A stretch of 64,000 nucleotides of DNA from Oscillospiraceae bacterium (GTDB lineage: Bacteria; Bacillota; Clostridia; Oscillospirales; Acutalibacteraceae): contig SVOB01000001.1 of the NCBI GenBank assembly GCA_015066565.1, forward strand, positions 1,116,001 through 1,180,000. The letters are read 5' to 3'. The stretch's first letter is position 1, and each line of letters begins with the position of its first letter. Of this stretch, positions 1 through 64,000 are shown piece after piece. The position numbers and the translations under genes were made by a program. The notes beneath the pieces are model-generated. The model did not search any database. It was not told the origin of the DNA and saw nothing but the letters and a program-made list of their open reading frames with translations.

Positions 1-107
1 TTACCCCCTGTCAGTTCCTTTTCGGGAACGGTTTTATTATACAACAAAAATTAAGAATTTGGTGAACTAATTTTTAAACAAATATAATCAAATTGTGAAC
101 AAAACGT

Positions 108-134
108 AAAAAGCGGGGCAAAACCCCGCTTTAA
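108..134 (-). terminator. galM terminator
   Basis: A perfect 9-bp stem (arms 110-118 and 124-132, GC-rich core) with a 5-base loop lies directly after the galM stop. Read on the minus strand it is followed by a run of T residues, as expected of an intrinsic terminator. Bases 1-107 hold no supportable gene, only a short GTTCC/GGAAC hairpin near base 13-28. Confidence 0.85.
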
Positions 135-140
135 AACTGA

Positions 141-1181
141 TTATTCAACCGAAAATCTGTATACAGTTTCGCTTTCGTAAGAATTATTTTCGTCAAAAAC
201 GGGCTGTTCAAATTCGGGATGGTGAACCGCGTCGGGGTGATACTGGGTTTCAAGACAGAAGCCGCTTCTGCGGTTATTCTTAAAGCCGTATTTTCCCTCA
301 AGTGAGCAAAGGAAATTGCCTGTGTAGAACTGAATACCGGGAAGAGTTGTGAAGCACTCGAGCTTTCTTCCCGTCTTTTCGGATTTAACCGTAGCGGCAA
401 GCCTTAGTTCGCCGACGTTTCCCCTGACCTGAAGGCTGTGGTCATAGCCCCTGCCCCAGACTGTCTGGTCGCAGGTCTTTTCGTCAATTCTGTCGCCGAT
501 TCTCTTAAACTCCCTTAAATCAAACGGGGTCGAGTCAACGCTCTGCTTTCTTCCGTAGGGAATGCTCTTTTCATCCGTCGGGATGAAATAATCAGCCTCA
601 AACTTAACTAAATGGTCCTCAACCGAAGCGCCCGAGCAACCGTCGAGGTTGAAATAGGCGTGGTTGGTAAGGTTGATATAAGCCTTCCTGTCGGGAACCG
701 CCCTGTATCTGATATGAAGCTCGTTGCTGTCCGTAAGGGCATAGGTGACAAGAGTTGATATGTTTGCGGGAAGCCCTGCCGTGCCGTCCGTTCTTCCGAT
801 TGAAAGAGTGATTTCGCTGTCGGAGTAGCTTTCCACCGTCCAGTTTCTGAAGGACATATCGCCGTTGGAGTGAAGAATAATTCCGCTTTCGGGATTGACA
901 TCGGGCGAAAAGGTTTTACCGTCAAGAGTAAAATCGCCGTTGATTCTGTTCGCGACGGGACCTACGACAAGACCCGAATAATCGTCGCAGCCGTTATAGT
1001 CGTCGGGCTTTCCGTAGCCGAGAAGAATATCGTCCTTTTTGCCGTTCTTATCGGGGACGATTATCTGATAAATTCCTGCGCCGAAGGTGTGGATAACAAC
1101 CTGAACGCCGTTGGAATTTTCAAGCGTATAGAGCTTGTCCTCCTCACCGTTTTTCATAATGCCAAAGGTTTTAATTTCCAT
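141..1181 (-). CDS. galM: Aldose 1-epimerase (galactose mutarotase)
   Basis: This 346-residue cytoplasmic protein is expected to interconvert the alpha and beta anomers of galactose, glucose and related hexoses. The sequence shows the family hallmarks: the NRI..FTLDG segment near residues 79-88, the NxTNHxYFNLDG motif with catalytic His174, and the catalytic Glu311 in a CLETQYHPD context near the C terminus. The length matches the usual 330-350 residues and there is no signal peptide. The ATG follows GAGGTGAAC. A TTGACA-18-TATACT promoter lies upstream and a terminator follows, so the gene is monocistronic. It is divergent from the FHA operon. No Leloir-pathway genes lie alongside, so the physiological sugar is not defined by context. 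Confidence 0.93.
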   Translation of the reverse strand: MEIKTFGIMKNGEEDKLYTLENSNGVQVVIHTFGAGIYQIIVPDKNGKKDDILLGYGKPDDYNGCDDYSGLVVGPVANRINGDFTLDGKTFSPDVNPESGIILHSNGDMSFRNWTVESYSDSEITLSIGRTDGTAGLPANISTLVTYALTDSNELHIRYRAVPDRKAYINLTNHAYFNLDGCSGASVEDHLVKFEADYFIPTDEKSIPYGRKQSVDSTPFDLREFKRIGDRIDEKTCDQTVWGRGYDHSLQVRGNVGELRLAATVKSEKTGRKLECFTTLPGIQFYTGNFLCSLEGKYGFKNNRRSGFCLETQYHPDAVHHPEFEQPVFDENNSYESETVYRFSVE

Positions 1182-1214
1182 TTTAAGTTCACCTCATAAT
1201 GAATATCAAAGGAT

Positions 1215-1244
1215 AGTATAAATGAAAAATCTCGGAATTGTCAA
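1215..1244 (-). promoter_or_regulatory. galM promoter
   Basis: Read on the minus strand, TTGACA (1239-1244) and TATACT (1215-1220) are separated by 18 bp, 34 bp ahead of the galM start codon. Confidence 0.65.
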
Positions 1245-1338
1245 TAATTTGTAAAAAATAAAAGAGTTTTAAATATACGCTTTTTAAAAACGCAAATATG
1301 TGGTATAATGGTTTGACTATGAAAAAGGAGGTGTCGGC

Positions 1339-2160
1339 TTGGAACAGCTTTCTTCGACTCTGTTCTATGTTTTAAGAATAGTTTTAAGTCTTATAGCGGT
1401 GTTCGTTCTCGCGCGCTGCTTTACCATGCTTATGCGTAAAAAGGTCAGCCGCGCTTCCTCGTTCGGCGCTCTTTACAACGCCGCCAACGGCGACGAAATT
1501 GAAATAACAGGCTACGAAACCTCAATAGGCAGAAGTAAGCTTTGCGATATAAAGCTCGGCTACGCAACCGTTTCGCGTTTTCACGCTGTCCTCGCCTACC
1601 GCAAGGGAAGATTTTTTGTCTTTGACACCAACTCAAAAATGGGAGTTTTCGTAAACGGCGTAAAAATAGACAAGCCGACTGAGGTTTTTAACGGCGACAA
1701 TATCGCTTTCGGAAATATTCCTATGAAGCTTCTCTGCGAGGAGGACGAAAAGGTTGAACCCCTTGACGAAAAGGAGAACAGATATATTAACAGCGTTATC
1801 GCCGACACCTCGCTTCAACAGAAAAAGGCGAGATTTGACACGGATGATATTCCGAGCGTTTATGACGGGGCGTATCTCTATAACGGGGCGAACGGCGAAA
1901 GACTTCACTTAATCGGCGATTCGGTTATTTTCGGGCGTGACCCGTCGCAGTGCGACCTGCCGATAGATAACCCTTATGTTTCAAGAGTTCACGCCCGCCT
2001 TTTCAAGCATAACGGAAGATGGGCGATAGAGGACCTTAACTCAACCTCGGGAACCTATCTCAATTCACAGAAGCTCGACAGAGCCGTCTATCTTGACGAC
2101 GGCGACATCATCTCCCTTGGCGGAAGCGAGTTTCGGTACGGGGAAGGAGGAATACGATGA
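1339..2160 (+). CDS. Membrane-anchored twin-FHA-domain protein
   Basis: The 273-residue protein begins with one hydrophobic transmembrane segment (about residues 8-28) followed by two cytoplasmic FHA domains. The first contains GRSKLCD and SRFHA with a later N in FVNG. The second contains GRDPSQCD, SRVHA and GTYLN. FHA domains bind phosphothreonine peptides, so this is probably an adaptor downstream of a Ser/Thr kinase, though no kinase is in the window. The start is a TTG placed 7 bases after AAAGGAGGTG. A TATAAT box lies at 1304-1309 with a weak -35. The stop overlaps the next gene's start as ATGA, so it is translated with the FtsW/RodA and PBP genes, an order also known from actinobacterial and clostridial cell-wall loci. 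Confidence 0.88.
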   Translation: MEQLSSTLFYVLRIVLSLIAVFVLARCFTMLMRKKVSRASSFGALYNAANGDEIEITGYETSIGRSKLCDIKLGYATVSRFHAVLAYRKGRFFVFDTNSKMGVFVNGVKIDKPTEVFNGDNIAFGNIPMKLLCEEDEKVEPLDEKENRYINSVIADTSLQQKKARFDTDDIPSVYDGAYLYNGANGERLHLIGDSVIFGRDPSQCDLPIDNPYVSRVHARLFKHNGRWAIEDLNSTSGTYLNSQKLDRAVYLDDGDIISLGGSEFRYGEGGIR

Positions 2161-3371
2161 AAAAGAACAGGTATTTCTTCCTTATGGTGCTCGTCACCCT
2201 TTTCCAGACAATCTGTCTTTTTGAAATTGTAATAAAGCTTGAAGCGACCGACCTCAAATATCCGGCAATCGCTTTCGGCGGATATATACTTCTCGAATGG
2301 ATATATTTTATAATCCATCGCGGAATTATGAAAAGCCAGAGCTTTGAGGTTGAATTAATCGGCTTTTTCCTTTCGGGAATAGGTCTTGCGATAACCGTAA
2401 GCGTCTATCCCGAAAAGAGCATCACCCAGCTTGCGGCCATACTTATCGGCTTTGCGGGGTACCTTGTCCTTTTATGGATTTTAAAGGACGTTGACCGCTG
2501 TATGAAGCTTCGCTACGTTGCGGCTGTCGGCTCGGTAGGACTTCTTGCGCTTACCCTTATGCTCGCTAAGTTCACAAACGGCGCTAAAAACTGGCTCTAC
2601 ATCGGCGGAATGTCAATTCAGCCGTCCGAGCTTGTTAAGGTCGCCTTCGTTTTTGTCGGCGCGGCGACGCTTGAAAAGCTTCAGTCCACGCGAAGCCTGA
2701 CGAGATATATTATCTTCGCTGTTGCGTGCATAGGCTGTCTTTTCCTTATGTACGATTTCGGAACAGCGCTTATATTCTTCTTTACGTTTATCGTCATTTC
2801 GTTCCTGCGTTCGGGCGATATAAGAACTATTATTTTCATCTGTGTAATTGCCCTGCTGGGCGCTGTTCTAATTCTTATGTTCAAGCCATACGTCGCCTCC
2901 CGTTTTTCAAGCTATATGCACATCTGGGAGGACGTTGAGGGCGGCGGCTTCCAGCAGACGAGAACGCTGACCTATGCCGTCAGCGGCGGTCTTTTCGGTC
3001 TGGGGCTCGGCAACGGTGAGCTCAGAAACGTTTTCGCCGCAACAGAGGACCTTGTTTTCGGTGTTGTAAGCGAGGAATTAGGTCTTATTATCGCTTTTTC
3101 AATTATGCTGACCTATGCGGGACTTCTTGTTTATACGGTTAAAAATTCAAAATCGGTTCATTCGACCTTTTATTCAATTCTGTCCGTTTCAGCGGCGGCG
3201 CTTTTACTCTTCCAGGCGGCAGTAAACGTTTTCGGCGTATCGGATTTAATTCCGTTCACGGGCGTAACTCTTCCGTTTATAAGCCGCGGCGGTTCAAGCG
3301 TTATGGGCTGCTGGATGCTTTTAAGCTTTATTAAAGCGGTCAGCTTCAGGGAAAAGGAGGCGGCGAAATGA
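2157..3371 (+). CDS. FtsW/RodA/SpoVE-family peptidoglycan polymerase
   Basis: This is a 404-residue polytopic membrane protein of about ten hydrophobic segments in the SEDS family. These enzymes polymerise lipid II into glycan strands together with a class B penicillin-binding protein. The family signatures are visible: GGMSIQPSELVKVA in the middle and GVTLPFISRGGSS near the C terminus. The start overlaps the FHA stop (ATGA) and the stop overlaps the downstream PBP start (ATGA), giving a tightly coupled three-gene operon. Whether it serves elongation (RodA) or division/sporulation (FtsW/SpoVE) cannot be told from sequence. The mre cluster in this window has no SEDS partner of its own, so this protein could supply it. 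Confidence 0.93.
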   Translation: MKKNRYFFLMVLVTLFQTICLFEIVIKLEATDLKYPAIAFGGYILLEWIYFIIHRGIMKSQSFEVELIGFFLSGIGLAITVSVYPEKSITQLAAILIGFAGYLVLLWILKDVDRCMKLRYVAAVGSVGLLALTLMLAKFTNGAKNWLYIGGMSIQPSELVKVAFVFVGAATLEKLQSTRSLTRYIIFAVACIGCLFLMYDFGTALIFFFTFIVISFLRSGDIRTIIFICVIALLGAVLILMFKPYVASRFSSYMHIWEDVEGGGFQQTRTLTYAVSGGLFGLGLGNGELRNVFAATEDLVFGVVSEELGLIIAFSIMLTYAGLLVYTVKNSKSVHSTFYSILSVSAAALLLFQAAVNVFGVSDLIPFTGVTLPFISRGGSSVMGCWMLLSFIKAVSFREKEAAK

Positions 3372-4762
3372 GGGCTATAGCAAACCGTTCTAAAATTCTT
3401 TACGCGCTCACGGGCGTTTTCCTTTTAGGACTTATAATTCTCGGCTACCGCTTCTATTCTAACGCTCAGAACTGGTCCGGTCAGAGATATAACAGACATC
3501 TCTACGAAAGCGGAACTCTTGTCAGCGGAGGAAAAATCCTTGACAGAGAGGGCGTGCCGTTAGCTCAGAACGAGGACGGGGCAAGGCGTTTTAACGACGA
3601 CCGCACTATCCGTATGGCGACGCTTCACACAATAGGCGACCTTGAGGGCTATATTTCGACGGGTGTTCACACCCAGTTCAAATCCGAGCTTACGGGCTAC
3701 AGCTTTGTTGACGGACTTTATAACACGGTTGCCGACGGAAGCGGAAACGATATTACCCTTACTATCAACGCCGACCTTTGCGCAACGGCTTACAACGCGC
3801 TCAACGGACGTAAAGGCACTGTCGGCGTTTATAACTATAAGACGGGCGAGGTGCTTTGCGCCACAAGCTCGCCGTCCTTTGACACGAGAAACAGGCCGTC
3901 CGCAAAAGAAGTCGAGGAAAGCGAAAGATACGAGGGCGTTTATATTGACCGCTTTGTTTCGGGCGAATACACACCCGGCTCGATTTTCAAAATTGTAACA
4001 GCCGCTTCTGCGATTGAAAACATCCCCGACATCTATTCTCAGACCTTCACCTGCGAGGGCGAATACAACATAGGCGAGGGCAAGGTTATCTGTAACGGCG
4101 TTCACGGAAAAATCAGCTTTGAAGAGGCGCTGAGCCACTCGTGCAACAGCGCATTCGCTCAGATTGCCGAACAGCTTGGAAACGAGAAGCTTCAGCAGAC
4201 GGCCGTTGAACTCGGCTTTAACGACTCCTCGGCGGCGGGCGGAAACTACCTTAATTTCGCAAGCAGTAAAATCAACCTTACCGACGCAAAGAAGCTTGAC
4301 CTCGGCTGGGCGGGTATCGGTCAGCACACAACGAGGGTTAATCCCTGCCGCTTTATGACGCTCGTCGGCGCAATAGCGAACGGAGGCGCTTCGCCGAAGC
4401 CCTATGTAGTAAGCAAAATTTCAACCGCCTCGGGCAGGTCGGTTTACAAGGCGAAAACAAAGCTTATGGACGGATATATGTCGCCCGAAACCGCTTCAAA
4501 GCTTAAGAAAATGCTTCGCTTTGACGTTGAGGACGTTTACGGCGAATGGCGGTTCCCGAACCTTGAAATGTGCGGAAAAACGGGTACTGCCGAGGTTGGC
4601 GGCGACAAAGAGCCTCACGCCTGGTTCGTCGGTTTTTCAATGAGAGAGGATTTACCGCTTGCCGTGGTTGTTATAATTGAAAACGGCGGCGCGGGAAGCA
4701 GTAACGCAATACCCGTTGCAAACACCGTTTTACAGGAAGCGTTAAAGCTTTACGGAGAATAA
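3368..4762 (+). CDS. Class B penicillin-binding protein (PbpA-type transpeptidase)
   Basis: This 464-residue protein has one N-terminal membrane anchor (about residues 12-30) and an extracytoplasmic transpeptidase domain that cross-links peptidoglycan stems. The three active-site motifs are present: SIFK with nucleophile Ser205, SCN at 258-260, and KTGTAE near the C terminus. It is short for a class B PBP and resembles the PbpA partners of SEDS proteins rather than full-length PBP2. The start overlaps the FtsW/RodA stop by ATGA, which supports a SEDS-PBP pair. A bidirectional terminator follows. Confidence 0.92.
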   Translation: MRAIANRSKILYALTGVFLLGLIILGYRFYSNAQNWSGQRYNRHLYESGTLVSGGKILDREGVPLAQNEDGARRFNDDRTIRMATLHTIGDLEGYISTGVHTQFKSELTGYSFVDGLYNTVADGSGNDITLTINADLCATAYNALNGRKGTVGVYNYKTGEVLCATSSPSFDTRNRPSAKEVEESERYEGVYIDRFVSGEYTPGSIFKIVTAASAIENIPDIYSQTFTCEGEYNIGEGKVICNGVHGKISFEEALSHSCNSAFAQIAEQLGNEKLQQTAVELGFNDSSAAGGNYLNFASSKINLTDAKKLDLGWAGIGQHTTRVNPCRFMTLVGAIANGGASPKPYVVSKISTASGRSVYKAKTKLMDGYMSPETASKLKKMLRFDVEDVYGEWRFPNLEMCGKTGTAEVGGDKEPHAWFVGFSMREDLPLAVVVIIENGGAGSSNAIPVANTVLQEALKLYGE

Positions 4763-4773
4763 ACATAAAAAAA

Positions 4774-4800
4774 CAGACCGAAGAAAATTTCTTCGGTCTG
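4774..4800. terminator. Bidirectional terminator between pbp and ddh
   Basis: A near-perfect 13-bp inverted repeat (CAGACCGAAGAAA with its complement) is flanked by A-runs on the left and T-runs on the right. It can therefore stop transcription from both convergent genes. Confidence 0.9.
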
Positions 4801-4813
4801 TATTTTTTTGAAA

Positions 4814-5794
4814 TTACAGCAAGTGGCTTCTGATTTCTTCACCCGAAAGAGGTGAAATATATGCGGGCGCAATATCGAAAACCGTCTTTGCGCCGAACTG
4901 TCCCTCGCAGTTGAGCCTGTAAACCGCCCTCGCGAAAGCGACGATTACCGAGCCTGTAAATTCGGGATTTGAGTCGAGCTTGAGGCTGTATTCGATAACG
5001 TGGTTAACGCCGTCGCTCGTTTCGCCCGAGTAGATTACGCTTCCGCCGTGGGGAAGAGTGCTGTGGTCGCGCTTCATCTCTTCTTCGGAAATAAAGTGAA
5101 CAACCGTGTCATAATCCGCAAAGTAATTCGGCATTGTCTTGATTTCGTTTTCAATTCTCGCCTTATCCGCGCCCTCCTCGGCAACTACGAAGCATTCTCT
5201 CGTGTGCTTCTGTCTTGTTGTGAGGACGGGGTTTTCGCCGTTTCTTACGCTTTCAAGCGCTTCGGGAACGGGAATTGTATACTGCCTGCAATCCTTTACG
5301 CCGTCAATTCTTCTTACCGCGTCGGAATGGCCCTGGCTTACTCCTCTGCCCCAAAAGGTATAGTCCTTTCCGTCGGGAAGAACCGCCGAGGCATAAAGCC
5401 TGTTGAGTGAAAACATACCCGGGTCCCAACCGCAGGAAATAATACCTGTTTTATTTCCCTTCCTTGCGGCGTCGTCAACATTTTTAAAATGCTCGGGAAC
5501 TCTTGCGTGAGTGTCGAACGAGTCGATTACATTATAGAGAGAAGCAAATTTCGGGGTCATTTCGGGTAAATCCGTAGCGCTTCCGCCGCAGATGATGAGA
5601 ACGTCAATGTCCTCGTTCCCCTTTTCGAGCTCGCTTATCGTTTTGACCTCGACTCCCTCGGTTTTGATTTTAACCGTTTCGGGCGCTCTTCTCGTATAAA
5701 CCGCTTTAAGACACATATCGCTGTTCTTTTTGATTGCCGCCTCAACGCCTTTGCCGAGGTTACCGTAACCTAAAATTCCGATTTTGATACTCAT
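4814..5794 (-). CDS. ddh: meso-Diaminopimelate dehydrogenase
   Basis: The 326-residue protein should catalyse NADP-dependent reductive amination of L-2-amino-6-oxopimelate to meso-DAP. This is the one-step branch of lysine and peptidoglycan precursor synthesis. It begins with a Rossmann motif (GILGYGNLGKGV, residues 7-18). It contains the family blocks GWDPGMFSLNR and WGRGVSQGHSDAVRRIDGV seen in bacterial Ddh enzymes, and its length is typical. The ATG follows AGGAGG. The gene is monocistronic with its own promoter at 5859-5887 and shares a terminator with the convergent PBP gene. Confidence 0.93.
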   Translation of the reverse strand: MSIKIGILGYGNLGKGVEAAIKKNSDMCLKAVYTRRAPETVKIKTEGVEVKTISELEKGNEDIDVLIICGGSATDLPEMTPKFASLYNVIDSFDTHARVPEHFKNVDDAARKGNKTGIISCGWDPGMFSLNRLYASAVLPDGKDYTFWGRGVSQGHSDAVRRIDGVKDCRQYTIPVPEALESVRNGENPVLTTRQKHTRECFVVAEEGADKARIENEIKTMPNYFADYDTVVHFISEEEMKRDHSTLPHGGSVIYSGETSDGVNHVIEYSLKLDSNPEFTGSVIVAFARAVYRLNCEGQFGAKTVFDIAPAYISPLSGEEIRSHLL

Positions 5795-5858
5795 TTTTAC
5801 TCCTCCTGTAACTGTTACTAACCGATTAAGGCTTTAATGCTTTAATCAATTAAAAAAT

Positions 5859-5887
5859 ATTATATATAACTGCTTTTGAAATTTCAA
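5859..5887 (-). promoter_or_regulatory. ddh promoter
   Basis: On the minus strand TTGAAA (5882-5887) and TATAAT (5859-5864) are 17 bp apart, 65 bp upstream of the start codon. Confidence 0.65.
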
Positions 5888-5958
5888 TATTTTTATAAAA
5901 AATTTTTTCGTAATTACAAATAACAAATTCATTTTGCCGATTTTGTTTATTTGTTACA

Positions 5959-5988
5959 TTGAAACGGCTGTGTTATTTATGATATTAT
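5959..5988 (+). promoter_or_regulatory. Carboxylesterase promoter
   Basis: TTGAAA (5959-5964) and TATTAT (5983-5988) are separated by 18 bp, 35 bp before the esterase start. It lies in an AT-rich region divergent from ddh. Confidence 0.55.
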
Positions 5989-6023
5989 TATATTCGGTAA
6001 ATAATCACACGGAGGTATGAACT

Positions 6024-7379
6024 ATGTCTCAGACCAAAGCAATAAATACAATCGAATTAACAACAGCCCTGGGAAAAATCAGGGGCGTTGAAACCGAAAA
6101 CTGTATTGAATTCAGAGGAATCAGATACGCTACGGCTGAACGTTGGAAAATGCCCGTTCCCGTTACAAAATGGGACGGCGTTTACGACGCTACCGAATTC
6201 GGCGCCTGTTGTTATCAGAACAGGGCGTTTACCGACGACTCGGTTACAAACCCGTTCTACCATAAGGAATTCCGCAAAGGGCTTGACTTCACTTACAGCG
6301 AGGACTGTCTGTTCCTGAATATCTGGAAGCCGAAAGACGCCGGGAACTGTCCCGTTCTTGTCTATATTCACGGCGGCTCGTTCACGGGCGGAAGCTGTGA
6401 CGAAGGTCATATCAGGGGCGACGAGCTTGCAAAGGACGGCATTATGGTAGTCGCTATGAACTACCGTCTGGGTCCTTACGGCTTCTGCTGCCACCCCGAC
6501 CTCAGAGATGAAAACGGAATCTGCGGTAACTACGGACTGTTTGACCAGGTTGCGGCTCTTAAATGGATAAAAGAAAATATCGCCGACTACGGCGGAGACC
6601 CCGATAATATGACCCTTTCGGGCGAGTCGGCAGGCGCTATGAGCGTTGACATTCAGCTTTCAAACCCCGACCTTGACGGTATGTTCAAAGGCGCAGTTCT
6701 TATGAGCGGAATCGGTATGCAGAGATTTATCCTAAAGCCGATAACTCCCGAAAAAAACGGCAAGGATTTCTGGGATAAGATTATTGCTCACGCAGGGGTA
6801 AATAATATTGAAGAGCTTCGTTGTGTTGACCCGAAGAAGCTTTTTGAGGCGTGGGAGGCGGCGCAGAAAGAGGTTAAGCTCGCTATACGCTGCACTCTTC
6901 CCGCATACGACGGCTATATTCTCAAGCCCGAAACCTTTAACATTAAATCGTTCCCCGATATGCCCTATCTTCTCGGCGTTACAACTAACGATATGTTCCC
7001 GTATTTCCTTATGAGGAACACGAAAAAGCTCGCTAATTACGCGTCGAGAAACTTTAAGAACAAGTGCTTTATTTACTGCTTCGGCAGAGCCTTGCCCGGC
7101 GACGACGTAGGCGCATGGCACGCTTCCGACCTGCTTTATGCGTTTAAGAAGCTCGATTTTAACTACCGTAATTTCGAGCCTGTTGACTACGAAATAGCAG
7201 ATAAGATGTCCGCTTCGCTCGTTGCGTTTGTTAAAAACCAGAATCCTAACAACGAAAAGGTTCCCCGTTGGGATTCGGGCTCTGAAGCGCCGATGCACTT
7301 CGACGTTGTAACCGAGGCGAAAAAGCTTGACTCAAAGCTCTTCTTCAGAAACACCGTTAAGCATAACGGCCCTATCTAA
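6024..7379 (+). CDS. Type B carboxylesterase / alpha-beta hydrolase
   Basis: A 451-residue cytoplasmic serine hydrolase of the carboxylesterase type B family, which hydrolyses carboxylic ester bonds. The oxyanion-hole HGGSF (116-120) and the nucleophile elbow GESAG with Ser202 are clear. The EDCLFLNIWKP block at 93-103 is a family signature. A His in VGAWHASDL probably completes the triad. There is no signal peptide, so it acts inside the cell, perhaps on acylated sugars or xenobiotics; the substrate cannot be inferred. Start ATG follows GGAGGT. It has its own promoter and terminator and stands alone. Confidence 0.9.
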   Translation: MSQTKAINTIELTTALGKIRGVETENCIEFRGIRYATAERWKMPVPVTKWDGVYDATEFGACCYQNRAFTDDSVTNPFYHKEFRKGLDFTYSEDCLFLNIWKPKDAGNCPVLVYIHGGSFTGGSCDEGHIRGDELAKDGIMVVAMNYRLGPYGFCCHPDLRDENGICGNYGLFDQVAALKWIKENIADYGGDPDNMTLSGESAGAMSVDIQLSNPDLDGMFKGAVLMSGIGMQRFILKPITPEKNGKDFWDKIIAHAGVNNIEELRCVDPKKLFEAWEAAQKEVKLAIRCTLPAYDGYILKPETFNIKSFPDMPYLLGVTTNDMFPYFLMRNTKKLANYASRNFKNKCFIYCFGRALPGDDVGAWHASDLLYAFKKLDFNYRNFEPVDYEIADKMSASLVAFVKNQNPNNEKVPRWDSGSEAPMHFDVVTEAKKLDSKLFFRNTVKHNGPI

Positions 7380-7394
7380 AACAAGACAAAAACT

Positions 7395-7428
7395 AACGGC
7401 TTCCTCAAAAAAAGGAAGCCGTTTTTTA
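7395..7428 (+). terminator. Esterase terminator
   Basis: An 11-bp perfect stem (AACGGCTTCCT at 7395-7405 with 7413-7423) is followed by TTTTTTATTATTTTTT. It sits between convergent genes and may work in both directions. Confidence 0.9.
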
Positions 7429-7435
7429 TTATTTT

Positions 7436-8404
7436 TTATTCTTCATCGCTTTTGCCGAGGGTCGCTATCTGATTTTCAGCCCTCTTTTTTCTGAAAAGGC
7501 TTACAATAAACGGTACGCAACCGACAAAAACATAAAGGTACAGTAACCACAGATAACCGAAGAACTGATGTCTGAACTCAATAAACTCGGCTTTGAAATA
7601 ATAACCGGGCAACGCCTTTACCGCATCCCAGAAACCGAATCCCGTATATGAAACGGAATTTTCAAGAATAACCGAATAGTTCACATAGTGAGCCGCAAAG
7701 GTCATTATTATCATTAAAATAAGGGAAATTACCCCGCCCCTTATTGTCAGCTTTCCGCTGAAAAGTCTGTATAAAAGCAGGGTTGCGAACGCCATAACAA
7801 GTCCCGATATCGCCGTTACATAGCCGAAATGGCCTAAAAGAATTATGGTCGCAGCGCCTATAACCGAACCGATAAGAGCGCCGAGAACGCCGAGGACCGA
7901 CCTTTCCTTTTTATCGACAAGCTTAAGCTGTTTTGAGCGTTCAACCGCCGATTTATAACAATCGTCACAGACCATCATATACGCTCCGCCGATTTTCCGG
8001 GGGAACGCCTGAACATCCCTGTTACAGCCGGGGCAGGCGTTTTTATAGCCGTTGTCCTTAAGGAATTTTGCGCCCGTTCTGAGCGAATCCATACAGTAGC
8101 CGATAAATTTATCCTTGCCCGAGCACATACAAACGGTAATGTTAATTCCTTCGGGGCTGGGTTTACAGTCGCCTATGCCGTCAACGCCGTTTCTTATGTC
8201 ACGGCATTCCTCGGCGGAAACATCCTCGCCCTCACAGGAAGCGAAAAAGCTTATAAGCGGGGTAAACGGAGACGTTCCGTTATTGCCGTTGATTACTACG
8301 TTAAAGCCGTCAAAGCTGCCATAGGCTATTCCCTGTTTCGGAATAAAGGTCAGCCCTGCGGTAGCGGAAAGCTCTTCATATATCGCCTGAACATTTTTGT
8401 TCAT
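7436..8404 (-). CDS. Zinc-ribbon and four-TM membrane protein, unknown function
   Basis: I do not recognise this protein. The N-terminal 170 residues are soluble and cysteine-rich, ending in a rubredoxin-like zinc ribbon (CPGC followed by CDDC about 25 residues later). About four transmembrane helices follow, then a short charged C terminus. A GTG nine bases upstream (8413) would also be in frame, but the ATG at 8404 has GAGG at a proper distance and was chosen. It is monocistronic and convergent with the esterase. Similar layouts occur in uncharacterised Firmicutes membrane proteins, so a sensing or scaffolding role is only a guess. Confidence 0.7.
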   Translation of the reverse strand: MNKNVQAIYEELSATAGLTFIPKQGIAYGSFDGFNVVINGNNGTSPFTPLISFFASCEGEDVSAEECRDIRNGVDGIGDCKPSPEGINITVCMCSGKDKFIGYCMDSLRTGAKFLKDNGYKNACPGCNRDVQAFPRKIGGAYMMVCDDCYKSAVERSKQLKLVDKKERSVLGVLGALIGSVIGAATIILLGHFGYVTAISGLVMAFATLLLYRLFSGKLTIRGGVISLILMIIMTFAAHYVNYSVILENSVSYTGFGFWDAVKALPGYYFKAEFIEFRHQFFGYLWLLYLYVFVGCVPFIVSLFRKKRAENQIATLGKSDEE

Positions 8405-8471
8405 CTTCTTCACCTCGATAACTTTTTGTATTATAACCTACTTTCACTAAAAAGTCTATACCAATATGCTG

Positions 8472-8500
8472 TTGAAATTTGACGGAGTGTGGATTATAAT
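8472..8500 (+). promoter_or_regulatory. GH31 promoter
   Basis: TTGAAA (8472-8477), a 17-bp spacer and a perfect TATAAT (8495-8500) lie 31 bp before the ATG at 8532. Their position rules out an in-frame start at 8466. Confidence 0.75.
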
Positions 8501-8531
8501 ATTTTTGTATTTTTCAGTTGAGGTATTTTAT

Positions 8532-10763
8532 ATGAAATTTCAACATTCTTTTACAAAAACCTTCTCTTCGCCGTCAGGCGTAACCTATGAAAGCGAGGGC
8601 GTTCTCACAAGGCTTGATTTTCTTAACAAAAACTGCCTTCGGGTTACAGTTTCAAGAGGCGGCGAAAACGAATACAAGACATATAATGTTCCGTTTTTTT
8701 ACGCCGATTATTCGGCTGAAGAAACGGAGGAAAACACCTATAAAATCGGCGATATTACGGTTACTGTCGATACCGAAAACTTTCTTCTTTCTTATTTTAA
8801 GGACGGCAAAAAGCTCTTTTCCGACAGGAAGCCGCTGGCTTATAATTTTGAAAACGAATTCGGAAACGGAGTTTTTCACTATCTTTCAAGAGAAAAGGGA
8901 GAAAGAATCTTCGGTCTTGGCGACAAGGGCGGCTCAATGAACAAAAACGGTCAGTCTTTCAAAATCGAAACGACGGACCCTATGGGCTACGACGCCGAAA
9001 CGAGCGACCCGCTTTATAAGCACGTTCCTTTCTATATCTGTGAGAATTCGGTCGGCTGTTACGGCGTTTTTTACGACACCGCCGACACCGCTTATATGGA
9101 TTTCGGGCGTGAGCACAACAACTACTACGAGCCTTATAAGTATTTCAGAGCCGAGGGCGACGCGCTTTGCTACTATGTCTTTTTCGGAACGAAAAAAGAA
9201 ATTCTTCAGTCCTTCAGCCGCCTGACAGGCAAAAACGCGTTTCCGCCGAAATGGAGTTTTGACTATAACGCAAGCACCATGGCTTATACCGACAGGGAAA
9301 ACGCCTACGAAGAAATGCTTTCGTTTATAGAAAAGCTAAAAGAATGTGATTTGTCGTGTACCGCCTTTTATCTCTCGTCGGGCTACACCTCAATTGGAAA
9401 TCAGCGTTGCGTTTTCAACTGGAACTACGATAAATTCCCCGACCCCGAGGAATTTGTAAGGGTCTTTAAGGAAAACGGAATTGAAATTATTCCGAATATA
9501 AAGCCCGCCTTTTTGCAGTCGCACCCGATGTTCAACGAGCTTAAGGAAAAGGGATTTTTTATTAAAAATCCCGACGGGACTCCGTTTTTAACCCAGTTCT
9601 GGGACGGGCTTGGAAGCTATCTTGACTTCACCAATCCCGCCGCCTTTGATTTCTGGAAAGAACAGGTCACCGATAAACTTCTTAACCTCGGTATTGTAAG
9701 CACCTGGAACGACAACAACGAGTTTGACATTAAAGACGCCGACGCTCTAACAGTCGAAAACAAAAGCGCCCACAGACTCCGTCCGACCCTGACTTATCTT
9801 ATGAACAAGGCTTCCTTTGAAGCTCAGACGGAAAAATACCCCTCGCTTCGCCCGTTCCTTTCGACAAGAAGCGGCGGCATCGGGGTAAAAAGGCTTGCTC
9901 AGACCTGGTCCGGCGACAATTACACCTCGTTCCACGACCTTAAATTCTGTCACAATATCGGACTTACAATGAGTATGTCGGGCTTCTATTTCTACGGTCA
10001 CGACCTCGGCGGATTTTCGGGCGAAATGCCGTCAAGGGAACTGCTTTTGCGCTGGCTTCAGTTAGGCGTTTTTGAGCCGAGATTTACAATTCACTCCTGG
10101 AACGCCGACGGCAGCGCAACAATGCCCTGGAGTTATCCCGATATTTTACCGTCCGTCCGAAAGATTTTTGCCCAGAGAAAACGGCTTATTCCCTATCTTT
10201 ACAACTGCGCTTACGAAGCGGTTGAAAAGGATTTGCCGCTTAACGCGCCGGTTTATCTTTACTATGATGACGAAAAGCTGCCCGTTGACTCGCCCGCATT
10301 TATGCTCGGAAGAAAAATTCTCGTTTCCTGTATTCTCGACGGGGGAAAAACCGAGCAGGAGGTCTATCTTCCCGAAAAAGATAACTGGTATCTCGGCAAC
10401 GCCTTTTACAAAGGCGGTCAGACCGTAAACGTTAAAATCCCGACGGATGAGGCAACCCCGTTTTTCGTAAAGGCGGGAAGCGTTCTTCCGACTGACGAAG
10501 CCGAATACGGCTTTAAGAGCAAGGAAAAAACTGTTCTTACGGTTTATCCCGTTGAAAGCGGTACGTTTGAAGACGAATTCTTCTCGGACGACGGTCTTAC
10601 AAACGAATATAAAAACGGAAACTGCGTTAAATTAAAAATTAAGGTCAACTGCCTTTCGGATTCGGTTGAACTGACATATAAAAACAGCGGTAAAATGCCG
10701 TTTGAGCTCTGCTTTAAGCTCTGTGACGGCGACAAGCGAAATCTCATTATAAAAAAGGATTAA
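8532..10763 (+). CDS. GH31 alpha-glucosidase family enzyme
   Basis: A 743-residue glycoside hydrolase of family 31, a retaining exo-acting enzyme that removes terminal alpha-glucose or alpha-xylose. The catalytic nucleophile is Asp394 in STWNDNNE, and the acid/base is Asp462 in WSGDNYTSF. A beta-sandwich domain precedes the barrel and the family block GHDLGGF follows. The open frame extends upstream to 8466, but a promoter fills that stretch, so the ATG at 8532 is preferred. There is no signal peptide, so it acts on imported oligosaccharides. It is followed after 6 bp by a lipoprotein gene, implying one transcript. A second, distinct GH31 lies at 38164. Confidence 0.92.
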   Translation: MKFQHSFTKTFSSPSGVTYESEGVLTRLDFLNKNCLRVTVSRGGENEYKTYNVPFFYADYSAEETEENTYKIGDITVTVDTENFLLSYFKDGKKLFSDRKPLAYNFENEFGNGVFHYLSREKGERIFGLGDKGGSMNKNGQSFKIETTDPMGYDAETSDPLYKHVPFYICENSVGCYGVFYDTADTAYMDFGREHNNYYEPYKYFRAEGDALCYYVFFGTKKEILQSFSRLTGKNAFPPKWSFDYNASTMAYTDRENAYEEMLSFIEKLKECDLSCTAFYLSSGYTSIGNQRCVFNWNYDKFPDPEEFVRVFKENGIEIIPNIKPAFLQSHPMFNELKEKGFFIKNPDGTPFLTQFWDGLGSYLDFTNPAAFDFWKEQVTDKLLNLGIVSTWNDNNEFDIKDADALTVENKSAHRLRPTLTYLMNKASFEAQTEKYPSLRPFLSTRSGGIGVKRLAQTWSGDNYTSFHDLKFCHNIGLTMSMSGFYFYGHDLGGFSGEMPSRELLLRWLQLGVFEPRFTIHSWNADGSATMPWSYPDILPSVRKIFAQRKRLIPYLYNCAYEAVEKDLPLNAPVYLYYDDEKLPVDSPAFMLGRKILVSCILDGGKTEQEVYLPEKDNWYLGNAFYKGGQTVNVKIPTDEATPFFVKAGSVLPTDEAEYGFKSKEKTVLTVYPVESGTFEDEFFSDDGLTNEYKNGNCVKLKIKVNCLSDSVELTYKNSGKMPFELCFKLCDGDKRNLIIKKD

Positions 10764-10769
10764 CCCCAA

Positions 10770-12437
10770 ATGAAAAACGCAATTAAAATAATCTCGCTTC
10801 TGCTGGCAGTTGTTCTTCTGTTCAGCGGTTGCTCAATAGATTTCGGAAAGGTTGTCACCTTCTTTACGGGCGAAAGCCTTTCGGAAATTGAGGGCATTGA
10901 CTTTTCCGACGGTCTTCTTGACGCCAGATTTTTTGACAGGTTTCTTGTAATGCTTGTTTGCAAACCGGTTTTTGAAGAAGGACCCGAATACCGCTTTTAT
11001 AAGGTGGACGCAAAAAAATCCAAGGTTGTTGCGGTAACAAAGCTGAGCGACTGTCCGATTAAAAATCCCTACGGGCTTGACGTGGACGAAAACGGCAACT
11101 GCCTGCTTTTCGGAACAGAGGATTATGAACACGAAGAAATAGTCTGCGTTCCGATTTCCGTTGACACTCTTACGGTCAGCGGCGAAATGACAGCCTACAA
11201 CTGCGCTCTCCCGTCAATCGACAGCGAAGAAAACGATTTCGGCTTTATTTTCGGCGAGGGCGAACAGATAGCGACCTACGAAACCGATGATATTCCGAAT
11301 AACCCGATTTTCGCATATTCGTTCCGTGACTCTCAGGACAAAATCGTCTTTGCCAACAGCCTTGATTTCGGAAACTACGGCAGTTATAACAAGTTGGTTG
11401 CGGGTAAAGCGTTCCAGACCCCAGGCGTTGAAAGCGACGAGGAAACGCTTGTAGTTTACGATTTTGAAAACGCCCTTCTCATTAACGAAATAACCTTTCC
11501 CACTCTCACCGAGGACGGAAAAAGCAAATATATTACCTCGATTTATTTAAGCGACAAATACGCTATGCTGACCGAAGAAACGGCGGACTATGACGAGGAA
11601 AATTATGAAACCCGCTGTCTTATCTGGAAATACAGAAAGAACGCCGTAAACGAGCCTTACGAAACAACGGTAAGAACCCTTGACGAAATAAAGAAGCACA
11701 ACGAAAGAATTATCGAACAGGTTAAAATCAACTACGGAATTAATATTTCGGTAAACGACAAGAAATTCGATTATTACAAAAAGGGCGAGGACTATTATCT
11801 CTCAAATAACGCCAAGACCTTTGACGTTCATATTCTTTTATTAAAAATCAAGGCTTTTCTCGATATGCTTCCTGAGGGCTTTGCGAAAGAGATTTATTCC
11901 GATATGGATATTTTCGAATACTCGGGCTTCGATATTTTCATAGGCGACTCAATCGAGGGCATAGCGAACGCTTATGCCATGACGTATATGGACAGAATGA
12001 CTATCGTTTTCAGCACGAGTGCAATTGACTTCAGAACGGTCGCTCACGAGTTTATGCACACAATCGACACAAGAATTGAGGATAAGCTCGGGCTTGACGA
12101 ATCGTTTTACGATTTGTGGCTCGAATATAACCCCGACGACTTTGAATATACGGGACTTCAAAACGAAAACGGCGATTATGACTACGAAAAATATGACGAT
12201 TATTTCGTTTCGACCTACGCCGCTTCAACCGACTGCGAGGACAGAGCCGAAATCTTTTCGTTCCTTTTCTCCGAGTCACTTGAGGACGACGGTCCGCCCG
12301 ACTGGTACGTTGAAAAGGAGCCGTTGAGAAAAAAGACGGATTTTCTTCTTAAAATGATTCGTGAAGCCTACCCGTCGCTGAAAAACGTAAAGGTTGCCCA
12401 ATGGGAAAAGCCTTTGGAAAAAGAGAAAGCAGAATAA
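10770..12437 (+). CDS. Lipoprotein with zincin-like HExxH metalloprotease domain
   Basis: A 555-residue exported lipoprotein: the signal peptide ends in the lipobox LFSGC (Cys21). Residues about 50-310 look beta-rich and propeller-like with repeated acidic strands. The C-terminal part has the zinc-protease signature HEFMH (His426, Glu427, His430), followed by CEDRAEIFSF about 65 residues later, whose Glu could be the third zinc ligand. I infer a surface-anchored zincin, possibly acting on proteins or peptidoglycan; the substrate is unknown. It is co-transcribed with the GH31 gene 6 bp upstream. I cannot name a defined family. Confidence 0.75.
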   Translation: MKNAIKIISLLLAVVLLFSGCSIDFGKVVTFFTGESLSEIEGIDFSDGLLDARFFDRFLVMLVCKPVFEEGPEYRFYKVDAKKSKVVAVTKLSDCPIKNPYGLDVDENGNCLLFGTEDYEHEEIVCVPISVDTLTVSGEMTAYNCALPSIDSEENDFGFIFGEGEQIATYETDDIPNNPIFAYSFRDSQDKIVFANSLDFGNYGSYNKLVAGKAFQTPGVESDEETLVVYDFENALLINEITFPTLTEDGKSKYITSIYLSDKYAMLTEETADYDEENYETRCLIWKYRKNAVNEPYETTVRTLDEIKKHNERIIEQVKINYGINISVNDKKFDYYKKGEDYYLSNNAKTFDVHILLLKIKAFLDMLPEGFAKEIYSDMDIFEYSGFDIFIGDSIEGIANAYAMTYMDRMTIVFSTSAIDFRTVAHEFMHTIDTRIEDKLGLDESFYDLWLEYNPDDFEYTGLQNENGDYDYEKYDDYFVSTYAASTDCEDRAEIFSFLFSESLEDDGPPDWYVEKEPLRKKTDFLLKMIREAYPSLKNVKVAQWEKPLEKEKAE

Positions 12438-12440
12438 AAT

Positions 12441-12478
12441 AAAGCGAGGTATCAGGCTGATACCCCGCTTTTGTTTTT
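12441..12478. terminator. Terminator between lipoprotein and sirtuin operons
   Basis: A 14-bp stem with one mismatch (AAAGCGAGGTATCA at 12441-12454 with 12458-12471) is followed by GTTTTTT on the plus strand and a T-rich tail on the minus strand. It can serve both convergent operons. Confidence 0.85.
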
Positions 12479-12483
12479 TGTTG

Positions 12484-13326
12484 TTATCCGAGCAAATCTG
12501 TTATGACGTTATCAATGTCGGCGTCAATACAAACCGATTTTTTATTAATCTCGGTCGGGCAGACAGCTTCGCCGAAATTCACGCAGACATAAAGCGCATT
12601 ATTGTTTTCATTAGTCCATTTCCAGAACGGGTATTTTATAATTCCGGGCGTGTTATAGCCTACGCCGAGCTCAAGGAAAAGTATTTTCTTGTTTTTGTTT
12701 TCCGTAACGAACCTTTCATATCTGTTATACGCTTCGTACCAGCCCTCATCCTGAACAAAGGTATCGTCCGAGCGAAGATTCATCGCCATTTCCCTTCCGC
12801 AGACGGGACAGCGGGGAATAAGCTCTGACGGGATTTTCATATCTGACTGGCTTTCAAACATTTTTTCAATCAATTCCCCGTTGTCATAGGTTTTCTGATG
12901 ACAGGGCTCGCTGCACTGAAAAAGCCCGTAATCGCCCTGTGTATAAAAAAGTCGGTTTTTGTCGAAGCCTGCGCGCTGAAAGCAGTGGTCAACATTGGTT
13001 GTCAGAACAAAATAGTTTTTGTTTTCAACTAATTTCAAAAGTCTTTCGTAGGTATCCTTCGGCGGCGCAACATAACGGTTTATATGAACATACCTTGACC
13101 AGAACGCCCATTTTTCCTCGGGTGTTTTATACGGATAAAACCCGCCCGAATACATATCGGAAAAGCCGTATTTTTTATGAAAATCCGAAAAATACACTTC
13201 AAACCTCTTTCCCGAATAGGTATACCCCGCCGCAGTAGAAAGCCCTGCGCCGGCGCCTATAAAAACGGCATCGGCTTCGTTTAAAAACTCTTTGACGCGC
13301 TCAATTTTTTCCGAGTATTCTTTCAT
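12484..13326 (-). CDS. Class M sirtuin (SirTM), predicted protein ADP-ribosyltransferase
   Basis: A 280-residue Sir2-fold protein. Visible features are the NAD-binding GAGAGLS (24-30), TTNVD (Asn111, Asp113), and TQGD at 129-132, where Gln130 replaces the catalytic His of deacetylating sirtuins. A four-cysteine zinc site is formed by Cys138, 142, 173 and 176. A Gln at this place is the known mark of SirTM enzymes, which ADP-ribosylate a lipoylated GcvH-like carrier in staphylococci and streptococci and are reversed by a partner macrodomain. That partner is encoded immediately upstream with a 26-bp overlap, indicating translational coupling. The usual GcvH-L and LplA2 genes are absent here, so the target protein is unknown. 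It is the last gene of the MerR-AKR-macrodomain-SirTM operon. Confidence 0.88.
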   Translation of the reverse strand: MKEYSEKIERVKEFLNEADAVFIGAGAGLSTAAGYTYSGKRFEVYFSDFHKKYGFSDMYSGGFYPYKTPEEKWAFWSRYVHINRYVAPPKDTYERLLKLVENKNYFVLTTNVDHCFQRAGFDKNRLFYTQGDYGLFQCSEPCHQKTYDNGELIEKMFESQSDMKIPSELIPRCPVCGREMAMNLRSDDTFVQDEGWYEAYNRYERFVTENKNKKILFLELGVGYNTPGIIKYPFWKWTNENNNALYVCVNFGEAVCPTEINKKSVCIDADIDNVITDLLG

Positions 13327-14080
13327 AAATCAATCTGTCCTTATCCTTAAAAACATTGAAAATAACCTTGATTTTACTGCCCGTTGACTTTTTATAATTC
13401 ATAACGGTTTCAACAGCAATTTCAGCCGCACGCTCATTCGGAAAATGAAATTCGCCTGTCGAAATACAACAGAAAGCTATGCTTTCAAGTCCGTTTTCTT
13501 CCGCCTTTTCAAGACAGCTTCTGTAACAGTCCGAAAGCAGTTGCTCGTGTTTTTTTGTAAGAAACCCCGTAACAATCGGACCGACAGTGTGAATAACATA
13601 TTTACACGGCAAATTATAGGCGGGTGTGATTTTAGCCTTACCCGTCGGCTCTTCAAAGCCCTGCTTTTTCATAAGCCTGTCACATTCCATTCTCAGCCTT
13701 ACGCCCGAAAAGGTGTGGATACAGTTGTCAATACAGGCGTGACACGGAACAAAGCAACCGAGCATACCCGAATTTGCAGCATTTACAATTGCGTCAACCC
13801 GAAGCGTCGTAATGTCGCCCTGCCAGATATAAATCCCGTTTGAAACCTCGGTTAAATCCGAAAGTGATACGACGCCCTTTTCTTCAAGAAGCGACGAAAG
13901 AAATTCATCCTCGGTTTTCAGGTATTCCTCGCTGATTTCTTCGGGCATACGGATGTTGACAAGTGAGCGGTACAGCCTCATCTGTTCCTCGTCACTGACA
14001 GGAATTTCTATTTCGCTGTACCTTGGATTTTCGTTTAAAAGGTACTTTATAAGCCGAAGTCTTTTTTCGTTATCAGCCAT
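13301..14080 (-). CDS. Zinc-dependent macrodomain ADP-ribosyl hydrolase (SirTM-linked)
   Basis: A 259-residue protein with an N-terminal helical extension (about 1-80) and a macrodomain. The ADP-ribose pocket motif VNAANS lies at 99-104 and the [10 protein letters not shown] strand at 161-170. Between them the segment GCFVPCHACIDNCIH (108-122) carries the Cys/His cluster that binds catalytic zinc in the macrodomains partnered with SirTM. Members of this class remove mono-ADP-ribose from the SirTM substrate. The ATG follows AGGAG. The gene lies 10 bp after the aldo-keto reductase and overlaps the sirtuin start by 26 bp. It differs clearly from the second macrodomain in this window (57804), which has a MacroD-type [10 protein letters not shown] loop. 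Confidence 0.9.
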   Translation of the reverse strand: MADNEKRLRLIKYLLNENPRYSEIEIPVSDEEQMRLYRSLVNIRMPEEISEEYLKTEDEFLSSLLEEKGVVSLSDLTEVSNGIYIWQGDITTLRVDAIVNAANSGMLGCFVPCHACIDNCIHTFSGVRLRMECDRLMKKQGFEEPTGKAKITPAYNLPCKYVIHTVGPIVTGFLTKKHEQLLSDCYRSCLEKAEENGLESIAFCCISTGEFHFPNERAAEIAVETVMNYKKSTGSKIKVIFNVFKDKDRLIYERILGKN

Positions 14081-14090
14081 TTTTTACTCC

Positions 14091-15197
14091 TTATTTTTCA
14101 AAGGTCGCGGCAACCTTTTTGAGAAGCTCGCGGATAGGCAGGTGCTGAGGACATTCGTATTCGCAGTTTCCGCATTCAATACAGTCGCTTGCCTTGCCGT
14201 TATTTGCGGTATAGACCGATTCGTAATAGTAATTCTGATTCCAGTCGTTGAAAACGGTTTTTGCGTTGTAGCACGAAAACAGGTCGGGAATTGAAATATT
14301 CATCGGGCAACCCGCCGTGCAGTAACGGCACGCCGTACACGAAATCATATTAAGTCCCTTAAACACGCCGCAAACCCTTGAAACCGCTTCTTTTTCTCTC
14401 TCGTCAAGGGGCTTGAAATCCTTCATAAACGAAATATTGTCGTTCATCTGTTCAAGGCTGCTCATACCCGACAATACCATTTCGACCCCGTCAAAGCCCG
14501 CCGCAAAACGAATTGCGTATGAAGCGTAGCTTCCGCCGTCAAGCCCGTCAAAGATTTTCTTCGCTTCTTCGGGAAGATTTACAAGCGAACCGCCCTTAAC
14601 GGGTTCCATAACAATAACGGGCTTATTGTGCTTCTGACAGACCTCATAGCATTTTCCCGACTGAACAGCCGTATCGTCATAATCAACGTAGTTTAACTGA
14701 AGCTGAACTACCTCAATTTCGGGATGGTCGGTAAGTATTCTTTCAAGCACCTCTGCCGTGTCGTGAAAAGAGATTCCGACGTGCTTAATTTTACCCTCGG
14801 CTTTAAGTTCGGAAACAATTTCGTAAGCCCTGTATCTCTGATATTTCGGGTAGTTGTCGGCGCACTGGGCGTGCATAAGATAATAGTCAAAATAATCCAC
14901 GCCGCAAATCTTTAACTGCTCTTCAAAAAACTCCCTTATATCGCTTTCGCTGTTGAAATAACAGTCGGTCAATTTGTCGGTAAGGGTAAAGCTTTTTCTG
15001 TCATAGCGGTCAACAACGCACTCCTTAACCGCCTTTTCGCTTAAGCCCCCTATGTAGCCGTGGGCGGTATCAAAATAGGTAAAGCCGTTCTCCATAAAAA
15101 CATCAACCATCTTTTTGACCTGTTCAATATCGACCTGTTTATCCTTCATTGGAAGTCTCATACAGCCGAAGCCGAATTTTTTAGCGTCAATTAACAT
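14091..15197 (-). CDS. Aldo-keto reductase with C-terminal two-cluster ferredoxin domain
   Basis: A 368-residue fusion of an aldo-keto reductase barrel and a C-terminal iron-sulfur domain. The AKR tetrad is visible as Asp43, Tyr48 (FDTAHGY), Lys75 (TLTDKL) and His109 (YYLMHAQ). The tail has CTACRYCTAGCP and CIECGNCEYECP, two CxxCxxCxxxCP motifs typical of [4Fe-4S] ferredoxins. Such proteins reduce aldehydes or ketones and may pass electrons through the clusters. Cytoplasmic. It sits 12 bp after merR and 10 bp before the macrodomain gene, so it belongs to the same operon. This links carbonyl or redox stress to the ADP-ribosylation pair; that link is inference. Confidence 0.9.
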   Translation of the reverse strand: MLIDAKKFGFGCMRLPMKDKQVDIEQVKKMVDVFMENGFTYFDTAHGYIGGLSEKAVKECVVDRYDRKSFTLTDKLTDCYFNSESDIREFFEEQLKICGVDYFDYYLMHAQCADNYPKYQRYRAYEIVSELKAEGKIKHVGISFHDTAEVLERILTDHPEIEVVQLQLNYVDYDDTAVQSGKCYEVCQKHNKPVIVMEPVKGGSLVNLPEEAKKIFDGLDGGSYASYAIRFAAGFDGVEMVLSGMSSLEQMNDNISFMKDFKPLDEREKEAVSRVCGVFKGLNMISCTACRYCTAGCPMNISIPDLFSCYNAKTVFNDWNQNYYYESVYTANNGKASDCIECGNCEYECPQHLPIRELLKKVAATFEK

Positions 15198-15209
15198 ATT
15201 TTGCCCTCC

Positions 15210-15647
15210 TCAATGTCTGTTATCATAAAGCTTCTGTATTTCGGGCGGAAGAGAATCGGGAAGCATTTCCTGTATTTTTTCTTCGGTTCCGTCCTCTATC
15301 GCCTTGTCATAGTACCAGCATTTGAATTTAAGCATATTAAGCGTTTTTTCAAGCTTTTTCATTTCCTCCTCGACAGCCTGTTTTCTCGTTTCAAAAAGCT
15401 GTTTGCGAAGAGAAAAGGTCTTTTCGCCCTCTCTGACCCAAGCCATAAACTGTTTTATATCTTTAATTTCAAGTCCCGATTCCTTAAGACACTCGATTAC
15501 CCGAAGCGCCTCAAGCTCGGTTTCGGAAAAAAGTCTTATGCCGTTTCGCCTTTCGATTGACGGAAAAAGCCCCTCCTTATCGTAATAACGAAGCGTCGAA
15601 ATCGGAAGGGAGAACATTTCGGACACCTGACCGATTGTATATTTCAT
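15210..15647 (-). CDS. MerR-family transcriptional regulator
   Basis: A 145-residue MerR protein. The N-terminal winged helix has YTIGQVSEMF and STLRYYDKEGL, followed by a long dimerisation helix (about 85-120) and a short effector region. No conserved metal-binding cysteine pair is present, so it resembles the AdhR/NmlR-like aldehyde or redox group rather than metal sensors. An in-frame TTG exists at 15662, but the ATG at 15647 follows GGGGTG properly. It is divergent from the alpha/beta hydrolase across a classic 19-bp-spacer MerR promoter and heads the operon with the aldo-keto reductase, macrodomain and sirtuin. It probably activates the hydrolase and controls its own operon. Confidence 0.88.
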   Translation of the reverse strand: MKYTIGQVSEMFSLPISTLRYYDKEGLFPSIERRNGIRLFSETELEALRVIECLKESGLEIKDIKQFMAWVREGEKTFSLRKQLFETRKQAVEEEMKKLEKTLNMLKFKCWYYDKAIEDGTEEKIQEMLPDSLPPEIQKLYDNRH

Positions 15648-15677
15648 TTTTTCACCCCGCAAAATAAAAAATATTAC

Positions 15678-15708
15678 TTGACCTAAAGTTAGGTTTAGGT
15701 TATATTAT
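15678..15708 (+). promoter_or_regulatory. MerR-type promoter with operator dyad
   Basis: TTGACC (15678-15683) and TATTAT (15703-15708) are separated by 19 bp, the overlong spacer typical of MerR-activated promoters. The spacer holds a perfect dyad ACCTAAA-N6-TTTAGGT at 15681-15700. It reads towards the alpha/beta hydrolase and lies 31 bp upstream of the divergent merR start. Confidence 0.88.
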
Positions 15709-15762
15709 GAATATGTTATCACATTATTTTAAAAAAATCAATATGTTTCGGAGGATGTTTAT

Positions 15763-16758
15763 ATGTTAAAACCGAAAGAATTAAACCTTGTCAGCGAGTG
15801 GGATAAAACCTTTGAGAAAAGCGAAAAGGTCACTCATAAAAAGGTTACCTTTATAAACCGTTACGGAATTACGCTTGCGGCGGATATGTACACGCCGAAA
15901 AATGCAAGCGGGCTTCTCCCCGCCGTTGCGGTCTGCGGCCCCTTCGGCGCCGTCAAAGAACAGTGCTCGGGTCTTTATGCCCAGACGCTCGCCGAAAGAG
16001 GCTTTCTTACAATCGCCTTTGACCCGTCCTTTACGGGTGAAAGCGGCGGCGAGCCAAGATATATGGCTTCGCCCGACATCAACACCGAGGATTTTCAGGC
16101 GGCGGTTGATTTTCTTTCGCTCGAGGAGAACGTTGACAGCGAAAGAATCGGTATTCTCGGAATCTGCGGCTGGGGCGGAATGGCTCTCAACACGGCGGCT
16201 CTCGACACGAGAATCAAGGCGACGGTTGTTTCGACAATGTACGATATGACGAGAGTTAATGCAAACGGTTATTTTGACTCTTCGGACAGCGAGGAAGCCC
16301 GTTACGAAAACAAAAAGGCTCTCAACGCTCAGCGACTTGAGGACTATAAAAACGGCTCTTATAAGCTCGGCGGCGGCGTTATTGACCCGCTTCCCGAGGA
16401 CGCCCCGTTCTTCGTAAAGGACTACTACGACTATTACAAAACAAAAAGAGGCTACCATCCCCGTTCGCTCAATTCCAACGGCGGCTGGAACGTCACGGGC
16501 TGTATGTCCTTTATTAATCAGCCGATTTTAAAATACAGCAACGAAATAAGAAGCGCCGTCCTTATAATCCACGGCGACAAGGCTCATTCCTGCTACTTCG
16601 GCAAGGACGCGTTTGAAAATATGATGAACGGAAACAAATATACCGACAATAAGGAGTTAATGCTCATCCCCGGCGCCGTTCACACCGACCTTTATGACAG
16701 AACGAACATCATTCCGTTCGATAAAATCGAAAGCTTCTTTAACGAGCATCTCAAATAA
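15763..16758 (+). CDS. Alpha/beta hydrolase (dienelactone-hydrolase-like)
   Basis: A 331-residue cytoplasmic alpha/beta hydrolase. The nucleophile elbow reads GICGWGG with Cys135 where most esterases have Ser, recalling dienelactone hydrolases. LIIHGDKAHS probably holds the acid and PGAVHTDLY the catalytic His. An N-terminal strand region (RYGITLAADMYTP) is typical of the YcjY/DUF-type branch. The ATG follows GGAGG. The gene is driven by the MerR-type promoter at 15678-15708 and stands alone before a terminator. It is therefore likely co-regulated with the divergent AKR-macrodomain-SirTM operon. Substrate unknown. Confidence 0.85.
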   Translation: MLKPKELNLVSEWDKTFEKSEKVTHKKVTFINRYGITLAADMYTPKNASGLLPAVAVCGPFGAVKEQCSGLYAQTLAERGFLTIAFDPSFTGESGGEPRYMASPDINTEDFQAAVDFLSLEENVDSERIGILGICGWGGMALNTAALDTRIKATVVSTMYDMTRVNANGYFDSSDSEEARYENKKALNAQRLEDYKNGSYKLGGGVIDPLPEDAPFFVKDYYDYYKTKRGYHPRSLNSNGGWNVTGCMSFINQPILKYSNEIRSAVLIIHGDKAHSCYFGKDAFENMMNGNKYTDNKELMLIPGAVHTDLYDRTNIIPFDKIESFFNEHLK

Positions 16759-16765
16759 AAAATTC

Positions 16766-16803
16766 AATCTCTTTCTTCGACTTCGGGGAAAGAGATTTTT
16801 ATT
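16766..16803 (+). terminator. Alpha/beta hydrolase terminator
   Basis: A 10-bp stem (AATCTCTTTC at 16766-16775 with 16788-16797) precedes TTTTATT. The T-run abuts the -35 box of the next gene's promoter. Confidence 0.85.
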
Positions 16804-16830
16804 GTCAAAACGGAATAATCGGTGTATAAT
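16802..16830 (+). promoter_or_regulatory. CDF transporter promoter
   Basis: TTGTCA (16802-16807), a 17-bp spacer and TATAAT (16825-16830) lie 29 bp upstream of the CDF start codon. Confidence 0.78.
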
Positions 16831-16859
16831 TTTCATTAATTATTCGAGAGGTGTTTATT

Positions 16860-18005
16860 ATGGATAATGAAAATGTTAAAACAGCCGGACTTGACGTAAG
16901 CCGTGATAAAACAATTGTAAGAACGAGTATTGTAGGCATTGTAGCGAATGTTTTTCTCGCCGCTTTCAAGGCGGCCATAGGACTTTTGTCGAACTCAATC
17001 GCCGTAGTTCTTGACGCCGTAAACAATATTTCGGACGCCGCTTCGTCGGTTATAACGATTGTCGGAACAAAGCTCGCCCTTAAAGCCCCGGACAGAAAGC
17101 ATCCGTTCGGTCACGGCAGGGTAGAATACCTTACCGCTATGATTATTTCGGTAATCGTGCTTTACGCAGGCGTGACCTCGCTTACAGAGTCGATAAAAAA
17201 GATAATTCATCCCGAAACTCCCGAATATTCGTGGGTTTCGATTTTAATTATCGCCGTTGCGGTTGTAGTTAAAATCGTTCTCGGCAGATATGTAAAAAGC
17301 GTCGGCAAAAGGGTCAATTCCTCCTCGCTTGTAAACTCGGGCGAGGACGCAACGCTTGACTCGGTTATTTCGGCTTCAACTCTCGTCGCCGCCCTTGTTT
17401 ATATTAAATTCGGTATTTCGCTTGAGGCGTGGCTTGGCGCGATTATTTCAATAATTATTATCAAATCGGGCGTCGATATGATAAGAGAGGCAATTTCGTC
17501 AATTCTCGGCGAAAGGGCAGACGCAGAAACTGCAAAAGCGATTAAAGAAACCGTTTGCTCATTTGATAACGTTTTCGGCGCTTATGACCTCGTTCTCAAC
17601 GATTACGGTCCCGACAGGTTTTTAGGCTCGGTACACATTGAGGTTCCCGACACCCTTTCGGCAAACGAGGTTGACGAGCTGCTCAGGGTAATCACCGAAA
17701 AGGTTTTTAAAGAACACAACGTAATACTTACCGCCATAAGCGTTTATTCGGTAAATATGACTGATGAAAGCATAATTTCAACAAGAGAAAAAATTGAAAA
17801 AATCGTACTCGAAAATGAATTTGCGCTTCAGATGCACGGCTTTTATTTAAGCGAAGAAAAAAAGCTCATACGCTTTGACGTTGTTGTAAGCTTTGACGCG
17901 CCCGACAGAAACGAGGTTTATTCTTCGGTATGTAACGAAGTGAAAAAGGAATTCCCCGATTACGAGCTTCAGGTTGTTCTTGACACGGATTTCAGCGAGT
18001 CATAA
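16860..18005 (+). CDS. Cation diffusion facilitator metal exporter
   Basis: A 381-residue CDF protein with about six membrane helices and a C-terminal cytoplasmic domain that appears longer than usual, with a second repeat near residues 290-380. The transport-site residues are Asp52 and Asn56 in helix 2 (LDAVNNISD) and Asp163 and Asp167 in helix 5 (GEDATLD). The HPFGHGRVEY block follows helix 2. The Asp/Asn plus Asp/Asp pattern, with no His, is closer to Mn exporters such as MntE than to zinc CDFs (DD/HD); this assignment is tentative. A GTG at 16851 is in frame, but the ATG at 16860 is better spaced from GAGAGG. Monocistronic. Confidence 0.88.
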   Translation: MDNENVKTAGLDVSRDKTIVRTSIVGIVANVFLAAFKAAIGLLSNSIAVVLDAVNNISDAASSVITIVGTKLALKAPDRKHPFGHGRVEYLTAMIISVIVLYAGVTSLTESIKKIIHPETPEYSWVSILIIAVAVVVKIVLGRYVKSVGKRVNSSSLVNSGEDATLDSVISASTLVAALVYIKFGISLEAWLGAIISIIIIKSGVDMIREAISSILGERADAETAKAIKETVCSFDNVFGAYDLVLNDYGPDRFLGSVHIEVPDTLSANEVDELLRVITEKVFKEHNVILTAISVYSVNMTDESIISTREKIEKIVLENEFALQMHGFYLSEEKKLIRFDVVVSFDAPDRNEVYSSVCNEVKKEFPDYELQVVLDTDFSES

Positions 18006-18028
18006 TCTTTTTTCCGTAATTTTTGCTA

Positions 18029-18057
18029 TTGAAAAAAGCGTTAACCTCTGTTATAAT
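18029..18057 (+). promoter_or_regulatory. SDR promoter
   Basis: TTGAAA (18029-18034), a 17-bp spacer and TATAAT (18052-18057) lie 84 bp upstream of the SDR start, leaving a leader of about 75 bases. Confidence 0.8.
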
Positions 18058-18070
18058 ATGTAACTGTCTT

Positions 18071-18097
18071 ATACAGCCCGTTCAGGGCTGTATTTTC
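18071..18097 (+). terminator. Leader hairpin ahead of the SDR gene
   Basis: A perfect 9-bp stem (ATACAGCCC with GGGCTGTAT, 18071-18093) is followed by TTTT. It lies between the SDR promoter and its start codon. It may be a weak attenuator, or the terminator of the upstream CDF gene placed after a new promoter. Confidence 0.5.
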
Positions 18098-18141
18098 GAC
18101 TGTTAAATTATTCACATTCAAGATAAGGAAAGGAAAATCTT

Positions 18142-18915
18142 ATGAAAAACTATTTTGATCTTAAAGGCCAGGTCGCTATTGTTACGGGTTGTTCAACCGG
18201 TCTCGGCGTTCAGATGGCAAAGGCTCTTGCTAACCAGGGCGCAAATATCGTTGTTGTTGCCCGCAGACAGAACCTCATTGAGCAGGTTGCTTCTGAAATC
18301 AAAGAGGAATTCGGCGTAGAAGCTCTTCCCGTAGTTTGCGACATTACAGACAGCGAAAAGGTTGAGGCAATGGTTGACGCTGCTCTGGCAAAATTCGGCC
18401 GTATTGATATACTTATCAATAACGCAGGCACCGGCGGAGTTGTTCCCGCTGAGGATATGCCCGACGAAGTATTCTCAAACGAGGTTAACATTGACCTCTT
18501 CGGCACCTTCAAGGTTGCCCGCGCAGTAGCCAAGAAGGCTATGATTCCCGCTAAGTACGGCAGAATCATCAATATCGCTTCAATGTACGGTCTTGTTGGC
18601 AATAAGGTTGCTCCCACAGCTGCTTACCACGCGGCAAAGGGCGGCGTTGTTAACCTTACCCGCGCGCTCGCTTCAGAGTGGGGCAAATACGGCATCACCG
18701 TAAACGCTATCTGCCCCGGCTATTTCTACAGCCCGCTTACAAGGGAAACTCTTGACTCCGACTTCTTCCAGCAGAACGCTAAGACAATGATTCCCGAAGA
18801 GCGTTACGGTAACGAAGGCGAGCTTGATTCGGCAGCTATTTTCCTTTCAGCTCCCTCTTCAAGCTACGTTACAGGCGCTGCTCTTCCCGTTGACGGCGGC
18901 TATACCTGTATGTAA
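18142..18915 (+). CDS. Short-chain dehydrogenase/reductase (gluconate 5-dehydrogenase or FabG-like)
   Basis: A 257-residue classical SDR. The cofactor motif VTGCSTGLG spans residues 14-22, NNAG follows strand 4, and the catalytic YHAAK (YxxxK) follows a Ser in IINIASMYG. The C terminus AALPVDGGYTCM matches the tetrameric SDR tail. The N-terminal FDLKGQVAIVTG phrase is common in gluconate 5-dehydrogenase and sugar-alcohol dehydrogenases, but substrate cannot be fixed from sequence. Codon use looks more strongly optimised than in neighbours (many GCT and GTT codons), suggesting high expression. It has its own promoter, a hairpin-bearing leader and a terminator. Confidence 0.9.
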   Translation: MKNYFDLKGQVAIVTGCSTGLGVQMAKALANQGANIVVVARRQNLIEQVASEIKEEFGVEALPVVCDITDSEKVEAMVDAALAKFGRIDILINNAGTGGVVPAEDMPDEVFSNEVNIDLFGTFKVARAVAKKAMIPAKYGRIINIASMYGLVGNKVAPTAAYHAAKGGVVNLTRALASEWGKYGITVNAICPGYFYSPLTRETLDSDFFQQNAKTMIPEERYGNEGELDSAAIFLSAPSSSYVTGAALPVDGGYTCM

Positions 18916-18933
18916 GCTGAATTAAACCGAAAT

Positions 18934-18966
18934 AAAAGCAGTGAACAAAAAGTTCACTGCTTTTTC
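18934..18966. terminator. Terminator between SDR and csoR-like genes
   Basis: A stem of GCAGTGAAC with GTTCACTGC and a 5-base loop is flanked by A-runs and T-runs, so it can act for both convergent genes. Confidence 0.9.
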
Positions 18967-18978
18967 TTTTTTATTATT

Positions 18979-19323
18979 TTATTTTACAAATCTTTCAATC
19001 GCCTCGTTTAGTTCCTTAATCGCCTCGGTGTCGCCGCTTTCAACCGCATCGACAAGGCAGTGTTCAATATGGTCCTGTAAAATAATTTTACCCGTATTGT
19101 TTATAGCCGAGCGAACTGCCGAAAGCTGAATTAAAACCTCGCTGCAATCCTCGCCGTTTTCGACCATTCTTTTAACCTTTTCGAGATGACCGATTGCCTT
19201 TGCGAGTCGGTTTATGACCGCCTTTGTATTCTGATGAGTATGAGAATGGGTATGGTCGTGGCTGTGCTCAACAACCGTTCCGTCCTCAAGAACGTGCTTA
19301 TGGACAGCGTTATTTTCACTCAT
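18979..19323 (-). CDS. CsoR/RcnR-family metal-sensing repressor with His-rich N terminus
   Basis: A 114-residue DUF156-type repressor. The copper-sensor triad is conserved with exact CsoR spacing: Cys60, His85 and Cys89. Ahead of the helical core is a histidine-rich head of about 30 residues (HKH then HSHDHTHSHTH), which could bind or buffer a divalent metal. Such proteins leave DNA on metal binding and derepress efflux genes. No copper ATPase or chaperone lies beside it; the nearest metal transporter is the CDF gene about 1 kb away, separated by the SDR. The start ATG follows AGAGGTG. The sensed metal is uncertain. Confidence 0.87.
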   Translation of the reverse strand: MSENNAVHKHVLEDGTVVEHSHDHTHSHTHQNTKAVINRLAKAIGHLEKVKRMVENGEDCSEVLIQLSAVRSAINNTGKIILQDHIEHCLVDAVESGDTEAIKELNEAIERFVK

Positions 19324-19385
19324 ATCAATTCACCTCTTAAAGTTGATAAATCCATTTTACTAAAAAGGCGCGGATTTGTAAAGAA

Positions 19386-19416
19386 AAAAGGCTTTGAAAA
19401 AAATTCAAAGCCTTTT
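19386..19416 (-). terminator. Terminator after the small membrane-protein pair
   Basis: A stem of AAAAGGCTTTGAA with TTCAAAGCCTTTT (19386-19416) lies 10 bases after the stop of the leftward gene ending at 19427. On the minus strand it continues into a T-rich run. Confidence 0.88.
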
Positions 19417-19426
19417 ATTTCTTAAT

Positions 19427-19735
19427 TTACTTAGCGAGCTTTTTTCTGAAAACGCCCTTGGGGTCCTTTATAAGAAGAATCGCAACCCAAGCGATAAGAC
19501 CGATTGTTACAACCGTAATTCCGAGAAGCGAATCGTTTAAAATATCCGCAAACTCCTGATTGAAATACTCGGTTTTAAGCTCGGCGTATTCAAAGACAAA
19601 GTCCATAAGCCACATAAGCGAAGCGCCCCAGTAAATAAGGGAAAGAGTACCTAACTTATAGGTGTCTCTCTTTTCGTTCACATACCAGACAGCCGTTGAA
19701 ACAACAGCGGCTATAACAGTAATAAGTAAAGTCAT
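19427..19735 (-). CDS. Small three-TM membrane protein, unknown
   Basis: I do not recognise this 102-residue protein. It has about three hydrophobic helices (near residues 3-18, 30-50 and 70-90) and a basic C terminus ending KKLAK. The start codon lies one base after the stop of the upstream gene, and its ribosome binding site AGGAG sits inside that gene's end, so the two are translationally linked. A terminator follows. A role as one half of a two-subunit membrane complex is plausible but unsupported. Confidence 0.72.
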   Translation of the reverse strand: MTLLITVIAAVVSTAVWYVNEKRDTYKLGTLSLIYWGASLMWLMDFVFEYAELKTEYFNQEFADILNDSLLGITVVTIGLIAWVAILLIKDPKGVFRKKLAK

Positions 19736-19736
19736 T

Positions 19737-20147
19737 TTATTTCTCCTTAACGAGAGAATTCTTAACAGCCTTAACCTTAGCCTGAGCGATAGCGCACATT
19801 ACGCCCCAGAAAGCGGTAACCGTAACAGCCATTGAAACGCCGACAGTCGCCATTTCGTGAAGCATTTCAGCCTTATCCGCAGGGTCAGCCATCGCCGTCA
19901 AGAACGGATAGAACGGAACCACCTCACCGTGCCAGAAATGTTCAAAAGCGAGAAGAAGAACGCCGCCCCAGAGAAGACCCATAAGCCAGGAAAGTCTCTT
20001 TGACCAGGTGATTTTCTTTTCGTTTTCGGAAAAATCGTTGCCCTCTGAAAGCTTGGGAGCAACTATTTTAGCCTCATGCTTTTTAGCGGCGATATAAGCC
20101 GCGGTAACTGCAACCGCTTCAACTGCGGGAACAACAAAACATGCCAT
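19737..20147 (-). CDS. Small membrane protein, unknown, paired with 19427-19735
   Basis: A 136-residue protein with an N-terminal hydrophobic segment (FVVPAVEAVAVTAAYIA) and two or three more helices separated by a loop rich in His and Trp (FEHFWHGEVVPFYPF). The frame is open upstream to 20297, but the ATG at 20147 is preceded by a strong CGGAGGT, and the 50-residue extension has no coding character. It is co-transcribed with the next gene with a one-base gap. I cannot assign a family. Confidence 0.72.
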   Translation of the reverse strand: MACFVVPAVEAVAVTAAYIAAKKHEAKIVAPKLSEGNDFSENEKKITWSKRLSWLMGLLWGGVLLLAFEHFWHGEVVPFYPFLTAMADPADKAEMLHEMATVGVSMAVTVTAFWGVMCAIAQAKVKAVKNSLVKEK

Positions 20148-20243
20148 AAAAATACCTCCGTATTTAAATTTTATGTTGTAATTATACATTCGCCCGCCCT
20201 TTCGGCACAAGCCCCGAGGGGGGATATTTTTAATTCCCGTTTC

Positions 20244-20272
20244 TTGACAGAATTTCACTTGTGAATTATCAT
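20244..20272 (+). promoter_or_regulatory. Lipoprotein promoter
   Basis: A perfect TTGACA (20244-20249), a 17-bp spacer and TATCAT (20267-20272) lie 26 bp upstream of the start at 20299. Confidence 0.75.
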
Positions 20273-20298
20273 ATTCTAAAAAGAAACGGAGGAACAAA

Positions 20299-20787
20299 AT
20301 GAAAAAGATTCTATTGATTATTCTTTCGATAACAGTTATTCTGTCGCTTTGTTCGTGTAAAAAGGCAGAACCCGCTTCGCCGCCGTCAACCGAAGGGACT
20401 TCAACAACTCAGACCGCCGAAAAAGCAGAGGAGAAGGCTATGTATATTCTTAAAATAAACGAAAAGGAATTTCAGTTCACGCCCGAAGAAAACGAAACCG
20501 CAAATGAATTTCTTAAAAGACTTCCGCTCTCGCTTTCAATGAGCGAGCTTAACGGAAACGAAAAATACTTTTATCTCGAAAACTCGCTTCCGAGTGATGA
20601 AAAGTCGGTTGCGCTCATACAAAAGGGCGATATAATGCTCTACGGCGACAACTGTATTGTGGTTTTTTACAAAACGTTCCCGACAACATATAAATACACG
20701 AAAATAGGGCATATTGACGACCCCGACGAGCTTGACGAAGCGTTGGGAGACGGCTCGGTTACGGTTGAATTTTCGGCGGTTAATTAA
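20299..20787 (+). CDS. Lipoprotein with cyclophilin-like fold domain
   Basis: A 162-residue exported lipoprotein. The signal peptide runs to a lipobox around Cys18-Cys20 (LSLCSCKK). A low-complexity Ser/Thr/Pro linker of about 25 residues follows, then a domain of about 110 residues resembling the cyclophilin-like DUF (MYILKINEKEF at its start and KIGHIDDPDELDEALGDG near its end). Members of that domain family are small beta-barrels of unproven function with no clear isomerase residues. The ATG follows GGAGG. A terminator and one palindromic repeat unit follow. Confidence 0.8.
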   Translation: MKKILLIILSITVILSLCSCKKAEPASPPSTEGTSTTQTAEKAEEKAMYILKINEKEFQFTPEENETANEFLKRLPLSLSMSELNGNEKYFYLENSLPSDEKSVALIQKGDIMLYGDNCIVVFYKTFPTTYKYTKIGHIDDPDELDEALGDGSVTVEFSAVN

Positions 20788-20798
20788 ATTATACAGCC

Positions 20799-20868
20799 GT
20801 AGGGGCTTTCCTGTGCTCGCCCGCCGAATAACATCAAACTAAAACGGGCGGCCAATGACCGCCCCTAC
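20799..20868. repeat. Palindromic double-hairpin repeat, unit A
   Basis: This 70-bp unit begins GTAGGGGC and ends GCCCCTAC. It contains a left GC-rich hairpin half, a 20-bp AT-rich linker and a right hairpin (CGGGCGGCCAATGACCGCCC). It belongs to the same family as the units at 58874-59141 and 63209-63647. The right half is nearly identical to the single hairpin at 63621. Confidence 0.85.
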
Positions 20869-20889
20869 CGTTTGTTTAACTATAATAGC

Positions 20890-20924
20890 AACAGGGCAAC
20901 CTTTCGGTTGCCCTGTTATTTTTT
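20890..20924 (+). terminator. Terminator after cyclophilin-like lipoprotein
   Basis: A perfect 12-bp stem (AACAGGGCAACC with GGTTGCCCTGTT) with a TTTC loop is followed by ATTTTTT on the plus strand. It lies between convergent genes. Confidence 0.9.
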
Positions 20925-20933
20925 AATTAATTA

Positions 20934-22454
20934 TTATCCGTGGAAGCCTGGGCCGCCCTGACCTCCGCCCTGTTGAGGCTGACCGCCCTGCTGTGGTTGA
21001 CCGCCCATCATTCCGCCGCCCATTCCGCCTGCGAACTGGTTTGAAAGCCCGGTAATCTGAGTTCCGTTTACATAAACCTCGCCGCCGTTAAGAGCGCCTG
21101 TTCCGTCGTAGTCGAACGGTGACTGACCTGTGATATTTACTGTTCCGCCGTTTATTGTAATATTTCCGTTTGAATCAATTGCGTCCGTGTCGCCCTGACC
21201 CATGCTGATTGTGATATTACCGCCGTTGATTTCAACCGTGGGCGTAACTCCCGTTACCTTCTGAGCCGCGTTGATTCCGTCGTCCGAAGCGTTAATGGTA
21301 ACCGTTCCGTCATTGATTGTGATAAGCGTTGCTTCAAGTCCTTCGTGAGCTGTTATTGTAAATGTTCCTGCATTGACAGTAAGCTGATTGTCAGCGTGAA
21401 CACCGTCATCGCTCGTTGTCAGATTGAATTCGCCGCCGTTGATTGTAATATTGTTGTTTGAATGGATTGCGTCATCGGCTGAATCAATTGTGAACGTGCC
21501 GCTGTCGATTGTTATATCCGTTCCCGCCTTGATTCCCTTTGCGCTGACGTCGTCGCTGACTGTCGCCGTGTTTCCGCCGCCGGACTTGATATTGACTGTT
21601 GACGAACCGAGTGAAACGTAGGTTTCAGCCTGGATTCCGTCCTCGCCCGAGGTGAGAGTAAGATTTGAAGAAACAGCTATGATATAGCCGAGCGTTGAAT
21701 CCGTATCGTTTGTTGAGCGAAGCGCGTCGCCGTTTGCGGTTACGTTCAAGGTTGCATTTTTAACAGTTAAATTATCCTTGCCGTTAATTCCGTTATTCTT
21801 TGCGTTAACCGTAACTGTTACGCTTTCGATTTTAAGAGTGTCTTTACCTGTAATGCCGTTGTTGAAGTTTCCGTTTACCGTAAGCGAGCCGCTGCCTGCG
21901 ATTACAAGGTCGTCCTTTGAATAAAGGCAGGCGTTGGGTTCTTCGTCAGCCTCTGAAGAGTAGCTGTCCGAATAGGTGTAGGCGCTGCCGTCGGTAAGGG
22001 TATTCGTTGTTCCCTCTTTAAGATAAACCGTGCAGGTCTTTGCGTTGTAAACGTAAATTGCGCTTGAATAAGAGCAGGTGATGTTTGCGTTGTCGAGAAT
22101 AATTGTAACCTCGTCCTCGGAGTCAACAACTATTCTTCCGTCCGTAAGAGTTCCGCTGACCGTATAGGTTCCGCCCGAACTGATTATAACAGTTGAGCCG
22201 TCAGCCTTTGCTCCCGAACCCGAAACGGAAACCGACGTATTATTTAATGTAATCGCCGTCGTACCGTCCGTTGAAACCTCGACCTCATCCTCGTCGATAA
22301 GCGACTGTACCTCGTTGGAAATGACGGTGGAAGAGCTGTCGTTACTGCTGTTTTCGCTGTCCGAAGTTCCCTTTTTAAGTGAACACGAAGCGAAAAGGCA
22401 GGTGATAAGCAAAAGTGAAATAATTACCGATAATAATTTGTATTTTTTATTCAT
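20934..22454 (-). CDS. Cthe_2159-like beta-helix carbohydrate-binding lipoprotein (DUF4353)
   Basis: A 506-residue surface lipoprotein with lipobox LFASC (Cys23). Most of the protein is a run of short repeats rich in Thr, Asn, Asp and Gly (for example DSGTFTIDSADDAIHSNNN and INGGEFNLTTSDDGVHADN), the signature of a right-handed parallel beta-helix. It ends in a Gly/Gln-rich tail (GGMGGGMMGGQPQQ). This matches the DUF4353/Cthe_2159 family, whose founding member binds polygalacturonate and cellulose-like polymers. The gene is divergent from VTC and DUF4956 genes and shares with them a promoter region carrying mirrored response-regulator-type repeats. Confidence 0.85.
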   Translation of the reverse strand: MNKKYKLLSVIISLLLITCLFASCSLKKGTSDSENSSNDSSSTVISNEVQSLIDEDEVEVSTDGTTAITLNNTSVSVSGSGAKADGSTVIISSGGTYTVSGTLTDGRIVVDSEDEVTIILDNANITCSYSSAIYVYNAKTCTVYLKEGTTNTLTDGSAYTYSDSYSSEADEEPNACLYSKDDLVIAGSGSLTVNGNFNNGITGKDTLKIESVTVTVNAKNNGINGKDNLTVKNATLNVTANGDALRSTNDTDSTLGYIIAVSSNLTLTSGEDGIQAETYVSLGSSTVNIKSGGGNTATVSDDVSAKGIKAGTDITIDSGTFTIDSADDAIHSNNNITINGGEFNLTTSDDGVHADNQLTVNAGTFTITAHEGLEATLITINDGTVTINASDDGINAAQKVTGVTPTVEINGGNITISMGQGDTDAIDSNGNITINGGTVNITGQSPFDYDGTGALNGGEVYVNGTQITGLSNQFAGGMGGGMMGGQPQQGGQPQQGGGQGGPGFHG

Positions 22455-22529
22455 ATTATAACCTCCGTAAATTCGGTTTTCTTTTTTATTTTTATTGCGT
22501 CGGGTTTTGTTTCCCCTGACTACGCCTGC

Positions 22530-22610
22530 ATTGTATAACGCGAACCTAAAGTCTACCTAAAGAAAAAATTTTTATTTCTTAAGGTTCTCTTTAGGTTGGC
22601 GTTTTATACT
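22530..22610. promoter_or_regulatory. Divergent promoter with mirrored OmpR-type direct repeats
   Basis: ACCTAAAG occurs at 22544-22551 and 22555-22562 on the plus strand (11-bp period). On the minus strand ACCTAAAG (22589-22596) and ACCTTAAG (22578-22585) have the same 11-bp period. The two pairs face each other across 15 AT-only bases. Each lies 6-8 bp from a -10 box: TATACA reading left at 22532-22537 and TATACT reading right at 22605-22610. This is the usual geometry for activation by an OmpR/PhoB-type regulator. Confidence 0.78.
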
Positions 22611-22637
22611 TTAGCCAGAACGAAGGAGGTGCTTCAA

Positions 22638-23375
22638 ATGAGCGCACAGGTTCAAACCAATTTTAAAAGATATGAAAAGAAATTCTTTCTTTCAAATGAA
22701 CAGTACAGACTTTTCAATGAGAAAATAAAACCCTTTGTCACTCCCGACGAGTACGGCGAATATACAATATGTAATATATATTACGACACCGACGACTTCA
22801 GGCTGATAAGAGCTTCGATTGAAAAGCCCGTATATAAAGAAAAATTAAGGGTAAGAAGCTACGGCGTACCCAAGGAAAACGACAGAGTTTTCGTTGAACT
22901 TAAGAAAAAGTATGACGGCGTTGTATATAAAAGAAGGGTAACAACCTCCCCGTCACTTGTCGAACCGCTTTTAAAGGGCATAAGAAAAGCCGACGAAAAC
23001 GAGCAGATAGTCAATGAAATCGCCTATTTCCAACGCTTCTATAACGTCAGCCCGAAGGTCTTTATAGGCTATGACCGAAAGGCTTTTAAGGGAAAGGAAA
23101 ACGAAGAATTAAGAATAACGTTTGACTCAAATATGCGTTTTCGTCTTGACGACCTTAAGCTGACAAGCGGCGACTACGGCGAGCCGATTATTTCGGATAA
23201 CAAAATTCTTATGGAAATAAAAATCCCGGGCGCCTGCCCGCTGTGGCTGAGCCACATTTTAAACGAGCTGAAAATCAACTCGGTTTCGTTTTCAAAATAC
23301 GGTACCTGCTACCGTGAACACATTTTAAAGAACAACAAAAAATTATTCACAAAGGAGATGCTTTTAAGTGCTTAG
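22638..23375 (+). CDS. VTC-domain protein (polyphosphate polymerase-like)
   Basis: A 245-residue protein consisting of one VTC domain, the tunnel-shaped catalytic domain of yeast vacuolar polyphosphate polymerase. The start RYEKKFFLS, the paired basic strands (EKLRVRSYG, VELKKKYDGVVYKRR) and the acidic metal-binding EIKIPG strand near residue 196 are all visible. It lacks an SPX domain. Bacterial members may act on polyphosphate, but this is not proven for this gene neighbourhood. The frame is open to 22596, but the ATG at 22638 follows AAGGAGGTG. Its end overlaps the DUF4956 start by 8 bp, so the two products probably work together. Confidence 0.85.
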   Translation: MSAQVQTNFKRYEKKFFLSNEQYRLFNEKIKPFVTPDEYGEYTICNIYYDTDDFRLIRASIEKPVYKEKLRVRSYGVPKENDRVFVELKKKYDGVVYKRRVTTSPSLVEPLLKGIRKADENEQIVNEIAYFQRFYNVSPKVFIGYDRKAFKGKENEELRITFDSNMRFRLDDLKLTSGDYGEPIISDNKILMEIKIPGACPLWLSHILNELKINSVSFSKYGTCYREHILKNNKKLFTKEMLLSA

Positions 23376-24048
23376 TACTTTACTTTCATTTTCATCAATA
23401 ATAGGAACACAAATCACCCTCGCAACCTTTTTAATCTGCACCGCGGTTTCACTCGTTCTCGGCGTTCTGACCGCGCTTGTATATAAACACAAAAACCACT
23501 GTTCACAGTCATTTGCTATTACTCTCGCTATTCTTCCCGCGATTGTTCAGGTCGTCATAATGTTGGTCAACGGCAACATAGGGGCGGGCGTTGCGGTAGC
23601 AGGCGCGTTCTCACTCGTTCGCTTCCGTTCCGCTCCGGGTACGGCTAAGGAAATCGGCGCTATCTTTTTGGCGATGGCTATAGGTCTTGCAACAGGTATG
23701 GGCTATGTAACGCTCGCGGTTTTATTCTTCGCAATCATCGGCGGGTTTATGCTTTTGCTCAACGTAATTAAATTCGGCGACGGCGACGAAAACGAGCGAA
23801 CTCTCAAAATCACCATTCCCGAAAACCTTGATTACGACGGAATTTTCGACGACCTTTTCACTCAGTACACAAAGAAGGCAAGTCTTGAAAAGGTAAAAAC
23901 CACGAATATGGGAACTCTTTACGAGCTTCAGTACAATATCATTCTTAAATCCGCCGAAATTCCAAAGCAGTTTATAGACGAGTTAAGATGCAGAAACGGC
24001 AACCTGAATATCACCTGCAGCAAGGTGGGAACCAAGGAAGCCTTATAA
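23368..24048 (+). CDS. DUF4956 membrane protein
   Basis: A 226-residue protein with about four membrane helices in the first 130 residues and a soluble C-terminal domain. The conserved loop AGAFSLVRFRSAPGTAKEI is the hallmark of DUF4956. It starts with GTG, 8 bp inside the VTC gene and behind AAAGGAG, indicating coupled translation. DUF4956 and VTC genes are recurrent neighbours in Firmicutes, often with surface-protein genes. The shared membrane location suggests export or anchoring of a product made by the VTC protein; this is inference. Confidence 0.85.
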   Translation: MLSTLLSFSSIIGTQITLATFLICTAVSLVLGVLTALVYKHKNHCSQSFAITLAILPAIVQVVIMLVNGNIGAGVAVAGAFSLVRFRSAPGTAKEIGAIFLAMAIGLATGMGYVTLAVLFFAIIGGFMLLLNVIKFGDGDENERTLKITIPENLDYDGIFDDLFTQYTKKASLEKVKTTNMGTLYELQYNIILKSAEIPKQFIDELRCRNGNLNITCSKVGTKEAL

Positions 24049-24129
24049 AAACAAACCCTTTCACAGTTTTTAACATGTACATTTCCAAAAAGACACGGGT
24101 CGGTTTGCGGCCCGTGTCGTAATCGTTTG

Positions 24130-24158
24130 TTGATTTAGAAAAAATTTTATTATATAAT
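24130..24158 (+). promoter_or_regulatory. Two-component system promoter
   Basis: TTGATT (24130-24135), a 17-bp spacer and TATAAT (24153-24158) lie 18 bp ahead of the response-regulator start. A hairpin with an 8-bp GACACGGG stem (24105-24119) precedes it and may terminate the DUF4956 transcript. Confidence 0.7.
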
Positions 24159-24176
24159 TATTCCGGTGGTGATTTT

Positions 24177-24857
24177 ATGAGATTGCTTATCGCTGAAGAC
24201 GAGCTCGATTTAGCCGAGGCTCTTACAGTGTTTTTTGAAAGAAACCAGTTTACCGTTGACGCAGTCAACGACGGACTGTCGGCATACGAATACGCCGGCG
24301 CAGACGACTATGACGCGATTATTCTCGACGTTATGATGCCTAAAATGGACGGTATCGAAGTGCTTCGCAGACTTCGCGCCGACGGGAATACAACGCCTAT
24401 TATGATGCTTACCGCAAAGGCGCAGAAGGACGACAGAATAACGGGCTTTGACGCAGGCGCCGACGATTATCTTCCGAAGCCGTTTGAGCCTGACGAGCTT
24501 TTAAGCAGGGTTCGGGCAATTCTAAGAAGAAAAGAAAACTATAAGCCGTCGGTTATGACCTACGGCGATATAACCTTAAGCCCCGTGAGCGATATGCTCG
24601 AATGTAAAACGGGAAAAAGCGTACGTTTGAGCGGCAGGGAATTTCAGGTTATGGAGCTTTTTATGCATTTGCCGAAAACCGTTCTTTCAGCCGATAAAAT
24701 AATGGAACGCGTCTGGGGCTGGGACTCCGACGCCGAAATAAACGTAGTCTGGGTTCATATTTCCAATCTTCGGAAAAAGCTCAAGAGCTTAGGCTCAACC
24801 GTAACCATTCACGCAAACCGAGGTCTCGGTTATATTATGGAGGCTGAAAATGATTAA
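24177..24857 (+). CDS. OmpR/PhoB-family response regulator
   Basis: A 226-residue DNA-binding response regulator. The receiver domain has the acidic pocket (EDE at 7-9), phospho-acceptor Asp51 in ILDVMMPKMDG, and Lys in YLPKPF. A winged-helix domain follows (LSGREFQVMELF, VWVHISNLRKKL). It should be phosphorylated by the kinase encoded with an 8-bp overlap downstream. The mirrored 11-bp-phased direct repeats ahead of the VTC and beta-helix genes fit this class of regulator and make that region its likely target. Confidence 0.93.
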   Translation: MRLLIAEDELDLAEALTVFFERNQFTVDAVNDGLSAYEYAGADDYDAIILDVMMPKMDGIEVLRRLRADGNTTPIMMLTAKAQKDDRITGFDAGADDYLPKPFEPDELLSRVRAILRRKENYKPSVMTYGDITLSPVSDMLECKTGKSVRLSGREFQVMELFMHLPKTVLSADKIMERVWGWDSDAEINVVWVHISNLRKKLKSLGSTVTIHANRGLGYIMEAEND

Positions 24858-26106
24858 AAGGCTTCGCAGAAAATTCATAACCATTTCGATTGTTGCGGTT
24901 TCTTCCGTAATGGTCCTGCTTTTTGTCCTTGTCAACGTTGCGAATTTCATTTCGGTCAATTCAAAGCTCAATAACACTATCGAAATGATTTCCTCAAACC
25001 AAGGTATTTTCCCCGAATTTGAAGAGAGAAAGCAACCTCCCGAGGGCGAAATGAAAGAGCCGAGAGAAAGCGGCTTTGACCGTCAGTTCAACGAAGAAAC
25101 ACCGTTTTCAACAAGATATTTTGTTCTCTATTTCACCGCGAACGGCGAAAAGATAAAGTCAAATCTTGACCGTATAGCCGCCGTCACGGAAGAGGACACC
25201 GAGCAGTTTATCTCTCTCGCCTTAAAGCACGGCGAGGGCTACGGCTTTACGGACGGTTACAAATACAAGGTCGTTCCTCAGTCAGACGGCAGCTTTATGG
25301 CGGTATTTCTCAATGACGAAAGAGAGATAAGCTCAGCTTTTACAATTTTAATCGTTTCGCTTTGCGCTACGGTAATTTGTATAGCCTTAATCTGTATAAT
25401 TATCGTTCTGTTTTCAAAGCGGGCTATGGACCCCGTTATTCAGTCCAATCAGAAACAGAAGCAATTTATCACCGACGCTTCTCACGAATTAAAAACCCCG
25501 ATAACCGTTATAACTACAAGCCTGAGCGTGCTTGAAATGGAGGTCGGAAAGCAAAAATGGATTGACAAGGCGAAAGCCCAGACCGAAAAGCTAAAGGACC
25601 TTGTAAACTCGCTTGTCACCCTTTCGAGAATGGACGAGGAGGAAAACCCGCTTGAGCAAAAGAACTTTGATTTAAGCCTTGCTCTTAAGGAAACCGCCGA
25701 GTCGTTTTCGGATTTCGCCGAAAGTCAGGGTCACCCGCTGAAAATTGAAGTCGAGCCTGACATAACCTATTGCGGCGACGAATATTCCTTAAGACAGCTT
25801 TCTTCGATTTTAATCGACAACGCCGTCAAATACGCTTCGGAAAACACGCCGATTTCGTTCTCTCTTAAAAGGGAGAAAAAGGGCGTAACCGTAACGACCG
25901 AAAACGAATGTGACAGCATTAACGAAGCCGAGCTTGACAGGCTTTTTGACCGCTTTTACCGCGCGGACAAGGCTCGCTCGGGCGAGAAAAAGGGCTTCGG
26001 AATAGGTCTTTCGATTGCCAGAAGCATCTGCGAAGCCCACAGGGGCGAAATAAGGGCGGTAAGCGACGGCAAAAAAACAATAAAATTCATAGCAAAACTC
26101 AAATAA
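24850..26106 (+). CDS. Sensor histidine kinase
   Basis: A 418-residue membrane kinase. Two transmembrane segments (about 14-36 and 165-190) flank an extracytoplasmic sensor of about 130 residues rich in charged residues (QPPEGEMKEPRE). The dimerisation domain carries His212 in ITDASHELKTPI. The ATPase domain has an N box (SSILIDNAVKYA), a G1-like region and GFGIGLSIARSICEAHRG. The gene overlaps its response regulator by 8 bp and is followed by a terminator. No known ligand-binding domain is recognisable in the sensor region. Confidence 0.92.
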   Translation: MIKRLRRKFITISIVAVSSVMVLLFVLVNVANFISVNSKLNNTIEMISSNQGIFPEFEERKQPPEGEMKEPRESGFDRQFNEETPFSTRYFVLYFTANGEKIKSNLDRIAAVTEEDTEQFISLALKHGEGYGFTDGYKYKVVPQSDGSFMAVFLNDEREISSAFTILIVSLCATVICIALICIIIVLFSKRAMDPVIQSNQKQKQFITDASHELKTPITVITTSLSVLEMEVGKQKWIDKAKAQTEKLKDLVNSLVTLSRMDEEENPLEQKNFDLSLALKETAESFSDFAESQGHPLKIEVEPDITYCGDEYSLRQLSSILIDNAVKYASENTPISFSLKREKKGVTVTTENECDSINEAELDRLFDRFYRADKARSGEKKGFGIGLSIARSICEAHRGEIRAVSDGKKTIKFIAKLK

Positions 26107-26115
26107 AAGAGCCTG

Positions 26116-26144
26116 AGCGGACGTCGGATTGACGTCCGCTTTTT
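26116..26144 (+). terminator. Two-component operon terminator
   Basis: A perfect 10-bp stem (AGCGGACGTC with GACGTCCGCT, 26116-26140) with a 5-base loop is followed by TTTT. Confidence 0.88.
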
Positions 26145-26171
26145 CCCGCTTTTGAGCCTTATTATATATAA

Positions 26172-26200
26172 TTGACTTGTATAAATAAATATGGTATAAT
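26172..26200 (+). promoter_or_regulatory. Promoter of the LicD/opine surface-glycan operon
   Basis: TTGACT (26172-26177), a 17-bp spacer and TATAAT (26195-26200) lie 72 bp upstream of the first gene. It is one of the closest matches to consensus in the window. Confidence 0.85.
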
Positions 26201-26272
26201 TGCTGTGTATGTTATATACTATAATTTACAAAATTTTGTAAAAAATAATTTCAGTGGAAACAGGAGAAGATT

Positions 26273-27331
26273 ATGTATTATCTCGACAATAACATCAAGA
26301 CTCTCGACCGTATCTTTGACCAACACAAAAGAGAGGGATATTTAAGGCTTGACCTTAACGAAAACCCCGGCGGACTTGATACAGATTTCATCAAAGAGGT
26401 TTTAAAGGACGTTGACCGGGAATTCGTGTCCCAGTATCCCGAAACCCTCGAATTCACCGAGGTTCTCGCCGACTATCTCGGCACGGATATTACCCATCTC
26501 TGCCTCGTCAACGGCTCGTCGGAGGGTATAAGATATATCATCCAGGCTTTCTCGGCTCCCGGCGGAAAAATCGTCGGCGTTGTTCCGACTTACGCCATGT
26601 TTGAGGTCTATTCAAAAATGTTCGGCAGGAACTTTATTCCCGTTGAATACACCGAAGACCTTAAAATGCCTATTGAAAACATTATTGCGAAGCTCAGCCC
26701 CGACGTTCAGCTCTTAATTCTTCTTGCTCCGAACAACCCGGTAGGCAACGCTTACACCGACGAAGAGGTTGAAACGCTTCTGAAGGTTGCGAAGGAAATG
26801 GAAATCACCGTCCTTATCGACGAGGCTTACCATTATTTCTGCCCGAAGACCTATATCAAGCGCGCTCTTAACGACGAGCATATCTTCGTTACGAGAACCT
26901 TCTCAAAGCTGTTCTCGCTTGCAGGCGCAAGACTCGGTTACGTTGCAGGCTGGCCCGAGGGCATAGCTATGGTCCAGAAGCTTTGCACTCCCCATAACGT
27001 AAACGCTTTCGCTATGGCTTTCGCAAAGAAGATTATCCAGACCGACGGTATGATAGACCACCTTGTCGCTCTTCATAAGGAGGGCCGTGACTATCTTATA
27101 AAGGCTCTTGACGAGAACGGCTATCCCCATCACGGCGACGAGGGCAACTTCATCTTCATCAAGCCGAGAACAGACGCCGTCGCTCTCGTTGACAGGATGA
27201 AGAGCGAAAAAGGAATTCTCATAAAGCACTATTCCGGAATCGGTATGCTCGGCACCTGCCTTCGCGTTACAACCGGCGAAAAGCAGTATATGGAGCGCTT
27301 TATGAACGCTCTTCTCGAATTAGATAAATAA
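26273..27331 (+). CDS. PLP-dependent class I/II aminotransferase (HisC/CobD-like)
   Basis: A 352-residue fold-type I PLP enzyme. The lysine that binds PLP is in TRTFSKLFSLAGARLGY, the Asp in VLIDEAYHYF contacts the pyridine ring, and NGSSEGI binds the phosphate. The relatives include histidinol-phosphate aminotransferase and CobD-type decarboxylases of phospho-amino acids. No his or cobalamin genes are nearby. As first gene of an operon with LicD, cytidylyltransferase and opine-dehydrogenase genes, it probably makes an amino or amino-alcohol precursor for a glycan substituent. Transamination versus decarboxylation cannot be decided here. One base separates it from the next gene. Confidence 0.85.
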   Translation: MYYLDNNIKTLDRIFDQHKREGYLRLDLNENPGGLDTDFIKEVLKDVDREFVSQYPETLEFTEVLADYLGTDITHLCLVNGSSEGIRYIIQAFSAPGGKIVGVVPTYAMFEVYSKMFGRNFIPVEYTEDLKMPIENIIAKLSPDVQLLILLAPNNPVGNAYTDEEVETLLKVAKEMEITVLIDEAYHYFCPKTYIKRALNDEHIFVTRTFSKLFSLAGARLGYVAGWPEGIAMVQKLCTPHNVNAFAMAFAKKIIQTDGMIDHLVALHKEGRDYLIKALDENGYPHHGDEGNFIFIKPRTDAVALVDRMKSEKGILIKHYSGIGMLGTCLRVTTGEKQYMERFMNALLELDK

Positions 27332-27332
27332 T

Positions 27333-28169
27333 ATGGAAAATAACTCTCTTTCGGCTGTTAAGAATATTGAAAAGGACATTCTTAAAAAGCTGTTAAGCGT
27401 ATGCGAGGAAAACAACTTAAGAATTTTCGCCGACGGCGGAACGCTTTTGGGCGCGGTACGCGAAAAGCATTTCATTTCGTATGACGACGATATTGATATG
27501 GCTATGCTCCGCGAGGACTACGACCGACTTATGAAAATCGGTCCGTCGCTTTTTGAATATCCTTATTTCTTTCAGTGCGCTTACACCGACAAGGGTTATT
27601 TCCGTCCCCACATACAAATCCGACGCTCCGACACCTGCGGCGCGTTGGATTTTGAACTTGATTATGTAGAATTTAATCAGGGTATTTTCGTTGACGTGTT
27701 CCCGCTTGACGGCGTGCCTGAGGACAACCTCGGGGGTAAAATTCAGTGGTTTGAAATTAAATTCTTAAAAAGATTTATGAACCTGCTTTACAGCCCCGTT
27801 CCGTCCGGCTCCGCCGCAAAGGGACTTGTTAAAAAATTCCTTAAACCTTTAGGGAAAATAATAAAAAGAGAAAGCTGTTACGAAAAATTTGAAAAAATCT
27901 GTAAAAGATATTCGGCTTCGTCCGATACCGTAACGCTTCTCTCCTTTAACGCCGATTACCGTATGCGGCTTCTTGAGAAAAAATGGTATGACAAAACGGT
28001 TTATCTTCCGTTTGACGAGCTTTCGGTTCCCTGTCCCGAAAAATACGAGGACGTTCTCGTAAAAAAGTTCGGGGACTGGAAAACGCCGTCAAAGGGAACG
28101 TTGCACGGTGACGTTATTTTTGACACCGAAAAAAGCTACGAAGAAATTAAAAAGAAAAACGGGGTGTAA
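27333..28169 (+). CDS. LicD-family phosphotransferase (first copy)
   Basis: A 278-residue LicD protein of the nucleotidyltransferase fold. The catalytic block is FADGGTLLGAVREK followed by SYDDDIDMAM, with metal-binding Asp51-Asp53 and Asp55. LicD enzymes move a phospho-alcohol such as phosphocholine from a CDP carrier to a glycan. The CDP donor could be made by the TagD-like enzyme three genes downstream. It is cytoplasmic with a basic C-terminal half. It lies one base after the aminotransferase and two bases before the second LicD gene. Confidence 0.88.
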   Translation: MENNSLSAVKNIEKDILKKLLSVCEENNLRIFADGGTLLGAVREKHFISYDDDIDMAMLREDYDRLMKIGPSLFEYPYFFQCAYTDKGYFRPHIQIRRSDTCGALDFELDYVEFNQGIFVDVFPLDGVPEDNLGGKIQWFEIKFLKRFMNLLYSPVPSGSAAKGLVKKFLKPLGKIIKRESCYEKFEKICKRYSASSDTVTLLSFNADYRMRLLEKKWYDKTVYLPFDELSVPCPEKYEDVLVKKFGDWKTPSKGTLHGDVIFDTEKSYEEIKKKNGV

Positions 28170-28171
28170 AT

Positions 28172-29242
28172 ATGCTCAGTCGTTTGCGAAAAAAAATCAG
28201 AACGGTTTTCATTAACCGTGTTTTAAGAAAAATTCTGCCGACCTATATTGCCCAGAGACGTCTTGAATCTTACGTCAAGAAGGACGTCGGCGCTATTGTA
28301 AACAAACAAGAATATCTTTTCTGGCTTTCGGAAAATCGGGAGGGCGAATCCCTTTCGGACACAAAAAAGCGTGTGTTTGCGAAAATTCCGCCCGCCGAGG
28401 GTATTCTCAGGGATATTCAGCTTCTCGCTTTGAGAATTCTCTGCGAGCTTGACGCCATCTGTAAGGAAAACTCGATTGATTATTGGGTAATGGGCGGAAC
28501 GATTATCGGCTCTGTAAGACACAAGGGCTTTATTCCGTGGGACGACGACGTCGATATCGGAATGATGAGAAAAGACTATGACAAATTAAAGGAAGTTCTT
28601 AAGAACAGCGACAAGCTTGACGTGCTTGAATTCTATAACTTCAACGGTCTTTACAGAATTCCCAAGGTTGTTCTCAAAAACTCCGAAACGAAGCTCGCTA
28701 TCGACATTATTCTTTTCGATTTCACCGATTTTTCGGACTACGATATTCCCGAGGATGCAACCCTCGAGGAGAAATATGATATTGTCTGGGATGTTCAGAA
28801 GGTTTACCGTCAAAGGTATGTACGCAAGCTCAAGTCGCTTAAATTCCAGCACAGAGACGTTATAAAGACAGACCTTATAAGAAACGAAAAGAGATTCGCA
28901 AAGACAAGCGCAATCACTCAAAAATATATTGACAAATGCAAATACAGATATGACGACGGCAACGTCGTTATCTGGGGTATCGACAACTTCACAAGCAAGG
29001 CTCCCGACAAGAGACGTCTTTACACGAAGGAATCCGTTTTCCCGCTTACCGAGCTTGAATTTGAAGGCAAGTTCTTCCCTGCTCCGAACGACTATATGGA
29101 TATGATTACCCGTGAAGCGGGCGACATCTGGTCCTTCCCCGGAGACATAGGAAAGCCGAAGTTCTTCAGCGAGGCTCAGCTCGCCGAGGAATACGCAAAG
29201 AGCAAGGAAGCTATGAAAGCCGTTTTTGGCAAGGAGGATTGA
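28172..29242 (+). CDS. LicD-family phosphotransferase (second copy)
   Basis: A 356-residue LicD protein with a basic N-terminal extension of about 75 residues absent from the first copy. The active site reads VMGGTIIGSVRHKGFIPW followed by DDDVDIGM (Asp124-126). The two copies are clearly divergent, so they likely use different acceptors or act on successive residues rather than being a recent duplication. The gene is embedded in the operon with gaps of 2 and 3 bp on its two sides. Confidence 0.88.
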   Translation: MLSRLRKKIRTVFINRVLRKILPTYIAQRRLESYVKKDVGAIVNKQEYLFWLSENREGESLSDTKKRVFAKIPPAEGILRDIQLLALRILCELDAICKENSIDYWVMGGTIIGSVRHKGFIPWDDDVDIGMMRKDYDKLKEVLKNSDKLDVLEFYNFNGLYRIPKVVLKNSETKLAIDIILFDFTDFSDYDIPEDATLEEKYDIVWDVQKVYRQRYVRKLKSLKFQHRDVIKTDLIRNEKRFAKTSAITQKYIDKCKYRYDDGNVVIWGIDNFTSKAPDKRRLYTKESVFPLTELEFEGKFFPAPNDYMDMITREAGDIWSFPGDIGKPKFFSEAQLAEEYAKSKEAMKAVFGKED

Positions 29243-29245
29243 CGG

Positions 29246-30364
29246 ATGAACGTTACCATAGTCGGCGCAGGCAATATGGGTCTTGCGATGGTAGGCTATC
29301 TCGCTCTTAAGGGCGAAGACAGGGTTACCCTTTACACCCGCAAGCCTCTCCCGAAAGAGATGACTCTTAAGGATGTTGAGGGCGGCGTTCTTGAAAAGAC
29401 GGATAACTACGCAGTTACCTCTTCAAAGGAGGAAGCCTTCGGCAACGCGGATATTATTTTCTGCACCTACCCCGCATTTTTAAGAATTAAATTTATAAAT
29501 GAAATATCGGATTACCTCAAGGCAGGCCAGCGAATCGGCTTCGTCCCCGGTTACGGCGGCGCCGAATATGCCTGCAGAGACCTTATCAAAAAGGGCGTTA
29601 TAGTTTTCGGTCTTCAGCGCGTTCCGTATGTTGCCCGTCACGAAAACAACGAAAACGGCGTTACGGCGGGTATTCTTTCAAAAAAGAATACGCTTTATCT
29701 CGCTACAATCCCCTATAAATACACTGACGAGACGGCTGCTATGGTCGGAAAGCTTCTCGATATTCCCTGTCAGCCGCTGAAGGAATATCTTTCAATAACT
29801 CTCGCCCCGTCAAACCCGCTTCTTCATATTACGGGTATGTACACCGCCTTTAAGGATTATAAAGACGGCGACACCTATCCTGACGAAATTCCCTTCTATG
29901 AACAGTGGACGGACGAAACGAGCGAGATTCTTTTCAGATATGACGAAGAGGTTCAGGAAATCTGCAGAAAGCTGAGCCCGCTTGATTTAAGCGACGTTGT
30001 TTCGCTTCCGATTTACTACGAATCACCTACTCCCGAGGCTATGACGAAAAAGCTTCAGAGCATTGAATCGTTCAAAGCGGTAAGAGTTCCGCTTAAAAAG
30101 GAGGGCGACAGCTTCGTTCCCGACCTCAATTCAAGAATGTTTATTGAGGATTTTCCGTTCGGCGTTTGTATTCTCAAGGCGTTTGCGCTTATGCTCAAAG
30201 TTGATTCACCCGTGATTGATATGATGCTCGCCTTCTATAAAAGGCTTTCGGGCATTGAATACTTTAAGGAAAACGGCGAATTCGGCAAGGACATTTCTTC
30301 AAGCGGAATTCCCCAGAATTTCGGTCTTGAAACCCCGCAGGATATTTTAGATTTTTATATTTAA
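29246..30364 (+). CDS. Octopine/nopaline dehydrogenase-family (opine dehydrogenase-like) enzyme
   Basis: A 372-residue NAD(P)-dependent enzyme. The N-terminal Rossmann motif is VGAGNMGLAM (residues 6-15). The second domain has SNPLLHITGMY with the conserved catalytic His and RMFIEDFPFG, both typical of the opine dehydrogenase family. Opine dehydrogenases reductively condense an amino group with an alpha-keto acid. Carboxyethyl amino-acid substituents are known in some bacterial surface polysaccharides. In this operon it could build such a secondary-amine acid for transfer by LicD; that is inference. It starts 3 bp after the second licD gene. Confidence 0.83.
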   Translation: MNVTIVGAGNMGLAMVGYLALKGEDRVTLYTRKPLPKEMTLKDVEGGVLEKTDNYAVTSSKEEAFGNADIIFCTYPAFLRIKFINEISDYLKAGQRIGFVPGYGGAEYACRDLIKKGVIVFGLQRVPYVARHENNENGVTAGILSKKNTLYLATIPYKYTDETAAMVGKLLDIPCQPLKEYLSITLAPSNPLLHITGMYTAFKDYKDGDTYPDEIPFYEQWTDETSEILFRYDEEVQEICRKLSPLDLSDVVSLPIYYESPTPEAMTKKLQSIESFKAVRVPLKKEGDSFVPDLNSRMFIEDFPFGVCILKAFALMLKVDSPVIDMMLAFYKRLSGIEYFKENGEFGKDISSSGIPQNFGLETPQDILDFYI

Positions 30365-30379
30365 CGAGGCAAAAACAAA

Positions 30380-31726
30380 ATGAAAAAAGTTATTACCTAC
30401 GGAACATACGACAAGCTGCATTTCGGCCACATAAGACTTCTTGAAAGGGCGAAGGCGCTCGGCGACTATCTTATCGTAGGCGTTACCGCCGACGACTTCG
30501 ACAGAACAAGGGGTAAGATTAACGTTCAGCAGCCGCTTGAGGAGAGAATCGAAGCGGTTAGGGCAACGGGTCTTGCGGACGAAATCATAGTCGAGGAATA
30601 CGAGGGTCAGAAAATTGACGACATAAGAAGGCTCGGCGTTGATATTTTCACCGTCGGCTCGGACTGGGTAGGCCAATTTGACTACCTCAACGAATACTGC
30701 AAGGTGGTTTATCTTGAAAGAACCGCCGGCGTTTCGAGCAGCGAGCTTCGCGCCGAACAGGTTTCGTTAAACCTCGGCCTTGTCGGAAAAAAGCGTTCGC
30801 TCGTCAAGTTCATTAACGAAAGCGGGTTTGTAAACGGCGTTAATATCAAATACACCTGCACAATCGGCGAAAAAATCGGCAACAGCGAAATTGAGGAGTT
30901 TCCCTATGACCGCGATTCGTATCTTGATATGCTCTCAAAGGTTGACGCCGTATATATCGCTTCGGCGCCTGCGCTTCACTACGAGCAGGTTTTAACCGCC
31001 ATTGAACAGGGAAAGCACGTTTTCTGCGAAGCTCCCGTCGCTCTTAAGGCGAGCGAGTGCGAAAAGCTTTTTGAGCTCGCAAAGGAGCGCGGCGTAATCC
31101 TTATGGAATCGGTCAAGACCGCTTATATGAACGCCTATGTGCGCCTGCTTCTTCTTGTAAAGAGCGGACGTATCGGCGACGTTGTTTCAATCGACGCTAC
31201 CTGCACCTCTCTTAAGGATATTTCGGGCGTTCCCGAGGAAGAGCTCAGCCAGAACTGGAACAGTATCTGCGCCTGGGGTCCGACGGGTATGCTTCCCGTT
31301 TTCCAGATTCTCGGAACGGACTACAGCCACAAGAACATAATTTCAAAATGTATTGATAAAAACAAAACCTACGATATTTTCACTAAAATTGATTTTGAAT
31401 ACCCTTCTGCCGTTGCGACCGTAAAGGTAGGTAACGGAATAAAATCCGAGGGCGAGCTTATCATCTCGGGTACAAAGGGCTATATTTACGTTCCGTCCCC
31501 GTGGTGGAAAACCGATTATTTCGAGGTTCGCTATGAAAATTCCGCCAACAACAAGCGTTATTTCTATCAGCTTGACGGCGACGGAATCCGCTATGAAATA
31601 GTCGCTTTCGCGAAGGCCGTGTTTGAGGGCAAAACCGCAAACTACTATCTCGAAAACAATATTTCAAAAACCGTTTCTTCAGTCATCGAAGATTTTTACG
31701 CAAAAAAAGACACAACCAATATCTGA
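30380..31726 (+). CDS. TagD-like cytidylyltransferase fused to a degenerate Gfo/Idh/MocA domain
   Basis: A 448-residue two-domain protein. Residues 1-130 closely resemble glycerol-3-phosphate cytidylyltransferase: GTYDKLHFGHIRLLERAK contains the HxGH motif, and GSDWVGQFDYL and ERTAGVSSSELR follow. It should form a CDP-linked alcohol. Residues about 137-448 resemble a Gfo/Idh/MocA oxidoreductase (VYIASAPALHYEQVLTAIEQGKHVFCE), but the usual EKP motif reads EAP, losing the catalytic lysine, and the glycine-rich NAD loop reads GLVGKKR. The second domain may be non-catalytic or altered. The gene fits LicD genes that need a CDP donor. Confidence 0.85.
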   Translation: MKKVITYGTYDKLHFGHIRLLERAKALGDYLIVGVTADDFDRTRGKINVQQPLEERIEAVRATGLADEIIVEEYEGQKIDDIRRLGVDIFTVGSDWVGQFDYLNEYCKVVYLERTAGVSSSELRAEQVSLNLGLVGKKRSLVKFINESGFVNGVNIKYTCTIGEKIGNSEIEEFPYDRDSYLDMLSKVDAVYIASAPALHYEQVLTAIEQGKHVFCEAPVALKASECEKLFELAKERGVILMESVKTAYMNAYVRLLLLVKSGRIGDVVSIDATCTSLKDISGVPEEELSQNWNSICAWGPTGMLPVFQILGTDYSHKNIISKCIDKNKTYDIFTKIDFEYPSAVATVKVGNGIKSEGELIISGTKGYIYVPSPWWKTDYFEVRYENSANNKRYFYQLDGDGIRYEIVAFAKAVFEGKTANYYLENNISKTVSSVIEDFYAKKDTTNI

Positions 31727-31746
31727 TAACCTATCGGGAGACATTG

Positions 31747-32514
31747 ATGATTAAAAAATTAAAAGAAAACAAGTTTCTTTTTGAAGAGCTTGTCAAAAGA
31801 GATTTCAAGAAAAAGTATACGAGAACAGTGCTCGGCGTTGTCTGGAGCTTGCTGTCCCCGCTTCTTCAGTTGCTTGTAATGAGCCTTGTATTCAAGGAGT
31901 TTTTCGGAAGAAACACGCCGCATTACACAATCTACCTTTTCTGCGGCACCCTTGTTTTCAACTATTTTAAAGAGGCGACAAAGGGCGGTATGACGGCTCT
32001 TGTTTCCAACGCCAGTATTTTCACAAAGGTAAACGTTCCGAAATATCTTTTCCTTTTTTCAAAGAACATTCAGGCGTTAATCAATTTCCTGCTTACGCTT
32101 ATTATTTTCGCTATCTTCCTTGCGTTTGACAAAATCGTTCCAACGTGGAGGTTTGTTCTTCTTATTTACCCGATAGCGTGCCTTATCGTGTTCAATATAG
32201 GCGTCGGAATGGTGCTTTCGGCTATGAACGTATTTTTCAGGGATATAGCCTATCTTTACGATATTTTCTGTATGCTTCTGTCTTACCTTTCCGCAATTTT
32301 CTACAACATTGACAGGTTTGACGAAAAGGTTCAGATATTCTTTATGTTAAACCCTATGTACTGCTACATAAGTTATTTCAGGGAAATAGTTATAAACGCG
32401 TCTGTTCCCGGCCCCTATCACCATGCGGCGTGCGCCGTTTACGCAATAGTTATTCTTCTTATCGGCGCCTGGACCTACAGACATTATAATCAGAAGTTCC
32501 TTTATTATCTGTAA
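31747..32514 (+). CDS. ABC-2 type polysaccharide export permease (TagG-like)
   Basis: A 255-residue integral membrane protein with about six helices. It begins with the cytoplasmic amphipathic segment FLFEELVKRDFKKKYTRTVLG that is typical of TagG/Wzm permeases of wall teichoic acid or O-antigen export. An in-frame TTG at 31744 exists; the ATG at 31747 is preferred behind CGGGAG. It pairs with the ATPase 13 bp downstream. Together they imply that the operon's glycan is finished in the cytoplasm and exported by an ABC route, not by a flippase. Confidence 0.9.
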   Translation: MIKKLKENKFLFEELVKRDFKKKYTRTVLGVVWSLLSPLLQLLVMSLVFKEFFGRNTPHYTIYLFCGTLVFNYFKEATKGGMTALVSNASIFTKVNVPKYLFLFSKNIQALINFLLTLIIFAIFLAFDKIVPTWRFVLLIYPIACLIVFNIGVGMVLSAMNVFFRDIAYLYDIFCMLLSYLSAIFYNIDRFDEKVQIFFMLNPMYCYISYFREIVINASVPGPYHHAACAVYAIVILLIGAWTYRHYNQKFLYYL

Positions 32515-32527
32515 ACGGAGGATAGAT

Positions 32528-33484
32528 ATGAGTATTATTCAGGCAAAAGGCGTATCCATCCGATATATTACGGGTGATTTTAAGGATATAGGCCTTAAGG
32601 AATATGTAATAAAAAAAATAACGCGCAAATATAAGGTCAAGGAATTCTGGGCGGACAAGGACATTACCTTTTCGCTTGAACAGGGCGATATGCTCGGCAT
32701 TATCGGCTCTAACGGCGCAGGGAAATCCACCCTTCTTAAAGCCGTTTCGGGCATTATGATTCCCACAAAGGGTCATATGGAGTGCCATGGCTCTATTGCG
32801 GCGCTTCTTGAGCTGACAAGCGGCTTTGACAAGGACCTTACGGTTAAGGAAAACACCTATCTTCGCGGCGCTATGCTCGGCTATACCCGTGAATTTATGG
32901 ACGAAAAATATAAAGAAATTATTGAGTTCGCCGAGCTTGAGGAATTTGAGGACAGAGCCTATAAACAGCTTTCAAGCGGTATGAAAAGCCGACTTGCGTT
33001 CTCAATCGCCTGTCTTGTAAAGCCCGATATTATTATTCTTGACGAGGTTTTATCGGTAGGCGACGGCGCATTCCGTAAAAAGAGCGGCAACAAGATGAAG
33101 GAAATTCTTGACACGGGCGTTACGGGAATTATAGTTTCCCACTCGATTTCTCAGATAAGGGAAATGTGCAATAAGGTTCTCTGGCTTGACCACGGCAACC
33201 AGATTGCTTTTACCGACGAGGTTATGCTCTACTGCGACGCATACGAAGAATTCCTTTTGACCAAAAAGCTTCCCAAGACTAAGGAAGATATTTTCAAGCT
33301 TGCCCAAGGGCATGACGAACGTCTTGAAAAGGAAAGACTTGAAAAGCAGTTGAAGGAACAGAAACGGCTTGAAAAGGTTCTTGAATCGGGTACTTCCGAG
33401 GCTGCTATTGACGCGGCTATAAACGTTTTGCGTAAAAACAGACCCGAGCTTTTAAACGCCGACCTTATTTCAGGCGACAAATAA
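32528..33484 (+). CDS. Polysaccharide export ABC ATPase (TagH/Wzt-like)
   Basis: A 318-residue ATP-binding subunit. Walker A is GSNGAGKST (60-68), the signature is LSSGMKSRL, Walker B is DIIILDEVLSVGD, and the H-loop is VSHSISQI. After residue 250 there is a highly charged, probably coiled-coil tail (HDERLEKERLEKQLKEQKR), in place of the larger C-terminal domain of full TagH or Wzt. It couples ATP hydrolysis to glycan export with the permease upstream. The ATG follows GGAGG. Confidence 0.92.
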   Translation: MSIIQAKGVSIRYITGDFKDIGLKEYVIKKITRKYKVKEFWADKDITFSLEQGDMLGIIGSNGAGKSTLLKAVSGIMIPTKGHMECHGSIAALLELTSGFDKDLTVKENTYLRGAMLGYTREFMDEKYKEIIEFAELEEFEDRAYKQLSSGMKSRLAFSIACLVKPDIIILDEVLSVGDGAFRKKSGNKMKEILDTGVTGIIVSHSISQIREMCNKVLWLDHGNQIAFTDEVMLYCDAYEEFLLTKKLPKTKEDIFKLAQGHDERLEKERLEKQLKEQKRLEKVLESGTSEAAIDAAINVLRKNRPELLNADLISGDK

Positions 33485-33508
33485 TTTTCAGAAGACGGAG
33501 GAACCCCG

Positions 33509-34513
33509 ATGAAGCCCGTTTTAAGTGTTGCGGTTGCCTGCTATAATGTTGAAAACTATCTGAACAAGGGGCTTTCCTCTTATTCGGACGAAAGATTTAA
33601 AAACAGGCTCGAGGTTATTGTCGTAAACGACGGCTCAAAGGACAGCACCCTCGAAATCGCAAGGGAATATGAAAATAAATATCCCGAAATCTTTAAGATA
33701 ATAGATAAAGAAAACGGCGGTCACGGCTCTGCGGTCAACGCCGCCCTTGACGCAGCCGAGGGAAAGTATTTCAGAATTATCGACGGCGACGACTGGGTTA
33801 ATACCGACGGGCTTGAAAAGGCTCTTTCGTTTATGGAAACCGCCGACTGCGATATGATAATTGACTGTAAGCGTGAGGTCGATATGAAAACGGGCGACTC
33901 GGTTTTCTTTCCGTTGCCCGTGGATATAACGCCCGACAGGGAATATAATTTTTCCGAAATCTGTAATAACGAAAGCGTTTTCCCGAACATTATGATTCAC
34001 ACCGCTACGGTTAAGACCTCGCTTCTTAAGGAAAACCGGGTCCGTGTGCTCGAGGGCGTTTTTTACGAGGATATTGAGTATATTATAAAGGCTTCTGTCA
34101 GGGCGAAAACGGTTGTTTTCAAAGACATTGAGGTTTACCAATATCTTGTAGGCAACGACAACCAGAGCGTAAGCCTTAAAAACTATGTTAAAAGATATTC
34201 TCAACATTCCCTCGTCACGAACGAACTTATAAGGTTTGCGGGCGAGTTCGGGGAAAAAGGGGCTGTCCGCGATTATCTCTATAAGCGTGTAGCTCTTCTT
34301 ATCAACACGAATATCAACATTTCGCTTCTCTATAACGAAAACCGAAAAGAGGGAAAAGCCCTCGCAAAGCAGTTCCGTCAAAGCCTAAAAAACAAAAATC
34401 CCGAGCTGTTTAACGCCACGAAAAACAGGTATTTTTCGGCTTCGGTTCTGAATTTTTTAGGCATTGACTATAACAAGCTTACCAAGATAAAAAACAAACT
34501 GCGCAGGAGTTAA
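33509..34513 (+). CDS. Family 2 glycosyltransferase (first copy)
   Basis: A 334-residue GT-A enzyme. The start VLSVAVACYNVENYL, the NDGSKDST block and the metal-binding IDGDDW are typical of GT2. It should add a sugar from a nucleotide donor to the growing surface glycan in the cytoplasm. The C-terminal 100 residues are basic and may contact the membrane. The ATG follows GGAGG. It is followed 5 bp later by a second GT2 gene. Confidence 0.88.
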   Translation: MKPVLSVAVACYNVENYLNKGLSSYSDERFKNRLEVIVVNDGSKDSTLEIAREYENKYPEIFKIIDKENGGHGSAVNAALDAAEGKYFRIIDGDDWVNTDGLEKALSFMETADCDMIIDCKREVDMKTGDSVFFPLPVDITPDREYNFSEICNNESVFPNIMIHTATVKTSLLKENRVRVLEGVFYEDIEYIIKASVRAKTVVFKDIEVYQYLVGNDNQSVSLKNYVKRYSQHSLVTNELIRFAGEFGEKGAVRDYLYKRVALLINTNINISLLYNENRKEGKALAKQFRQSLKNKNPELFNATKNRYFSASVLNFLGIDYNKLTKIKNKLRRS

Positions 34514-34518
34514 TTCTG

Positions 34519-35595
34519 ATGAGTAACAAGCCTTTGTTTTCGATTATACTGCCCTCGTACAAGGTTGAAAGCTACCTTGAGGACGCTGTTTCATCAATAC
34601 TCTCCCAGAGCTTTAAGGATTTTGAAATTATTATCGTCGATGACGCCTCGCCCGACAGCGCAGGCGTTATAGCCGACTCTTTAAGCGAAAAATATTCATT
34701 TATAAAGGTAATTCACCACGAAAAAAACCTCGGGTTGAGCGAAGCTCGCAACAGCGGACTGCTTTTGGCCTCGGGGGATTTTGTTTTTTTCATGGACCCC
34801 GACGACGTTATTTCCCCGTCGCTTCTCGAAGAAGTAAAAAAAGCCCTTGATAAACAGATGTCTCAAGTCGTTGTTTTCGGCTTAACTGAGGATTACTATA
34901 ACAGCGAAAATCAGCTTTGTAACAGCGTTGAAATCGTTCATTCCGACTCCCCTCTTTTCTTAAGCACAAAGGAAGAAATCAGAAAAGAGATGCTTTATCT
35001 CGAAAAGGACACCCTGCTCGGCTATGCGTGGAACAAGGTTTATTCAAGAGAATACCTCGTTGAACATTCGCTGAGCTTTGAAACGGTTGAATTTATTGAA
35101 GATATTGTTTTCAACATAAATGTTTTTAAAAATCTGTCCTCGCTCGTTGTTCTCAATAAGCCCCTATACCATTATATAAAGAGGGTTAACGCAGGGCTGA
35201 CAAGCAGGTATTCCCCGAATTTCTATTCCGTCCACAAAAGGCGGGTTGAAACTCTTTATAACAGCTATAAAGAATGGAATATGCTTGACAGGAACGTTTA
35301 TAACATTCTCGGAAGCGAGTACTCCCGTTATATTTTCTCGTCGGTTCAGAGAAATTGCGATAAAAAATCGGACCTTTCCGTCAAAGAGCAAAAGGCTTTC
35401 ATTCGCTCGGTATATAATGAAGATTTCTTCAACGAGCTTATTCCGAACGCCGACTCCGACAGTAAGGCCGTCAGGCTTATGCTGTTTTTACTGAAAAAAA
35501 GAAGCGTATTTTTTACAAGGGCTGTCTGTCGGCTTCTTGACATAATAAAAAATTCATTCCCAGTTTTATTCTCAAAAATCAAACAGGAGCGATGA
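34519..35595 (+). CDS. Family 2 glycosyltransferase (second copy)
   Basis: A 358-residue GT-A enzyme of the GT2 group. FSIILPSYKVESYLEDA, VDDASPDS, NLGLSEARNSGL and the metal-binding FMDPDD are all present. It is distinct from the preceding GT2 and probably makes a different linkage. With only two transferases, the repeat unit of the glycan may be simple, or further transferases may lie elsewhere. Its stop overlaps the start of the GH5 gene by 4 bp (ATGA), indicating translational coupling with a glycoside hydrolase. Confidence 0.88.
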   Translation: MSNKPLFSIILPSYKVESYLEDAVSSILSQSFKDFEIIIVDDASPDSAGVIADSLSEKYSFIKVIHHEKNLGLSEARNSGLLLASGDFVFFMDPDDVISPSLLEEVKKALDKQMSQVVVFGLTEDYYNSENQLCNSVEIVHSDSPLFLSTKEEIRKEMLYLEKDTLLGYAWNKVYSREYLVEHSLSFETVEFIEDIVFNINVFKNLSSLVVLNKPLYHYIKRVNAGLTSRYSPNFYSVHKRRVETLYNSYKEWNMLDRNVYNILGSEYSRYIFSSVQRNCDKKSDLSVKEQKAFIRSVYNEDFFNELIPNADSDSKAVRLMLFLLKKRSVFFTRAVCRLLDIIKNSFPVLFSKIKQER

Positions 35596-37067
35596 AAATG
35601 GATAAAATTATTACAAAGGAAATGCGGTTCGTTGACGAAAAGGGTCGAATCCGCCTTTTCAACGGCTTTAACATTGACGATAAAATCCTTTCCTCGCCCG
35701 AGTTTCGCTATAATCTTGACGAGGAGTTTTTCAAAAAATTCCGCGCCTACGGGCTTGACATAATCCGTCTTGCCGTTACCTGGCAGAATCTCGAGCCCGA
35801 AATGGGAAAATATAACGAAAAATATCTTCAGTCGCTTGACAGGATTTTTTCTCTTGCGGCAAAGTACAAGGTATATATTCTTCTTGATATGCACCAGGAT
35901 TTATATTCAAACTTTGACGGCAAAAGCGTAGGCGACGGCGCTCCGTCCTGGGCGGCAATTACCGACGGTTATAAGCCGAGAATGCCGAAATTCGTATGGG
36001 CAGAGGGCTATTTCTTCGGCAAAAGCGTTCACAGGGCGTTTGACCATTTCTGGGCGAACACTCCCGTTGAGGGAAAAGGAATTCAGGACCGTTTCGCTTC
36101 ACTTTGGCAAATGCTTGCCAACCGCTACGGCGACAGCGAAGCCCTTTTCGGCTTTGACCTTTTAAACGAGCCTTTCCCGGGTACAGACAGTAAAAAGATG
36201 TTCGCCGCTCTTATCGGCGGCGCCGTTAAAACGGTGCTTTTCGGAAAAGAGGTCAACCGCTGTTCAATGATAAAAGCGTTTGTCCGCCGTGACACGCCCG
36301 CCCTGCTCGATTCGCTCACGGGCGGCGCATTTAAGAAAATCGTTAAGGGCGTCAACAAATACGCCGAACAGTTCGACCTTAACAAGTATTCCCCGTTCCT
36401 TAACAAAACTGCAACGGCAATAAGGGAAAGAACGGATAACGGAATTATAATGATGGAACAGAACTACCTCTGTAACGTCGGCGTAAAGCAATCCGTGCCG
36501 CCGATAACCGTCAACGGAAAGCGTGAGGAAAAACAGTGCTTCGGACCTCATTCTTACGATATTGCGGTCGACACCCCGCTTTATAAATACGCCAACGCCG
36601 AGAGGGTAAAGACCTTCTTTAACGAGATGCACAACACCCAGAAGCGTCTGGGCGTTCCCGTAATCGTGGGCGAATGGGGCGGTTGCAGCGACAACAAGGA
36701 TACCTCCTGGTTCCCCCACGCCTTTGAGCTTCTCGACTTCTTTGACGAAAAGCAGTGGAGTCAGGTTTACTGGGATTATCACGGCGACGACCTCGACGCT
36801 CCCGTTATGAATATGCTTTGCAGAACCCATCCCGTTGCCGTAGCGGGCGAGCTTATCAGCTACGGCTTTGACAGAAAGAGCGAAACCTTCACCCTGAAAT
36901 ATGTTTCAGACGGCAAAAACGAAACTCTTATTTATGTTCATAAGCCCTTTAACGCCGACAAGGGCGTTAAATATAAAACGGTTGAAGCCTACGAAAGCGG
37001 AGCGAGCCTTATTTCAATAAGAGCGAAGCAGGGCGAGCAGACCGTTACAATTCAGCTTGAAAAATAA
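35592..37067 (+). CDS. GH5 endoglycoceramidase/cellulase-like glycoside hydrolase
   Basis: A 491-residue family 5 glycoside hydrolase. LLDMHQDLYS (97-106), the acid/base Glu193 in LLNEPF and nucleophile Glu361 in VGEWGG are in place. A C-terminal beta-sandwich of about 80 residues follows. The sequence resembles the endoglycoceramidase-like branch rather than secreted cellulases. There is no signal peptide, so it is cytoplasmic. Being coupled to a glycosyltransferase gene inside an export operon, it may trim or quality-control lipid-linked glycan rather than degrade food polymers; this is inference. Confidence 0.85.
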   Translation: MKMDKIITKEMRFVDEKGRIRLFNGFNIDDKILSSPEFRYNLDEEFFKKFRAYGLDIIRLAVTWQNLEPEMGKYNEKYLQSLDRIFSLAAKYKVYILLDMHQDLYSNFDGKSVGDGAPSWAAITDGYKPRMPKFVWAEGYFFGKSVHRAFDHFWANTPVEGKGIQDRFASLWQMLANRYGDSEALFGFDLLNEPFPGTDSKKMFAALIGGAVKTVLFGKEVNRCSMIKAFVRRDTPALLDSLTGGAFKKIVKGVNKYAEQFDLNKYSPFLNKTATAIRERTDNGIIMMEQNYLCNVGVKQSVPPITVNGKREEKQCFGPHSYDIAVDTPLYKYANAERVKTFFNEMHNTQKRLGVPVIVGEWGGCSDNKDTSWFPHAFELLDFFDEKQWSQVYWDYHGDDLDAPVMNMLCRTHPVAVAGELISYGFDRKSETFTLKYVSDGKNETLIYVHKPFNADKGVKYKTVEAYESGASLISIRAKQGEQTVTIQLEK

Positions 37068-37079
37068 AGGAGAAGAAAA

Positions 37080-38030
37080 ATGGCTAAAATAATCGGCGAA
37101 TCAATTAAAAACCTCCCCTGGGAAAACAAACCCGAGGGCTATCAATACCCCGTCTGGAGATACTCGGGCAACCCCATTATCACCCGTGACAACCTCTTTT
37201 TTGCCAACAGTATTTTTAATTCCGCAGTTGTTCCCTTCGGCGACGGCTTTGCGGGCGTTTTCAGGGTTGACGACAGAACGAGAGACCAGAATATCCTTAC
37301 GGGCTTCAGTAAGGACGCAATCCACTGGGAACTTCAGGAAGAGATTATTTTCAAGGGCTATGACCCGAGAATCTGTGAAATTGACGGCAAATACTATCTT
37401 ACCTGGGTCAACCTCACCCCTCACGGCACCACAATCGGCGTTGCCGTTACCGAGGACTTCAAAACCTGGGAACAGAAGGAGGACGCCACCTACCCCGTAG
37501 CGAGAAACGGCGTGCTTTTCCCGAGAAAAATCAACGGCGAATATATGCTTCTTGTCCGTCCCTGCGACAGAGGCCACACCCCCTACGGCGATATTTTCAT
37601 TCAGAGAAGCGCCGACCTTAACTACTGGGGCAACTACCGCTTTGTAATGGGTCCTGTCAAGAACTGGGAAATGACAAAAATCGGCGCAGGTCCGACCCCG
37701 ATTGAAACCGACGAGGGCTGGCTTCTTTTCTATCACGGAGTTATAACAAGCTGTAACGGCTTCACCTATTCAATGGGCGCGGCAATTCTCGATAAGGACG
37801 AGCCGTGGAAGGTACTCCACAGAGCAGACAGCTTCCTTTTAGCGCCTCACGAATTATACGAAACAGTCGGCGACGTTCCGAACGTAGTTTTCCCCTGCGC
37901 AGCGCTTTCTGACGCAGACACGGGAAGAATCGCAATCTACTACGGCGCGGCGGACACCTCGGTTGCTCTCGCTTTTACAACGGTTGACGAAACTCTCGAC
38001 TACATCCATAAGCACGATTTACTTAAATAA
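37080..38030 (+). CDS. GH130 family phosphorylase/hydrolase
   Basis: A 316-residue five-bladed propeller enzyme of GH130. The conserved Asp of GYDPRICEIDGKYYLTW is the expected proton donor, and FYHGVI and YYGAADT lie in the later blades. GH130 enzymes mainly phosphorolyse beta-mannosides, giving mannose 1-phosphate. Phosphate-binding Arg and His residues appear to be present but the subfamily cannot be fixed. As last gene of the operon it could recycle or supply mannose 1-phosphate for glycan synthesis. A strong terminator follows. Confidence 0.88.
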   Translation: MAKIIGESIKNLPWENKPEGYQYPVWRYSGNPIITRDNLFFANSIFNSAVVPFGDGFAGVFRVDDRTRDQNILTGFSKDAIHWELQEEIIFKGYDPRICEIDGKYYLTWVNLTPHGTTIGVAVTEDFKTWEQKEDATYPVARNGVLFPRKINGEYMLLVRPCDRGHTPYGDIFIQRSADLNYWGNYRFVMGPVKNWEMTKIGAGPTPIETDEGWLLFYHGVITSCNGFTYSMGAAILDKDEPWKVLHRADSFLLAPHELYETVGDVPNVVFPCAALSDADTGRIAIYYGAADTSVALAFTTVDETLDYIHKHDLLK

Positions 38031-38042
38031 AAATTAAGTTTT

Positions 38043-38073
38043 AAGAGCAGTCCGTTTTGGACTGCTCTTTTTT
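38043..38073 (+). terminator. Surface-glycan operon terminator
   Basis: A perfect 11-bp stem (AAGAGCAGTCC with GGACTGCTCTT, 38043-38069) is followed by TTTTTT, closing the 11-gene operon. Confidence 0.92.
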
Positions 38074-38100
38074 GCCGAACCTTACAATCCTCCAATTATA

Positions 38101-38129
38101 TTGTCTTATGGACTTTTTTATTGTATAAT
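38101..38129 (+). promoter_or_regulatory. Promoter of the second GH31 gene
   Basis: TTGTCT (38101-38106), a 17-bp spacer and TATAAT (38124-38129) lie 34 bp ahead of the start, separating this gene from the upstream operon. Confidence 0.82.
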
Positions 38130-38163
38130 TAATCCAAACTCAAAAAATCTTTGAGGTGATAAA

Positions 38164-40107
38164 ATGAACAACTTAACCGTAAATAATAATCAGATTATTT
38201 TTCAGAGAAACGGCGAGCTTGTGAGAATTACTCCCTGCTATAAAAACTCCGTGCGTATTGAAGCGTTCCCTGACTGCAAGGCATTTGACGAGGATTTTAC
38301 CCTTATGCCCTCTGCTGCCGACTGCACGGTAGAGGAAAAGGATTACTGCGTTTTTATAACGGTAGGCTCGCTTAAAGTTCAGCTCGAAAGAAACGGCAAG
38401 CTCACCTTTTATAAAGACGGAAAGGTGCTTCTTGAAGAAAAGGAAGAGCTTGCCTTTCACGACGGATACCGAAACTACGAGCGAAATGACGGTCTTTGGA
38501 AAGCGAGAATCACCTTCAAGGGTAAAGACGGCGAGCATTTTTACGGGCTCGGTCACGAAGCTACAAACAGGTTTGATTTGAAGGGCTGTTCGTTTGACCT
38601 TCGCCACGTCAACGCAAAATGCACTATACCCTTTGTTTATTCATCGCTCGGCTACGGCTTTATCTGGAACAACCCCGCGACGGGAAACGTCGAGCTTTCC
38701 GAAAACAGAACCCGCTGGAGCGCCGATGCAACAAGAAAAATTGATTTTGTTGTCATAGCGGGAAATCCTAAAAAGGTCAGCGAGGCGCTTGCCGACCTTA
38801 CGGGTCACGCCCCCGTCATGCCTCACTGGGCAACGGGCTTCTGGCAGAGCAGGCTTCGCTATGAAACCCAGGAGGATTTGCTTGAGGTTGCAAGACGTTA
38901 TAAAAAAGAAAATGTTCCGCTTTCGGTAATAATCGCCGACTATTTTCACTGGACAGAGCAGGGCGACTACAAATTCGACCCGAAATACTGGCCCGACGTA
39001 AAGGCTATGACGGACGAGCTTCACAGTATGGGCACAAAGCTTGTTGTTTCAACGTGGCCCACAATAAACGAACACTCCGAAAACTATTGGTTTATGCGCG
39101 ATAACAATATGCTCATCCGCACAACCAGAGGCTCAAATAAGGTTTTCGATTTCTACGGGCCTCAGGCGGAAATTGACGTCACAAATCCCGCCACAAGAGA
39201 GTTCGTTTTCTCAAAGCTCAAGGAAAACTATCTTGATAACGGCGTTGACGGACTCTGGTTTGACGAAGCCGAGCCGGAAATTCATCCCGAGCATTTCAGT
39301 AATCTTCTGTTCTATATCGGAAGAGGCGACGAATACGGCCTTATCTACCCGTACTACTATGCAAAAATGGCTTATGACGGGTTTACGAAAATGGGCGAAA
39401 CCCCCGTTATTCTTACAAGGGCGGCATACCTCGGTTCCCAGAAGTTCGGCGCGCTCGTCTGGAGCGGCGACATTCCATCAACCTTTGAAAGCCTTTCCGA
39501 ACAGGTAAAGGCGGGGCTTAATATGTCCGTTTGCGGTATTCCCTGGTGGAACACCGATATAGGCGGCTTCTGGGGCGGCGACACTCAGAGCGAGGAATAC
39601 CGTGAGCTGATTATCCGCTGGTTCCAGTACGGCGTTTTCTCGCCCGTTATGCGTGTTCACGGCAACCGCAACCGCCACGGAGAAAAGAAGCGCGACGTTA
39701 AAGAGCCGTCGGGCGACCCGAACGAAATCTGGAGCTTCGGCGAAAAGAATTTCCCGATTTTAAAAGAGCTTGTTCTGCTTCGTGAACGCTTAAGGCCCTA
39801 TATTGAAAAGCAGATGAAAACAGCCTCCGAAAAGGGTTATCCCATAATGCGCCCGATGTTCTTTGAATATCCCGAGGACGAAACTTGCTATTCACTCGGC
39901 GAACAGTATATGTTCGGCGACGATATTCTTTTCGCTCCCATTGTCAATAAGGGTCAGACGGAAAAGCAGGTCTATCTCCCCGAGGGTGAATGGGTTTTGA
40001 CAAAATCAAAAGAAACCTTCGGCAAGGGCTGGCATACGGTAAACGCAGAAATCGACGAATTCATTGCCTTCGTAAAGAAAGGCTCCGACGTCCTTTCCTG
40101 TTTTTAA
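38164..40107 (+). CDS. GH31 alpha-xylosidase/alpha-glucosidase family enzyme
   Basis: A 647-residue cytoplasmic GH31 enzyme. The nucleophile is Asp367 in GLWFDEAEPE and the acid/base Asp436 in WSGDIPSTF. GLGHEATNRFDL precedes the barrel and PWWNTDIGGF follows. The FDEAEPE context resembles the alpha-xylosidase and sulfoquinovosidase side of the family more than starch-type glucosidases, but the substrate cannot be assigned. The ATG follows GAGGTG. It is monocistronic with its own promoter. It differs strongly from the first GH31 (8532). Confidence 0.9.
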   Translation: MNNLTVNNNQIIFQRNGELVRITPCYKNSVRIEAFPDCKAFDEDFTLMPSAADCTVEEKDYCVFITVGSLKVQLERNGKLTFYKDGKVLLEEKEELAFHDGYRNYERNDGLWKARITFKGKDGEHFYGLGHEATNRFDLKGCSFDLRHVNAKCTIPFVYSSLGYGFIWNNPATGNVELSENRTRWSADATRKIDFVVIAGNPKKVSEALADLTGHAPVMPHWATGFWQSRLRYETQEDLLEVARRYKKENVPLSVIIADYFHWTEQGDYKFDPKYWPDVKAMTDELHSMGTKLVVSTWPTINEHSENYWFMRDNNMLIRTTRGSNKVFDFYGPQAEIDVTNPATREFVFSKLKENYLDNGVDGLWFDEAEPEIHPEHFSNLLFYIGRGDEYGLIYPYYYAKMAYDGFTKMGETPVILTRAAYLGSQKFGALVWSGDIPSTFESLSEQVKAGLNMSVCGIPWWNTDIGGFWGGDTQSEEYRELIIRWFQYGVFSPVMRVHGNRNRHGEKKRDVKEPSGDPNEIWSFGEKNFPILKELVLLRERLRPYIEKQMKTASEKGYPIMRPMFFEYPEDETCYSLGEQYMFGDDILFAPIVNKGQTEKQVYLPEGEWVLTKSKETFGKGWHTVNAEIDEFIAFVKKGSDVLSCF

Positions 40108-40111
40108 ATAA

Positions 40112-40170
40112 TAAAAAAACAAACGGATACCCGTTTGGGTATCCGTTATTTTTGGCGCGCTGGAAGGGAC
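40112..40170. repeat. Direct repeat, copy 1: terminator plus tRNA-Arg 3' end
   Basis: This 59-bp stretch repeats almost exactly at 40299-40356 (one substitution and one extra A). It contains a terminator hairpin and the last 18-19 bases of the tRNA-Arg(ACG) gene, including the encoded CCA end. The tRNA is cut off after GGAAGGGAC. Confidence 0.9.
40122..40152. terminator. Terminator after GH31 (copy 1)
   Basis: The stem AACGGATACCC (40122-40132) pairs with GGGTATCCGTT (40137-40147), followed by ATTTTT on the plus strand and an A-run before it. It can terminate the GH31 transcript and leftward transcripts. Confidence 0.88.
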
Positions 40171-40298
40171 AAGGCTTTGCTTTTGCAAAGCCCGATTGCT
40201 CGGCTTATGCCTTCGCAATTCTTCGCTAAAAACGCTTCCCCGAAGCGTTTTCTTTACGCTCCGACCCTCTCAGGGTTCGAGTCCCTTACCCTGAAACA
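40171..40298. mobile_element. Small hairpin-rich insertion between the direct repeats
   Basis: These 128 bp lie between two copies of the tRNA 3' end. They hold two strong hairpins: GGCTTTGC with GCAAAGCC, and AAAACGCTTC with GAAGCGTTTT. Near the right end, GGGTTCGAGTCCCTT is an inverted copy of the tRNA T-arm, so the segment begins after AAGGGAC and ends near GTCCCTT. No open reading frame is supportable. It looks like a short non-autonomous palindromic element associated with tRNA 3' ends, but no transposase is present. Confidence 0.5.
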
Positions 40299-40356
40299 TA
40301 AAAAAACAACGGATACCCGTTTGGGTATCCGTTATTCTTGGCGCGCTGGAAGGGAC
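40299..40356. repeat. Direct repeat, copy 2
   Basis: The second copy of the 58-bp repeat runs from the A-run through the terminator hairpin into the 3' end of the intact tRNA-Arg(ACG) gene. Confidence 0.9.
40308..40333 (-). terminator. tRNA-Arg(ACG) terminator
   Basis: The stem AACGGATACCC with GGGTATCCGTT lies 5 bases beyond the tRNA 3' end. On the minus strand it is followed by TGTTTTTTT. Confidence 0.88.
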
Positions 40357-40415
40357 TCGAACCCCCGACCTTTTGGTTCGTAGCCAAACACTCTATCCAG
40401 CTGAGCTACCAGCGC
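40339..40415 (-). tRNA. tRNA-Arg (anticodon ACG)
   Basis: Read on the minus strand, a 77-base cloverleaf begins GCGCTGG and ends CCAGCGC-G-CCA with CCA encoded. The anticodon stem TTTGG/CCAAA encloses CTACGAA, giving anticodon ACG (Arg, CGN codons; A34 normally becomes inosine). The T-arm GGGGGTTCGAGTCCC and D-arm AGCTCAGCTGGATAGAGT are canonical. Confidence 0.95.
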
Positions 40416-40531
40416 ATACGCACTTTTCAGTGCTAAAGTATATTACCACCTTTTACCCCGTTTGTCAATAAAAACCCGTATGATTATTATATTTTTTTCA
40501 TTTTTTCCCTGCCAAATGGATGGCGTTGAGA

Positions 40532-40560
40532 TTGACACCAAATTTGTTTTGTTATATACT
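40532..40560 (+). promoter_or_regulatory. Radical SAM operon promoter
   Basis: A perfect TTGACA (40532-40537), a 17-bp spacer and TATACT (40555-40560) lie 52 bp ahead of the TTG start. They occupy what would otherwise be an N-terminal extension of the reading frame. Confidence 0.8.
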
Positions 40561-40612
40561 TATATGGTATGAATTAATTCTTTTACCGTTTGAAAAAAGA
40601 GGTGAATACGCT

Positions 40613-42562
40613 TTGAAAAATGTATATTTTGTTCAGGTCGATATTTCTTCAAATCTCGGTACAAAAAGCGCTTATTTGCCCTACACCGCCGGCATTCTTG
40701 TTGCTAATGCGTGGGAAAGCGAGATTGTAAAGAAAAACTGCTCCTTTAAGGAGTTTATTTTCCTGCGTGAAAATATAGATTCAGTCCTTGAGCGTATGGA
40801 CAACCCCGGAATTGCGGCTTTTTCAAACTACTGCTGGAGCACCGAATACAACAAGGCCCTTGCCCGCAAAATCAAAGAAAAATACCCTGACTGCATTACG
40901 GTTTTCGGCGGTCATAACGTGCCGAACGATAACTCTTTTTTGGAGCAGTTCGATTATATAGATATTCTTGTTCACGGCGAGGGCGAGGACACAATAAAAC
41001 AGCTTTTTGAGGTCATTTGCGAGGGCGGAGATTTCAGCACGGTTCCGAATATTTCCTACAGAAACGGCAAAAACGAATGTCTTCGCACCGAATCGACCTG
41101 CGCAAAAGCGCTTGACTACCCGTCGCCCTATCTTGACGGGTGGTTTGACGATATAATCCGACAGCACCCCGAAATCGAATTTAACGCGATTATTGAAACC
41201 AGCCGAGGCTGTCCGAACCAGTGCGCCTACTGTGACTGGGGTCTTTTAAAATCAAAGGTCCGCCTTTTCCCGATGGACAGAGTGCTCGCGGAAATAAAGT
41301 GGTTTTCCGACCATAAAATCGCCTTTGTCTGGGGCGCGGACGCGAATTTCGGAATGTTCACGCGTGACCTTGAAATCGCCGACGCCTTTGTTGAGGCGAA
41401 GGAAACCACGGGCTATCCCGAGCGCGTAAGAATTAACTACGCTAAAAATAATTTTAAAAACGTTTTTGCTATTGTAAAGAAATTCAAGGAATGTGAGCTT
41501 GACCGAGTCGGCGCAACGCTTTCGTTCCAGAGCCTTTCGCCCGTTGTGCTTGAAAACATCGGAAGACGAAACAGCGACCTTGAATTTTATAAAAATCTTC
41601 TGACCGAATACAACAAAGAGGGAATGAAGGCTTATTCCGAGCTTATTCTCGGTCTTCCCGGCGAAACATACGAAAGCTTTATAAAGGGAATCGGAACGCT
41701 TTTTGAAATCGGTCAGCACTTTGTTTTCGAGGTTTACGGCTGTATCCTTCTTCCTAACTCAATGATGGGACAGAAGGAATATATGAAAAAGCACGGAATA
41801 AAAACCGTCCGCACCGAAATCATCCGCCGTTCGGATTTATCCGAGCAGAGTATTCCCGAATACAACGAAATAATCGTCGAAACGAACTCTATGAGCCGTG
41901 AAATGTGGATTCGTTCAATGACCTTCGCTCAGCTGACGAGGGCGTTCCACGCAAGCGGACTTTTACGCGCCTTTGCTATTTATCTCTATTGCGAAAAAGG
42001 CGTTCCCTACGAAAAGTTCTATGACGGAATCATTGATTATTTTGACGATAACCCCGATTTGTTTACCTCAAAGCTGTTTTTTGACGTAAGAAAATATATG
42101 AAGGAGCAGAATGACGGCGGAAACACGACAAGGCTCACCTTTGCCCCGTGTAAGGGCGCAATCTGGGAGGGCAGCGAGTATATGGTTCTTCATATTCTTG
42201 AAAAAATTGACAGGTTTTTTGAGGATATGCTCCCCTATCTTAAGAAATTCAATATAGCGGACGATATATTTAATGACCTTATTTCTTATCAGAAAAACAT
42301 TCTTCGCAAGCCCGAGGAAGAGGAAAACGTCATTACGCTTCACTATGATATACATAAATTCTTAACGGACGTATATATCAATCAGATACATCCCCTTGAG
42401 CGAAAGGACCATACGCTTGTTTTAAGGGATTCGCATCCCCAGCCGAACTGGGTTGAATTCGGAAAATACGTTATCTGGTACGGCAAGCTCGGTTGGGCGT
42501 CATACAAGGACGACGTCAAAGCGCTTCCCGCCGAGGCGGCAGAAAAATCTGATAAGGATTGA
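40613..42562 (+). CDS. B12-binding-domain radical SAM enzyme
   Basis: A 649-residue protein. The N-terminal 140 residues resemble a cobalamin-binding Rossmann domain (GIAAFSNYCWS, ITVFGGHNVPND, ILVHGEGEDT). The radical SAM barrel carries the cluster ligands Cys200, Cys204 and Cys207 in SRGCPNQCAYCDWG. The C-terminal 200 residues have no motif I recognise. This class performs methylations, rearrangements or other radical reactions on varied substrates. The frame opens at 40520, but a promoter fills that stretch, and a TTG at 40613 follows AGAGGTG. It is translated with the next gene, a glycosyltransferase, so a modified lipid or glycan product is possible. Confidence 0.87.
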   Translation: MKNVYFVQVDISSNLGTKSAYLPYTAGILVANAWESEIVKKNCSFKEFIFLRENIDSVLERMDNPGIAAFSNYCWSTEYNKALARKIKEKYPDCITVFGGHNVPNDNSFLEQFDYIDILVHGEGEDTIKQLFEVICEGGDFSTVPNISYRNGKNECLRTESTCAKALDYPSPYLDGWFDDIIRQHPEIEFNAIIETSRGCPNQCAYCDWGLLKSKVRLFPMDRVLAEIKWFSDHKIAFVWGADANFGMFTRDLEIADAFVEAKETTGYPERVRINYAKNNFKNVFAIVKKFKECELDRVGATLSFQSLSPVVLENIGRRNSDLEFYKNLLTEYNKEGMKAYSELILGLPGETYESFIKGIGTLFEIGQHFVFEVYGCILLPNSMMGQKEYMKKHGIKTVRTEIIRRSDLSEQSIPEYNEIIVETNSMSREMWIRSMTFAQLTRAFHASGLLRAFAIYLYCEKGVPYEKFYDGIIDYFDDNPDLFTSKLFFDVRKYMKEQNDGGNTTRLTFAPCKGAIWEGSEYMVLHILEKIDRFFEDMLPYLKKFNIADDIFNDLISYQKNILRKPEEEENVITLHYDIHKFLTDVYINQIHPLERKDHTLVLRDSHPQPNWVEFGKYVIWYGKLGWASYKDDVKALPAEAAEKSDKD

Positions 42563-42570
42563 TAAACGAA

Positions 42571-43299
42571 ATGCAATTTGAAGCCGTAGAAATTTTTATA
42601 TTCGCAACCGACGAGCACGATTCGCTGATAGAAACCGTCAATCGGATTCTTTCGTCGTGCGACAGAAAAGACATAAAAAGAATACTTGTCATCCACCCCG
42701 AAAAGGCGGCGGAATCCTGTCTTTCGGCAATTAGGGAATTAAGCGAAAAATATCCCGACCTTGTATCAGGCAAGGCGCAGATTCACGCGGGGCTTGGCGG
42801 AGCCATCTCCGATTCAAAACAGTGGCTTAGCGCCTCTCACGTTATTCTTCACTGCGCAGACCTCGCCATAGACCTTGCAACCGTTCCCGAAATGATTGAG
42901 CAGGCAAAAAAAGAGCCGAACAGCCTTGTGAAAACATCCCGCTGGCTCAAGCCCGACAGCTTTCACAACTACTCCTCGGTTAAAAAGTTTTTCAACCGAA
43001 TCGCTCAGGCGTATCTGAGGGTTTTATTCAACAGCAAGGTAACGGATTTTACAAATCCCGTTCAGATTATGCCGTCGGAAACCTTTAAAAAGTTTCCGCT
43101 TAAGGAAAGCTTTACACCCGTTATGCTTGAGCTTGTGCTTGTACCCGTTAAAATGGGCGTTAAAATCAGAGAGCTTCCCACCGACTACTACGGCAGGGAA
43201 GAAGGAAAAAGCAGCAATTCGCTTTTCCTGACCCTTAAATACCTTCAGACCTCGCTTCGCGTCCGCTTTTTCACAAAGGTTGAAAAGGAAAAACAGTGA
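42571..43299 (+). CDS. GT2-like glycosyltransferase (dolichol-phosphate mannosyltransferase-like)
   Basis: A 242-residue GT-A-type protein. The N terminus (VEIFIFATDEHDSLIETVNRIL) has the GT2 shape. The region HVILHCADLAIDL takes the place of the usual DxD, and FTNPVQIMPSETF with RELPTDYYGRE resembles polyprenyl-phosphate hexosyltransferases. There is no C-terminal membrane region. The frame reaches a TTG at 42559, but the ATG at 42571 is better placed behind AAGGA. It begins 8 bp after the radical SAM stop, so the two are one transcription unit. The donor sugar is unknown. Confidence 0.78.
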   Translation: MQFEAVEIFIFATDEHDSLIETVNRILSSCDRKDIKRILVIHPEKAAESCLSAIRELSEKYPDLVSGKAQIHAGLGGAISDSKQWLSASHVILHCADLAIDLATVPEMIEQAKKEPNSLVKTSRWLKPDSFHNYSSVKKFFNRIAQAYLRVLFNSKVTDFTNPVQIMPSETFKKFPLKESFTPVMLELVLVPVKMGVKIRELPTDYYGREEGKSSNSLFLTLKYLQTSLRVRFFTKVEKEKQ

Positions 43300-43307
43300 A
43301 CATATTA

Positions 43308-43335
43308 AAAAGCCACACCTTTCGGTGTGGCTTTT
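43308..43335 (+). terminator. Terminator of the radical SAM/GT operon
   Basis: A perfect 12-bp stem (AAAAGCCACACC with GGTGTGGCTTTT) with a TTTC loop abuts the tRNA-like fragment at 43336. Confidence 0.9.
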
Positions 43336-43384
43336 TGGCACCCCGAACCGGAATCGAACCGATATCTAATCCTTAGGAGGACGA
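43336..43384 (-). pseudogene. Truncated tRNA-Arg(CCT) 3' half
   Basis: On the minus strand the 3' 45-49 bases of a tRNA are recognisable: anticodon loop with CCT, T-arm ATCGG-TTCGATT-CCGGT, acceptor strand TCGGGGT, discriminator G and CCA. The 5' half is missing: the bases beyond 43384 do not give a matching acceptor (ACCCCGA expected) or a D-arm, and the anticodon stem fails. The break is at the anticodon loop, next to CCTTAGGAGG, which also occurs in the intact tRNA at 45716. It marks the left edge of the restriction-modification island. Confidence 0.7.
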
Positions 43385-43600
43385 TTCAGATCTGTCGTTT
43401 GGGCGCTACCTTTTACTAAAAATCGCTATGTTATGCATTTTTCGTGCAAGTGTAATGTTATTTCATTACTACCTTTTTCTTTCTAAATTCACCTTGAACT
43501 ATTGATTCATATTAGCAAGTAGATTTGAAAACAGGTTTAAGTTAGGTGTTAGGTGCCGTTATTATATCGCCATCTTTAACTATTTATATGCAATATGACA

Positions 43601-44512
43601 TTATAGTGCAACTGACATGTCAAACAACGAGATTTGTGTGTTTTCCATTAGCAACATATTCTGATTCCCTGTTATTGTATAATTTGTTAATAAAGCTTCT
43701 ACAACAGGATTTCTATTTGTTTGTTTAGCTCCAATATGATAAAAATGCTCTTGAGTTATTTTGTTACAATCGTTCCAAACAGCTTGTAAATATTCATTTT
43801 TTCTATAGTCGTTATGATCCCAAGTAGACAACATAAATCTTGCTCTGCTTTCTACCAATGCATTATGTAAAGAGATCTCTGACTCTTCATTCCAGCTATC
43901 ATAATAATCCACATGTCGACCAATATATGGCGGATCACAATAAATAAAGTCATTTTCATCTGCCATTGCAATAGTTTTTTCAAAAGGCTGACACAAAAAC
44001 ACCCAATTATTGTTTTGAATTAGATTTGATACATAAGCAACTTGATTAACAATTTTAGTAATGTATGCTTTTGCAAATCTTTGCGGTTTATGACCATATG
44101 GAACGTTAAACTCATATTGTTTATTAAATCGAATCATACCGTTAAAACAGGATCGATTTAGAAACAAAAAATCTAACGGATTGTGTTCTTTGTTAAAGCG
44201 TTCCCTTATGTCATAATAGCACATATCATCTTCTTTCTCTAACCGCTTCCCTTCTGTTTCAAGAAAAGACCTTACTTTATATGGTGTTATAAAGCCCGAT
44301 TTTATTTGATTATAAAAATCAATTATGTGTGGATTTGTATCAGCAAAAATCGCTTTGTAAGGTTTAATATTAAAACCTACTACCCCTGAGCCCATAAAAG
44401 GTTCAATCCACACAGAATCCCTATTCATAAAAACACTTTGTTTTATAAGGGGAACAAGTTTTGTTTTAATTCCCTGAGTTTTTATAGGGGGAACATATAT
44501 TTTTTCAGTCAT
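43601..44512 (-). CDS. DNA adenine N6-methyltransferase (D12/Dam class, type II R-M)
   Basis: A 303-residue D12-class methyltransferase. Motif I for S-adenosylmethionine is WIEPFMGSGVVGFN (35-48) and the catalytic motif IV is DPPY at 193-196. It should methylate adenine within the site cut by the partner nuclease. Since the partner is EcoRV-like, the predicted site is GATATC, which occurs in this window (for example 7806, 28553, 54284) and would need protection. The start overlaps the nuclease stop by 8 bp. AT-rich codon use marks it as foreign. Confidence 0.9.
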   Translation of the reverse strand: MTEKIYVPPIKTQGIKTKLVPLIKQSVFMNRDSVWIEPFMGSGVVGFNIKPYKAIFADTNPHIIDFYNQIKSGFITPYKVRSFLETEGKRLEKEDDMCYYDIRERFNKEHNPLDFLFLNRSCFNGMIRFNKQYEFNVPYGHKPQRFAKAYITKIVNQVAYVSNLIQNNNWVFLCQPFEKTIAMADENDFIYCDPPYIGRHVDYYDSWNEESEISLHNALVESRARFMLSTWDHNDYRKNEYLQAVWNDCNKITQEHFYHIGAKQTNRNPVVEALLTNYTITGNQNMLLMENTQISLFDMSVAL

Positions 44513-45347
44513 TCAATTTCCTCTTTTTAGCTTTTGGATTGTTAAGTTTCATCGGCATTCCACGATATTTTAAATATTCTTCAAATGAAGACATTTTTTT
44601 ACGCTTTCCGTTTACTAAAATTTCGATTTTACCAAAATTAGCCCAATAATCATCAAATATCTCTTCGCCTGCTTTAGAAAAAACGCCATTTCCATTTAAA
44701 ATATCATCAATTTTCTGAATGCTTCCAATATTTGCGGTGTTTCCGCTACCACCCTTATCACTTGCTATTTTCCATTTTTCTTCCGCAAAGAACAAAAAGT
44801 TTCTTATTACTGCAGGAATCTTATCAACTTCATCAATTGAATAAATATGGGTTTCTTCGGTTTTGTCAATTTCTGTTCTAGAATAAATAATTCCTAAACA
44901 AAAGTGTCCGCTATATTCACCATATGGATATTGTATGTTTTTTAAGCTAGTTCTGTCAATAAAATACTCTCCGTGAGAACCGAGTGTAAATCCATTACAG
45001 AAACCCGGGTATTCTTCATCTCTATAGGTGGTTTTTAAGTCAACAGCAAACTTTATTTTTCTGTCCTTTTTTGAAATGAAAGATAAATCCGGGTACCAAT
45101 TTTGGTGAGTTGCAAGTTCAATATCATATCCAATGTTTTCGGCAAATGTAAGAAAATGTGGAAATAAGTGGAGTTCAAGTATTTTTGATATTATCTTTGT
45201 GTCTGATGAAATAGTATAGATATTTTTAAAAATATCTATAAAGCCCCTAATGGTCCATTCGTCTTCTTTTGAAATATAATCACCTAAAGTAGCAGCAAAT
45301 GCATTAAGCTGGGTTTTAAATAACTCTTTTTCTTTGTCGTATTTCAT
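44505..45347 (-). CDS. EcoRV-like type II restriction endonuclease
   Basis: A 280-residue nuclease related to R.EcoRV. The catalytic PD-(D/E)xK site is visible as Pro86-Asp87 in HQNWYPDLSF and Asp103-Leu-Lys105 in AVDLKTTYR, matching EcoRV Asp74, Asp90 and Lys92. The recognition-loop phrase GGSGNTANIGSI (about 198-209) is nearly identical to the EcoRV segment that contacts GATATC. It is about 35 residues longer than EcoRV, mainly at the ends. It should cut unmethylated GATATC sites. It is transcribed before the methylase from one promoter. Confidence 0.92.
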   Translation of the reverse strand: MKYDKEKELFKTQLNAFAATLGDYISKEDEWTIRGFIDIFKNIYTISSDTKIISKILELHLFPHFLTFAENIGYDIELATHQNWYPDLSFISKKDRKIKFAVDLKTTYRDEEYPGFCNGFTLGSHGEYFIDRTSLKNIQYPYGEYSGHFCLGIIYSRTEIDKTEETHIYSIDEVDKIPAVIRNFLFFAEEKWKIASDKGGSGNTANIGSIQKIDDILNGNGVFSKAGEEIFDDYWANFGKIEILVNGKRKKMSSFEEYLKYRGMPMKLNNPKAKKRKLND

Positions 45348-45425
45348 TCATTATAAACCCCTTTCTGAAGATAATGAATCTTAATACATCATTTAACGCA
45401 TAAAGCACGCACATAACGTATCATT

Positions 45426-45454
45426 ATTATATCATAAAAACAACAGTCATGCAA
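45426..45454 (-). promoter_or_regulatory. Restriction-modification operon promoter
   Basis: On the minus strand TTGCAT (45449-45454) and TATAAT (45426-45431) are 17 bp apart, 78 bp upstream of the endonuclease start. No controller-protein gene is visible. Confidence 0.6.
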
Positions 45455-45633
45455 TGTAGTACATAGAAAAGATTTTCTTTTATCTCAAACCGAACGCTAA
45501 ACCCATGGCTTTACAAAATCAGAAGATTTTTGCGAAAAATCGTATTTGCCGGATATTAGCAGGAACAGAAATTCTCAGCAAATAGTATTAGCTGGCTAAT
45601 TTTGGGTAAAGGTTATTGTTTGGTTTTACAAGT

Positions 45634-45659
45634 AAAAGCGCATCAAGTGATGCGCTTTT
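45634..45659. terminator. Hairpin at the island edge
   Basis: A perfect 12-bp inverted repeat (AAAAGCGCATCA with TGATGCGCTTTT) with a two-base loop. It lies between the R-M promoter and the intact tRNA and probably insulates the two. Confidence 0.75.
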
Positions 45660-45683
45660 AATATTACCGTAAAAACAAATAAT

Positions 45684-45715
45684 GCCGAAAACCGTTGCAA
45701 TAAGCGGCTTTCGGC
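45684..45715 (-). terminator. tRNA-Arg(CCT) terminator
   Basis: Directly after the tRNA CCA end, GCCGAAAGCCG pairs with CGGTTTTCGGC on the minus strand and is followed by ATTATTTGTTTTT. Confidence 0.82.
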
Positions 45716-45790
45716 TGGCACCCCCAGTAGGAATCGAACCTACAACTAGCCCTTAGGAGGGGCTTGTTATATCCATTTAACTATGGAGGC
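45716..45790 (-). tRNA. tRNA-Arg (anticodon CCT)
   Basis: On the minus strand this 75-base tRNA begins GCCTCCA, whose acceptor pairs with TGGGGGT (two G-U pairs), then G and an encoded CCA. The anticodon stem AGCCC/GGGCT encloses CTCCTAA, giving anticodon CCT (Arg, AGG). The T-arm TGTAGGTTCGATTCCTACT is canonical. It flanks the R-M island on its right. Confidence 0.93.
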
Positions 45791-45840
45791 ATATATTCTC
45801 TTCGCAAGCATTGATTTTAACAGATACAGTCGCTTTTGTC

Positions 45841-45877
45841 AACAATGCAGAGCAGAGTTCTTCTGCCCTGCATTGTT
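45841..45877 (-). terminator. aspS terminator
   Basis: A long hairpin (AACAATGCAG pairing with CTGCATTGTT, with an inner GCAGA/TCTGC) lies 6 bases after the aspS stop. The T-tract on the minus strand is weak. Confidence 0.65.
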
Positions 45878-45882
45878 ATTTT

Positions 45883-47661
45883 TTATTCCTCGGTTTTCGT
45901 GATTGCGATAGCAAGCTCGTCAAGCTGAATTTCATCAATCGGCGACGGCGCTCCGCTCATTAATTCGCTCGCATTCTGAACCTTCGGGAACGCGACAACG
46001 TCACGAAGGGAGTCAACTCCGCAGATGAGCATGGCAAGTCGGTCAAGGCCTATGCCCATTCCGCCGTGAGGCGGCGCTGCGTAGTGGTAAGCGTCAACGA
46101 GGAAGCCGAATTTTGCGTCGATTTCCTCCTGAGACATACCGAGAAGTTCGAACATTTTTGTCTGAAGCTCGCAGTCTGTAATTCTCATTGAGCCTGAGGA
46201 CAGCTCAATCCCGTTGAGAACAAGGTCAAACGCCTGAGCCTTGACCTTCGATTTATCTGTGTCAAGATACTGAACGCTCTCGTCCATGGGCATTGTGAAC
46301 GGGTGATGAGCCGCAACCCATTCGTTCGTTTCTTCGTCAAGCTCGAAGAAGGGCATTTCGGTAATCCAAAGGAAATTCCACTTGTTTTCGGGAATTATAT
46401 CAAGCTCCTTCGCAACGAGCAAACGAAGCGCGCCCATAACCGTAAGGGCTTTCCTCGTCTTGTCAGAAACAATGAAAACAGCGTCGCCCTGCTTTACGTT
46501 AAGAGCCGTCAAAAGCGCTTCAAGCTCGCCTTCCTTAAGGAATTTTGCGAACGAGCAGTTCGGTTCGGCCTCAGCCCAGCGAATGTAAGCAAGACCTTTT
46601 GCGCCAATGCCCTTTGCGTGCTCGGTGAGCTTGTCGATTTTCTTTCTCGAATACTTTTCGGCGCCGTTCTCGGCTACAATCGCCTTAACGCTTCCGCCGT
46701 TTTCAACAGTATCTTTAAATACGGAAAAATCGGTTGTCTTCGCCCAATCGGAAATATCCTGAATTTTCATTCCGAAACGTGTGTCGGGCTTGTCGGAGCC
46801 GTAGGAATTCATAGCCTCTTCAAAGGTCATTCTCGGAATTTCGTTGACGTCAACGTCAATCGTTTCCTTCATAAGACGCTTTATAAAGCCTTCAGCCATT
46901 CCCATAATCGAGTCACAGTCAACGAACGACATCTCAAGGTCAATCTGGGTAAATTCGGGCTGACGGTCTGCTCTTAAGTCCTCGTCACGGAAGCAACGGG
47001 CAAGCTGAATGTAGCGGTCAAAGCCCGCAATCATAGTCAACTGTTTGTAAATCTGGGGCGACTGGGGAAGAGCATAGAACTTTCCGTTGTGGATTCTTGA
47101 CGGAACGACATAGTCCCTTGCGCCCTCGGGAGTGGATTTTATCATCATAGGAGTTTCTATCTCGATAAAATCATTTTCATAGAAATATTCCCTCGCAATT
47201 TTTGCGATTTTATGGCGCATTAAAATATTCTTCTGTAAATCGGGGCGGCGAAGGTCAAGATAGCGGTATTTAAGCCTCATAGCCTCGCTGGTATTACTGT
47301 TTTCAACAATCTCAAACGGAGTTGTTTCAGCCTTTGAGAGAATACGAAGGTCGTTAACCTCAAGCTCAATATCGCCTGTCGGTATTTCCTTGTTTTTGCT
47401 TGAGCGCTCACGTATAACGCCCTTTGCCATAACGACGTATTCGCTTCTGAGGGTGAACGCCTTATCGAAAACCGCCTTGTCGCTGTTTTCGTCAAAAGCG
47501 AGCTGAAGAATACCCGTTCTGTCCCTTAAATCAACAAAGATAAGCGAACCGAGGTCTCTCTGGCGCTGAACCCAGCCGCCGACGGTGACCTCTTTTCCTA
47601 TATCACTTTCCCTGAACGTGCCGCAATAAGCGGTACGGGTTAAACCTGTCATATTGTCCAT
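45883..47661 (-). CDS. aspS: Aspartyl-tRNA synthetase
   Basis: A 592-residue bacterial-type class II synthetase that charges tRNA-Asp. It has the N-terminal anticodon-binding OB fold (GWVQRQRDLGSLIFVDLRDRTG... at 28-49). Motif 2 is FRDEDLRADRQPEFTQIDLE. The GAD insertion seen in bacterial AspRS is present, and motif 3 is GMGIGLDRLAMLI. The full length is typical. It starts one base from the end of hisS, so the two synthetases share a transcript, an arrangement common in Firmicutes. No T-box leader precedes it. Confidence 0.97.
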   Translation of the reverse strand: MDNMTGLTRTAYCGTFRESDIGKEVTVGGWVQRQRDLGSLIFVDLRDRTGILQLAFDENSDKAVFDKAFTLRSEYVVMAKGVIRERSSKNKEIPTGDIELEVNDLRILSKAETTPFEIVENSNTSEAMRLKYRYLDLRRPDLQKNILMRHKIAKIAREYFYENDFIEIETPMMIKSTPEGARDYVVPSRIHNGKFYALPQSPQIYKQLTMIAGFDRYIQLARCFRDEDLRADRQPEFTQIDLEMSFVDCDSIMGMAEGFIKRLMKETIDVDVNEIPRMTFEEAMNSYGSDKPDTRFGMKIQDISDWAKTTDFSVFKDTVENGGSVKAIVAENGAEKYSRKKIDKLTEHAKGIGAKGLAYIRWAEAEPNCSFAKFLKEGELEALLTALNVKQGDAVFIVSDKTRKALTVMGALRLLVAKELDIIPENKWNFLWITEMPFFELDEETNEWVAAHHPFTMPMDESVQYLDTDKSKVKAQAFDLVLNGIELSSGSMRITDCELQTKMFELLGMSQEEIDAKFGFLVDAYHYAAPPHGGMGIGLDRLAMLICGVDSLRDVVAFPKVQNASELMSGAPSPIDEIQLDELAIAITKTEE

Positions 47662-49004
47662 TATTTATCGCCTCCGAAAACGCCGTTAATATCGTCAATG
47701 CCGACGTCTCCAAAATCAAAATCCTTTAACGCATTTTCAAGCGCTACGGTCTGAAAATCGGAAACAAAGGTATCGAGCTTCATTTCCCTTTCAGTTCCGT
47801 CCTCCATATTTTTAAGCTTTATTTCGCCGCTTTCAAGCTCGCTTTCGCCGAGAACAACGGTGTAGGCGGCGCCGATTTTATTAGCGTATTTCATCTGCGC
47901 CTTCAGGCTTCTTCCGACAACGTCGTACTGTACCGACATTCCCTCTTTGCGAAGCTCGTAGCCAAGCTGAGCCGCTTTAAGAAGGCTCTTGTCATCCATT
48001 GAAGCTATATAAAGCTCACAGGGCTTTCTCTGCGGGAACGCGGTGCCCTGGTTTTCCATAAGCAAAAGCAATCTTTCAAGACCGAGACCGAAGCCGCAGG
48101 CAGGAGTCGGGTTTCCGCCGAGCTCTTCAACAAGCCCGTCATATCTTCCGCCGCCGCAAACCGTTCCCTGAGCGCCGATTTCGTTTGAAACGAACTCAAA
48201 AACAGTTCTCGTGTAGTAGTCAAGGCCCCTTACGATAGTCGGGTTGACCTTATATTCAATACCCATAGCGTCGAGCTGGCTCTTTACGCTTTCAAAATGC
48301 GCTTTACAGTCGTCGCAAAGATAGTCGATAACGACGGGTGCATTCTCGCAGACCTTTTTGCACTCGGGATTTTTACAGTCGAGAATTCTCATCGGGTTTT
48401 TATCGAGCCTTTCAAGACAGGTTTCACAGAGCATATCTTTTTTCGACTCAAAATAAGCCTTGAGCGCCTTGTGATATTCCTTTCTGCACTCGGGACAGCC
48501 GATTGAATTTATTTCAAGACTGATGTTTTTTACGTCAAGGTAATCAAAAATCTCTTTTGCGAGCGAAATTATTTCAGCGTCCGCCAACGGAGCGCCCGAG
48601 CCGAAATTTTCAACGCCGAACTGGTGGAACTCACGAAGTCTGCCCGCCTGAGGCTTTTCGTAGCGGTAGCAGGAGGTGATATAGCTCATCTTCTGGGGAG
48701 CGCCGTCGTTGAAAACGCCGTGCTCAAGATAAGCCCTGACCGCGCCTGCAGTCCCCTCGGGACGAAGGGTTATGCTTCTTCCGCCCTTGTCGTCAAAGGT
48801 ATACATTTCCTTCTGAACAACGTCGGTTGTTTCGCCGACGCCTCTCTGGAACAGCTCGGTATGTTCAAAAACGGGAGTGCGGACTTCAAAGAAGCCGAAA
48901 TTTTCGGCAGTTTCGCGCATCGCCGCTTCCAAGTATTGGATTTTATAGCTTTCGCTCGGCAGGGTGTCAAGAGTGCCCTTTATAGCCTTAGTAACCAATT
49001 CCAT
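47661..49004 (-). CDS. hisS: Histidyl-tRNA synthetase
   Basis: A 447-residue class II synthetase. Motif 2 is YRYEKPQAGRLREFHQFG, the His-specific loops are GLDYYTRTVFEF and CGGGRYDGL, and the C-terminal anticodon-binding domain starts near residue 340. A cysteine-rich insertion near residues 175-230 (CETCLERL, CKNPECKKVC, CDDC) looks zinc-binding, as in some clostridial HisRS. It precedes aspS by overlap or adjacency. A hairpin at 49028-49052 separates it from mgsA. Confidence 0.96.
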   Translation of the reverse strand: MELVTKAIKGTLDTLPSESYKIQYLEAAMRETAENFGFFEVRTPVFEHTELFQRGVGETTDVVQKEMYTFDDKGGRSITLRPEGTAGAVRAYLEHGVFNDGAPQKMSYITSCYRYEKPQAGRLREFHQFGVENFGSGAPLADAEIISLAKEIFDYLDVKNISLEINSIGCPECRKEYHKALKAYFESKKDMLCETCLERLDKNPMRILDCKNPECKKVCENAPVVIDYLCDDCKAHFESVKSQLDAMGIEYKVNPTIVRGLDYYTRTVFEFVSNEIGAQGTVCGGGRYDGLVEELGGNPTPACGFGLGLERLLLLMENQGTAFPQRKPCELYIASMDDKSLLKAAQLGYELRKEGMSVQYDVVGRSLKAQMKYANKIGAAYTVVLGESELESGEIKLKNMEDGTEREMKLDTFVSDFQTVALENALKDFDFGDVGIDDINGVFGGDK

Positions 49005-49027
49005 AAATATTTACCTTTCTATAAGAA

Positions 49028-49052
49028 CGGGAGTACAGAATCTGTACTCCCG
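49028..49052 (-). terminator. Hairpin between mgsA and hisS
   Basis: A perfect 12-bp inverted repeat (CGGGAGTACAGA with TCTGTACTCCCG) has a one-base loop. The minus-strand tail is only moderately T-rich, so it may be a leaky terminator that lets mgsA transcripts reach hisS. Confidence 0.6.
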
Positions 49053-49065
49053 ACTTTATTTGTTT

Positions 49066-49470
49066 TTATTCCTTGGGGTTTACAATGTCACGCCAGTCAA
49101 GGTCGCCATGTTCAAGCGAATGGATAAGCGCTTCGGCGGTGGCGATATTCGTAGCGACGGGAATATTATGAACGTCGCAAAGGCGAAGAAGCGTAGCTTC
49201 CTTAGGCTCGTGAGGCTTTGGGTTAAGAGGATCTCTGAAGAGCAGAAGCAGGTCAATTTCGTTACACGCAATCATAGCCGCAATCTGCTGATCACCGCCC
49301 TGCTGACCGCTTAAGAACCTTTTAATATCAAGGCCCGTAGCTTCCGAAACAATTTTTCCTGTTGTTCCGGTTGCGTAAAGGGTATGGCGTGAAAGCAAGC
49401 CGCAATAAGCGATACAAAACTGCGTCATAAGCTCCTTTTTCTCGTCATGAGCAATTAAAGCGATATTCAT
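49066..49470 (-). CDS. mgsA: Methylglyoxal synthase
   Basis: A 134-residue enzyme that turns dihydroxyacetone phosphate into methylglyoxal and phosphate, a glycolytic overflow bypass. [12 protein letters not shown], the phosphate loop [16 protein letters not shown] with the catalytic Asp, and [15 protein letters not shown] are all hallmark blocks. The frame reaches 49488, but the ATG at 49470 follows GGGAGGG. It ends the mre-minD gene string, as in several Clostridia. The toxic product could be relevant to the aldo-keto reductase elsewhere in the window, but nothing links the two directly. Confidence 0.95.
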
Positions 49471-49559
49471 ATTATCCCTCCCATTCAAATAATAATAGAC
49501 CTAAATGCGAATAGTTATATTTATAATACCAAAAAATGTAATAAAATTCAACAATTCTT

Positions 49560-50300
49560 TTATAATTTTGTAAATTTAAGTTCAATTCGTTCGCCGAGAA
49601 GCCTTTTTGCAATTCTCATAAAGGCAAGATATGCGGGATTTCTCTCGTTAAGAACGCCCGCCGTTACGGAATAAAAGGCGACGGCGTTATCCTCGGGAAC
49701 AATTCCGATAAGCCTTACCGCAGTTTTATCGATTACCGAATCGGCGGCGAGAAGCCTACCCCTTTTTGACTCCTTTTTCCTGTAACGGTTGATAACCAGC
49801 CTCGCTTCGCCCTTAAAGCCGTAAGAAAAAATTGTATCAGCCGCAACGCCTGCGCTTCTTACGCAAACCTCATCGGGAGTGGCGACAAGAAGAGCCTTGT
49901 CGGCAACCGCCGAGCCGAGAGAGAGCATTTCGCCCAGCCCTGCGGGAGCGTCAAGAAAAATAAAATCATAGTCGTCCCGAATTTCGTCAATAATCGGCTC
50001 AAGTCCCTTTTCGGTAAGAACGGGCGAAAACCTGACGGGAGCACAGAGCAGGTCGGGGTTCCCGTTTTCGCCCTTTACAACAGCCTGCTTAACCGTCGCC
50101 CGTTCCTCAAGAACGTCGCCCCAGTCGTAAACGCATTTTTCCGTGGTGTTAAGAATAAGGTCGAGCGAACGAAGCGCAACGTCCATATCTATAAGAAGTA
50201 CCTTTTTATTCAGTTTAACAAGCGCTCTGCCTAAAAAGGCCGTGACGGAGGATTTTCCGACCCCGCCCTTTCCGCTGGCAACAAGAAAAATGTTTTTCAT
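49560..50300 (-). CDS. minD: MinD/ParA-type ATPase
   Basis: A 246-residue deviant-Walker ATPase. KGGVGKSS is at 11-18, VLLIDMDVALRSLDL at 34-48 and FIFLDAPAGLG holds Walker B. In Min systems MinD sits on the membrane and recruits the division inhibitor MinC. The C terminus (MRIAKRLLGERIELKFTKL) could form a membrane-targeting amphipathic helix but is not a clear match to the MinD consensus. No MinC, MinE or DivIVA gene is adjacent. It follows PBP2 by 3 bp and belongs to the mre operon. Confidence 0.85.
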   Translation of the reverse strand: MKNIFLVASGKGGVGKSSVTAFLGRALVKLNKKVLLIDMDVALRSLDLILNTTEKCVYDWGDVLEERATVKQAVVKGENGNPDLLCAPVRFSPVLTEKGLEPIIDEIRDDYDFIFLDAPAGLGEMLSLGSAVADKALLVATPDEVCVRSAGVAADTIFSYGFKGEARLVINRYRKKESKRGRLLAADSVIDKTAVRLIGIVPEDNAVAFYSVTAGVLNERNPAYLAFMRIAKRLLGERIELKFTKL

Positions 50301-50303
50301 ATC

Positions 50304-52415
50304 TTACCTCAAAGGCGTGTTAAAGCTTTCAACCGCGTCAGCCTCGCCTACGGCGGAGAAATAAGCGGTGTAAATATCAGCCGCAATCTGAGCGGTTGAA
50401 GAACCCGTTTCGGCGTTCTCAACTACTATTGCAATAGCAATCTGCGGGTTTTCGTAAGGCGCAAAGGAGATTAAAAGACCGTTTGTGCCGTTAACTGTTT
50501 TACCGTCAACAATCTTTGAAATTTCGGCGGTACCTGTTTTCGCCGCTACATTCACCGGACAGGACGACAACGCCGCGTTTCTTGCGCCGACGCGTCTCAT
50601 ACCCTCTTTAACCGTGTCAAAGGTTGACTTTTTAATGCCCGTTTCGTTAAGCACCTTCGGCGTTGTATTGTCAATAACGGTCTGAGTAAAATCATAGGAC
50701 TTGACCGCTTTTACAAAGTGAGCCTGATAACGTGTTCCGCCGTTGGCAATCGTCGCGCAATAGGAAGCGAGCTGAATCGGCGTGAAAAGGTTGTCCGACT
50801 GACCGATAGCCGCCTGAACCGTGTCGCCGGGGTACCAGGTCTGACCTAACGAGCTTTTATATTCGATTGACGCGAGAACACCCGAAGCTTCGCTGAGCTC
50901 AATGCCCGTCTTTTCGCCGAGACCGAAGAGCTTACAGTAGGTGTTCAGCTTGTTTATTCCGAGCCCGAGGCCCGTTTCAAAGAAAAATATGTTGCATGAC
51001 TGGTTAAGCGCTTCTCTTACGTCAATATTTCCGTGAACGCCGAGGCACTTGAAGGTCTGGTCCTCAAACCTACGGTAAATACCGCCGCAGTTGAACTTTG
51101 AGGTGCTTGTAATAATGCCCTCTTCAAGTCCTGCGCAGGCTACCGCAGGCTTAAACGTAGAGCCGGGAGCATAGGTGTTCTGAAGTGCCCTGTTCCAAAG
51201 CGGAGAAGCCTTTTCTTTAACGAGCGAGGAATAGTCCTTTTTGTAAGTGCTCAAATCATACGAAGGATATGTAGCGCACGCAAGAACGGCGCCGTTATTC
51301 ACGTCAATCGCAACAACGGCTCCCGCAGCGGGCAGGGCCTCGTTGTAGGGAAGCTTGCTGACCCTTTCCTCAAGCGCCTCCTGGGCAATTCTCTGAAGAG
51401 TGGTGTCAAGGGTGAGGATAACCGTATCGCCCTGAACGGGGTTTCTGGTATATTCGGTCTTTTTGTTACCGTTGGCGTCCTCGGTGGTAGTCCTTACGCC
51501 GTCCTTACCTCTTAAATATTCCTCCATAGCGCTTTCAATTCCGAACTGACCGATTTTGTCGTTAAGTCCGTAACCGTAGGTCGCCTTAATCTGAGAAATC
51601 TGATTTGAAGTAAGTCCCGGCTCTGCGAGTCTTTCCTCAAGGTCCTTTTTATGCTCCTCATACTGTTCGGCGTTGATTGAATCAACATAGCCGAGAATAT
51701 GCGGCGCGAGGTCGCCCTCGATATATTCGCGGTTGGTGACAATCTGAACGTCAACGCCCCTGTAAAAATCGCTGTTCTCTTTAATATAGGCTATAATTTC
51801 CTCGGGAATATCCTCTGCGAAAACGTAGGGGTTGTCCGTAGTGAAAAGGAGCTTTCTCATATTATAGCAGACGGCGATAATCTTAATCTGGTCGCTTTTC
51901 TTATAATCCTCAACCTCGTAACGTTCAACGAGAGCGTCAAAGCAGTTCTGAGCCGTGGCGTAGTCGTTAAGATAGAGATAATCCTTGCTTTTAAGATAGG
52001 AAATATCGTTTTCCATATCGTCAATAAAAACGGGATTGCCGTTTTTGTCAAGCTTAATCGGCAGGGCGTTAATCCATTCGAGCTTATTTTTTTCAAGAAG
52101 ATTTATAAGAGAAATAATAATCTCGTTTCTTTCACTCTGCTTCGTAGCCGACGGAAAATAAGAGCCGTCGAAAATAATGCTGTTACTCTGACGGTTTGTG
52201 ACAAGCGGATTTCCGTTAGTGTCAAGAATCTGTCCTCTTGCGCCCTCAACGGTGACGTTGCTTATGCTCAAAGCGTCGTGGGCGGCGGAATAATCCTTGC
52301 CGTGAACAATCTGTATTGAAAAAAGAGCAAAGGCGAACAGAACGAACACCGCAACGCAAAGCCCGATAAGCAGAAAATACCTTCTCTTATCTCTTTTAGC
52401 CGAATCACGAGTCAT
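50304..52415 (-). CDS. Class B penicillin-binding protein 2 (MrdA-like)
   Basis: A 703-residue protein with one N-terminal membrane anchor, a pedestal/dimerisation region and a transpeptidase domain. The nucleophile Ser419 lies in PGSTFKPA, SCN is in ALNQSCNIFF, and KTGTAEIS is near the C terminus. It cross-links peptidoglycan during elongation. A GTG at 52424 is in frame; the ATG at 52415 after GGGAGGTG is chosen. It follows mreD in an mreBCD operon, the usual place for PBP2, but no rodA follows; a MinD gene does. Confidence 0.93.
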   Translation of the reverse strand: MTRDSAKRDKRRYFLLIGLCVAVFVLFAFALFSIQIVHGKDYSAAHDALSISNVTVEGARGQILDTNGNPLVTNRQSNSIIFDGSYFPSATKQSERNEIIISLINLLEKNKLEWINALPIKLDKNGNPVFIDDMENDISYLKSKDYLYLNDYATAQNCFDALVERYEVEDYKKSDQIKIIAVCYNMRKLLFTTDNPYVFAEDIPEEIIAYIKENSDFYRGVDVQIVTNREYIEGDLAPHILGYVDSINAEQYEEHKKDLEERLAEPGLTSNQISQIKATYGYGLNDKIGQFGIESAMEEYLRGKDGVRTTTEDANGNKKTEYTRNPVQGDTVILTLDTTLQRIAQEALEERVSKLPYNEALPAAGAVVAIDVNNGAVLACATYPSYDLSTYKKDYSSLVKEKASPLWNRALQNTYAPGSTFKPAVACAGLEEGIITSTSKFNCGGIYRRFEDQTFKCLGVHGNIDVREALNQSCNIFFFETGLGLGINKLNTYCKLFGLGEKTGIELSEASGVLASIEYKSSLGQTWYPGDTVQAAIGQSDNLFTPIQLASYCATIANGGTRYQAHFVKAVKSYDFTQTVIDNTTPKVLNETGIKKSTFDTVKEGMRRVGARNAALSSCPVNVAAKTGTAEISKIVDGKTVNGTNGLLISFAPYENPQIAIAIVVENAETGSSTAQIAADIYTAYFSAVGEADAVESFNTPLR

Positions 52416-52433
52416 TTTGTTCACCTCCCGAAA

Positions 52434-52952
52434 TTAATATTCAACCGTATATTTTTTTGAAACCGCCCTTATCAGATAGTAGAAAATAAAGGTTAGTAAA
52501 AAGCTCAGCGCCGCGCCGGGAAGATAATATCTTACAAAAAGATAGGCGGGTCTTTCAATTCCCTGAGCCGAGACAAAGAACATTACGTAAAGGATTGCGT
52601 AACCTAGGCACGCAACCGCCGACATAACAAGGCTTGTAACGAGGTTTTTCTGCATAAGATACCTTACAAGCACTCCGACAGTCGCGCAGATAACAAGCAA
52701 AAACAGCGCATTGTACCCGTCGCCTCCGCCGTGGGATAAATCCCAGAGCGCCCCTGCGAAAACTCCGAACGCCCCTCCCCAGCGCTCGCCCTCAAAGACG
52801 GCAACGCAGACGCAAAGCGGAATAAGCAGGAAAAAATGCACTCCGAAAAATGACGGAAAATAGCCCGCAGTCGTCTGTAAAAGCGCGCAGAGAATAATTA
52901 TTGCGGCGATAATGAGTCTTCGTTTGAGAAGGATTTTTGTTTCCCTTTCCAT
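52434..52952 (-). CDS. mreD: Rod shape-determining protein MreD
   Basis: A 172-residue integral membrane protein with about five helices and little sequence signature beyond hydrophobicity, as is usual for MreD. Assignment rests on its place between mreC and PBP2 and its length. It starts one base inside the mreC stop (TAATG overlap), indicating coupled translation. It acts in the elongasome with MreB, MreC and PBP2. Confidence 0.85.
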   Translation of the reverse strand: MERETKILLKRRLIIAAIIILCALLQTTAGYFPSFFGVHFFLLIPLCVCVAVFEGERWGGAFGVFAGALWDLSHGGGDGYNALFLLVICATVGVLVRYLMQKNLVTSLVMSAVACLGYAILYVMFFVSAQGIERPAYLFVRYYLPGAALSFLLTFIFYYLIRAVSKKYTVEY

Positions 52953-53791
52953 TACTCATTCTCCCCGAAGTCCGTTATTATAAAAACGTCCTGAAGCGTT
53001 GAAATATCTATATCAGGCTCAATTATTGCGTTTGAGGAAACGTTCGCCTCGTCCGCCTCGACAGTGATAACCGTGCCGATTATAAGTCCTCTGGGATAAA
53101 TTCCGCCGATACCCGACGTGCAGACGATACCGCCGCTTGTAACTACGGAGTTTCCGTCAAGACCCGAAAGCATACACCGTCCCTTTAAAGAGAGGGTTGT
53201 ATTCGTGTTTACATAGCCGATTTCGCCCGAACGGATTTCGTAAGCGCTGATATTGACCTTGGGGTTTAAAACCGTGTTCACAACGCAGGAGGTTAAATTA
53301 ACTTCCTTGACAACGCCTATAAGGTGCTCGCCGTAAATTACGGGGTCGTTGACCTCTACGCCGTCAGCAGTTCCCGCATTGAGCGTGAACGAGCCGAAAA
53401 CATCAGCCGAATCTCTGCCTATAACGGTAGCCGCGGCGAATTTATAGTCGGGGTTGTCATTCTTGACCTCAAGGAAATTCTCGTAGCTTTCAACCTTTTT
53501 CTTGAGCTTTTCATAATCTACAAGCTGGCTCTGGTATTCAATAACCTTGTTTTCAAGCTCCTTAACTCTCTCGCGGTATTCCGAAGCCGAAACAAACGCT
53601 CCCGAAAAGTTTTCAAACTTATCCGCCGCAAAAGACGCAAGGCGCTGCAGGGGGCTGAAAACAACTCCTGCAACGCTTGTAAGAGGGCTTGTGCCGTTGT
53701 TCGTGACCGCCGCGAAAAACATTCCCAGCAGACAGACAGCAAGCATCAGAGCCAGTATTTTAAATGAAGCAGTTTTAAAAAAATTCTTCAT
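52952..53791 (-). CDS. mreC: Rod shape-determining protein MreC
   Basis: A 279-residue protein with an N-terminal membrane anchor (about 10-28), a coiled coil (about 60-105, RVKELENKVIEYQSQLVDYEKLKKKVE) and a paired beta-barrel domain (VIGRDSADVFGSFTLNAGTADGV, GLIIGTVITVEADE). It links MreB to periplasmic-side cell-wall enzymes. It lies 6 bp after mreB. Length and domain order are normal for Firmicutes MreC. Confidence 0.93.
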   Translation of the reverse strand: MKNFFKTASFKILALMLAVCLLGMFFAAVTNNGTSPLTSVAGVVFSPLQRLASFAADKFENFSGAFVSASEYRERVKELENKVIEYQSQLVDYEKLKKKVESYENFLEVKNDNPDYKFAAATVIGRDSADVFGSFTLNAGTADGVEVNDPVIYGEHLIGVVKEVNLTSCVVNTVLNPKVNISAYEIRSGEIGYVNTNTTLSLKGRCMLSGLDGNSVVTSGGIVCTSGIGGIYPRGLIIGTVITVEADEANVSSNAIIEPDIDISTLQDVFIITDFGENE

Positions 53792-53797
53792 ATCCGT

Positions 53798-54802
<1,005 letters not shown>

Positions 54803-54832
54803 TTAATCCCCTTCTTGAAAATTTGATAAAAA

Positions 54833-54855
54833 CGGAGCGGCTTTTCACCGCTCCG
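54833..54855 (-). terminator. pnp terminator
   Basis: On the minus strand a perfect 8-bp GC stem (CGGAGCGG with CCGCTCCG) is followed by TTTTTATCAAATTTT. It lies between pnp and mreB. Confidence 0.88.
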
Positions 54856-54868
54856 CACTGTTTTTTAA

Positions 54869-57067
54869 TCAGTCTTCGCGTCTTCTTCTGTTATTGAAAT
54901 TTCTTCTGTTGTTAGGACGCTTGGCGCTTTCGCTTATATCGTTCTCGGGAACAAGACCCTTGACCTCAATGAGCGCCTCCCTGCGTGAAAGGTTAATTCT
55001 GCCCTGGTCGTCGATTTCGATAACCTTGACCATAACCTCGTCGCCTACGTTTACGACGTCCTCAACCTTATCGACGCGTTTAACGTCGAGGTGGCTTATG
55101 TGAACAAGTCCCTCTTTGCCGGGTGCGATTTCAACAAACGCGCCGAAGCTCATAAGACGGGTTACAACGCCCGCATAAATAGCGCCGATTTCGGGGTCGT
55201 TTGCAATTGTTTCAACCATAAGGAGAGCTCTCTTAGCGTTATCAAGGTCGATAGCGGAGATATAAACTCTGCCGTCCTCTTCAACGTCAACCTTACAGTC
55301 ACATTCAGCGCAAATCTTCTGAATAACCTTGCCCTGCTTACCGATAACGTCGCCGATTTTTTCGGGATTAATCTTCGTTGAAAGCATCTTCGGAGCGTAT
55401 TTTGAAAGCTCTTTACGGGGCTCGGGGATAACGGGAAGCATAATCTCGTCAAGAATATAATTTCTTGCCTTATGAGTTTTTGCAAACGCCTCTTTAATGA
55501 TTTCGGGTGTAAGGCCGTGTACCTTAAGGTCCATCTGGATAGCGGTGATACCTTTCTTTGTACCCGCAACCTTAAAGTCCATATCGCCGTAGAAGTCTTC
55601 AAGACCCTGAATATCAACCATTGTCATAAAGTCGCCGTAAACGCCCTCGTCGCCTGTGATAAGACCGCAGGAAATACCTGCTACGGGAGCCTTAATCGGA
55701 ACGCCCGCCGCCATAAGAGCGAGGGTTGAGCCGCAAATTGAACCCTGTGAGGTCGAGCCGTTTGAAGAGAGAACCTCGGATACAACGCGGATTGCATACG
55801 GGAATTCATCAACTGAGGGAATGACGGGAAGAAGAGCCTTTTCGGCGAGAGCGCCGTGGCCGATTTCACGTCTGCCGGGACCTCTTGAGGGCTTTGTTTC
55901 GCCGACTGAATATGACGGGAAATTATAGTGATGGATATATCTCTTTTCGGTCTGTTCGTCAAGGCCGTCAAGCTGCTGAGCGTCGCTCATGGGAGCGAGA
56001 GTTGCGATTGAAAGAACCTGGGTCTGTCCTCTTGTGAAAAGACCTGAGCCGTGAACACGGGAAAGAAGGTCAACCTCAGCGTTAAGAGGACGGATTTCGT
56101 CAATACCTCTTCCGTCAACACGCTTATGCTCGTCCTTGAGCCAGGAACGTACAACGTGCTTCTGAACAAGATACATAATTTCTTCAATCTTTTCGGGATG
56201 CTCGCCGAACAGCTCGTCGAACTTCTCGTGAACTGCGTCGTAAATCGGAAGAAGAGCGGCGTCACGGACGTTTTTGTCGTCAGTGTCGAGAGCCTTCTTA
56301 ACGTCTTCAATGCAGAAATCTTCAATCTGCTTAAAGATTTCGGGGTCGGGGTCGGAGGATTCGTACTCGAACTTCTTCTTGCCGACCTCGGCAACGATTT
56401 CGTTAATGAACTTAACGATTTTCTTGTTTTCCTCGTGACCTGCCATAATGGCGTCGAACATTGTGTCGTCGTCGATTTCGTTACCGCCCGCTTCAATCAT
56501 GGCGACAAGGTCAGCGGTTGAAGCGACAGTGAGAACAAGGTCGCTCTTCTCTCTCTGTTCAAGGTTGGGGTTAATTACGATTTCGCCGTCAACAAGGCCT
56601 ACGTTTACGCCTGAAATCGGGCCGTCCCACGGAATATCGGAAATAGCGATAGCCGCCGAAACACCAATCATAGCCGTAATTTCGGGCGAGCAGTCGGGGT
56701 CAACCGACATAACGGTAGCGACTACGGAACAGTCGTTTCTCAAATCCTTCGGGAAGAGAGGACGGATAGGTCTGTCAATGCAACGCGAGGTGAGAATTGC
56801 CTTCTCGCTCGGTCTGGACTCTCTTCTCTGGAATGAGCCGGGGATTTTTCCGACTGCATACATTTTCTCTTCATAGTCAACCGAAAGCGGGAAGAAATCC
56901 ACGCCCTCTCTGGGCTTTGCGGAAGCGGTTACGTTACAGAGAACCTCTGTTTCGCCGTAACGCGCAAGAATTGAAGCGTTCGCAAGGCCCGCCATCTTAC
57001 CTGTTTCAAGGGTAAGCTTTCTGCCTGCAAGTTCGGTTTCCCAAACCTTAAAGTTCTTGAAAAACAT
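54869..57067 (-). CDS. pnp: Polyribonucleotide nucleotidyltransferase (PNPase)
   Basis: A 732-residue phosphorolytic 3'-5' exoribonuclease. Two RNase PH-like domains flank a helical linker. The second carries the RGQTQVLSIATLAP and DFMTMVDIQGLEDFYGDMDFKVAGT blocks with catalytic Asp residues. A KH domain (INPEKIGDVIGKQGKVIQ) and an S1 domain (GVVTRLMSFGAFVEI) follow, then a basic Asn/Arg tail. The gene lies after rpsO, as in many bacteria. It is preceded by a long stem-loop at 57103-57188 that could be the target of autoregulation. Confidence 0.97.
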   Translation of the reverse strand: MFFKNFKVWETELAGRKLTLETGKMAGLANASILARYGETEVLCNVTASAKPREGVDFFPLSVDYEEKMYAVGKIPGSFQRRESRPSEKAILTSRCIDRPIRPLFPKDLRNDCSVVATVMSVDPDCSPEITAMIGVSAAIAISDIPWDGPISGVNVGLVDGEIVINPNLEQREKSDLVLTVASTADLVAMIEAGGNEIDDDTMFDAIMAGHEENKKIVKFINEIVAEVGKKKFEYESSDPDPEIFKQIEDFCIEDVKKALDTDDKNVRDAALLPIYDAVHEKFDELFGEHPEKIEEIMYLVQKHVVRSWLKDEHKRVDGRGIDEIRPLNAEVDLLSRVHGSGLFTRGQTQVLSIATLAPMSDAQQLDGLDEQTEKRYIHHYNFPSYSVGETKPSRGPGRREIGHGALAEKALLPVIPSVDEFPYAIRVVSEVLSSNGSTSQGSICGSTLALMAAGVPIKAPVAGISCGLITGDEGVYGDFMTMVDIQGLEDFYGDMDFKVAGTKKGITAIQMDLKVHGLTPEIIKEAFAKTHKARNYILDEIMLPVIPEPRKELSKYAPKMLSTKINPEKIGDVIGKQGKVIQKICAECDCKVDVEEDGRVYISAIDLDNAKRALLMVETIANDPEIGAIYAGVVTRLMSFGAFVEIAPGKEGLVHISHLDVKRVDKVEDVVNVGDEVMVKVIEIDDQGRINLSRREALIEVKGLVPENDISESAKRPNNRRNFNNRRRRED

Positions 57068-57102
57068 AGTTTTTACCTCTTTCTTTTCTTATTTTTAACC
57101 GA

Positions 57103-57188
57103 GGCAAAAACCTGTTTAGCAATAAACAGAACCGTCAAAAAGATGTTTCTTGAAAACTCTGTTTACCGCTAAAACCTGTGTTTTTGCC
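57103..57188 (-). promoter_or_regulatory. Long stem-loop in the pnp leader
   Basis: Three perfectly paired blocks nest around one axis: 57103-57111 with 57180-57188 (9 bp), 57115-57120 with 57168-57173 (6 bp), and 57123-57130 with 57158-57165 (8 bp). Together they form an 86-base, 23-pair hairpin ending 36 bases before the pnp start codon. A long double-stranded leader cut by RNase III underlies pnp autoregulation in E. coli. The same role here is inference. Confidence 0.7.
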
Positions 57189-57220
57189 CCGAAAAATTCC
57201 TTTTCTAAAAAGCAAATCAA

Positions 57221-57245
57221 GGCAAGCAGAGGTGTTCTGCTTGCC
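57221..57245 (-). terminator. rpsO terminator
   Basis: A perfect 10-bp stem (GGCAAGCAGA with TCTGCTTGCC) lies 10 bases after the rpsO stop, with a moderately T-rich tail on the minus strand. Partial read-through into pnp is likely. Confidence 0.78.
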
Positions 57246-57255
57246 CCGAAAAAAC

Positions 57256-57528
57256 TTATTTACGAATACCTAACTGAGCAATGATTGCACGGTATCTTTC
57301 AATGTCAACCTTCTGAAGATATGCGAGAAGGTTTCTTCTGTGACCGACCATCTTAAGAAGACCTCTTCTTGAGTGGTGGTCCTTCGGATTAGCCTTGAAA
57401 TGCTCGTTCAAGTCGTTAATTCTCTTTGTGAGAACCGCAATCTGAACCTCGGGAGAACCCGTGTCGCCCTCGTGGGTAGCGTACTTGGCCATTATAGCCT
57501 GCTTTTCTTCTTTTGTCATTTTTTTCAC
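57256..57528 (-). CDS. rpsO: 30S ribosomal protein S15
   Basis: A 90-residue S15 of typical length. [40 protein letters not shown] and the C-terminal [12 protein letters not shown] are near-invariant S15 blocks. It binds the 16S rRNA central domain early in 30S assembly. Its promoter at 57625-57653 is nearly consensus. It is followed by a terminator and then pnp. Confidence 0.98.
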
Positions 57529-57624
57529 CTCATTAAAATATTAACGTGATTCCACAGAAAAAGGCGGGTGAATACTGCTTTGCAGTTTACTCCTTAACCC
57601 GAGAAATCCGTTGTCAGCGAAAGA

Positions 57625-57653
57625 ATTGTATCATAATCAGCCCTGTTTGTCAA
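57625..57653 (-). promoter_or_regulatory. rpsO promoter
   Basis: On the minus strand TTGACA (57648-57653) and TACAAT (57625-57630) are 17 bp apart. The leader of about 90 bases includes a short TGCAAAGCA palindrome and could hold an S15 site, but I cannot show one. Confidence 0.85.
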
Positions 57654-57803
57654 ATGAATTTTAAGGCTTTTTTTATTTAATTTTTTGCCATACAATAACT
57701 TGTGTTTTGCTTTTTTTCGGGGTGCAAAATATAGATTATTATAATACTTTTATTATTACCCGTTTTGTGATACAATATTTAAAACGGAAAACGGGGTGAT
57801 AAG

Positions 57804-58844
57804 ATGCCTTTAAAAATAATACGTGACGATATAACGCGTGTTCGCTGTGACGCAATCGTCAACGCCGCAAATTCGTCGCTTCTCGGCGGCGGCGGAGTTG
57901 ACGGCGCAATCCACCGAGCCGCAGGAAAAAAGCTGCTCGAGGAATGCAGAACGCTCGGCGGCTGTAACATGGGCGAAGCGAAAATAACAAAGGGCTATAA
58001 CCTGCCCGCAAAATACGTTATCCACACCGTAGGCCCTGTCTGGCGAGGCGGCGGAAACAACGAAAAGGCTCTTCTTGAAAGCTGTTACGGAAATTCGCTT
58101 AAGCTTGCAAAGGAATACAACTGTAAAAGCGTAGCTTTTCCGCTTATCTCGGCGGGAGTTTACGGCTATCCCGCGGGCGAGGCGCTTGACGTCGCCGTAA
58201 AAAAGACGGCGGAGTTTCTTGAAGAAAACGAAATGACCGTTTATATTGTTGTTTTTGACAAAAACGCTCTTTCCGAAAGCCGAAAGCGTTTCAGTAACGT
58301 TGAGCAGTACATAGACGATATATACGCCGAGGCCCATTCACTCGACAGGTCGCGCCGTATTGACGCCGACTTTGTTGAAATGGGTATGCCCGCCGCGGGC
58401 AATTTCACGGCGCCAAAAGCGTTGAATAAAGCCTCCCGTAAGGAATCCGAAGTTCTTTTTAACAATCTTGACTCGGGGCTTGAGCATATAATAAACGAAA
58501 CGATTGACGAGAGCTTTTCGCAGATGCTTCTTCGTAAAATCGACGAAAAGGGAATGACCGACAGCGAGTGTTATAAAAAGGCGAATATTGACCGAAAACT
58601 GTTTTCTAAAATCCGAAGCGACGTTCACTATAAGCCCAGCAAGCCCACAGCGCTCGCCTTTGCAATTGCGCTTGAACTGAGCCTCGACGAAACGAAGGAT
58701 TTACTTATGAAGGCGGGCTTTGCTCTCTCGCACAGTAACAAATCCGATATTATTATCGAATATTTTATCAAAAATAAAAATTACAACATTTTCACAATCA
58801 ACGAAGCGCTTTTCGCCTTTGACCAGGCACTTCTCGGCGCATAA
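57804..58844 (+). CDS. MacroD-type macrodomain protein with C-terminal helical/HTH-like domain
   Basis: A 346-residue two-part protein. Residues 1-170 are a MacroD-type macrodomain with [19 protein letters not shown] (19-37) and [11 protein letters not shown], features of enzymes that hydrolyse mono-ADP-ribose from acidic residues and deacetylate O-acetyl-ADP-ribose. After a linker (about 175-235), residues about 236-346 form a helical domain ([25 protein letters not shown]...) with a Cro/C1-like helix-turn-helix feel. A similar tail occurs in uncharacterised Firmicutes proteins, as far as I recall. It is divergent from rpsO with TACAAT at 57771-57776 and starts after GGGGTG. Confidence 0.87.
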
Positions 58845-58873
58845 AATATGCGAAAACTACTATCAGATTATGT

Positions 58874-58948
58874 GTAGGGGCTTCGTTTCCACGCCCGCCC
58901 GAAAAAAAACATATTGATTTTGCGGGACGTCGAGACGCCGTCCCCTAC
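58874..58948. repeat. Palindromic double-hairpin repeat, unit B1
   Basis: This 75-bp unit begins GTAGGGGC and ends GTCCCCTAC. Its right half is the hairpin GGGACGTCGAGACGCCGTCCC. It is the first of three units that fill the gap 58845-59180, which holds no gene. Confidence 0.82.
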
Positions 58949-58971
58949 GGAAAAATTATCAAAGGACGTCT

Positions 58972-59047
58972 GTAGGGAGCGGCGACCCCGACGCTCCAAA
59001 ATAAATAACATCTGAATTTGCGGGCTGCCGAGGTCGTCAGCCCCTAC
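58972..59047. repeat. Palindromic double-hairpin repeat, unit B2
   Basis: This 76-bp unit begins with the hairpin GGGAGCGGCGACCCCGACGCTCC and ends with GGGCTGCCGAGGTCGTCAGCCC then CTAC. The left hairpin is the uninterrupted version of the one in unit C2. Confidence 0.85.
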
Positions 59048-59073
59048 GAAGTCATTTAAATTAAACACATACC

Positions 59074-59141
59074 GTAGGGACGAGCAGTGCTCGTCCGTTT
59101 AAATTTGATATAAAAATGGCGGCGCCAAGGCACCGCCCTAC
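59074..59141. repeat. Palindromic double-hairpin repeat, unit B3
   Basis: This 68-bp unit begins GTAGGGACGAGCAGTGCTCGTCC and ends with the hairpin GGCGGCGCCAAGGCACCGCC then CTAC. Both arms keep pairing although their bases differ from other units. Confidence 0.85.
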
Positions 59142-59180
59142 AGATAAAATTTCATTTTCTACAAAGACAGGTTTTCGGGT

Positions 59181-60254
59181 CTATCCCAAAAACCTGTTAT
59201 TTATTACCGCCGAAAAAACGTATTCGTCAAACCATTTTCCGTTCATTGTGTAATGTCCGTCAGCGCCCGTCAACGCCCCGTCGGAGTCCTGCGCCTTAAA
59301 GCGAACGGCAACCCCGTTCTCAATTTCAACTCCGTCAAGGCTTAAATAATCGCAGGGCGAAATTCTTTTATAATCGAACGACTCGCTTTTTGACATTGTT
59401 CTGTCGACGCCGAAAGCCGACTCGTTATCGTTAAAATCGGTGTCGAGAATACCGAGCATTTTATTAACCTGCTGGCTTGTGTCGGCGCAAACAACAACCT
59501 GCTCGCCGCTTTCAAGCTGTTTTGCGCAAAGCGCCTTGATTTCGGCTATTGAGAGGTAATGGGTTTTCCCGTCCTCTCCCCTTCTGAGCCTTTCGTCAGC
59601 GATAACGGTGTAGCAGTTCACGTCGGTTTCGCAGTAGTTTTCATAAAACTCTTTAGGCGTAATGTTTTCAAGATGATGTTCGTTTCCGTTTTTATCCCTG
59701 AAATTCCAGTTGAATTTTTCGGGCGGAGTGCCGAACTGTTCGTTAAGGACAGCCTTAACGTCTTCAAGCAAGGTCTTTTTTAAATTTTCAAATTCGCCCT
59801 CATCCGAGCTTCTCAGCTCGCTTGCGAAAAGCAAAAGCCGATTTTTAAGAACGCTCATAAGGTCTGTCTTATGGGCATGAAAGCCCGTTCCGACCATAGC
59901 GTGAAACGGAACAAGCCCGTATTTTTCGGTTAAGCTTTTAAACGAAAACCAATCGCCGTCAAGGCTTATCGGCTTTTCAATCAGTCGCTGAACAGCCGAA
60001 TACGAAAGAGGCTGACGGGCGGTGGAAATAATATCTTCTGCAAAGGCTTCGCTTTTTTCAAGCAGGTCGAAGTACACAAGATAATAGGGCGAAAGCTGAA
60101 AATTCGTCTGAGTAAGATTTAATTTTCTTTCAACCTTTTGCCTTATCGGGTTAAGACAGGCGTAAATCCACGCTATCTCAAAGCCCCTTTTGTCGCACAC
60201 GCCCTCGTCCCATAAATCGACCGAATAAACGTGTGAAATGTTATATTTTTTCAT
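59181..60254 (-). CDS. Catalytically dead C1B (bleomycin hydrolase/PepC-like) peptidase homologue
   Basis: A 357-residue protein related to aminopeptidase C/bleomycin hydrolase. The matching landmarks are WIYACLNPIRQKV (PepC CWMFAALN), QLSPYYLVYFDLLEKSEAF, MSKSESFDY and GKWFDEYVFSAVI. All catalytic positions are changed: the nucleophile Cys is Ala28, the His is Asp302, the Asn is Asp323, and the oxyanion Gln position is Lys22. It is also shorter than the usual 440 residues. The fold seems kept and the frame intact, so it is probably a binding or regulatory pseudoenzyme rather than a decaying gene. It follows a GPH transporter gene by 18 bp. Confidence 0.8.
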   Translation of the reverse strand: MKKYNISHVYSVDLWDEGVCDKRGFEIAWIYACLNPIRQKVERKLNLTQTNFQLSPYYLVYFDLLEKSEAFAEDIISTARQPLSYSAVQRLIEKPISLDGDWFSFKSLTEKYGLVPFHAMVGTGFHAHKTDLMSVLKNRLLLFASELRSSDEGEFENLKKTLLEDVKAVLNEQFGTPPEKFNWNFRDKNGNEHHLENITPKEFYENYCETDVNCYTVIADERLRRGEDGKTHYLSIAEIKALCAKQLESGEQVVVCADTSQQVNKMLGILDTDFNDNESAFGVDRTMSKSESFDYKRISPCDYLSLDGVEIENGVAVRFKAQDSDGALTGADGHYTMNGKWFDEYVFSAVINNRFLG

Positions 60255-60272
60255 TAAATCAAGTCCTAAAAA

Positions 60273-61712
60273 TTATTCTGCGGTTTTTTTTGCCGCCTCT
60301 CTTCTGCGTTTAAGCTCGGTTTCAACCTTTCTGCGCTCTTCGGGAGTATAGCGGATGAAAAGGAGCGGAATTATGTATAAAAGGCTCGCTGCGGCGGGGG
60401 TGAGAATTACAAGCGGCCAAATCCAGTTTTCAAAAGCCGCTGACTGAGTTCCGATAAATACTGCGCCCGGTACGTCCTCAACCGCAGTGTAGTGAAGAAG
60501 ATGAAGCGCAAGAGTAGTAAGTCCGAGGGTTATTCCGCTTGAAATTTTTGTAAACGAGGTCTGAATTGAAAAGGTAATTCCCTCTGTTCTTTTTCCCGTT
60601 TTATATTCCATATAGTCAATACTGTCGCAGAAAATCGAGGTCTGGGCAATACCGCTGGCGCCCATCGGGATACAGCCTATTCCGATTATCGCAAGTGAAA
60701 GCCAGAGCCTGTTACCCTCAAAGCCGATAAAGAACGCAATAATTCTAACAATCAGGTTGAATAACTGCATCATTATAAGCACGTTGACATAGCCCTTGCA
60801 CCACTTTTTCAGCTTGTCGGCGAAAATCATACCGATAAAGCCGGGAAGTCCGGTGATAATACCGTAAAGCGTGGTTAAGCCGAGAGCGCCGATAATACTG
60901 TTCTCTCCGAGAAAATCGGCGGGAATTTTATATTTGAAGAAGTAAACAACCATATTTCCGCCGAAGCCTACCGCGCCGAGCAGATTCGCGGCGGTTACGA
61001 GCATAAGCATTTTGTTTGAGAAAACGATTTTGAAGCTTTCCCACAAGGTCTGCTGTCTTTCTTCGGGGATGGGATGAATTCTCTCCTGCGCTTCCTTACA
61101 GCGAATCGCCATCATAGCGCCGCCGAGACCGAAAATAACCGCAAAGACGATTGTCATAAACGCAAGCGAGCGACCGAGAGCGTTAGCCGCCATTTCAAGC
61201 ACCATAGGAATACCCGCAGAGCCGACGGCAAACACGCTTGAGCCTATTGTTCTCGCCCACTGAACAAAGGTGTCCCTCTCGTTTGAATCGGGCGAAACGC
61301 ACGCGGTAATGCCCCACATTGAAACATCCTGAAACGTGTAAGCGAGGTCCCAGCAGATATACATAATTATAAAATACGCTACCTTAATCCACGTTTTATC
61401 CGACGGGAAAACGATGAACAGAAGCACCGTGAAAACGCCGACGGGAAGCGGCGTATAGCGTAAAAACGGGCGGAGCTTTTCGCCGTTTTTAAAGGTGTGG
61501 TGGTCAATCCACGAGCCGACAATCGGGTCGTTTATGCCGTCCCAGATTTTCATAATAAGAACAAGCACCGTGACAGTAAGCGGCGGGAAAACAGCGATAT
61601 CCGTCATAAAGAACGAGAAAAAGCTGCTTCCGATAAGCGAATAGACAAGATTCTGACCGCTTAAGCCGAAATAGAAATTGCGTTTTTCACGCTTTGAAAT
61701 ATAGCCTGTCAT
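60273..61712 (-). CDS. GPH-family sugar:cation symporter (MFS)
   Basis: A 479-residue transporter with about twelve membrane helices. The glycoside-pentoside-hexuronide family signature is visible near the N terminus (KIWDGINDPIVGSWIDHH), with LGGAMMAIRC at the domain junction and a cytoplasmic Lys/Arg-rich tail (ERRKVETELKRRREAAKK). Members import melibiose, lactose, xylosides or glucuronides with H+ or Na+. The substrate is not defined. It is the first gene of a two-gene unit with the pseudo-peptidase. Confidence 0.88.
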   Translation of the reverse strand: MTGYISKREKRNFYFGLSGQNLVYSLIGSSFFSFFMTDIAVFPPLTVTVLVLIMKIWDGINDPIVGSWIDHHTFKNGEKLRPFLRYTPLPVGVFTVLLFIVFPSDKTWIKVAYFIIMYICWDLAYTFQDVSMWGITACVSPDSNERDTFVQWARTIGSSVFAVGSAGIPMVLEMAANALGRSLAFMTIVFAVIFGLGGAMMAIRCKEAQERIHPIPEERQQTLWESFKIVFSNKMLMLVTAANLLGAVGFGGNMVVYFFKYKIPADFLGENSIIGALGLTTLYGIITGLPGFIGMIFADKLKKWCKGYVNVLIMMQLFNLIVRIIAFFIGFEGNRLWLSLAIIGIGCIPMGASGIAQTSIFCDSIDYMEYKTGKRTEGITFSIQTSFTKISSGITLGLTTLALHLLHYTAVEDVPGAVFIGTQSAAFENWIWPLVILTPAAASLLYIIPLLFIRYTPEERRKVETELKRRREAAKKTAE

Positions 61713-61808
61713 TTTATCATATCCCCCTGTTTTTCTTCACGTCTAATTATAATTTAAGCGTCCGTTAAATTCAATTAGCATTACACACATAATTCAACTT
61801 ATTATTTA

Positions 61809-61837
61809 TTGCAAATGTGCAAATAATTTGATATAAT
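61809..61837 (+). promoter_or_regulatory. metY promoter
   Basis: TTGCAA (61809-61814), a 17-bp spacer and TATAAT (61832-61837) lie 29 bp upstream of the start. No SAM riboswitch or T-box fits in the short leader. Confidence 0.75.
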
Positions 61838-61866
61838 TTTTTTATTGATTTCAGGGAGGAATTATT

Positions 61867-63150
61867 ATGAGCGACTATAAAATTAACACAAAATGCGTTC
61901 AGGGCGGCTACACTCCGAAAAACGGCGAGCCAAGACAGGTTCCTATTATCCAGTCAACGACTTTTAAATATGACACGAGCGAGGATATGGGAAAACTTTT
62001 TGACCTTGAGGCAAGCGGTTATTTCTATACCAGACTTCAGAACCCGACAAACGACACCGTAGCGGCTAAAATCGCCGAATTGGAAGGCGGAACGGCGGCT
62101 ATGCTTACCTCGTCCGGTCAGGCGGCTAACTTTTTCGCTCTTTTCAACATCTGCGAAACAGGGTCGCATATCGTTTCGTCAGCTTCGATTTACGGCGGAA
62201 CCTTCAACCTTATCGCCGTTACAATGAAAAAAATGGGCATTGACGTAACCTTTGTCAATCCCGATTGCTCCGAAGAAGAGCTTAACGCAGCTTTTAAAGA
62301 CAACACCAGGGCTGTTTTCGGCGAAACAATCGCAAACCCCGCCCTTACCGTTCTTGACATTGAAAAGTTCGCAAAAGCGGCTCATTCTCACGGCGTTCCG
62401 CTGATTGTTGACAACACCTTCCCCACTCCCGTTAACTGCAGACCGATTGAATGGGGCGCAGATATTGTTACCCATTCGACCACAAAATATATGGACGGTC
62501 ACGGCGTTGCCGTCGGCGGCGCAATTATTGATTCGGGTAATTTCGACTGGCTCGCTCATAAGGACAAGTTCCCCGGTCTTACAACCCCCGACGACTCTTA
62601 CCACGGAATTACATACGCCGAAAATTTCGGTCAGGGCGGCGCTTTTATTACAAAATGCACAGCCCAGCTTATGCGTGATTTCGGCTGTATTCAGTCGCCG
62701 CAGAACGCCTTTTATCTCAACCTCGGTCTTGAATCGCTTCACGTAAGAATGCCCCGTCACTGTGAAAACGGGCTTGCGGTTGCCAAGTTCCTGAAGGGTC
62801 ACGAAAAGGTAAAGCATGTTTCCTACCCGCACCTTGAGGGTGATAAATACTATGAAATCGCAAAAAAATATATGCCTGACGGCGGCTGCGGCGTAGTTTC
62901 GTTTGAAATCGAGGGCGGAAGAGCCGCCGCTGAAAAATTTATGAAATCGCTTCGTCTTATGGCGATTGAAACCCACGTTGCGGACGCGCGTTCGTGCTGT
63001 CTTAACCCCGCAACCTCAACCCACAGACAGCTTACCGACGAACAGCTTGAAGCGGCGGGAATCCCCGCAGGCCTTATCCGTATTTCCTGCGGAATTGAGG
63101 ACAAGGAAGACCTCATTAACGACATTAAGCAGGCGCTCGAACAGGTTTGA
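61867..63150 (+). CDS. metY: O-acetylhomoserine sulfhydrylase
   Basis: A 427-residue PLP enzyme of the Cys/Met metabolism family. It should make homocysteine from O-acetylhomoserine and sulfide, feeding methionine synthesis. STTFKYDTSEDM, YTRLQNPTNDTVAAKIAELEGG, LIVDNTFPTPVNCRP and the PLP-binding Lys in THSTTKYMDGHG are clear. The length and the RISCGIEDKEDLINDIKQAL tail match MetY rather than the shorter cystathionine synthases. The ATG follows GGGAGG. Monocistronic. Confidence 0.94.
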   Translation: MSDYKINTKCVQGGYTPKNGEPRQVPIIQSTTFKYDTSEDMGKLFDLEASGYFYTRLQNPTNDTVAAKIAELEGGTAAMLTSSGQAANFFALFNICETGSHIVSSASIYGGTFNLIAVTMKKMGIDVTFVNPDCSEEELNAAFKDNTRAVFGETIANPALTVLDIEKFAKAAHSHGVPLIVDNTFPTPVNCRPIEWGADIVTHSTTKYMDGHGVAVGGAIIDSGNFDWLAHKDKFPGLTTPDDSYHGITYAENFGQGGAFITKCTAQLMRDFGCIQSPQNAFYLNLGLESLHVRMPRHCENGLAVAKFLKGHEKVKHVSYPHLEGDKYYEIAKKYMPDGGCGVVSFEIEGGRAAAEKFMKSLRLMAIETHVADARSCCLNPATSTHRQLTDEQLEAAGIPAGLIRISCGIEDKEDLINDIKQALEQV

Positions 63151-63168
63151 TATTTTAATAAAAACAGC

Positions 63169-63198
63169 AAAACCTCCCTTATCAAAGGGAGGTTTTTT
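63169..63198 (+). terminator. metY terminator
   Basis: A perfect 12-bp stem (AAAACCTCCCTT with AAGGGAGGTTTT) with a 4-base loop is followed by TT. The repeat cluster begins about 10 bp later. Confidence 0.92.
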
Positions 63199-63208
63199 CA
63201 TTTGTTTT

Positions 63209-63235
63209 GCGGGCTGCCGAGGTCGTCAGCCCCTA
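63209..63235. repeat. Palindromic repeat, half-unit C1
   Basis: A single right-half hairpin (GGGCTGCCGAGGTCGTCAGCCC then CTA) is almost identical to the right half of unit B2. It lacks the left half, directly after the metY terminator. Confidence 0.8.
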
Positions 63236-63262
63236 TGATGTGATTTGGATTTGCATCATTCC

Positions 63263-63397
63263 GTAGGGAGCGGTGTAGATTCCCCTGATAGTGGAAATGT
63301 CACGAAGTGACAAAAGGGTAATGGCAAAGCCGTAACCCCGACGCTCCGAAACAAATTACATCCTAATTAACGGGACGTCGAGGACGCCGTCCCCTAC
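63263..63397. repeat. Palindromic double-hairpin repeat, unit C2, interrupted
   Basis: This unit is 135 bp instead of about 75. Its left hairpin GTAGGGAGCGG...CCCCGACGCTCC is split by roughly 60 bp (about 63274-63333) that itself contains the hairpin GTCACGAAGTGAC. The right half is GGGACGTCGAGGACGCCGTCCC then CTAC. Confidence 0.8.
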
Positions 63398-63423
63398 GAT
63401 TGAATTTTGATTTTTATTATACC

Positions 63424-63492
63424 GTAGGGGCGAGCTGTGCTCGCCCGCCGAATTACATCAGACCATAACGGGCGACCACAGGTCGCCCCTAC
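63424..63492. repeat. Palindromic double-hairpin repeat, unit C3
   Basis: This 69-bp unit has the left hairpin GGGGCGAGCTGTGCTCGCCC and the right hairpin GGGCGACCACAGGTCGCCCC. Both are perfect, with flanking GTAG and CTAC. Confidence 0.88.
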
Positions 63493-63519
63493 AGATGAAA
63501 TCTATATTTTTACCAATTC

Positions 63520-63593
63520 GTAGGGACGAGTAATACTCGTCCGTTTTGAATTCGATAATAATCAAACGGGAGGGCGCAGAGACCCTCCCCTAC
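63520..63593. repeat. Palindromic double-hairpin repeat, unit C4
   Basis: This 74-bp unit has the left hairpin GGGACGAGTAATACTCGTCC and the right hairpin GGGAGGGCGCAGAGACCCTCCC, flanked by GTAG and CTAC. Confidence 0.87.
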
Positions 63594-63620
63594 AAAATTA
63601 CAGAATAATTATCAGTTTAT

Positions 63621-63647
63621 GTAGGGGCGGCCAATGACCGCCCCTAC
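63621..63647. repeat. Palindromic repeat, half-unit C5
   Basis: A single 27-bp palindrome runs from GTAGGGGCGG to CCGCCCCTAC. It equals the right half of unit A. The gap 63151-63652 holds only these repeats and the metY terminator, no gene. Confidence 0.88.
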
Positions 63648-63652
63648 AATTT

Positions 63653-64000
63653 TTACTTTCTCTTTTTATAATCCCTGTCAATTTCCTCTGACCAGCCTGC
63701 TTCGAGCGGAACGCTGTTTCTCATACAGCCGACCGCCTTTGAAACGGTTTTATAAACCACGTTCGTGCCCGCTTCGTCGGCGACGTAATTTACCGCCCTG
63801 TCCTCGGAAATACCGATATTTGAAGCCGTTTCAACCGCGTCAATATTTGCGCCTATGAAAAGGAACTCCCAGCCCTTTTCCTTCTTTTCTTCAATCATCT
63901 TTTTGACCTTTTGCGAAGAAAATTCCTTGCTTGCGTTTTCAAGCCCGTCGGTGATTATAACGAAAACGGTATTTTCGGGAACGTCCTCTTTTCTTGCGTA
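63653..64000 (-). CDS. VWA-domain protein, partial (N terminus outside the window)
   Basis: The C-terminal 115 residues of a leftward protein whose start lies beyond base 64000. The frame is open to the window edge and contains VFVIITDGLENASKEFSS and EFLFIGANIDAVETASNIGI, which are the beta-strand and metal-site-adjacent blocks of a von Willebrand factor A domain. The C terminus is basic (DRDYKKRK). VWA proteins bind metal ions and partner proteins. Partner genes cannot be seen. Confidence 0.85.
   Translation of the reverse strand, partial: YARKEDVPENTVFVIITDGLENASKEFSSQKVKKMIEEKKEKGWEFLFIGANIDAVETASNIGISEDRAVNYVADEAGTNVVYKTVSKAVGCMRNSVPLEAGWSEEIDRDYKKRK

Follow-up and report, generated by a model that had tools for sequence, protein, structure and literature searches.

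An eleven-gene surface-glycan operon with an opine-type dehydrogenase, predicted to N-carboxyalkylate a phospho-amine head group

Operon and gene content

The window, a 64,000-nucleotide stretch of an Oscillospiraceae genome, carries an operon of eleven genes. The operon is real: all 11 ORFs were found on the plus strand in an ORF check of the window, spanning 26273-38030, and the intergenic gaps computed from the ORF coordinates are -4 to +24 nt. The downstream neighbour gene starts 133 nt past the operon end. The features are:

26115..26141, +, intrinsic terminator, 3' of upstream two-component-system genes (hairpin, -20.1 kcal/mol, z -3.8)
26172..26200, +, predicted sigma-70-type promoter with extended -10 (TTGACT-17-TATAAT; 11/12 consensus positions; TG before the second hexamer)
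26273..27331, +, HisC-like PLP enzyme, predicted transaminase for a phospho-amine (PF00155, Aminotran_1_2; hisC model below cut-off)
27333..28169, +, LicD1 phosphotransferase (PF04991, E 5e-35)
28172..29242, +, LicD2 phosphotransferase (PF04991, E 1.6e-33)
29246..30364, +, opine-type dehydrogenase (ODH), predicted reductive N-carboxyalkylation of an amine (PF02317, Octopine_DH, 81.6 bits, cut-off 30)
30380..31726, +, TagD-Idh, a TagD-like cytidylyltransferase fused to a Gfo/Idh/MocA-fold domain without the catalytic lysine (PF01467, CTP_transf_like, and PF01408, GFO_IDH_MocA)
31744..32514, +, ABC-2 permease, glycan exporter (PF01061, ABC2_membrane; galactan-exporter permease model 78 bits, below cut-off)
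32528..33484, +, ABC ATPase, TagH/Wzt-like (PF00005, ABC_tran; TagH and Wzt models, below cut-offs)
33509..34513, +, GT2 glycosyltransferase a (PF00535, Glycos_transf_2, E 3.1e-29)
34519..35595, +, GT2 glycosyltransferase b (PF00535, Glycos_transf_2, E 1.7e-33)
35592..37067, +, GH5, endoglycoceramidase-like, accessory (PF00150, Cellulase, and PF18564; EndGlycCerase model 117 bits, cut-off 700)
37080..38030, +, GH130-like mannoside phosphorylase, accessory (beta-mannobiose phosphorylase models 180 and 144 bits, below cut-offs)
38043..38074, +, intrinsic terminator of the operon (11-bp stem and T-run, -19.4 kcal/mol, z -5.5)

The first-pass annotation had enclosed the operon by one promoter and one terminator. 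The strong hairpin and T-run at 38043-38074 support the predicted terminator. The promoter at 26172-26200 is the first of 31 sites listed across 16 kb, for which shuffles gave a mean of 19.0. Another promoter-like site within the operon, at 33108, scores equally well; a single promoter is therefore a prediction. The annotated gene content agreed with the Pfam domains, except that the last gene is called GH130-like only, because its best models, beta-mannobiose phosphorylases, stay below their cut-offs. The GH5 and GH130 genes had been counted as part of the set. They lie outside the conserved core, being found in the related locus L023 and missing from the 19.4 kb of locus L024. As reported, no flippase gene is found in the operon, but its ABC exporter could take over this step.

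The three enzymes of head-group synthesis

Octopine dehydrogenase was the best PDB fold match of the ODH (TM 0.85 by query length), followed by CENDH. His194 and Asp302 are invariant and Arg297 is nearly so in an alignment of 70 homologues; alignments and trees used the 70 rows inside the length limit, out of the best 80 of at least 187 relatives plus locus L015. These residues align with H212, R324 and D329 of octopine dehydrogenase, which we take to be the catalytic His, Arg and Asp positions. Relatives of the ODH were found neither in viral contigs, searched with a single-protein query, nor in phages.

The PLP enzyme scored 229.8 bits with the hisC model, under the equivalog cut-off of 276.55. 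It is not the HisC of this genome, whose own HisC is encoded elsewhere and scores 325.9. In the tree, it forms its own clade within the HisC half, at a split supported by 100/99. The other half holds CobD-like proteins, an annotated Ser-P decarboxylase and the PLP domains of LicC-CobD-like fusions, which occur beside other ODH genes. This position does not support a CobD or Ser-P decarboxylase function. The tree included 12 of the 40 fusions, leaving out L055 with its incomplete PLP frame, and its three CobD-like references score below the CobD cut-off themselves. The HisC-side placement appears to favour a serinol-phosphate-like amine. The stem of the HisC-like clade is long (2.12), so the substrate is uncertain.

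The TagD domain of TagD-Idh is nearest to glycerol-3-phosphate cytidylyltransferase. With the TagD model, the protein scored 105 bits (cut-off 165.4). HxGH and RTxxxSS, presumably corresponding to the TagD motifs HxGH and RTxGxSS, are kept in all 13 members. The Idh half has the Gfo/Idh/MocA fold (pLDDT of the predicted TagD-Idh model 86.9) and looks catalytically dead from its motifs. The lysine of EKP is present in one member alone, L076, and the usual glycine motif is gone in most of the 13; we take the EKP lysine and the GxGxxG cofactor loop to be the motifs of this family. An earlier view of TagD-Idh as an intact two-enzyme synthase was not supported, and a combined reductase and cytidylyltransferase is weakened as a candidate.

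Genomic context of the dehydrogenase

The neighbourhood survey covered 81 loci, the best 80 of at least 187 ODH relatives in genome contigs plus L015. Counts came from six-frame translation, because among called ORFs spurious antisense ones hid some genes, such as the PEP mutase in L071. Merdimmobilis hominis An559 and Bullifex porci are among the named carriers. The contexts were not random, a point on which the first-pass annotation had made its reading depend. Within 3 kb of the ODH, 65 of the 81 loci have a same-strand cytidylyltransferase and 62 an amine-forming enzyme. LicD is this close in only half of them (40/81), and 34 combine all three. Both main partners fall off sharply with distance. 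In the 50 of these 81 loci that extend 9 kb or more to either side of the ODH, the cytidylyltransferase was found 41, 8 and 1 times at 0-3, 3-6 and 6-9 kb, and the amine source 40, 2 and 1 times. No same-strand cytidylyltransferase was present within 4.5 kb in 15 of the 81 loci. Three of the 15 have one on the opposite strand adjoining the ODH; several more lie near contig ends.

Four amine supplies are paired with the ODH: a transaminase with TagD-Idh (the type of the window), the LicC-CobD-like fusion, choline/ethanolamine-kinase fusions and aminoethylphosphonate (AEP) pathways. In this sample of the best 80 of at least 187 relatives plus L015, the LicC-CobD-like fusion, in one frame and on the same strand, accompanies 40 of the 81 ODH genes and TagD-Idh 12; L028, with a short TagD-like frame only, was not counted. 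The fusions occupy the place of TagD-Idh beside the ODH, and Pfam identified no reductase domain in them. A kinase frame lies within 6 kb in eight loci, three of them also with the fusion; L060 was excluded with its kinase frame at 6.1 kb. PEP mutase is near the ODH in three of the 81 loci and, counting G507 as well, in four, which also have other AEP genes. In L087, the ODH, an AEP transaminase, a CTP_transf-PEP mutase and a phosphonopyruvate decarboxylase are adjacent, and all three AEP enzymes score above curated cut-offs. A phosphonate pathway was rejected for the window genome: its best PEP mutase match reached 21.9 bits (cut-off 31.5).

Among 197 related genomes, nine have an ODH match at E≤1e-20. 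Eight of these nine encode the fusion (E≤1e-60) or TagD-Idh (E≤1e-40), versus 11 of the 188 others. Six of 11 genomes with the fusion lack a close ODH, as do 5 of 8 with TagD-Idh, one of these five matching over the Idh part only. No ODH or mu-crystallin family member was detected in the approximately 1.5-kb flanks of 30 fetched PEP-mutase loci. With the core so often lacking it, the ODH is at most an optional tailoring enzyme. One of the 30 PEP-mutase loci, G507, has an ODH 2.3 kb away.

Two species of the genus of the window, G032 and G016, have one locus in common. Its flanks share 69-84% identical nucleotides, the fusion 91% and LicD 80% identical amino acids. One genome has the ODH there and the other a PF02423 mu-crystallin-family reductase; no remnant of either gene was found in the opposite member of the pair. 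Both are imine-reductase families, so this exchangeable slot probably serves reductive N-alkylation. The two enzymes also occur together in 8 of the 81 loci (best 80 of at least 187 relatives plus L015), and simple replacement is thus an insufficient explanation.

Predicted pathway and comparison with known systems

With moderate confidence, the operon is predicted to build an N-carboxyalkylated amino-alcohol phosphate head group and to place it on a short exported glycan. The proposal builds on the observed families, the operon structure, the conserved association and the exchange of ODH and reductase in the sister locus. The substrates are predicted throughout. The pathway may start with the amination of a small phospho-ketone by the HisC-like PLP enzyme, most likely of dihydroxyacetone phosphate to serinol phosphate. 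With a 2-keto acid, probably pyruvate, as partner of this primary amine, the ODH would form an imine and reduce it to an N-(1-carboxyalkyl)amine. The TagD domain could convert the phospho-alcohol into its CDP derivative, before or after this reduction, with the fused Idh fold as a structural or regulatory remnant. The two LicD enzymes would move the phospho-head group onto sugars added by the two GT2. Export of the glycan to a presumed surface location can be assigned to the TagGH/Wzm-Wzt-like ABC pair, and GH5 and GH130 may have an accessory role. The first-pass annotation had proposed LicD transfer of a CDP-activated phospho-alcohol with a carboxyalkyl-amino group; genomic inference from the contexts, the PEP-mutase loci and the swap supports this.

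The same architecture could act on another amine, a less likely reading in which the PLP enzyme makes or uses ethanolamine phosphate or an amino-acid phosphate (phosphoserine, phosphothreonine) for N-alkylation by the ODH. Since the amine donors of canonical opine dehydrogenases are amino acids, the donor here could be an amino-acid phosphate; octopine dehydrogenase and CENDH are the nearest folds. The grouping of the fusion domains with an annotated Ser-P decarboxylase suggests ethanolamine phosphate in those loci. In type A flagellin of C. difficile, N-methylthreonine is phosphodiester-linked to GlcNAc (PMC8861647). However, the PLP enzyme of the window is on the HisC side of the tree and not on the decarboxylase side, the amine expected in the AEP and kinase loci has no carboxylate, and the TagD domain is nearest to a glycerol-3-phosphate enzyme.

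Ordinary alditol-phosphate decoration is improbable. In this reading TagD-Idh would work like CDP-ribitol synthase and make a CDP-alditol in two steps, from which LicD would transfer the alditol phosphate; the PLP enzyme and ODH would serve another purpose, for example an amino-sugar substituent. Reductase-cytidylyltransferase pairs producing CDP-alditols are established (PMC10918830) and the TagD family comprises glycerol-phosphate enzymes, but 12 of 13 Idh domains are without the EKP lysine, most have lost the glycine motif, and fusions free of a Pfam reductase domain fill the same position. A free opine as the ODH product, as metallophore or redox sink with an incidental position in a glycan locus, is very improbable: a Serratia plasmid has a PF02317 ODH beside an annotated cysteine synthase, a PLP enzyme and siderophore genes, and in a P. 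mirabilis record an ODH-like gene follows a cysteine-synthase-like gene (judged by eye), but these homologues are distant (24-25% identity) with differing contexts, and the close relatives of the ODH are associated with genes for CDP activation and with LicD.

N-carboxyalkylation of the phospho-amine may, more tentatively, be a plug-in step common to several phyla including methanogenic archaea. Ethanolamine phosphate, serinol phosphate and AEP would be turned into N-carboxyalkyl derivatives by opine- or mu-crystallin-type imine reduction for LicD/TagF-like transfer. The window would make CDP-N-carboxyalkyl-serinol, using a cytidylyltransferase with a dead dehydrogenase fold. Amino-acid-like, zwitterionic or acidic head groups would then replace plain phosphoethanolamine-type ones. 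The ODH relatives beside several amine-making pathways suggest a general strategy of surface decoration in microbes, of which no description was found in the literature. Opine chemistry, familiar chiefly from metallophores, crown galls and invertebrate muscle, would enter surface-glycan biosynthesis. New substituents would be expected on serinol phosphate and AEP, with candidate genes in gut Clostridia, a spirochaete, Bacteroidota and Methanobrevibacter, and phosphate-ester and phosphonate head groups at microbial surfaces are testable predictions. An N-carboxyethyl-AEP reportedly occurs in Fibrobacter, but the literature search turned up nothing on it.

The lic1 phosphocholine pathway (LicA/LicC/LicD) combines LicD, a LicC-like CTP transferase and a choline kinase in one operon. 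The operon of the window would share a CDP-activated amine head group and its transfer by LicD. It differs in TagD-type activation and the additional transaminase and ODH; the Pfam search found two LicD, but no LicA or LicC among the genes of the operon.

In PntC/Ppm AEP decoration, a phospho(no)-amine is made in the cytosol and CTP-activated, with LicD-like transferases nearby, and PF12804-type and PF01467-type nucleotidyltransferases alternate as PEP mutase fusion partners (Rice et al. 2019, PMC6697681). The operon would likewise make a cytosolic phospho-amine for CTP activation, with LicD at hand. In contrast, no PEP mutase above the cut-off was found in the genome of the window, the precursor would be a phosphate ester and an ODH is added. 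Cj1437 of C. jejuni transaminates dihydroxyacetone phosphate to serinol phosphate for the capsule, and Cj1435-Cj1438 perform serinol/ethanolamine amidation (PMC12096443). The same transaminase reaction for a surface glycan is predicted here. In C. jejuni, the amine is bound to glucuronate as an amide and subsequently loses its phosphate, whereas a phosphodiester with an N-substituent is expected in the window from CDP activation and LicD.

Among the listed components of P. mirabilis O-polysaccharides is N-[(R)-1-carboxyethyl]ethanolamine phosphate, which belongs to the predicted class of head group, a phospho-amino-alcohol bearing a carboxyalkyl amine; no genes for it were found named in the accessible text of that source (PMC9630907). 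The operon type would provide candidate genes for this chemically known substituent class. ODH-like matches were found in two P. mirabilis records classed as plasmids; they are distant homologues. The one locus examined had no LicD or cytidylyltransferase match beside the ODH and was not a recognisable glycan locus. With octopine dehydrogenase, CENDH and staphylopine-type enzymes, the ODH shares the fold and, for octopine dehydrogenase, the catalytic His/Arg/Asp positions; it differs by its place in a glycan locus and by its amine, predicted to be a phospho-amine and not a free amino acid.

Operon layout and conserved core

The eleven genes lie on one strand with intergenic gaps of −4 to +24 nt and are enclosed by predicted transcription signals:

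26115-26141, strong hairpin terminator, predicted
26172-26200, strong promoter-like site, predicted
26273-38030 (+), eleven genes in the order HisC-like PLP enzyme; LicD1; LicD2; opine-type dehydrogenase (ODH; PF02317, 29246-30364); TagD-Idh (448 aa), a TagD-like cytidylyltransferase fused to a Gfo/Idh/MocA-fold domain; ABC-2 permease; TagH/Wzt-like ATPase; GT2; GT2; endoglycoceramidase-like GH5; GH130-like phosphorylase
38043-38074, strong hairpin terminator, predicted

The operon recurs in two further genomes with different flanks. The first-pass annotation had treated the eleven genes as one set. Locus L023 carries all of them (67-93% identity to the window); L024 has the first nine and one additional GT2, and GH5 and GH130 were not found in its available 19.4 kb. 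These two genes are therefore placed outside the predicted core, PLP-LicD-LicD-ODH-TagD-Idh-ABC-ABC-GT2-GT2. No signal peptide was seen by eye on the GH5 or GH130-like product (35592-38030). A third LicD gene of the window's genome (G000:C2:137941-138582, L022) is located in another apparent surface-glycan region.

Gene neighbourhoods of the opine-type dehydrogenase

The neighbourhood survey suggested by the first-pass annotation was run with an alignment of eight ODHs against genome contigs, and it bore out the association seen in the window. Neighbours were counted by six-frame profile search on the ODH strand in 81 loci, the best 80 of at least 187 relatives plus L015. Within 3 kb, a cytidylyltransferase is present in 65 loci, an amine-forming enzyme in 62 and LicD in 40; 34 loci have all three. 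In 15 of the 81, no same-strand cytidylyltransferase was found within 4.5 kb. The fall with distance is steep. Fifty loci have 9 kb or more of sequence to each side of ODH; among them, the intervals 0-3, 3-6 and 6-9 kb contained 41, 8 and 1 cytidylyltransferases, 40, 2 and 1 amine sources and 23, 7 and 5 LicD. The ODH tree includes Bacillota, Methanobacteriota, Bacteroidota, Spirochaetota, Elusimicrobiota, Melainabacteria and Saccharimonadota.

ODH is present in 9 of 197 related genomes. TagD-Idh or a LicC-like plus CobD-like PLP protein (the fusion) occurs in 8/9 of these against 11/188 of the remainder, with E-value limits differing between the ODH, fusion and TagD-Idh searches and with one of the 11 (G095) matching the TagD-Idh query over the Idh part only. 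In the ninth ODH genome, the draft G014 (L021), the ODH gene adjoining LicD is split into three ORFs. ODH is optional in these loci: no nearby ODH was found in 6 of 11 fusion-bearing and 5 of 8 TagD-Idh-bearing genomes, nor close to PEP mutase in 30 fetched loci (about 1.5-kb flanks), except for G507 at 2.3 kb.

Amine supplies and predicted chemistry

The gene neighbourhoods suggest that ODH pairs with four kinds of amine supply. The fusion is about 600 aa long, with its two domains assigned by Pfam, and is encoded in a single same-strand frame no more than 3 kb from ODH in 40/81 loci. Its best PDB match is a threonine-phosphate decarboxylase-like enzyme; the N-terminal part is matched by LicC and by a nucleotidyltransferase/class V aminotransferase, which we take to be PntC-AEPT. 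TagD-Idh is found in 12/81 loci, divided evenly (six each) between those that have the window's PLP family and those that have a class V transaminase. A choline/ethanolamine-type kinase frame lies within 6 kb in 8/81, three of which also carry the fusion; seven frames have 588-618 aa including a LicC-like part, and that of L077 has 318 aa. In L101, L082, L085, L088 and L091, a LicC-like domain with a choline/ethanolamine-kinase domain is accompanied by an amidohydrolase or APC-type transporter gene; the amine is possibly salvaged from an amide.

PEP mutase is near ODH in L071, L087, L100 and G507. L087 encodes ODH, aminoethylphosphonate (AEP) transaminase, CTP_transf-PEP mutase and phosphonopyruvate decarboxylase in this order, all three AEP enzymes exceeding curated cut-offs. 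G507 has LicD, ODH, decarboxylase-like, AEP-transaminase-like, PEP mutase and LicC-like genes. In the PEP-mutase loci the amine is almost certainly AEP, with ODH as the added enzyme. L177-L181, L183, L184 and L186 encode PEP mutases, about 668-694 aa long, in which a single open frame matches both the PEP-mutase and the LicC-like NTP-transferase profile.

Partner type changes 22 times on the ODH tree (minimum possible 4, shuffled mean 31.4), which argues that ODH was re-paired with differing amine modules over time. All 11 TagD-Idh partners in the tree fall within one supported clade of 14. Similarly, PF12804 and PF01467 nucleotidyltransferases alternate in phosphonate pathways (PMC6697681), as two nucleotidyltransferase families do in ODH loci.

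The ODH AlphaFold model (pLDDT 95.4) is best matched by octopine dehydrogenase (TM 0.85 by query length), followed by CENDH, and the His/Arg/Asp positions are conserved among 70 homologues. A tree of 40 PLP sequences divides in two with 100/99 support: one side joins the window's family (9 rows) to 15 HisC sequences, and on the other side 12 rows of fusion domains cluster with three CobD-like proteins and one annotated serine-O-phosphate decarboxylase. A separate HisC above cut-off is encoded elsewhere in the window's genome. Nucleotidyltransferase motifs are intact in 13/13 TagD-Idh proteins. The Idh fold is retained, its lysine in L076 only, which may represent the ancestral state.

The most plausible reading of the observed protein families and gene associations predicts the substrates, a candidate order of steps and the product. 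The HisC-like transaminase would convert dihydroxyacetone phosphate to serinol phosphate, as Cj1437 of C. jejuni does (PMC12096443). ODH would couple serinol phosphate with a 2-keto acid; it could do so before activation, when the phospho-amine is still free, at the CDP stage or on the completed glycan. TagD would form the CDP derivative, LicD transfer the activated head group and the ABC pair export the glycan. The predicted class of head group already exists in nature: PMC9630907 lists N-[(R)-1-carboxyethyl]ethanolamine phosphate among P. mirabilis O-polysaccharide components. In the part of the open-access literature surveyed, no pathway was found linking an opine-type dehydrogenase or carboxyethyl to LicD, capsule, O-antigen or a cytidylyltransferase.

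Gene replacement and possible transfer

G032 (L016/L037) and G016 (L139), both of the window's genus, share one locus with collinear flanks (69-84% nt identity; fusion 91% and LicD 80% identical). In the intervening position one of the two genomes has ODH, and the other has a PF02423 ornithine-cyclodeaminase/mu-crystallin protein, with no detectable remnant of the alternative gene in either locus. The best NCBIfam models of the PF02423 protein, all under cut-off, include ornithine-cyclodeaminase family, alanine dehydrogenase, SbnB and pyrroline-carboxylate reductase. Imine chemistry is common to both families. G077 has a mu-crystallin enzyme, fusion and LicD without ODH; in G184, which carries TagD-Idh and lacks ODH, LicD and the PLP gene are separated by a GNAT acetyltransferase. 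A simple one-for-one rule is weakened by the 8/81 loci with ODH and mu-crystallin reductase both within 3 kb.

In the Methanobrevibacter loci L029 and L030, window-type ODH, PLP enzyme and TagD-Idh are accompanied by a LicD-domain and a TagF-like protein. The window-type genes in archaea suggest transfer between rumen-type bacteria and methanogens. The ODHs of L056 (Bullifex porci, a spirochaete) and L061 (uncultured Clostridia) are near-identical (tree branches 0.023 and 0.038), suggesting a very recent transfer across phyla or a binning error.

On plasmids, the LicC-CobD-like fusion adjoins a CDP-alcohol phosphatidyltransferase gene in Rahnella (L113) and an AAC(3)-family acetyltransferase gene in Priestia (L112). 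Burkholderia (L108) and Paraburkholderia (L114) plasmids have in common a phytanoyl-CoA dioxygenase gene between two ODH-family genes, a cassette adjoined by a methyltransferase gene.
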